64,000 nt of DNA from Aquila chrysaetos chrysaetos (taxonomy: Eukaryota > Chordata > Aves > Accipitriformes > Accipitridae): assembly GCF_900496995.4 (NCBI RefSeq), contig NC_044027.1, positions 15,834,743 through 15,898,742 of the forward strand, given 5' to 3'. Below are positions 1-64,000 of this stretch, piece by piece (position 1 is the stretch's first letter; every line of letters starts with the position of its first letter). Both the position numbers and the translations under genes were made by a program. The notes below the pieces were generated by a model. It searched no databases. It saw nothing but the letters and a program-made list of their open reading frames with translations, and was not told the origin of the DNA.

Positions 1-764
1 GTCACTAGCACCATCCCCTTGCAGGTGTTGTTCAAATTTAAGAATTATACTTAGTCCTTACCTGGAATGCCAAGGTTCATGTATGAATTTCTAAATTGCT
101 TTGAGCAACCTTTCAAATATTCATTTATTTCAGGGGAAAAAAAAAAAAAAAACCCAAAAGCAAAACAGTAAGAAAGTGCCAGTCTGGAAAAAAAGACAAA
201 ACGAGAACAACCTTAACCTACTAGGTTAAGCTTACAGTAAAATGGCCCCAAAGTTCCCATTGGTTTGAGAAACGGTCCTCCTGCGTGCACAGTGACTCTT
301 GAGCAGGGTACAGAAGAGAAAAGAATGTCAACAGGGACAGAGCAAGCCGGCCAGCTTCTGACAGCGTCCCCAGCTTTACAAACAAAAGTCTTTTGACATT
401 TTCAGCTATTAATTTGTCTAATCACTGTGTAGTCTCTAGACTACATGAACAATGTTACATAGAAAGCCAATACGCAGATTTGCAGTACTGAATTGTTTGC
501 AGTTAATTTATGGATTATACTGGCATGTCACTGAGTCTGTTTTTCACAGAAGAAAAAAGGCTTTGGCTCCATGCAGAAAAATGAGCTTCTAATGACAAAC
601 CCCATGCAAAAAGGGGCAGTACCACTTACCTGCTCTGTACTATGCAGATCTTGGAAGATGTTTCAACACTGAACTTGTTTCTGCACGTTTCGTCTCAGCA
701 CAGCTCAGTCCCAAAGAGGTCAGCTGGCAGGGAATTTAACACAGAGTAGTGCAAAACAATACAT

Positions 765-770
765 TTTATT
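765..770 (-). terminator. Candidate TSC1 poly(A) signal AATAAA
   Basis: TTTATT on the plus strand reads AATAAA in the TSC1 direction, with a T/G-rich stretch (TGTATTGTTTTG) just after it. It is the first canonical hexamer I found after the stop codon. Distal alternative at 124-129. Confidence 0.4.
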
Positions 771-3353
771 TGTTCACAGTTAAACACAAGCAACTGCCTT
801 GACATTTTAGAACATTCTAATAAGGACAGCAAAACCTCCTTTTGGTTTAAGTTCTCTTTAGCTTACGATTGTACCATTTCCTCGTATTTCATATTTATGG
901 CATTTAATGTGGATTGTTTAACATGCTTACAAAGAGCGAGGCAGGGAACAGATTAACTTGACAAAGACAGCAATTTTAGATTTAACTAAAAGCAGTCAAT
1001 TAAAAAAATCTGTTTCCACTTCACTGATGGGACCCCTTCAAATGAACTGCAAGTTAACTACATACAGCAGATCCATGATTTTTAGACTTACAAAGAAAAT
1101 TGCTAAATTTGTTCCTCCATAATCTTTGTGGTCCATAAACAAACCTAAAGTGGTTTCCATTACTATCCCAGTGTTAAAAACCTTTTTAAAAGAAGAAAAA
1201 AGCCACCTTATCAATGAGCTTGCATTACCGCCAGGGCATTTTTGTAACCGACAACAAAAACCGCCTCTCAGAACAAGTGAAATCATCATATAAGCAAGAT
1301 ACTCTTCCGGGCTCGGCAAAGCAGAAGGATGGGCGAATGAACTCCTCCAACACAACGGCATCCAACGGCTGAGCCAGCCCTTCAAGGGCAATGTGCAAAC
1401 CGTTCACTCCTGGGGCTGGGACCCAGTGGGGCAAGGGGCAGGAAACCTCCAAATCTTACCGAAACATACGCTACCACGTTTGCTACCGCTAAGTCTTAGA
1501 AAGCCTATAGACATGTCGACAAAACCAGTCTGTCACTTACAACCAACTCTCTATTTTCTATTCCATGCAGATTCAAGCTTTGACAAAACCACTGAAGTTC
1601 ACCTTTACTTTCAGAGTTAGGACTGACCAACCAAAAGGACACTGAGAATAATTTAGACAGGCAGAAATGTATTTAGACCCTAGGTGTTATAGAAGAAGCG
1701 GAAGTGGGAGGAAAAGTACTGTCAGGCGCAACTTAGCATATTGCCAGCCACTTTGACAGAGACCTGTTCCTATTCAGGTTAAGAAGGGATTTGAACTACA
1801 AGTGCAAGTGTACTTGGACTTGGATTTATATGTGAGACGATTCTTAAACAGCAGCTGCCACCCACAGAATGTTTAAGAAAAGAGGCCACGTGTGATGCAG
1901 GGTAACTGTGAAGCCTGATATGTCTAAGTATGCCTGGACCCAGACATATCTAATGTTTAAAACAAGCACACTGCCTTCCTAACAGCGGGCTCTGTTCTGT
2001 CACGAAGGAGATTGAGTCTGACCACTGACAAGCCCTGATCCCACAATCCTCCTTCACAGAAGGCTCATCATTGACTTAAAACATGATTAACACAGAAAGG
2101 CTTCAAGACAGAATTCTGATTCTCAGTTTGAGCAGACTTCCTCCCCAGCCTTATCTTCTAAGGAAACGGGATGAGGGCAAAGGGGAGATACCTAGAGCCA
2201 AATTGACATTGCTGAGCTGAAAAATGTGCTGCGGTCTGAGCAGAACAGCACTCAAAGGAAACCATATTCTGTAAGTCAAGGCTGAAAACATATTCCCAGG
2301 GAAGAATGAAGCCAATTTCTTGGACTCAAAACACAGTGGTCTTGCTCAGACAAGGAACAAAGACCAGAACTATGAAGGAAGGTCAGGCAGCACAAGTATC
2401 TCCCTGATTAGAGAAACAAATGCTCTTCTGCAAATCTTCATAAGCTTGCGATTCTACATACATGTTCTGCATGCTCTCCCTACTTGAGTAAAGCTTCCTC
2501 TTCCCTCTTCTCCCACCGCAATTGCCTTCCCATATGAACCAGTCTGAGGTCAGTAAGAGCCTGTCAGGCAAACACTTAAAATACCAAAAAGATCAGAAGC
2601 TAGTGTTTTAACAAGTCTTCAGCATATACGGTCTCTTCGGCATTACAAGCTCCAGTTCCTTATTGTCTGTTCAAATGTAACTTTCCAGGAAATGTTAAGG
2701 ACAATATAAACAATGATCATGAATCAGGGTGAATGAATTGTTTTGCAGAGGTACACTGTTCTTTAAACATTTAGGTATTCAATCAGAGTCCAACTTAATG
2801 AAGACTGGGCTCTGAGGGATGTGGGACAGTGGACAGGCAAAATAGAGACCTTTAGATGAACGGACTAGAAATTCTAGTGCTGATTCTTTCCGGGATGAAA
2901 GCAACTGAAGTCATCCGGACAGGCAGCACAATTAACTGCTCTAAATTGGAAGCTTGCAAGGAAATACAAAGCATTCATAATAGACTCACAAATGTTAATT
3001 TGGCCTCATATTGCACTCAAGTTCATAAACGCAGCCACTCAACTGGGGACAGGGAGAAAGGGAAAAAAAATACTTGCAAATGCTAACAGTTGTCCCTTCA
3101 AATTAGTACACGCTGCTAAGGACTGAATTTGAGAAAGAAGCAAGAGTTAGGCTGGGCGTTTCAATTCCAGACCCAAAAATCCACTTTGCATTTGTTCAGC
3201 AGCCTTCTTCCATTTCTGGACATCAATCCTATTCCGCTGCATGAGCTAGCTGCTCAGACCAAAGAAACATAAAAGCTTTTAGTTAAACTTGCATTCACGC
3301 CTCCTGTTCTATGCCAAGAATATGAAAATAACACTGATTGACTATCTTCCTTT
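765..3353 (-). other. TSC1: TSC1 3' UTR (probable extent)
   Basis: Everything downstream of the stop lacks coding character. The first AATAAA on the minus strand after the stop is at 770-765, followed by a T/G-rich stretch, and is my best poly(A) signal. Another AATAAA lies at 129-124. A UTR of about 2.6 kb is plausible because the human UTR is also long. Short open frames here (such as 1,038-1,452) look like chance. Nothing else is recognised in 1-764. Confidence 0.5.
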
Positions 3354-20964
<17,611 letters not shown>

Positions 20965-21026
20965 GATGCACGTACTGACGTGAATGTGGAGGTTAAAACT
21001 TCAGGAAGTTCCTCATTGGTGCCTCT
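20965..21026 (-). other. TSC1: TSC1 5' UTR part of the start-codon exon
   Basis: Untranslated stretch upstream of the ATG, running to an AG acceptor (CTGGTAG on the minus strand) at about 21,027. The exact acceptor is uncertain because the pyrimidine tract is modest. Confidence 0.4.
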
Positions 21027-24000
21027 CTACCAGACTAGGAGAGAAGAGAGAGCAGATGAATGAACTGTCCTTTTTCCCCTTTCCATCTTAAATCTCTCAT
21101 CACTTCCCTATTTCTTTTCTGCAGTATTGCCCATTTAACACTAAAAGGACTCCTAGAGTTTACACACCTGCAATAAAAGCTGTGAGAGAAAAGTTTCCAA
21201 AGAAGCCAATGAGTCACAAGGAGGGTTTTCTTCATCTTTTTTAAAAAGACATTAATCTGTTTTGCGGAAGACCTCAGCTAGCATATATAGACTGTCAGAG
21301 CATTCTATTACCATATTTTTTTAATTTGCTCTCCAGGTCAGTCAGCTAAGACTAAAGTTTCGAATATAATGCAAATAGCTCCCTGAAATCACTCCATTCT
21401 TGCTTTCTTACAGCAACTCCTCCTCAACCAACCTTTCAAGTCCTCTGCATAGTGGTCTACAGACTGGAGAAAATATGCATTGCAAGATGCTTCTCCACTC
21501 CCGTGGCTAGATTAGAAATTCACTGCCCTTGGCTTCACATTATTGCATACTAATAGATTTGTGCTTTAATACTTGCAATGTGGCCAAGCTGCAGCTGTTA
21601 GGAAACTCAGTTATGGTTACTACAGCTGCTGTTCCTCGGCCACCCTGTGCATACCAAATCACAATCTTAGCAGCACAACACACCTTCTTTTCACGTGTAT
21701 AATTTGTGAATAATATATTAAAAACCCTGCAGTGCAAAAACTGTATAGATTATTAAATGCAACAGTGTGCAGATAACATGACTGGTCAGCTTCACAGTAC
21801 TAAGCAGGAGTAAACCTAAGCCATTTCAGGCTTTTAAGATGGCTTCTTCCCATGTACCAGCAATGGAGGGATTCAGGTATCACATCTATCCATCTGTCAC
21901 AAAATGAATCAAGTTTTTCTTCATCCATAAGAATCCTATGCTGAATCTTTCCCAGTGGCAGAAAGAATCTGGCTTTACATCACATCTAATTTTATTAGCA
22001 AGGGCTTCTTCTTTCCTCCTACTTCCAGCTAGCATACATTTTTCACTTCCTCCATGGAAGACAAGACTGACACATACCAAGTTTACACACAAGACTTTTT
22101 TTTTTTTTACTGCAACTGTGTATACAGCACCTGTTCTGTGGACGAGCTGAGCTTCTGTCTGCAATGCTGTCAGCCACACACCTTTCATGATCACTAATAA
22201 AGAAAAAGCATAAAGAGATTAACAAAAAGCACAATTTAATTCTTCCTTATCAAACCTTTTATATTCAGAACAGCATTAAGTTTTTTATTAAGAATAGCAG
22301 AGCTATGTACCTCCTGCGTGAAGAAAGTCAGCCCTTAGTCTGAAAAACACCAAAAGGTGTTGCATAGTTGCCCTTTCCAGAATTGTCCAAGGGTTAAGCT
22401 GTGCAATTGCCTCAAACTAGAGGGCTTTCACATGACTGTAGTTTTGTACTGTGAACCTTCAAAAAGCTGCTGAAGAGTTTTATTTATGATGGGTTAAGTC
22501 TTACACACAAAGAAGTCTTCTCTCATCCTACTAAATTTTGAACCTAGAATAATTACCGTAACTGTTTAAGTCTTTAGATTCTAGTCAAAACGTTGTTAGA
22601 CATTAGCCAAGAAACATATATCAGTGCTCTATTTTAAATGATAATGCTGTAATTACTTATATACATATTACTTTCTTGAAAACTTATGTTTAACAATGTT
22701 ACTGGACAGCAGGTGTTAACCTGTCTACCAGTAAACTTTGTCATTTGCAACATATCACTCTGTAGTTGCAGAACTGCCCAAGGTCACTTTTATTAGGGCC
22801 ACAAGACATCAGCTTACTTCATCTGGCACTGATTGCAAATTCAAAGGTGATAATATGGCACCACACTCACAACAGGCATTTCATTAGGAACAAACTTTAA
22901 GTGTTCCACTAATCACCGTTCCAGAACACACAAAAAAACCCCACCCTCAGTTTTCAATGATCATAGCTGCATAGCTGAACAGTCCAAATAAAATTTCAGT
23001 TCATCTACAAGCAGCTAGCAGAGTCTGCTCACTGAAGTGTTTCAGATTTAAACATTATTTCTTTTCAAGTCCCATGCTGGCAAGACCTTAAAAACTGCAG
23101 ACTTAAAACTGGCTGGTAGTGTAAGCAAGACTTTCAACTAAAGATAATAAAATAGAAACTTGGGGTAGGAAAGAAGAGTCACTTTTTACTCAAAAACAGA
23201 ATGGATCGCTGTTTTCCAAAAAGATTAGAGGTGGGATTTGTTGTGGTTTGGGGTTCTGGTTTTGTCTACATTGTGCAGACTTCCAAGCTTCAACTTCTTC
23301 CTCAAAGAGCTTGCTGTTTAGAAGGCAAGCAATGTTCAAAGAGTGACACCATCCTTTCAAAAAGTTTAAAGCCATTCATCCATGCAACCTAAGGAGTCAA
23401 CCTTCCACTTTGTTACTCATTTTCAGGAGTCAACTGCTTTTTTTAGTTTCTCATAACCACTGTGATATTTAATTTACTAAATTACAGTTATACTGAGATA
23501 TCCAGAATGCATGCAGAACTATATATGGTGAAATAGTTTACTACAAGTAATCTATTCCTTTATTTCTGAGAACACTGTCTTTGAGACCATAAAGGGCTTG
23601 CTAACATAGGTGCCTCAATTTCTATCAGGATACAGTCTCAGCTATGGTTAAGCAATATATATTCACCAGCTTCCTAAGCAACAAGAATTAGTTGTTTAAA
23701 GTCTTGTTAACAAAAGAGATGCATAACCACACCCCCAAACCAGCTGCAAGCAAAACCTGTTTGGAGAATTAAAGCAGCATAAACGCTAGTCTCTGCTTTT
23801 TTACCCCATAAAGACCTTGTCAACTCTCTTTGATTCCCACCCCCCCACCAGAGTGAAAAGAATGCTTTTATTTCTTATTTTCCTCTAGTATTACTATTAT
23901 ACTTGGACCAGATCTTCATCACACCAGTGAAAACCTCAACAGCAGTTTCAATAATTCTGCTATTGCCAAAAGAAAAACTATAGCATGGTGAAATCAAGAA

Positions 24001-27000
24001 ACATGCCTTTGCAGACACTCTAGATGGGTTCTGGAAGTCAGGTTCACCAATACACTTGCAGACAGATGGGAAAAACACCAGTTTCAATGTTCAAGAGGTA
24101 AGAGGATTTCAAACTTTATGCTATTGGCCTGATGGCATGCACAAACACTACAATCAGATAAAAGCAAGGTTGATAATGCAAGCTTAGTTGCTGATAACTA
24201 TACACATAGGTAACTAATAATTTCCCAAGCTCCCTAAACTAAAACAGATGGCTCAAGTGACCTTGTGCCAATAAATCCAGCGTAGTTTAAATAAACTTGT
24301 CAGTCAGTCGATTGTGCACTGAAGTATTTTACGTGAAGTGGAGCAATCTCCACTCCAAAAGCCCGTATTCAAAATATTAATAAAAGTATTTCAAACCACA
24401 TCTAAAAATGGGACAATGTTACACATAGGTACTTCACTAGGTGGAAAGTTCATCTACTGAAGATATATAAACACCAGTATAATATTGTCACCCTGCTATA
24501 CACAAACAGCCACATTTTAAAAAAAGCATATGACAGCTTTCTCAATGCAGGATCTCTTGTGAAGTCATTTGTGAGGAACAGATTTGAAATCCTAAGTAAG
24601 ACTGAGATCCTCTAATCATATTGGGTCCATGATGCCCAACACAAATAACAAACCAGGAAATTCCAGCAATAGTCTTAAATCGCGTCACACTTTAAGCAAA
24701 CACAGCTGAATAACTAGTTTACAGGCAACGGGCTCTTAGCTTCAATCAGAAAACACTGCATTCTGGTAGATGGAGTACAGTTCCCAGGGCCCATGGTGTC
24801 AGCGTGATTTATTACCAGTCGCACCAGTAATTTGTGATGCGATTTTCAAATCTTGCAGATAAGGAACTCGGGACAGGCCAGGTCAAGGCACTTCCATTAC
24901 CTTGCAAAACAGCAAGATCATCCACTGAAGGCCACAGCATTTTGTACCTGGGATTAATACATCATCTGTGGCGAACAAGATTTCCCTTAAACCTTTACAG
25001 TATCACATCATGACCACGTCTTTCTTCTCAAATACACAGTATAGAAGATGAGACTCTTAAATGCTTCCATTCCTAGCTACTGCAATCATTCCCCTATTAG
25101 AAGAACTTCCACATCCCTGCAGCCATACTTGGAACTGACAGGATTAAAATAAAGTCAGTAACTTTTCCATATGGTTTGAGCCACTGATTCTTCACTAACT
25201 TTTAAAATCAGTTTTATATAAAAGATCCAAGGCACTAGATAGTAAAGAGTAAAAAAATCTGTTTAAATACCTTTTAAAATGCAACATTTTAATTTCACTG
25301 GAAGATATAACACCAATAGCAAACTTCTTATATTCAAGAGCTTTCATAAAGACAAATTTTAGTAAAAAGTATTCATTTTAAGTACCAATACAACTTTGGA
25401 GCCAGCTTACAGGAGAAAAAGGAGAAGCCAACAAGCCAAGAACCAGTTTGTTTTAAAAATTTTTTTCAGTAGCTAATTTAACCACAACACAATACAGTTA
25501 AGCTACAAACTCAGGACAAAGGAAAAGACTGTAAAAATATTCATTGGAAAAGGCTAAATAAAAAAAAGATATAGCAGAGTATTTCAAAAGATTATGACTT
25601 CTGTAAGTATTTCTGTCAAGAGAAGATGTTCTTCTGTTCAGTGTATTTTTATCTCAAGCCAAATGAAAAAGCAGCTGGTAGTGCCAGTTATGCTTCTCTG
25701 AGGGGTGGGGAGAAGGGGGACACACTCAACATAAATGCACACTCCTCCCAGAATGTCCTTAGCATTTGCTGTAACAACGCAGAAATTCAGACACCAGAAG
25801 CACTTATTCGGGGGGGGGGGAGGGGGGTCAACATCAGCACTTCATCCCTCTCCATTAATCATAAGTTAAATTTGGGGCATGCCAGTAAATAGTTATTCCC
25901 TGGCCACCCCCCTCTCAAGAGAAAAGGGGGATTTCAACATCATAGGACCACTGCTGACAGCAATGAAGTGAAGCAAGACCTCAATACTTACACTTCTCCA
26001 TCTGATTTCTACTGCAGATAAAGTAAGGTCCTCAGGTACCGCTTTGGCAGAGGCCATGAATGAGGACAGAAGTATTTTACAGCAATCATTGTTTTCAAAG
26101 AAAAATTCAGGCTGGCAACAAAGCAGCTCGTCTCACTCAAATCTTTGAAGTGTTTGCCATGAAAGAATAAGCCTCACTCACTCCTATCCAATATACAAAA
26201 ATCCAAGCCTGTTTTATGTTTCCTAACAATTCTCAATTTTGTATTTTCTTCACAGGTAAACTAAACACTGTCATTATACAAGTGACATAAGCAATGAATG
26301 AAAAGTGACAGTAGGGAGAAAAACCACTAGTGGCAATAGGAGAGTAAGCAGCTGATCATTCATTCCCTTTTTCACCACCCAGAAATAATAACTCTAAACA
26401 CTTTAAACCTCAGTTCAAACTGAATTGGCAGTACAATTAATTTATTTATTCATTTTTAAAGCATGAAGGTGTCTGGCTTCTTCTAGTAGTCCATATTTTT
26501 CTGGTTATTTTAAGATCTGATACAAGACCCCATTCCTAAACTCAATAATTATTTATAGTTATAACTCGGTATTATATACATTCTCCTATACTTTGTTACA
26601 GGTGCTTAACTGATGCAGGAACAGGAAGATCACAAAACCCCAAGAACCCCAAACAAAGAGATAGAATAATATTCAGCAATTTTTAAGATTCTTTTGAAAC
26701 TATGCTGTGCTAATACACTGTGCTAATTGCTATGCATCAAATTTGTCAGAGGGAAAATTGTTTAAGAGCAATAGATGTCGAAAAAAAAGCCCAAACATGG
26801 TAGAGCTGACACTTAACCCCTTGGCAGAAGCCATGCTAACAAGCCAGTTACTATCCTGAAAGGGAATAATTTCAATTCCTTATACACAACTGCATATATT
26901 AATAGAAAATAAATAAGACCAAGCACTGTTTTTCTATGTCAATTCAATTAACAGTACACAAGGAAAATAAGTTCAACTAAGGAACCTTTTTAGAACCATG

Positions 27001-29318
27001 AACACGTAAACAGAGAGCTCTAGACTTTGCAGTATCACAAGGAGCAAAACTCCTAAATCTCTGCAGCAGGTTTTTTTTGCCACCAAGAGAAACCTTTAAG
27101 CATATTCAAAGAGTTAGGCTGCAATTCAGTAAATCTTGAAACCACTGCAAACTACCTAGAGTACTCAGCTGAGGCATTTTAACTACTCCAAGAATTAACG
27201 TAGGCATTACACAGAACAATACCAAATGATGTGTAACTTTTTAATTAAAACCAAAAAATAATAATACCCAGGAAAGTGATAGCAGTTCACCACTGCAAGA
27301 AGTTTGCTCTGTATCTTAACGTGCTACCCAAAGAAATGCTTACGCTAAAAAGGAAGTATTATTACTTGTCCTCATTATGTTTATTAAACTACATGAAAAT
27401 ATAGCAGCTACATAGCAGACCAAGATCCTAAGCTATAATATTCTTTCAAAAAATATTCACCAGTCTGCAACATGCCAGAAAATCTAGTACCCTTCCTCTG
27501 CCTCCACCATTAAAAAGTGCTCTGATTATTTGATTTCCTTATTACAGAAGGTATCTTTTCCAAAGATATATATATATGTATGTTTGTGCATGCACGTGCA
27601 CAGGCGTGTATGTTATAAGCTATTCCGTTCTTAGAGACTGACTTTGGTAACGACATCACCAGCTCATATAAGGTGTTTGGCAGCTTCAAGAATTTCAGGG
27701 ATCGGTACAAGTCAACATCCCAGCAGTCTAAATAGGGCCAGCATTCATTTTAAGCTACAAATACTTACTAAAGTCAAATGTTTGTTTAAACACCAAAACA
27801 TCTGCAGTTAGACTGCATTTCTCACTCGTGAACCCTTGATAATGCTACTTTTTATTAGTCACCATAAAAGTAAATTCTCAAGTAACAAAGAGTTAAGGAG
27901 CCAGGATTAAACACAGCCAAAGATAAAATCATTTTAATTAAAGCTTATCTCATGACACATTAGATAGTCTGACTATATTTTCACCTGAGTAAGTCTGTGC
28001 AACTCCCCATAAAGACAATTTAGTCTTGGGTTGACTAGGCTGTTAAAAAACTAAAAAACTCAAAACGAACTAACAAAAACAAACCAAAAGAGGGTTTTGC
28101 TGAATAAAAGATTTTAAGCTCATGACTTTAAGCTTAAACGTGGCATAGCCGTTTCTGATAAGCAGTGTACCTGATTGCTGCTTAGCAAAGTCAAGTCAAC
28201 TGCAGACAGAAGTATGTATTCCCAATGCTTGCACCAATTATTAAAACTTCCTGAATTTTCAAAGATTCAGTTTCTAGTTGTTCATACATGTAAACTGAAG
28301 AGCAATTTTTCCACCTAATGGCATCACTTCAGTAGCGCGTCGATTATGACGGATTTCTAACAACTTGCCACCGAAGTTAATGTCGGGAAACTTCAGGATC
28401 AGACCAAAGAATGAAAACCTTCTGTATTAGCATCCACTGGAAGGTTCTCTGGAAACAGCAGTTCCGGAAACAGTTCTGCACACAAAACCTGATCCCGGTT
28501 TCTGTGTCATTCCTACGGGTTTTGAATCATATACTCCTTTAAGGCATATTCTTTCTTTCACTCATTGCCTTGTAAAAGACTCATTACAAAAAACAACACA
28601 ACAAACAATAAGAAGAGAAGCACTGACTAAACTGATAAAACAATGATAGACGCTGCATTCATAGCAAACAAAGGGTGAAAACTTCAGAACTGCAGCCTTC
28701 CAAGTTCTTTGTGATAACAGGAAGCAAAATGTTTTCTTGTAGAAGTAAACAACATCCTGACTCCACTTACCTACCCACGAGCAAGGAAATAAGAAAAGCC
28801 TTCCTCACCAAGGGGACAGACTTTTAACAACTGCTTTAACGCCTCAACCCGGACGAGGGAACCTCCTCAGCAAGTAACTGAGGCAGGACAAGTCTGGAAA
28901 TCGCTACTCAGCGTTTGAAACGGAGGTGCTAAACCTTTTTCGATAAACCGCGCAAAATTCAAGGGGCGCGCTGGCTGGTTGGGGGGGAGGCTTGGGGGAG
29001 TAGGGGGGACATCGCCCCCCAGTCCACCCCCCTCCCCCCCGGGCAGCCCCTCCACCGCAGGGGTGGGGAGCGACCAAGAGCAAGTTGGGGGGGGAAGGAA
29101 GGGAAGGGGACGGAGGGGGGAACACCGCCCCCCGCCAGGCTTTACCCTCGCCTTCCCCATCCCCCCGGCCCCTTCTCTTTCTCCCGCTGCCTCCTCCCCG
29201 AGCCTTTTCTCCCTGCCTCCCCCCTCGTCTCTTTTCTCTGCCTCCTTCTCTCCGTCTCCCCCGTCTGCCTCCGCTCTCGCCCCGCTGGGGGAGGAAGGAG
29301 GAGGCCCAGCGCACTCAC
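21027..29318 (-). other. TSC1 first intron(s), no gene recognised
   Basis: About 8.3 kb of A/T-rich sequence between the start-codon exon and the CpG-island exon. No open frame with family resemblance was seen on either strand. Extra non-coding 5' exons may be hidden here. It contains a G-run at 25,810-25,827 and a TA/TG-rich stretch near 27,566-27,612. Confidence 0.6.
25810..25827. repeat. G-homopolymer tract
   Basis: Eleven G, one A, then six G on the plus strand inside TSC1 intron 1. It could support a G-quadruplex, but may equally be an unstable or miscounted homopolymer. Confidence 0.85.
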
Positions 29319-29400
29319 CTCTCCTTCTCCTCCCCTCAGCTGTTTACCACTCAGGGCTCCTCTAACCCACAGGGCGCCGCCATCTTGGCCCTGCCTCCCC
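29319..29400 (-). other. TSC1: TSC1 non-coding exon 1 (5' end approximate)
   Basis: On the minus strand a near-consensus donor, GAGAG|GTGAGT, ends the exon at 29,319. Upstream is the YY1-type AAGATGGCGGC motif, which in TATA-less promoters usually sits just downstream of the start site. I therefore place the start near 29,390-29,420. If the start is upstream of 29,383, the leader carries a 10-codon open frame (MAAPCGLEEP, 29,383-29,351). Confidence 0.6.
29376..29388 (-). promoter_or_regulatory. YY1-type motif in TSC1 exon 1
   Basis: GCCGCCATCTTGG on plus, that is CCAAGATGGCGGC in the TSC1 direction. This is the orientation YY1 prefers near TATA-less start sites. Confidence 0.65.
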
Positions 29401-29699
29401 CTCCCCCTCCCATTCACAGGCCCCTTCTCCCCTCGAATCCCTCCGCCGCACAAAACTAGTCCCACCTCCCCTCCTCACTTCCCCCCCTCGCCCGACGCCG
29501 CGCCGGTCCCTCACCGCCCCGCTCCTCTCTTCCCCCTCAAGGGCCTTTCTGCCCTTGGGAGGCGAAGTCGGGGTAGGGTGACGGCCGTCGCGCCCACCCG
29601 TTCTCCCGCGGCGGAGGTATCTTCGGCGCGGGAGCGATGCGGCCCTGAGGAGGTCGCGTGATTCTGGGGGCGGTGCCGCGAGGAGCCCCGGGCGGCGGG

Positions 29700-29720
29700 T
29701 ACGTCACGCGGGGCGGGGCG
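29700..29720. promoter_or_regulatory. CRE-like site and GC boxes
   Basis: TACGTCAC at 29,700-29,707 is followed at once by overlapping GGGGCGGGGC Sp1/KLF-type boxes. Confidence 0.55.
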
Positions 29721-29737
29721 GGAGCGGGCGGCGGCCG

Positions 29738-29745
29738 GTAAACAA
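29738..29745 (+). promoter_or_regulatory. FOXO-type element GTAAACAA
   Basis: Exact FOXO core (GTAAACAA) inside otherwise G/C-only sequence, about 340 bp upstream of the inferred TSC1 start. Confidence 0.45.
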
Positions 29746-31299
29746 GGCCCGGCCTGAGGGGACGGTGGCGGCCAGCCCGGGGGACAGCGGCCCGGCTTTC
29801 GGGCTTGGCCTGCCCAGCGGCAAGGGCCCTCCGTGTTCCCTGTTTGCCCTCCGCCCGCGGCGCCCCGGGGGTGTGGGTCGGGACCCCGGGTGCCCGCGGG
29901 CCTCGGCTGGGCTCGGGACAGGCCGGTTGAGGGTGCCGTGCGGCGGCAGCCGTGAACCTGGTGCCAGATTCCGGCCTGAAAAGGTTTTTTAAGTGCCCGA
30001 ATGTGCCGAAAGGGAATAAAAAGGTCTCAAAAGTGCTTCTCGTGTGTGTGGAGTGACGTTAACGGGACAGTGGTGTGGTCCCTACCGCAGAAGTCCTGGA
30101 AGGAAACTCCAGGGCAGGCACCCAAAACTGGATTGCTTTCTGCTTGATGAATATGCAAAGGTCATTTTTTTCTTCCCATTTTGGACCCCGTAACACTTCA
30201 TGCAAACCGTGGACAAGGATTATTTTCTTTTTTTGCTGAAATGCAGCAACTATACGACATAAAACATTCATCCTTCCTTCTAGATAAGGTTTATTTTTCC
30301 TTGTGGAGACTCTAGAGTTCAGGAAAGAAGAATGGAAATTACCTCAGGACAGGTTCTCCAGCCTTCAGTTTTGTATGCCACACCAACAGGTTTTCAACTC
30401 TTTCAATCCCCAGACCGGCGGGGTCTCATTCTCTAAGAAGGGGCAGTTCAGTGGGGATGCACCGAGGGTGCTTGGCAAGCTGCTGATCTAACTTCAATCA
30501 ATGTGAATTGTCCTCAGATGCTAGTAGGAATCGCAGACGCTAAGTTTGCAAGGTAGAAACTAGGTGTAAGAAAATAAAAACAGATTAGAACCCGATCTGA
30601 GAAGTATCGGTTGATTTTTAACTTCTGAGGCATTAGTTGTGTTTGACAGCTCTCATCCCTGCAGGGCTGTGATAGTTACTTCATGCTGCACCTGCAATAG
30701 GTCATCCTGCTTCTGGAAGAGATAGAGTTGCTTGGAGCCAGCATGTTTTTAATCTAGTCCTGCCTTGTGCCTGGCAATTAATATTTATTACAGTCTGGAC
30801 TGAGTGATGGTATTTTTTCCTGCTGTGCAGAAGACATGTTTATTTAATCTGCCACAGAAAAGAGTGGAAATTAGGATGAGCTTCAGAAAAGAGCTGGAAG
30901 CAATTAGTCGTGTTATTTTACTGTGTAATTGCCGTAACATTCAAGCTGGCAAAGAAAACATGGATGCTACAGGAGGGGTTTGCTGCTAGATTTGAAAGGG
31001 AAGACAACTGCATTAGAATGGACATGATGTGCTATAATTAACCTGTTTATTATTACTGAGTTATACATTTAATTATTTACTTAGGATGCACTGGAGCATA
31101 CGCTGTAGTAAGAACTCATGGCAATGCACAAAACAAAACTGTCCTCGGGTGCAAGCAGAATTCGCTGTACATCCACCATAGCCCGTGTGGGTCAGGGCCA
31201 GCAAAAGCCTATGTGAGCCCAGATAAGCCCTTTGCAGCTCTCTGTTCTCTGCTGGCCCTGAAACAAGAAGAGAGAACAGGGAAAATTATATCAACAGGA

Positions 31300-31375
31300 A
31301 GAACATAAAATAAGAATGACCACACGGGGTCAGCTCAAAGGTCCTTCTAGCCCCAAATGCATCTCCGGCACTCTG
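31300..31375 (+). repeat. Degenerate amniote interspersed repeat fragment
   Basis: Contains GAACATAAAATAAGAATGAC, then GGGTCAGCTCAAAGGTCC and TCTAGCCCC, a series shared with a common sauropsid repeat family whose name I am not sure of. Confidence 0.4.
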
Positions 31376-33946
31376 TTTTTTTAATTCAGCTTCTATAAAT
31401 CACCTTTTGATGGCGATTTCAATGGAAAGGAGAGGTCACAAGTTTAACAGGAGCCATAAACAGAAATCCAGGGAAGAGTAAGAACACAAGCCAAGGTGAT
31501 AGCTGACTGCGCTCCCATCCTGCAACTATTTGCTCCACAGGAACTCTTGAAGTAAAATCAAGGGTGAAGGGGCAGGCAAGAACTGAACCAGACACAGCAG
31601 TGTCCCCATCTCTCTTCAGGCATTCTAGTGTAGCGATAATAGTCATAAAAGAGAGTATCTGTGCCCATTATCTCAGGGATCGGTTTGTATGCACTTATAT
31701 CTGGGCTTTGTGAGATGATGGCTACTTGGAGAAGCAGAACAGCTGATACAGATGTTTTATTTGCAGCTGCTTTACGCATAGGTTACTGACACTGGGAGAT
31801 GTAGTCATCCTCCTTCTCCAAAGAACTGTGCCCAGTACTCTTTGGAGCACCTCTGAAATCAGCTAGCCGTTGAGGTTTTACTGAAGATGCTATTAGATTT
31901 TTTTGCACAACTAGTTTTCTGTAGGTTTTTTTTGTGTGGCTGACTTGCTTTTACTGTCTCTAGTTTAAGAGCCACATTCTGCAGCCATTTGCACTTTATG
32001 TCAACGGGAAGTCTGTGCTCAGGGGTGCTGGCAGAAGCCAGCTCCAATATTTCATAAAATAACATCTCAGTCCTTTCAGCAGCTTGTCATTTTCCTGTTT
32101 TGTTTAATTCCTGTAACTGTCTTCATATGAAACCCTGAAGCTGCAATGTACATTTTGGTTTTCTGTTACAATGCTTGTTTTTGTAGTGGGAAATGTAATC
32201 CTTCAAATGCCTGTGTTTAAGAGGATGCAAATCAGCTTGCTAGCACAATGCCTTGGGAACGTTTCTTTCATGCAAAACCCAGCTAGATAAATAAGGAGGG
32301 GAGGAGGGAGAGGGAAAAGGGATTGTTTGCTTCTATAAACAACAAGAATTAATTCTGTTCAGTAAATGACAGATGGGTTAAGATGAAAATCTGAATCTTT
32401 CTCAATGTGGGTGAAACCTACACTCCTATCTCCGAGTTGCATCAAAACCCATTGCACAGCCTGTCCGGTGCTATGGGGCAATGACAGCGTGCGATGACAA
32501 GAGCTGTGACTTGTGGCTGTCCCGGCAGAGAGCGCTAAGGCCAGCACGCCTGTCACCACCGCCTGCCACGGTGGGATGCAAAATACCTCCGCTATGAATC
32601 TGAAGTGTCTCTGGACCACATCTGCTCCATCAAGGAAACACCAGCCTACCGCTGATCCTGTTGGAGGGCAGAAAAAAGGTTATTGCTTCCCGGTGCTTTC
32701 ACTACCCTGAGCTGCAGTAGGAAAAGGGACCCAACTGAGTCCTGGTTTAATGCAACTGACTGTAGAAAACAGTGAAATGCGTTTGAAAGCTCACGGGGAG
32801 CAGAAAAACTCCATGCTATAAAGGCATTTCTCTGATGGCAATGTCTTAGTACTCGGCACTCAATAGCTGCACGTATGCTTATATATGTCTTAAATTATAA
32901 ACTTTTTGGAAAGTATCTTTGCTGTCCCAGTTCCAGCCATGCGTGGAGCGTGCTGTAAGTGCAGGAGGGGATAACCGAGGACACATACAGCTCATGCCAC
33001 TATGCACTTGCACAGTCAGGAAGATTGTGATAATCAGAGAATAGATGAAATCAAGGAATTACTTCCCGCCCCGCCCCAAGCATTTGGGGACATCAGTTCT
33101 CCTTGTTTGTCCCCATATAAGAGTCGTGCCCAAGGATTCTGAAAAGAAAATCACTGCTCTCCAGCTCCTGTTCCCACCTCTGCTAGAGAACAACAAGGTG
33201 ATCTGAGAAAAGTCACTTGGCCTCTTTCTCCCTCCTTCCACCCTGCCATTACAGGGGGGTTTAGCAGTCAATTATTTCACATTTGCAAATGCGTTTTCAA
33301 ACCTTTTTTGAAAGCAAGTGATGGAAGTGCAAATTCTTATTATTGCTTTTCAAGAGCTTTTTGCAAAGATGCTTGTTAATGAGCTTGCTTAATGAGCTTT
33401 CTTAAATCTATATTTATATCCTATATACAGCTGTATATAGATAGAGCAATGCCTAAAATATGTATGGATTGCACACACATATGCCTAGGAAAATGAAGGC
33501 TGATTAACACACATCTTTTTCAGTTATTACTGTGCAAGTATTTATTCCTTTTTCCTTGGAAATTGGAGAGATAAAAGATCCATTCTGGAATAAAATAATT
33601 TTGTGCATATGTGCTAGATGGTTTTGTTTATGAGACTGAAGTATGTGAGTGTGTGTATGTGAGACAGATGGTGTGTCTGTTTGTGAAAGATATGATGCAT
33701 GGATGAATGTGTGTAAAAATACAGGTTTCTTAAGAGCTTTTTTTTTTTTTTTTTTAAAGAAAAGACAAAATAACAAATGTCTGTTGGGTACCTGACTTCA
33801 CTGTGTCATGCTCTTTGTCAACATGACAGAGGAGTATTCCTGCAGAAGGCAAAGCTGCCCCAGAAAGTGAAGGGTGCTGCCCCTAGGGTTTCGAGCTGGG
33901 CATCACGAATTCTCTTCAAGTTTTCAAAGAAGTCCTGGAAAGTTTT

Positions 33947-34204
33947 GATAAGCAAATACTTTCTGGGCTCTGCTTCTCTATTGGCTGTTTCTTCACCGCC
34001 AGATTTTGACACAAATAATCTGATTGAAAAATCAGGGAGGGAACAGGGGCAAAAAAAAAACAGAAAGAGAGAAAAGGAGAAGTATCTATTTCAGCAGACT
34101 GCGACTAAGTGAAAAAGTGGAAGAGGAGTCCAGAGAGAAGACGACGTCTTGCTTGTCTGGGGAGATTTCAAGGCGAAGCCAGTAAAGCAAAGTCCCCCAA
34201 ACAG
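33947..34204 (+). promoter_or_regulatory. Candidate GFI1B promoter and non-coding exon
   Basis: In order: GATAAG (33,947-33,952), a reverse CCAAT box (ATTGG, 33,980-33,984), three GFI1-type AATC/GATT cores (34,017-34,020, 34,022-34,025, 34,030-34,033), a purine-rich stretch and a possible donor CAG|GTGATT after 34,204. GATA factors driving GFI1B and GFI1/GFI1B repressing it through AATC sites is established biology. Assigning this stretch as that promoter is inference. Confidence 0.3.
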
Positions 34205-37200
34205 GTGATTGATTTATTCTTTTAAACACTTTTAATTTCATTGTTTTTCTCATTTCTCTGATATGTTTTTCTAAGCTTTTTCTTCTTCTTTGCTTGTGTT
34301 TGCAAATATGTAACATATTCCACTGCGTAAGTCAGTTGTCCTGAGGATTCCTTTATGATAATGGTTCACTTAATTCAAATGAGTCAAACCTTTTAAAATT
34401 ATATACCATATACTTACTTCACTCTCACATGTGAAAATGGTAATAGTAGAACAAAATATAAAAGATGTGACAATGGTCTCAGATACCTGTGTCCCAGCAA
34501 GCTCCATGCAGAAGGAGTAGTTTCTAGACGTAGACTTTTGTACTTAAGCATTGAGGAGAGGGCATGCTATATTTTTCCTTCTAATTGCTCTTTTACAAGG
34601 CCAGACCTTTAAATTCAAACAGCAGCACACCTCTGCTGACATCAATTAATCTGTGCCAGTTATGCTAGATGAGAATTCAGTCTCTCCTGTTTAGGATTTT
34701 TGCTTCAAATCTATCTTATATTTTATTATTTTTCCATCCTTTCTAAGTATAAGCTGATTAGTGTAACGATTTTTAGCATATGGAATTAGCTATTTATAGA
34801 CGCTCCTCATATACCAGCAGATTGATTCAATACATTAAGCAGGAAAGCAAATGATTTGCAAGTTCGCACAGTAAGTGCATCTATACATTAAGGGCATATA
34901 GAATTTGTTAGATTGCACTATATAAGTCTATTTATCCATGGAAGCCTAAGGTAAAGTTTGCTAAAGCCAGTGGCATTCCCAACATCACTAGGAGCTAAAA
35001 GAGGTTTCTAAAGAAGAAATGCTGCAATTGTATTCTAAACATTTTTTCTAGATACTACAGATGTACAAGCATTTCTGTTCCACTTCTTGGACAAAATTTC
35101 CACCACAATTTGCTGCCCCTGCCATAATGTCCGTTTGCCCAGTCTAACCACAGGAATTAAAAATGTTCTGCTCATTTTTCCACTAAAAAAAGCCACATTC
35201 AAATTACTTGCCCCAAGTACCTTCATTTTTGCAAGGGTGGACTAGTGAAGACATGATTAATTTTGTTATAAAGAAGTGAAATTCTTTTTTAATATGACTT
35301 TATATTTAAAGAGTCAGGAGTCCATAAAACCTCTTATTTTATTTGAGCTCTTAAAAATTCCAGACACAGGTCGTGGCCAGTTTTGTGCTTTTTTCCTCAA
35401 AATGTAGCCTTCTGAAAGACAAACTATTCTTTATTTTTGGAAGCTTCACCTTTGCCAGAAAGAACAGAAAAAAGCAATATTAAGATTTAAATATAAATTA
35501 AGCAATGGGAAGGAAATAAGCCTCTTTTAGCCTAAAACTTTGTACACTCATCAACTTATATGAAGACATATATCAATTGCAAGTTAAAATTAAGTATTTC
35601 TGCTGAGTGTAATGGGAAAAAGGGTTTCATCTCTACAATTATCCTTGTAAATTCAGAAACAGGATTACTTGAATTTAGAGAAAAATGAAAGCTGTAGAAT
35701 GGAACTTACGCTGCAAATTGGGCTCCTGATTCAGCGTGGCACAATCTTGCAAACACCTGGTCCCAAATACGGTGTTTCATGTTATGAATCATTTCACTGA
35801 AGGAACCAGAGAGGACAGGTCCGTAATCTAATTCAGTGAGAATATGAATTTCTTCTAAATTATATCGAAGGGCCCAATCCTGTATTTTTGGGTACTGTGA
35901 GCTGCCATGCAGTGAAGTGGGAGTTAGGGCTTCACAAGGAACATAGGATCAAGTGAAATTAGGATCCTGAAGTCAGAAACCACCCCCTAAAAAAACCCAA
36001 CCCTTTTAATTTGGTTCTTGCACAATCTCCAGTGTTCCAATATTACTTTACAGTTTTACATATGATACTCTGCAAAGTCACTAGAGAGCGTCACTGAGGA
36101 TAAAGGAACTTTGAATTGGAACATAGGAGGGGAACATGCAAATGCTGGGTCCACTTTCAGATCTGACTGGGGAATTTATAACTGGTAAAAGAAGCCCTTC
36201 TAAGGTGCTTCCAGTTAGGTACCCAAAAATAGTGAAGCAGGTTTTTTTCCCTTGGGTCTGTTTGGCTGTCTTTTCCTCAGGGCAAATTACTACAACATTA
36301 TTGTACAGCTACTTGAATGGCAAACAAATAAGAATGTCAATTCTAGCCGGCTACTGATTTTATATCCTGTATTGAATCCAAAAAATGCCACAACACTTCC
36401 ATTTTGGGTAGGGACTCCTGCCCAAGCAATGAACTCCCTTGTGCACTTGCCAGTTAAGGTAGAAACTGGTGCCACTGGGGCTGGCAAGAACAGACTCCAT
36501 AAAAATAAAGTTTAATTTTTAGCAAAAGGTTGAAGCTAAATTCTGTCAGAAGCTTCAAGGACTTTAAGATGTAGCGGGGTCTGTTGTCCATAGCACTACT
36601 TTCCCTGTGAAATATAGTTAGCCATTAGTAGCAGCTGATCACTTGCTACTGATAATCTTGAGTTTCAAGGAGAGATAGTATTTTTTCTCTCACAATCTGT
36701 GCTTCTAGCTTTCCTCTAACCCGGTTGTGTGCATCACAAAGACGGTCCAATGCAGTTGTTAATTAACTATGCTTTGGGCTCCCAGTTCCTGTTTTCTCTG
36801 TAAAATGGGGTGGGGGAAGGTAACTTCCTTTTGTAACGTTCAGTAGTACATTAAAGATTGTTGTGCTCAGTAGAGGCCCTTATCAGCAGTCAAGATACTA
36901 GACCAAATTTGACTTTTACATATGCTGGGGCAAACACATCCAGAAAAATCCTCTCGATTCACATGCACCTACTTTTGACCACCCTCGGAAAAGAGGGGCT
37001 GTACTTAGTGCCTTTGTGTACTTAGTGTATGAGTACTACCATAAAACACTGCAAGCTTGCTTATGCCACCCATCTCCAACCTCTAATTTACCTGGCTAAG
37101 CTGTCCAGCTAATGCCATGGAGTCCTCAAGCCAGTGGGCAGGGAGGGTGACCCTTCCAGCTGGCACTGCTGGGTGCAGGCTCTCACCCTACATTCAGAGT

Positions 37201-38882
37201 TACCCACTGCCGGAGCCTCTTCCTCCACTGTGTAGGAAGCCCAGGGAAATTAACTGGTTAATTCAGGCAGAGAAATCGGTGTCTAAAGCTTGCTGGTATG
37301 AATACGCTCCGTTGTGGACACAGTCCTGCCCCACCACATGGGAAAATCCCCTTGACATGAGTTGAAATTCCATGTATCAAGGGTTTGTGGCAGGACTTTT
37401 AACTTGGGGCACGTCTATATTGCAGAGTGCAGCTCCGTGCACAGACACCCCATCTGGGACTGACCAAGAGCAGTGAGACCCTCTGAGCTAAGCACTTCTG
37501 CTAGGATGCAAGGTGCACAGGCTAAGCAGAGCACACTACTAAAAGGGTTATAACCACTGCAGAACACTCCCGTGTTTGTACCAAGCTGGAGGTATTGCTG
37601 TGCCCGCAGCCTTTCGCCAGGCAGAGATACACTTTACTATACTTAGAAGGAACCTCATTAAAGAGTTACAGGACAGCAAATACAGCAACGTACTTCAGTG
37701 CCCCTTCCCTCAAGTGCATACTTACGGTTCATTCTCAGTGCTGTTTTGTCCTCTTTCTAAAATTAAATTAACAAATCTAGTCTTGGCCTCTGTTTTCTCT
37801 TATTCATCTCGTTATATGCAAATTTCCTGGAAACAGGCAAAGAAAAACAGGTGAGTCATTTCAGAAGAAAAAATGGCTAGAGACACCAAGAGTTATCCCT
37901 GAAGTCATAGAAGAAATAGTGGGAATCCTGGACCAGATTTAAATAGACAGCTACAACTGCATTTCCAAAGGCAGCTGGGCTGGTGAGCACCTGACTCTCA
38001 CCGACAACAGTGGGCTTGGCAATCCACCTGTCCACAGCAGACCTCGCTGTGTGAATTCCACCGTACACATACCTGCAGCCGTAGGCACCACTGTAAATGT
38101 GGCCCTCGGACCTTTAAACAAAACACCACCGGGCTATGTAATTATATTTAGCATGTAGGGATAGCACGGGCACTTCTGCACCCTAGGGAGCAGACCTTTT
38201 CCATCCCTGGCTGTTTGGGATTCCAGGAGCCCACACTGCTCTGTCCTGACTTACACAGATGGTTCAGGTCATTCCTACTTAACAGGAGCAAACTTTGGTT
38301 TGGTTGGGGTTTTTTTAGTAAATAAGTAGGCTACACTTCAACTGCTCTCAGGAAAAAACAAAACTTAATACTGCACTTTCCCATCAACAGAAAGCCAGGA
38401 CTTACTGCTGACTTTACATATGAAATATAGCAAGATTTGCTTTTACTGCTACTATCCTGAACAATTCCAAGGGAAAATGCAAATATGTATGCAAATAAGG
38501 CACCAGCTGATATTGCCATACAGAGCATTGAGCCCGTTGTCATACTGCCTACATGAGAACAGTTAGTAGCCATGGGGAGAGGGCACAGGGCGGGCTGGGT
38601 TCTGGGTAGTAAAGATAACAGATGCATTGCAAGAGAATTTTGTATGATTAAATTTCAGCATTTTATGTTTGTTCCTAACCCGTCATTTCAACGGTCTATG
38701 GTATTTGAGTCAGATCCAAAAGGTAACCTCTCTCACCCAGCACTTCTGCTCTGCCTCTGCTTGACTGTTGTTTGTCAGCCAGAACACAAAATACTCAAGC
38801 TACAGCCAACAAGAAGGAAACCCACCACACAACATGGCTGTGGGGATTTTCTGCTGTGTCTCTCCTATTGATGTTGTTTCTA

Positions 38883-38986
38883 TAATTATTATTTGTATAG
38901 CAATTTCACAGAGGAGCCCATATCATGGCTTGGGACTGCGCTCTTCTAGGTGTGATACAAACACTAAGACCCTTTCTCAAAGGGGT
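38883..38986 (-). repeat. Ancient SINE-like repeat (MIR1_Amn type), inverted
   Basis: ATTATTATTTGTATAGCAAT, then TGGGACTGCG, then TACAAACACTAAGACCC matches the tail of an amniote SINE family common in turtles and birds. A MIR-like stretch with TCTGTTTTTCCACCT follows near 39,155-39,210. Confidence 0.5.
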
Positions 38987-39588
38987 GATCTCCAACCCGC
39001 GGTCCGCACTGTGTCCTCTCAGGGAGATTAAGGTCAGAGATGCACTGTGTCCTGTAGCCAGGGCAGAGAGCTACAAGAGAGAGCTCCTGGCTGCTAATGT
39101 ACCTTTGCCACAGGCCCAGTTTTGGTCTGTAACACAGCACCCAATTTAAGCGTGCCTCTGTTTTTCCACCTACAACATAAAGATAGCAGTAGTTCTTTGC
39201 CTCAACCTAGGAGTAGGTTGTGAAGTGTAATTTTTACGGAGTATACTGTAGTCTGCAATCCCATCTTCAATCTGCCGTCCCATCTCTACATTCAGTGGCA
39301 GAGACTATCTCGCAGTAAGTTTTTCTGCTTGGCTCCCTCCACAGCTCTGTGTTTTCCCCAGAGTTGAGATCCATCAGGCGCCTAAACCCACACAACCACT
39401 CCCTGCTCTTCAGTTGGGTGGAGGGACCTTTGAGATGAACTCTCTGTCTCCCTAGTAGAAGAGTTTTAATTCTCATCACTGCTGCATACAGGGCTGATGT
39501 GCTGGGGAAACAAATGAGAAATTACCCCCCAAACCACAGAGATTTACCTGCTGTTTTTCTGTGTTTCTGCCCAGGCAGTGAATGAAAA

Positions 39589-43927
<4,339 letters not shown>

Positions 43928-45700
43928 TGGATGGCTCCAGGTCTTTTCTGGAGCTCCCACTGCCAGTGCATGCTCCAGGGAAGAAGACTGTCCACAGCAT
44001 CTCCATCCAGCGTGTGGCTGCCCACCTCATAAAGCTCATATAGCATCCTATGTTCCCCTGGGGACTGGCAAAGTCATGTTACTGGCTTTGGTGTTCCGGC
44101 ACTCCAAAGCCTTGCACATCCCAGTAGGTGACAAAGAAATCTGTGGGAGCTCTCACTTTTCAATTACAGCAGGTACCAGCCCAGATCTGACGTCACCTGC
44201 TCAAGTGCAAATCCAGAGAAATTCCTCCAAGATCACCATTACTCTGGATTTACACCGTGTGCAGAATCCAGTTCATCATACTGACCAGCAGCGAGGTGGG
44301 AACTCCTGGGCTAACGGCAGCAACAATCTGTGCCAAGCTAGTGCCGTAACCATGTTCTGCTTTGATGGTTAGGAAGATAAGGCTAGGGCATGCAAATAGA
44401 TTGCATTCGGTGAGCTGTGTTCAACCTGGACAGGGCTTCTGCAGAGACTTGCCCAGGTTATAAATTCTGGCAACAGACACCTAAAGTCATTTTCTTTCAG
44501 CGGAGCATTTACTGTGATCAAATGACAAGTTAACTGTGTTGTATTTTTAGCTTGGAGTGGGAGGAAAATACTGAAAAAACAGCTCCTATCCCTAGCTGAT
44601 AGCAGGGGTCTCTAAATGCATTCCTCATACGCACCATGCTGCAGAGATCCCTGGGTTAGTGGCAACCAAGCAAGCTCCAGGAAGAGCCAAGTCACAGCGC
44701 TAGGCATAAGCTAACAAGCCCCATGTCTCAGTACCATGCGAGAGAGACTGGCTGCTCTTGGAATCCAGGCTGGTATGTCCCACAATAGTTCACTGCATGC
44801 TGGACATACCAACTTAGAGCTGTCCTGGGCAATCCTGTGTCACTGTATGGTCAGGAATGGCCCTTGGATATCAATGTCAAGGGCCAGAGTTCTGCTTTCC
44901 AGCCACTCTTAAAGGAGGAAATGACCTAGCCTGTACACATTGGCACAGTACGCAAGTGCCTTACAAATATTATACAGAGAAGTGGTATTTCCTCCTTCTT
45001 CCAGGTCTAGGGCTTGAAGCAAAGCACTGGAACAAGTAAAGAGCCAGTTTCCCTCCAAGCTCTAAGTTCTCACTGTATAACCTTTGGGAAGTCACTGCAC
45101 TGGGCTTTTTTCTCCACCCCTCCTGGTGATGTGGAGTCATTCACTCAGGTTTGTAGAGTCCCTTGAGTTCTTAACAGGAAGGACAAAGTATTATTATAAC
45201 ATTAAAAAGACAAGCGCTTTCAGTTAAGCAGGGCATTGTAGCAGCACACAGCCCCCTCTGTAACTACATCCCTGAACACATGGCCTTGGACAACGACACT
45301 GGTGGGAAGTAGCCTGGAGAACAGGCTGTGGCACTAGCCATTTCACTCCAAATGCTTATGAAGGAAGGCTGCCATCACGGGCAAAGAAGAAACGGTCCAA
45401 GTGGAGAATTCATTTACTGCCAGGAGAGAAGAGGTCTGTCCTACCCTCAGTTATACTGCTGTAAATCCAAAGCCATTTTTCTAAGACCTAAAATGTACTT
45501 GCCCCTGTTTTATGCTGTGCCTAAGCTGTTAGTTATTAATATGCATTCTGGAAGCTCAAAACAGAGTCTGTATTCCTGGCTTTACTTGTACACTGTAAAT
45601 ATGTATTTATACTTATTCTAATGTATATTTTTATTGCACTATACCAGACAGTGACAACATGTACAGGCCTGCTGGGATTTATCTGATAAATCTGTTCCCT
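43928..45700 (+). other. GFI1B 3' UTR and flank
   Basis: No coding character. I found no AATAAA; the nearest variant is ATTAAA at 45,201-45,206, so the 3' end is unresolved. A MIR-like fragment (ACCTTTGGGAAGTCACTGC) lies near 45,080. Confidence 0.4.
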
Positions 45701-45759
45701 CTTGGTAACTGGGCTAACACAGTGTATTTCATGTTAAAAACATCCATTTCAAGAAATGA

Positions 45760-45774
45760 AATATATATATATAC
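45760..45774. repeat. (AT)n microsatellite
   Basis: Uninterrupted AT alternation of about 15 nt. Confidence 0.85.
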
Positions 45775-46576
45775 ACCTTGCTCTGGAGATTCAGCCAGTG
45801 GGGATGGAGGGGCAAAGGAGAAGGGAAAGAGTACAACATTGCCCATACAGTTCAAGTGGAACTAAAGATGGAAATTCACATGCAGAACAGGGCTCCCATC
45901 AGGAACAAAGCTCCCAAACTTAGACATGAAAGAAGTCAGATCCAGGGAGCAGGGGCCTGTTGGCTACACAACAGCCACGAACAACGCTCAAAGCCTGGGA
46001 TCAGGGGACATTGATCTTCAGAGACAGATTCGTGCAGAGCCCCAGACAGGCAGCAAGTCAGCTCTCCAGAGGAAGAGGGCTGTGCCGCCGCAACCACATC
46101 AGATGACACGGGATTGTGTACCCAGCAGATGGTGTTATCGAAGCCCCCATTAAAACTCTGTTGGCCTTTCCTGGGTCATGCCAGAACCTGGTCAGGACAG
46201 GGACTCCCAGGGAAGGTGTATAACCTGCGATGGAACTGGGCTTAGGGAACCGGTCCCCAGCTCCTGACCATGACACCAGGCATGCAGGCACACACATGTG
46301 AACACTCTCACACATGTACACATGCACAAGCCTTACTCAAGGTAAAGTAATTTCAGCTTATTAAAACCGCTGCCAAAACTGTGTTGTTATTCCCCTTGTA
46401 CTCCACAAATCTGCAAACAGAAATATTTAAAGAGCATGTCAGCGTCTGAACTGCTCGGGAGTGAATACCCTCCAGCCCCAAAACACACAGGCACACCAGT
46501 ACAGACTTCCCTGTCTGTGTCCTGGGGACAGCAGGTGTGTCTGACTCATCTGAACCTCCCCAATTTTGGCCATTCT

Positions 46577-46587
46577 GGGGGGGGGGG
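46577..46587. repeat. G-homopolymer (11 G)
   Basis: Eleven consecutive G on the plus strand; length is likely polymorphic or hard to sequence. Confidence 0.85.
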
Positions 46588-49111
46588 AAGTGCTGGCACA
46601 CGCTGATCAGCACTGTGGCAAGACTGCTTGTAAAACCGCTCATAAAAACAAATCAGACAGCTGGTTCTTCTGAGCCTGCTGAACAAGGGCTACTGTATCC
46701 ATTAGATTTCCATTCCTATCTTTGATTTCCTCGGTACAGAGGAGGTATAACCTTCAACGGGCAGCTGGGGTCTCCTGTCCTGAGGCTGTGCTTCTCCAGC
46801 CTGCTTCTCCCTCCTAACAAAGCACAGATCACCCCAGTCCTGTCTTTTATTTCCCCAGGACTCTAGGGCAGGCAGCTGCTTTCACCATTTTTGCGATTTC
46901 TGAGCCCAGAGATTACCGAAGAGCAGTTACACTGGAGAAGACAGCGTCAGCCTTACACTTATATTTGTGAGGAGCCTGGAGAGCACATCCCCAGGAGACG
47001 CAAGGACTGCTTTAGATGGATGGGCAGCAAGTAGAGAAACCCTCTGGGACGGCCTTAGGCAGCGTGCTGCTACAGAGCCGTGCTCAGGAAAACACGTCTG
47101 TGGCCAAAGCAGCCTGGGGGGGGCCAGGCTGACCCACTCCCACAGGCGCTGGGAGCGTATCTCCAGAAACACAGGCTGTGGAGGGAGGCCAGCTGGCAAA
47201 GGCACCTGTGAGACGGTACAGCCAGAGTCAGGAGGTGACCTGAGACGGGAGGAAGAGCAGAGGGAATTAGCTTACAGAGTTCGCCACTAAGGCACTACAG
47301 TTTCTTCCCCCAGAGTAACAAGGTGCCACTTTCAGACCCCTGGGTAACACTGCCTGAGCCCCATCCTTCCTTTAGGACTATGGATGTCAGCAACCCAAAA
47401 GAAAAACTAGGCAGAGCCCCACAGCCCCTTGTTCACTGCAATCCCTGATCAGGGAGAGCCGTTTCCCGAGGAAGAGGATGGAAGGACCCAGCTTGGCTCT
47501 GCTCCGGAGCAAACAGCAGCACCCTGCATGGTTCCCCGGGCTTTCATCTGCACCCCCTGAAGCTCTGGAAATGCAGGTGAAGGAGCGAGGAAGGAAGCAG
47601 ATCTGGCATTACCCAAACCTCGCCACGCCAGGCTGGGGGAGAGCCTTCCACTCCCAACACGGCACCCGCCACGGGCAGGCCTGCTGCATGGAGCAGGCAA
47701 AAGGCTTCCCTGATCCTTGCAGCTACTGAATCCACACAAGGGTTACCCAAGGATGCTCAGCACCTGTCAGGATCAGGCCATGGCCGTCACCAACTCCAAA
47801 CACACCTGGCCTCGCTCTCCAGCCATGCAAATCTTCCCCAGTTCTGACCACTCTGGAAACAACCCCTTTCCCACCATCTCCCATTGCATCAAAAAAATAT
47901 TCTCGTCGGTCAATCAAGGAAACAGATAACAAAAAGCAAAATCTCAACTAATCTTTGTGGCTGAAGAAAGAGCTGATTGTTTTTGCCTCTCTCTGAGCCC
48001 GCCCTGTATCCTGCACTTCCCCAGTCCTCTTCACACCTTCTTCCCTTTATTGCCAGGGAAAGAAAATCCTGGTCTTTGGGCTGTTTTGTTTAGCAAATGA
48101 GGGACATGCAAAGCAATAACCCTGGGCATCTGTCAGAAGGAGAGAGGTGCCTCTGTGTCTTCCAGACAGCCTTCAGGCGCTGAAAGCAGCAGCCCAGAAA
48201 TACTATGATCAAGGGTGGATTTAAGTTTGGACACAGGATGCATCTTTCTCTTCCTAATGAAGACAGAGGCACAGAACACCTGCAGGAAGCAGAGGTGTGT
48301 TCCCAGCTAGCACGGCATTATGCTGGAGCTTATCTTCAGGTTGTATTAACCTCCATGGAGTGGAATCATAAAGAAGGCAAAACCCTGAAGTTTTCACGTG
48401 GTGTTGGCAATGGTTAGGGAAGGCCTAAAAGGCACTGAGAGGAAGGACAGGGAAGAATTAGGCTCCAATTGGGTACATGTTGTATTGGAAAAAAAATTAC
48501 TTGCTGAGTCCAGTTGCTTCCTGCCCTAGACTTCATGAGAAAGCATTTTCAGTGAAAAAAGATAAGAGCAGAGTCCCTTGTCCTCGCAGCAGGTCGTTCC
48601 CCCAGGGCCACACAGCCATAGGTGATGGGGACACACCAGCAGGTTAGTTCTAACCCATCAGCACAGCACACAAGGGGAAACCTGAAGGCTTTAGACAATC
48701 TCCCAGAAATAGCTGCATACATACGTTTCCTTGCGAACATTTCTGCCTGCCGTTAAGGGCCTAACTTGGGAACAGATAGGGAGCTTGACCTGCAAGGCTG
48801 CTACAGAATAAAAAAAGTACGCCCCACACAATTTTTTATCACTTATTCTGCTCACAAAGCAGAGATGTTTTTCCACTTTTGCCCTGGAATAGCACATGCA
48901 CACAGAGAAGACAACCCAGAACAGCCACACCAAAATTATTCAATGACAGTTAAATCAGTCAGTTGCCTCTGTGCTGGATGAGACCTAAGAAAATGCAGAT
49001 CCCTGCAGAGTTCCTGACCCACCATCTTTCAACTAACAGTCACCATGGACACACTGATCTTAAGGCTGCAACCCTGAACTGAGACTTGAGATCTGTCACA
49101 CGTTTCCTGCA

Positions 49112-49358
49112 TGACCTTGGGCAAGCCATGAGCGCTGGATTTCTGAAGTTGTTCAACACACTGTGAAGCTCACAAAAAGCTTCACCCCATCTGTGAGAGG
49201 AGGATAATTCCCCCTCTCCTCTTCATTTCACTTGTTTATTTCAACGGTAAGATAGTCAGGAACGGGACTGCCCCTCCTTATCTTCTACATACAGCACCTT
49301 GCACAATGGAGCCTTGATCTCGGCTGGAACGCCCAAGTGCTACTGCGATACTAATAAC
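49112..49358 (-). repeat. Ancient MIR-like SINE, inverted
   Basis: GACCTTGGGCAAGCCAT and CCATCTGTGAGAGGAGGATA are the MIR-type core. Then GGGACTGCCCC, CAGCACCTTGCACAATGGAG and a tail with GCTACTGCGATACTAATAA match the amniote MIR1-like tail. Confidence 0.6.
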
Positions 49359-49796
49359 GAGCGATAGAAACTTAATTCGGCAAAGCAACCTAATTCTGTA
49401 ACTGGCTTAGAAAGAAATCCTCTAAGCGTGCACAGCGAGACCCCTACATTAAAACCACTAAACTGCCAGATGAGCGGAGAAACAGGGCAAGCAGAAACAC
49501 CGAGAGGATAAACCAGCCATGTGCAGCATTTCCACCGGTGAATAATATTCCGGGGAGAGAGACAGAGCTGGGTATGGATGCTACGAACATCCCACTTGAC
49601 ACCCTCATTTTAAAGGTGTTGCTTCAATACAAGCATTTTTCAATCTGGTCCTTGGGCTGATTTTGACCTGTTGGCCCAAGGGTGATCTGTGTTCACTGTA
49701 CCAGACGGCAAGGCAGGCAGAGAGCAAAGAGTCCCCAGGAATGGGGAAATCTGAGGCTGGGGAGGAGCTGAGCATGCACTGGGCTTAGCTTTGGTC

Positions 49797-49910
49797 TGAT
49801 AAGTTTATCAAGCACTGCCGGCTGCTAACTGTCAGCCGGCAAAGCGGGCCTGTTAGGGAGGAGGAACAGCTCCCAGGGCAAGATAGGACAGCCCATGCCT
49901 TATCGGAGTG
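49797..49910. promoter_or_regulatory. Candidate haematopoietic enhancer (GATA palindrome, MYB site in a hairpin)
   Basis: TGATAAGTTTATCA (49,797-49,810) is a pair of inverted GATA sites. A 9-bp perfect inverted repeat (TGCCGGCTG...CAGCCGGCA, 49,816-49,841) follows, whose 8-nt loop CTAACTGT holds a MYB-type TAACTG. Then come a GGAA ETS core, AGATAG and CTTATC (GATA) further on. It is about 6 kb downstream of GFI1B, which in mammals has downstream GATA-bound enhancers. The function is inferred. Confidence 0.4.
49816..49841. repeat. Perfect inverted repeat, 9-bp arms and 8-nt loop
   Basis: Arms 49,816-49,824 and 49,833-49,841 are exact reverse complements around CTAACTGT. Confidence 0.9.
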
Positions 49911-51859
49911 CCTGAACCAAAGAGAGAACTGGAGAGTGAGCACTTTCCAACCACTTCATCCGAACAACAGACAGATTGGCAGGAAAGGCCTGTCAGCCCT
50001 TCGCTTCTGCCACCCAGGCATCAACAGGGAGCCCCCATCCATGCAAATAACCCTGGTAAGTACAGCATGAGAGTTGCAAATGTGAACATAGGGGCCTGAG
50101 GGAATGCACGGGGTAGGTTTTCTTAGGAAAATTGCCCAGGGGGGAGAGTCAGATTTACAGCAAACAATTCAGATGCTTACTGAGCAAGCTGCTCCTGTTC
50201 AGTGCCCAGAGCAGCAGCTCTTCCCCACACTGCCTTCCCTAGGTTTGGGAAGGGAATCTAGCACTTCAGAATAACACTAGTCACTAAGTTCTGGTGTACA
50301 GATAATTGCTTTGTTTTCCTTTACTGCTTCTGAAAAATAGTAAAAAAAACCCCAGCTGAACAGAAGAGGAAAAACCTGACCATTCCCATCTGATCTGCAA
50401 GAGTATGGGCCAGCAAATGCCCCTTCACACCTCTCCTAGGGCAGCAATAACTAAATCAATACCAATACACCTGCAGCAGAGAGACTCTGCTATATTTGGA
50501 GGAGCTCCCTTAGACCTGTGCAAGCTACCTGTCCGTATACCTCAGCCATGACAGGGAAGGTGATAAGAGATTCCCACATGCCACATTCTCTGCTTGGTTT
50601 CCCTGCTGAGGATGGGCTGTGCAGGATAGAACCGGCATCAGATCAGCAGCTTCAACACACTGCGTTCCTTCAGTCTTTCAGATCACACTGTTATCAGGCC
50701 ACTGCTCATTTAGACCATACGGACAGCTGTCATCCTGCATCCCACCCACCTTTGGGTCTTTGGCTGGGTCCAAGCTGGTGACTTGGGTCCTGCCTGTATC
50801 AGGGGATTTGACAGAAAGCTGGCCCCAGTGCAAGCCCTGACCCTGTGCTGGGAGGAGGCGTTCATACTTTGCTGCCTGGGTGCAAGTACTGTCTCAAGCC
50901 TTCCATGGGGTACGAGGCAGGAAACCTTCTGCAGCAGAGATGTGGGCCAGGATATCTCCAATGTGAGCTAGTCACTCAAAGGTTCCCTTTCTGGTAAGTA
51001 ACATATCTAGGAAGCAATTTAGCTCCTCCTAAAGCACATACCTAAAATAGGACAGAAGTCATGTCTTCAACGCACCTACTTCGCTCTCCTTGAAGAGAAA
51101 AGGAGCCTAGTATCTGTAGACATCTAAAGTTACATGAGATGAGTCACACCCCTGTGGTTTCTGCAACACTCTGGAGCCAAATTTCTCACAGCTGTTTCTG
51201 ATCCAACCCATAATCTACTGTTCTCCAGGCCACGCAGCCTCTGCTTAGAGCAGCCTCTAAGCCGTTTAATTCCTCTGTGCATCAAGGGCTCCTAAGCAAG
51301 TTCTAAGTATGACAGCCACATTCAGCGCTGGCCAACAAAACTCTGAGGTTCAAGGCTTCCTCATGAAGAATGAGGAGTTAAAAAACCCCATCCCATTGAT
51401 TCTGCTTTCCTCTTGAAGAATTATAAAGCAATGGAACTTTATCTTACATCCCAGGCCCTTCTATATTAGGAGCTTTGGTGGGATTTTTGGCAGTGGTCAA
51501 GTCCGCTGGTTTCTTCTCTTTATAAAATAGAAATTATCTCTTGCCTCAGTTGGGGAAGGGGAAGTCAGAGATGATGGAGTATTCCTGTTCTTGAAAGGGC
51601 CCCATCCTGAGAGTGTGGACATGGTGAACCAGTGTGTCAGTCAGACATCCCTGCCCCAGCTCCTTATTTAGATCTAGCCTGTAGTAGCTTGACTGTAAAT
51701 CAGTCAGGCTCAGTGGACACCCAGGTGTGATAGCACCTGGAAAAGAGAGGCCAGAAACTGCAGCTGCATTTTCTGGTATTATAGCATCACAGAGAATGCT
51801 AAATATGAGGCTCAAAACTCAAAGAAGGATTATTCCTGGCTTTGACATTGCCAGCTGAT

Positions 51860-51965
51860 CGGAGCCAGTCACTGTCCCTCCCTGTGTCTCAGGTTTCCCC
51901 ATTTGCAAAGTGAGGATAACAACATGGACATGCTCTGAGATCTACAGATAAAAGCAAGGTAGAAT
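51860..51965 (-). repeat. MIR-like SINE fragment
   Basis: CAGTCACTGTCCCTCCCTG, CAGGTTTCCCCATTTGCAAA and GTGAGGATAAC follow the MIR core order, then CTCTGAGATCTACAGAT. Confidence 0.5.
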
Positions 51966-52507
51966 TGCTGCACATGCACAGTAATCTTACACTGGAGTGG
52001 CATTGTGAAAAATCCCACAGAAAACACATAAAGCATCAAAGCAAGGTCTCTGCATTGTAATCTGCCAACCTGCATTTTTCACTTTAAAATATTTGCCCAA
52101 ATTTGAGTAGGACAACTAGAAATGGAACTCAGGTCACCTGGACTTCCAGTCTTGTTTGTTAACCAACTTTCTATCTTACCTCCTTGAAATATAACTAAGT
52201 AGAACATCCCAAATCAAAACTCTGTTCTTAGGAAAAAGTATCATGTACTATTGGTAAGATTTTATTTCTGAGTTCTGGAAGATACTTATAAAAATATCCA
52301 CAAAACTAATTTTCTAGTGCCTTACATTAAAGGCAGAGCTGACAGAGCAGAAGGCCTTTGGTTTCAGAGTGAATACGCAAGGGACAGCTCAAGTTTCCCA
52401 TCTTAACTGGAACTTAAGGAAATAATAAGCTAGAAAGTCAGAGAGCCATGTCTGCGTGCCTGCTGCATAGCGCCACAACAGTGGTGTTGGAGGACTCACA
52501 AATACTA

Positions 52508-52690
52508 ATGATACTTTGCATTTGGATAGCACATACTACCTAAAGATTTCAAAATGCTCCACAAAGATGGAAACGCCTTATCCCTGTTTTACTGCAAGGA
52601 AACCAAGAGCCAGGGAGAAAGTAACTCAAGGTCATACAGAGAGCGAGTGAAAGACCTAAGAAATGAAGTAAGGCACTTTAGCTCCCAGCT
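52508..52690 (+). repeat. MIR1_Amn-like SINE
   Basis: TTTGCATTTGGATAGCAC, AAGATTTCAAAATGCTCCAC, CCTGTTTTACTGCAAGGAAA and AAGGTCATACAGAGAGCG occur in the order of the amniote MIR-like consensus. Confidence 0.55.
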
Positions 52691-54727
52691 TTTATTTCAA
52701 TCATTAGGCAGTGGGCAAAATTCATATAAAGAGCTGCATAAGTTGTACCAGCGGAATTCTGTGCATGTTCTCCAAATAAACAGGCTCTTGACTGTCTCGG
52801 AGTCCTGGCACATCTTTGCTCACACTACACCTTGCTACTGCAAGCCTGGAAGCAGCCACTACATCCCATGACCTATTTCAGGCCAAATCCCTATTTTCTT
52901 AACTATGTGTTCCCGCTGAAGTGGGCACAATATACAACAGTCGGCAGGATTTAGCCCCTAGCCTGCAAGTTTTCTCACAGCATCATTATAAATTTTGCGG
53001 GAGATGATACAACACAAACCTTGTGGTTGTCAGGATCAATAATTTATATTTTTGGGGTACCACTTCCTTGGCCTGACTTCCTCAATCCCAAAGTCCCCAG
53101 CAATCTTAGCTCGGAAGGGAATGTGACTCAGGCCTTCAACTGAAGGGCTGTCATCTGCAAACCCTGAAGACTGGATGTGGCCGTGGTTTTATCACTGGCC
53201 ACCAGCTGCCTCTAGAGCTCTTGCCTCCTCCCCAATGATTCAGCAAATCTTCTTGGAGGAGAAAAACAAGCACACAAGTGAACAAATCACAATGTCAGAT
53301 TACAAAGATGAGCAGGGAAAAACTGCGGCTCAAAGGAGGGAGATAAAAGCTGGTGAAGTCTCACGATCCAAGGACTGAAAGGCCTGGCAAAGACTTGTAT
53401 TTTTGGAGGAGGGTGATAATAATGTGAAAGATAGGGTTGTAGTTTGGATTCTTTACACTGTGAAACATTGCTAACTATAAAAGAGAACACTGTGGAAGGA
53501 AATTAAGCATATTCTGCCCTCTGCTATCCGGGCATTGCACAGGGCTGATATGGATTTTTACTGGTATAGCTGAAACGTGAACAGTCCATTCTGGTTTGCA
53601 CTGGAACAAAGTTCCATTAAGGAAACTATTTTCAGAAAGAGTTTCTGCTCTCTATAACCAAGACTTTCAATAGTTTGGAAGCCTATTATCAGGCACTTTG
53701 AACATCACTGTTCCTGAAAAAAAGTTCTGTAAGTCATTTGGTATCTAAGGCATGGCAGAGGGCAATTAGAAATAACGTTTTGACTTCTGACAGTTTGGCC
53801 ACTGTATCATATTTATATACTATAGCCCTTTTCCATAAACATTTTGTTTCCTGCTGTAACTGCTTCTGAGGTGAAACACCATATCAGCTTAACAGCTTAT
53901 GGTACACAGTCTATAGAATAGAAAGTAAAGAAGAAACTTCAGCCAAACCTTAGGTGAGAGATGTAGTATTTCCCCCCATGGCATTCAGCCCTGACACTCC
54001 AGGCAGACCCCAGACTTCCAAGAACGCCATGAAACCTTAATGGAAATAAAACTGTTTGCAATTTATGGAGAGTTCATGTCGTGTTTGTGGAATCTCTCAG
54101 CCCAGTGGGTCCTCTGATATCTGTGAGACAAAGATGCAGCCTTCCACTAGATTAAACGCAACACAAAAAATAAGCACAAAAGGAAGAGGAGATTGGGAAC
54201 TGTGTGTACACATATTGTGGATGGATAAACTGAAGCTGACTTTGGTCTCATATTGCTTTTACACTCTTGCTGATTTATCTTACTAACCAGCGCAGAGATC
54301 AATGTTTTGACACTAAAGTACAACTAAGCAGGACCGACTTACCTTGCTATGGGTTTGTGTATTCTCTGAGTATGTATTCACCTCACCAACAACTTTCAGC
54401 TCACAAAACCTCCTTGACCCCTCTCCAAGGGCTCCCAGAGGGAACAGGGTTTTGGGGTACATACTTACAGTCCCTGCTGCTCTTCCCTAGGAAACATGAA
54501 GGAAGCAACCACAGCACAAGCCAAAGAACCTCCTCTGAAGCTCACCCAGGAGGTTAATACTATGTAAGCCATGTGTAAATAATGCCAGGGCTGTCTCCTT
54601 TTAAAGCGTTTCCCTGTGCAGCGCTGCCACCTGCTTTCACAGGTTTGGGGGTTTCATCTCAAGTCTAACAATAATGAGGTGTGTTCTTAGAGCTCCAGAG
54701 TCAGAGCCAAGGGAATTACAGTTTTTA

Positions 54728-55084
54728 AGCTGAAGGGGAGACCTTATCACCATGTTCCACTATTTAAAGGGTGGCTACAAAGAAGATGAAGATTCCCTTT
54801 TTACAAGGAGTCACATGGAAAAGGCGAGGGGTAATGGGTATAGGTTACTCCTGGGGAGATTCCGATGGGACACAAGAGGAAAATTTTTCACAATGAGAAC
54901 AATCAGCCATTGGAATAATCTCCCCAGGGAAGTGGTGGATTCCCCAACATTGGGTACTTTAAGATTCAGCTGGATGGGGTACTGGGCCATCTTGTCTAGA
55001 CCATGCTTTTGCCAAGAAAGGTTGGAGCAGATGATCTTTGAGGTCCCTTCCAACCTGGTATTCTATGGTTCTAGGATTCTATGA
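54728..55084 (+). mobile_element. CR1 LINE, 5'-truncated 3' end
   Basis: Begins AGCTGAAGGGGAGACCTTAT, continues through CATTGGAATAATCTCCCCAG and GAGGTCCCTTCCAACCTGG, and ends in diverged ATTCTATG-like repeats (ATTCTATGGTTCTAGG then ATTCTATGA). This is the usual CR1 3' terminus. The 110-codon open frame inside (54,752-55,084) is CR1-derived, not a host gene. Confidence 0.92.
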
Positions 55085-55329
55085 AAATGTGGTACTACTG
55101 CACCCTACAGGGTGAAAACAGCGAATATATAATTCTTTTTTTTTTAAATCACAATTTCTAAGCCAGGCTCATTGCTTTGGGGAGGGAGGCTGGCTCACGG
55201 CTCCTGGGTATTTGCAGCTGGCGGTTTTGCTTCTGCCCCATCCCGGAGCTCTCACAGAACAAACACACCCATTGCCCACCCTGCTGGGACAAGCAGGAGG
55301 AACAGCAGAGGCTGTAACACTAACGCACA

Positions 55330-55343
55330 AACACACACACACA
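55330..55343. repeat. (AC)n microsatellite
   Basis: About seven AC units. Confidence 0.8.
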
Positions 55344-56147
55344 GAGAAATGCCACCAACCCTGACTCAGGGACTCCGTGGTGGTGGGGAAGCAGGGCTCA
55401 GCTGTGCTGGAGCTGTCCCGAATGTCCCGGCTGCTGCACGCAGGATATCCACGGGAAAGGGGGAGCTCAGGGATGGGGAGGAGGTTGGTTGCATGGTGTG
55501 GAGGTGGGATGGAGACCTTCACCTGTTTAAACTGCTGCCTTGTTGTGTTTCATCCCTCTTGATTTGGTACAACAGAGGCAGGCAAGCTTGAGAAACTGCC
55601 TGGCAGCAGAAACCTCAGCAAAAGTCTGCTTGAGGGTTTGATAGCTGAGGGGATCTGGTGAAGATGACTGCCTCCCCCAGCACGCTACACGCAGCGTGGG
55701 ATGCAGTGAGCCCGGCTTTCTGCCCACTTCCAGTGGGCTGGAGCCAAGGGGAGTGTGCAGGAATCGATGCCATATGTTCTTGTGACCGCACTCACCGGAC
55801 CTGTTCCCTCCTGGCACCCAGTTAGTTTTGCCAGAAGAACAATCTGTGAGATCTCCCACAAGAAACATCTTTCGTTTTCTCACCGTAGTCCTTCATCGGC
55901 ACTTCTTTTAAAAAAAAAATTATCTGAACTGCATTTCCATCTTGCTTTGTCCCTGTACCCTACTGAGCTGCTGTAACTACAGTAGAGCAAATGCAGAGGG
56001 TGAAGCCTTTTGTGCTGCCAATGCATTTCATACAGATTAGTAGCCAACTGCCTCAGGGTTTTCTGTCAGATAGTGCAGGGGACCTCTGTCATCAGGCAGC
56101 TGTATGTAGCTTTACAGGGGTTTTTAATTTAAATTTTCTTCCCTCAG

Positions 56148-56215
56148 TGGTGTCACAAGAGTCTGTTATGGTACCAGTATATGATTCCAAAATCCACATG
56201 GAAGTGGGACCAAAG
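56148..56215 (+). other. Candidate 68-nt exon upstream of the GTF3C5 remnant
   Basis: A strong acceptor (TTTTCTTCCCTCAG) and donor (AAAG|GTAAAG) enclose 68 nt. One frame is open (22 codons plus 2 nt, ending ...TWKWDQ) and its phase fits the next GTF3C5 exon, where human has TQH before REGYNN. The residues do not resemble GTF3C5, so this may be chance or a new upstream exon. Confidence 0.25.
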
Positions 56216-56361
56216 GTAAAGCAACCCATTGCTCACCCAGCTGAGTCCCTTCTCTTCCAAAATCTGGAGCACAAACTTCCATTTTTGCATGTTCCCATGA
56301 AGGCCTAAGTCCGTGTGTGCCACAGGCAGAAAGCAAACCCGATGCTTTCCCTTTTTCTTAG

Positions 56362-56557
56362 GGAGGGATACAACAATCCCCAGGTGTCTGGTGAGAACCT
56401 GATTGGCCTCAGCAGGGCCCGTCGCCCACACAATGCCATCTTTGTGAACTTTGATGATGAAGAAATCCCAACTAAACCCCTGGTTGCTGCTGTACAGACC
56501 TGGAAGAAAGTGTGCACCAATCCTGTGGATAAAAAGGTGGAGGAAGAGCTGAGAAAG
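56362..56557 (+). pseudogene. GTF3C5: GTF3C5 remnant exon with REGYNN block
   Basis: Encodes REGYNNPQVSGENLIGLSRA, then RRPHNAIFVNFDDEE and VDKKVEEELRK, about 85% like human by eye. The acceptor is TTTTTCTTAG and the donor is GTACGT. No lesion within the exon. Confidence 0.9.
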
Positions 56558-57224
56558 GTACGTGCCTTATTGCTGAGCTGGGCTGAGTACTATACTGTGG
56601 CATGCAGACCTCATAAAAAATTGTTGTCATTGTAACTACTGCTGGCTTCTCTGAAGGTTTTGTGATTGTGTTTCCTGTTTAACCTTGTTAATGGGTGAGA
56701 TATGGGCCTGTGTAATTAAGCCAGGAACCCAAATCCAGGCTTTTGGGTTCCACTCCAGTTTGATATCAGCTGTCCTTTGTGCCCTTAGCAAAACACACAT
56801 TTGTTTTTTCTGTTCTCTAATCTATCAAATGAGAAGGGCTGTACTGGCATATTCTGCCGGGGATACAGGAATATTTGGTGTCCTGAACAGCTGCAGCTCC
56901 CCTTGAAATGATGGATGGGGTAAAAATTTGTCAAGGCACGACAATGTCACGTCAGGAAAGTGAGTGAGCGGCACAGATCTGAAATGCCAGCCAGGGCTCT
57001 GGAATTGTGTTCCTTAGAGTTGCCCGTGTTCTGAAAATAAATTTTGCAGTTTGCCTTCTGCAGAGCTCTCCAGGCCTTTTGGAGAGTAGACAGGCTGCTG
57101 AACAGACATTGTTTTTCTCTGGGTAATGATGGGCAAATCCAAAGTCTGACTGATATAACAAGTCTCAGTAGACACCACTGAGACCACTGTGTTCATTTCC
57201 ATGGTTGTTTCTGTATTATTTTAG

Positions 57225-57329
57225 CTCTTTGAAGTCCGTCCTGTCTGGTCTCGGAATGCAGTAAAAGCCAATATCAGTGTCCACCCAGACAAGCTGAAAC
57301 TTCTGTTGCCGTATTTGGCCTATTACATG
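57225..57329 (+). pseudogene. GTF3C5: GTF3C5 remnant exon with RPVWSRNAVKANI block
   Basis: 35 whole codons, LFEVRPVWSRNAVKANISVH through LPYLAYYM. The donor is GTGAGT. Intact in itself and in phase with the previous exon. Confidence 0.9.
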
Positions 57330-57454
57330 GTGAGTCTGTTATATCTGCCCTGGTGCCTGTCTGAGGCTGCTAGGAGGCAGAGCAAGGGAGCATCAGCCGG
57401 GTGTTCCAGGTTCTCTGCATCTTGTGCAGGACGCTAGGTCTCAGACCTTGGGAC

Positions 57455-57560
57455 ACAGGGTTCCCCTGCTCCAATTTTACAGAGAACAAGTTGAGGGAAA
57501 GGACTTTCTGAGGTCACCTAAGAAGTCCATGACAGAGCTGGCATCCGGTCATTACCATCA
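57455..57560 (+). repeat. MIR-like SINE fragment in remnant intron
   Basis: CCAATTTTACAGAGAACAAG, TTGAGGGAAAGGAC, GAGGTCACC and GACAGAGCTGGCAT follow the MIR core order. Confidence 0.5.
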
Positions 57561-57757
57561 GATCACATCTCCCTTTTTCTGCGTTAAAGGGTTTTGTTGA
57601 TCAGATACCTCTCCTCTCCCCACCTTGCTGAAGTCAGCATATCCCAAAGACCAGACTGCCTTTCGCACACCAGTCCAGCACTTCTGTTACTGAGCTAGGG
57701 TTATTCTGCAGGGTGCTTGCCCTCAGTTCATTATTGGTTTTCTTTTTTCAACTCTAG

Positions 57758-57994
57758 CCCCTAATGATATGCCCGTGAAAGCAAAACAGAGTCTGCCCAT
57801 CACTGTCAAGAAGCAGGGCATGCTGTGCCAGCAGAAGGGCTTTCTTTGGTTAAACAAGTGGTAAAGATGGCAAAGAGCAGCTGGCATATGAGTCTGGAGA
57901 GGATGAGGATGATGAAGAGGAGGAGGAAGAGGACTTCAAGCCTTCTGATGGGAGTGAAAATGAAATGGAGACAGAAATTCTGGACTATGTGTGA
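57758..57994 (+). pseudogene. GTF3C5: GTF3C5 remnant last exon, internally deleted and frame-broken
   Basis: The first part reads APNDMPVKAKQSLPITVKK, then unrelated codons to a TAA at about 57,861. The acidic C-terminus (GKDGKEQLAYESGED to ILDYV, TGA at 57,992-57,994) is present in another frame. The length is far below the several exons this region represents in human. Confidence 0.85.
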
Positions 57995-58489
57995 ACTCAG
58001 TGACCAGTCTGACTGCTGTTGGACAGAATCTTCTCTGCTCTTGTTCCTTGAGAGCTGAGGGTTCAGCCACCATGCCCAGGATGTGGGAAAGCAGAACTTG
58101 TGCTAAGATGACAATAATCTCTGCACCGACTGCGGTGCCTGCTGATGGCTGTCATTCTGGATGTTTGGGAGCCACTGCCTACATTTTCATAATTTCTGGC
58201 TAATAAGCCCTCAAGCAAGCTCAACAAACTCCCAAGAGCGAGCCCAGAATCCAAGCCATACACCAGAGAAGAGGAGAAGTTGCATTCCCAAATCTCTCCA
58301 TGTGTGGGAAGTGCATTTTGGCCGGGTTGGTGGCCATGTGGACAATAGAAAAGGTGCCCGAGGAGGTGCTGGGGGAAGCACGCCGGTGCTACTGGAGTCC
58401 CTAAGGCAGGTGCTGCCCTTCTGCTTGTCTAAGGGCAATGAAAATACTGTGCCATGACTTCAGGATTGAGCCCCACTGGTGATCTTGGA

Positions 58490-58495
58490 AATAAA
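58490..58495 (+). terminator. AATAAA poly(A) signal of the GTF3C5 remnant
   Basis: Canonical hexamer about 500 nt after the ancestral stop codon, preceded by non-coding 3' UTR-like sequence. It suggests the 3' end unit survived the coding decay. Confidence 0.6.
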
Positions 58496-59098
58496 GCCTG
58501 CAGGAAAACACACTTTCTGGCAGTGAATAATTCCCTTCTGTGGGAGGTAGCGTACGTTGTCCTCACTAGCTGATGCACTTCTCAATTCTGTCTTGACTTC
58601 CCCAGTAGTTAGCAAGGACTGAAGGAAGCAGGCAGTGGGGCAAAGCTTCAGGTCCACAGAGGTTGGCCGCTCTGGCCATTAGTCTGCCATTGCTGGCTGG
58701 ATTGCTACCACCCTGTCACAGAAATGAAGGCTCTGCTGGCATTTTCTGAGCCTTGTGCATTCCCCAGTGTGTTACGAGTGCAAGGTTTCTCATTTGTGGC
58801 CGATAATATGCTCTAATGCCTGGTTTAATATGATTTCAGCCTCCTGGACTTGTGTGAGGCTTCTCAAGGCTTCAGCATTTTCTTATGTTCTCTGGAGTTT
58901 TGTTAGACTGAGATATTTCCTTAGGTTTGGCCTCCAGCCCACAAAAGAAGCATCTGCAGGGCTCTCACACAGTGACGCCAGTCTGCCTCCGTCATGGTTT
59001 GGCCTCAGCCTACTGAAGGACAAGTGTGTAGAGGCTCCCCTAGTTTACCTTAGAGCCAAAACCGGGTCATGGCATTGACACACAGCTGCACTCCTAGA
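58496..59098. other. Short spacer between GTF3C5 remnant and CEL
   Basis: No coding character seen. It contains a CAGCTG E-box at 59,083-59,088, close to the CEL TATA box. Confidence 0.5.
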
Positions 59099-59107
59099 TA
59101 TATATAT
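59099..59107 (+). promoter_or_regulatory. CEL TATA box
   Basis: TATATATAT lies 45-53 bp upstream of the ATG, leaving room for a start site about 25-30 bp downstream and a short leader. A TATA promoter fits a tissue-specific pancreatic gene. The CAGCTG E-box 11 bp upstream may matter for pancreatic bHLH factors. Confidence 0.6.
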
Positions 59108-59151
59108 GTAAGCCTCCATGTGGGAATTGGCTCCTCAGGTGTGCACTCACC

Positions 59152-63925
<4,774 letters not shown>

Positions 63926-64000
63926 GTGAGCAGCTCAGCCCTGGCAGGAGCACAAAGCCCGCCAGGGGCTGAAACGCTGTGTTCCCGGCACAAGGGGATG

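Follow-up and report, generated by a model that had tools for sequence, protein, structure and literature searches.

Has Aquila chrysaetos chrysaetos lost GTF3C5, an essential Pol III factor for tRNA transcription? The window, i.e. the whole stretch of 64,000 nucleotides that was analysed (C24:15834743-15898742), contains a GTF3C5 copy that the first-pass annotation described as broken at its syntenic position. A tblastn search of the window with human GTF3C5 (letter-identical to PDB 8clk_E) yields four convincing matches on the + strand with E-values of 2e-32 to 0.005 (Table 1), all further rows having E-values above 1. Residues 1-190, about 294-331 and 356-460 of the human protein have no match in the window. 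The copy is indeed broken, and both ends given for it in that first reading, 56362 and 57994, are exact.

The surviving part of this copy, hereafter the relic, differs from a functional GTF3C5 in several respects. Exons 4 and 5 are nearly perfect, as had been noticed before, and exon 5 still matches the Pfam domain Tau95 (E = 2.5e-7). The single residue change of exon 4 occurs in 0 of 115 GTF3C5 rows; this and the following residue counts refer to an alignment of 119 GTF3C5 rows (120 listed among 395 matches, minus P0109), with 113-119 rows having a letter per column. Exons 2, 3, 6 and 8-10 were not found in the window. The first-pass annotation had reported the exons for about 215 N-terminal residues as absent, one internal exon as missing and the last exon as truncated. 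The first of these statements is correct for exons 2 and 3, whereas the stretch concerned comprises 190 residues (exons 1-3) and exon 1 is decayed but present. The missing internal exon is exon 6, removed by a deletion of 0.9 kb. The supposed last exon is actually a composite, namely a relic of exon 7 and the start of intron 7, fused to exon 11 by a deletion of about 2.5 kb. With exon 7 damaged too, the relic has neither the complete exon set nor the open frame of a functional GTF3C5; it has kept introns and has an intact parent gene in the genome, as is typical of an unprocessed pseudogene.

Table 1. Features of the locus. Coordinates are those of the window; joined coordinates continue them into the next 50 kb.
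Feature	Coordinates	Strand	Remarks
Zinc-finger exons, GFI1/GFI1B type, upstream neighbour	43117-43927	+	PDB 2kmk, Gfi-1 zinc fingers
U1, matches N-terminal part of gull P0128	49741-50056	+	in-frame stop and frame change; donor GTAAGT
U2, matches N-terminal 27 residues of condor P0130	50905-50993	+	open; tblastn E 6e-13; donor GTAAGT
Decayed GTF3C5 exon 1 of the relic	55377-55517	+	24 mismatches in 73 sites over 55377-55449
Tract A: later half of intron 3, exon 4, first part of intron 4	55518-56605	+	19/1083 mismatches
Human GTF3C5 aa 191-265	56360-56584	+	tblastn; exon part ends at aa 256
GTF3C5 exon 4 relic	56362-56557	+	splice sites intact; one residue change, D232V
Diverged intron-4 remnant	57147-57199	+	11 mismatches in 53 sites
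GTF3C5 exon 5 relic	57225-57329	+	splice sites intact; zero residue changes vs intact copy
Human GTF3C5 aa 257-293	57225-57335	+	tblastn
Junction of the 0.9-kb deletion that took out exon 6	57414/57418	+	
Human GTF3C5 aa 332-355	57757-57813	+	tblastn
Exon 7 relic	57757-57817	+	first 5 coding bases and 15 internal bases gone; donor GT to GC
Human GTF3C5 aa 461-519	57827-57991	+	tblastn
Junction region of the deletion of about 2.5 kb that took out exons 8-10	57845-57864	+	
Exon 11 relic, up to stop codon	57866-57994	+	
Tract D: exon 11, 3' UTR, 3' flank	57866-58976	+	6/1111 mismatches
CEL (bile salt-activated lipase)	joined 59152-65336	+	open; 11 exons, 562 aa, introns GT-AG; exons 1-9 inside window
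Complete GTF3C5	joined 66076-73156 = C24:15900818-15907898		11 exons, 516 aa, all ten introns GT-AG
CEL exon 1 relic with little flank and intron 1	joined 74181-74335, 74338-74456		start codon and donor present

The gene itself is not lost. When exons 4 and 5 were searched against the bird's own assembly (1.23 Gb in 144 contigs), four matches with E-values of at most 0.001 were returned in two places (all 8 candidates scored), namely the relic and a second copy from C24:15903154. The next 50 kb were read jointly with the window, giving 114 kb that contain no N. The second copy is a complete GTF3C5, 98.6% identical to that of Strix aluco (P0038), and starts 2.1 kb beyond the end of the window and 8.1 kb beyond the relic on the same contig. 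A true loss, as the first-pass annotation had pointed out, would need an intact copy elsewhere, and the whole-assembly search supplied one. Its statement of a gene broken at its syntenic position holds for the position, next to a GFI1-type gene, but not for the gene, and the partial duplication that it listed as an option agrees with the existence of a second copy.

The neighbouring genes complete the picture. Upstream of the relic, two joined ORF pieces contain, at residues 4-85, a match to the Gfi-1 zinc fingers of PDB 2kmk (82 residues). The same pieces are matched by many further zinc-finger chains, five of which score better than 2kmk; the name GFI1B used here rests on the 2kmk match and, in good part, on synteny. 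Between the relic and the intact GTF3C5 lies the open reading frame of CEL, in which the GESAG serine motif is present. Beyond the intact GTF3C5 follows a relic of CEL exon 1, past which no further CEL exon was found. Still further downstream, pieces of a RasGEF domain are encoded on the opposite strand in 2 of the 10 open frames tested (E = 4e-14, and E = 0.0024, the latter below the curated cut-off), which fits RALGDS. For chicken, an excerpt of one paper (PMC7035288) names TSC1, GFI1B, GTF3C5, RGL4 and GBGT1 around CEL, without giving their order. The order of working genes in the eagle is GFI1B - CEL - GTF3C5 - RasGEF gene.

The arrangement is best explained, with a probability of roughly 0.85, by an old tandem duplication of the pair GTF3C5-CEL, followed by reciprocal loss and a later conversion of the relic. 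The neighbouring pair would have been duplicated in tandem long ago. The first copy would have kept a working CEL, while its GTF3C5 decayed: exon 1 was presumably eroded, exons 6 and 8-10 deleted, and exons 2-3 either lost or eroded beyond recognition. The second copy would have kept a working GTF3C5 and, of CEL, only exon 1 with little flank and intron. The order GFI1B - CEL - GTF3C5 would then result from a pair duplicated in tandem, each copy losing a different gene. This is the pattern found along the contig, where a relic GTF3C5 and an open CEL are followed by an intact GTF3C5 and the CEL exon-1 relic. Finally, a recent gene conversion, most likely from the intact copy, would have rewritten at least two tracts of the relic, and the relic exons would look almost unbroken because of it.

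Evidence for decay of the 5' part comes from exon 1, the remains of which stand directly before the first high-identity tract. Their alignment score is 191, whereas 300 dinucleotide-shuffled versions of the 2 kb around them reach 101 at most; the same query scores 157 in the best other 2-kb tile of the window, which is GC-rich and located at 28-31 kb (124 tile-strand tests). The protein match is weak (E = 0.08). For exons 2 and 3 no signal above shuffles was found, with 41 and 17 of the 300 shuffles, respectively, being equally good. The CpG observed/expected ratio around exon 1 is 0.24 in the relic vs 0.72 in the intact copy; the CpG island, and with it a CpG-island promoter at this exon, has been lost from the relic.

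The second line of evidence is the mosaic of identity between the relic and the intact copy. The core of tract A (55818-56575) contains 4 mismatches in 758 sites, tract B, the next one, 2 in 218, and tract D lies within a wider block with 16 in 1131; block C is intermediate (21 in 431), so that the tract borders are blurred. By contrast, homologous patches with 13-33% mismatch stand colinearly before, between and after the high-identity tracts, including the CEL 5' end (21/155) and CEL intron 1 (21/111). Pooled with narrower borders, which were chosen after viewing the alignment and leave out block C as well as the ends of A and D, the five diverged patches have 73 mismatches in altogether only 325 sites, vs 11 in 2084 sites for the three tracts. 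The recent decay that the first-pass annotation had listed among its options is not supported: the relic looks recent only within the three tracts. The clustering of mismatches in blocks A-D is pronounced (index of dispersion 3.9, a value reached in 0 of 2000 permutations). The longest identical run in the core, 437 sites, was matched by 9 of 2000 permutations and is the weaker test. Block C aside, the switch between near-identical and diverged sequence is abrupt, as expected for gene conversion. The high identity extends over introns and the 3' flank, and protein selection therefore cannot explain it.

A conversion, its direction and its age are read here from the mosaic of identity within one genome; this mosaic is more easily reconciled with recent conversion of an old pseudogene than with recent decay or an assembly collapse. 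The direction from the intact copy to the relic is suggested because the relic carries intact exons. We infer that no protein is needed from the relic. The diverged patches have a Kimura two-parameter distance (K2P) of 0.279, the putatively converted tracts one of 0.005. Substitution rates in birds are near 2e-9 per site per year, which would translate these distances, as orders of magnitude only, into about 70 and about 1 million years, respectively. Since tract D stops 175 bases short of the CEL start codon, conversion would have changed the sequence immediately upstream of CEL as well. A search for the duplication breakpoint between CEL and the intact GTF3C5 gave no convincing match, neither with the region upstream of the relic (best E = 0.38) nor with the sequence that follows the CEL relic (best E = 1e-4; 111 bases at 63% identity).

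A different role for the relic would be that its exons 4 and 5 serve as alternative 5' exons of CEL, with transcripts that start at U1 or U2 and splice exon 4, with or without exon 5, to CEL exon 2. The signal-peptide exon would thereby be replaced, and the lipase would stay inside the cell. Such a capture is possible on the basis of predicted gene models, and we consider it doubtful overall. The models were obtained with an artificial joint query of CEL and GTF3C5 (120 of 6253 matches listed, all of at least 593 aa) and with a second protein search (best 120 of 479 matches listed), which added the flamingo model P0249; the exon joins were read by eye. The black-headed gull model P0128 (isoform X1) places exons 4 and 5 between a novel N-terminal part and CEL from exon 2 onward, the California condor model P0130 (isoform X3) places exon 4 between its own novel part and CEL from exon 2 onward, and the flamingo model begins inside exon 4 and continues to CEL exon 2; in all three the join to CEL exon 2 is exact. 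Among the matches listed in the second search, no other bird row has a lipase name or domain. In the window, U1 corresponds to the N-terminal part of the gull model (tblastn, 88.6% over 88 aa, E = 7e-48, at 49741-50004). U2, exon 4, exon 5 and CEL exons 2-11 together form an open frame of 670 codons without the signal-peptide exon, and the frame from U2 through exon 4 into CEL is likewise open.

Several points speak against capture. The evidence from gull, condor and flamingo consists of predictions, and 4 of the 6 bird lipase models among the matches listed (at least 593 aa), those of Corvus, Agelaius, Pogoniulus and Geospiza, are without a GTF3C5 exon. U1 is not open in the window and could be 5' UTR at most; intron phases alone put the joins in frame. 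In the gull exons, R261P, D278A and K281E each occur in 0 of 114 GTF3C5 rows, while V250A is found in 38 of 115; the first three changes suggest that there is no selection for TFIIIC function. Moreover, read-through models from GTF3C5 to CEL exist in mammals (Macrotis P0109, Suricata P0240, Vombatus P0243), a lizard (P0137) and a fish (Labeo P0127). In these animals GTF3C5 is located upstream of CEL; splicing of this kind may therefore be noise, and a comparable chimeric model might in principle also come from a bird that has kept the ancestral order. The Macrotis, Suricata, Vombatus and Labeo models likewise splice GTF3C5 exons to CEL exon 2 or 3, but they start with a GTF3C5-like N-terminus, whereas the gull and condor models open with new exons further upstream and take from GTF3C5 only exon 4 (condor) or exons 4 and 5 (gull). 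An extended version is less probable still: since early neoavian evolution both exons would have been retained by CEL as alternative 5' exons, with promoters between GFI1B and CEL, giving a cytosolic or nuclear lipase in which a TFIIIC piece replaces the signal peptide, and would have been kept fresh by conversion from the intact gene. If birds do splice the relic exons to CEL, the locus would record the traceable birth of a chimeric isoform.

Independent of their use, the chimeric models bear on the age of the duplication. With caution, the arrangement may be placed in several bird orders, those of gull, condor and flamingo, and the CEL of the window is 85-90% identical to the three models, for which reasons the duplication is probably old. 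An alternative is a recent partial duplication, in which a GTF3C5 fragment arose as a copy upstream of CEL a few million years before present and has since lost some of its parts. The near-identity of the tracts across introns and 3' flank would be expected from such an event. The colinear patches of 13-33% mismatch around the tracts, the exon-1 relic among them, would not, and the chimeric models of the three birds point to an older event; we regard a recent origin as improbable. An assembly artefact, i.e. a haplotype duplication or the collapse considered in the first-pass annotation, is very improbable, as a false duplicate should be near-identical and colinear throughout, whereas these gap-free copies differ by two deletions, in their 5' flank and in CEL flanks that have diverged.

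An old tandem duplication with reciprocal loss and a probable conversion makes the case a good but ordinary instance of known processes. Human CELP is described in an excerpt of PMC5571153 as a duplicated pseudogene beside its parent CEL, and the opening lines of abstracts report that CEL and CELP recombined into a hybrid allele. As in CELP, the relic keeps introns, represents a partial gene and lies in the same locus as its parent; unlike CELP, it stems not from CEL but from the gene next to it, GTF3C5, and the two copies of the pair have lost different genes. Tandem duplication followed by random loss is known from mitochondrial gene order. The eagle locus resembles those cases in that adjacent genes were duplicated and complementary loss left an apparently new order with relics in between, and differs in being a nuclear bird locus with a putative later gene conversion. 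Interlocus conversion between a gene and its pseudogene is likewise a known process. The present locus shares with it the near-identical tracts that run across exon, intron and flank within an otherwise diverged pair; here conversion is read from identity within one genome rather than from a gene tree. Among the open-licence papers listed, no title or abstract opening referred to this bird arrangement.

With the intact gene in place, the alarm over the loss of an essential Pol III factor is removed. Its source is apparent: anyone reading the window alone encounters the relic, whereas the gene begins 2 kb outside it. The locus provides a well-preserved nuclear case of an apparent change in gene order via duplication and reciprocal loss. 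It also serves as a warning that conversion can make an old pseudogene look freshly broken, and identity to the parent hence does not date a pseudogene.

We add three minor observations. In the intact copy, the reading frame of exon 4 seems to extend without a stop back into the end of GTF3C5 intron 3 (the equivalent of window 55967-56361), the frame around the exon-4 match comprising 204 codons there vs 108 in the relic. A model of the golden plover (P0241) starts with sequence that, by eye, resembles this intron end, which is possibly an alternative first exon. Just upstream of the relic, window positions 54734-55084 resemble what we take to be the 3' part of a CR1-type retroposon. In the goose Anser cygnoides, a partial 'GTF3C5-like' model (P0244) covers about exons 2-5 and differs from goose GTF3C5 (P0083) in 2 of 196 residues at positions 94-289, and also by Y290S, maybe reflecting a parallel duplication or conversion.
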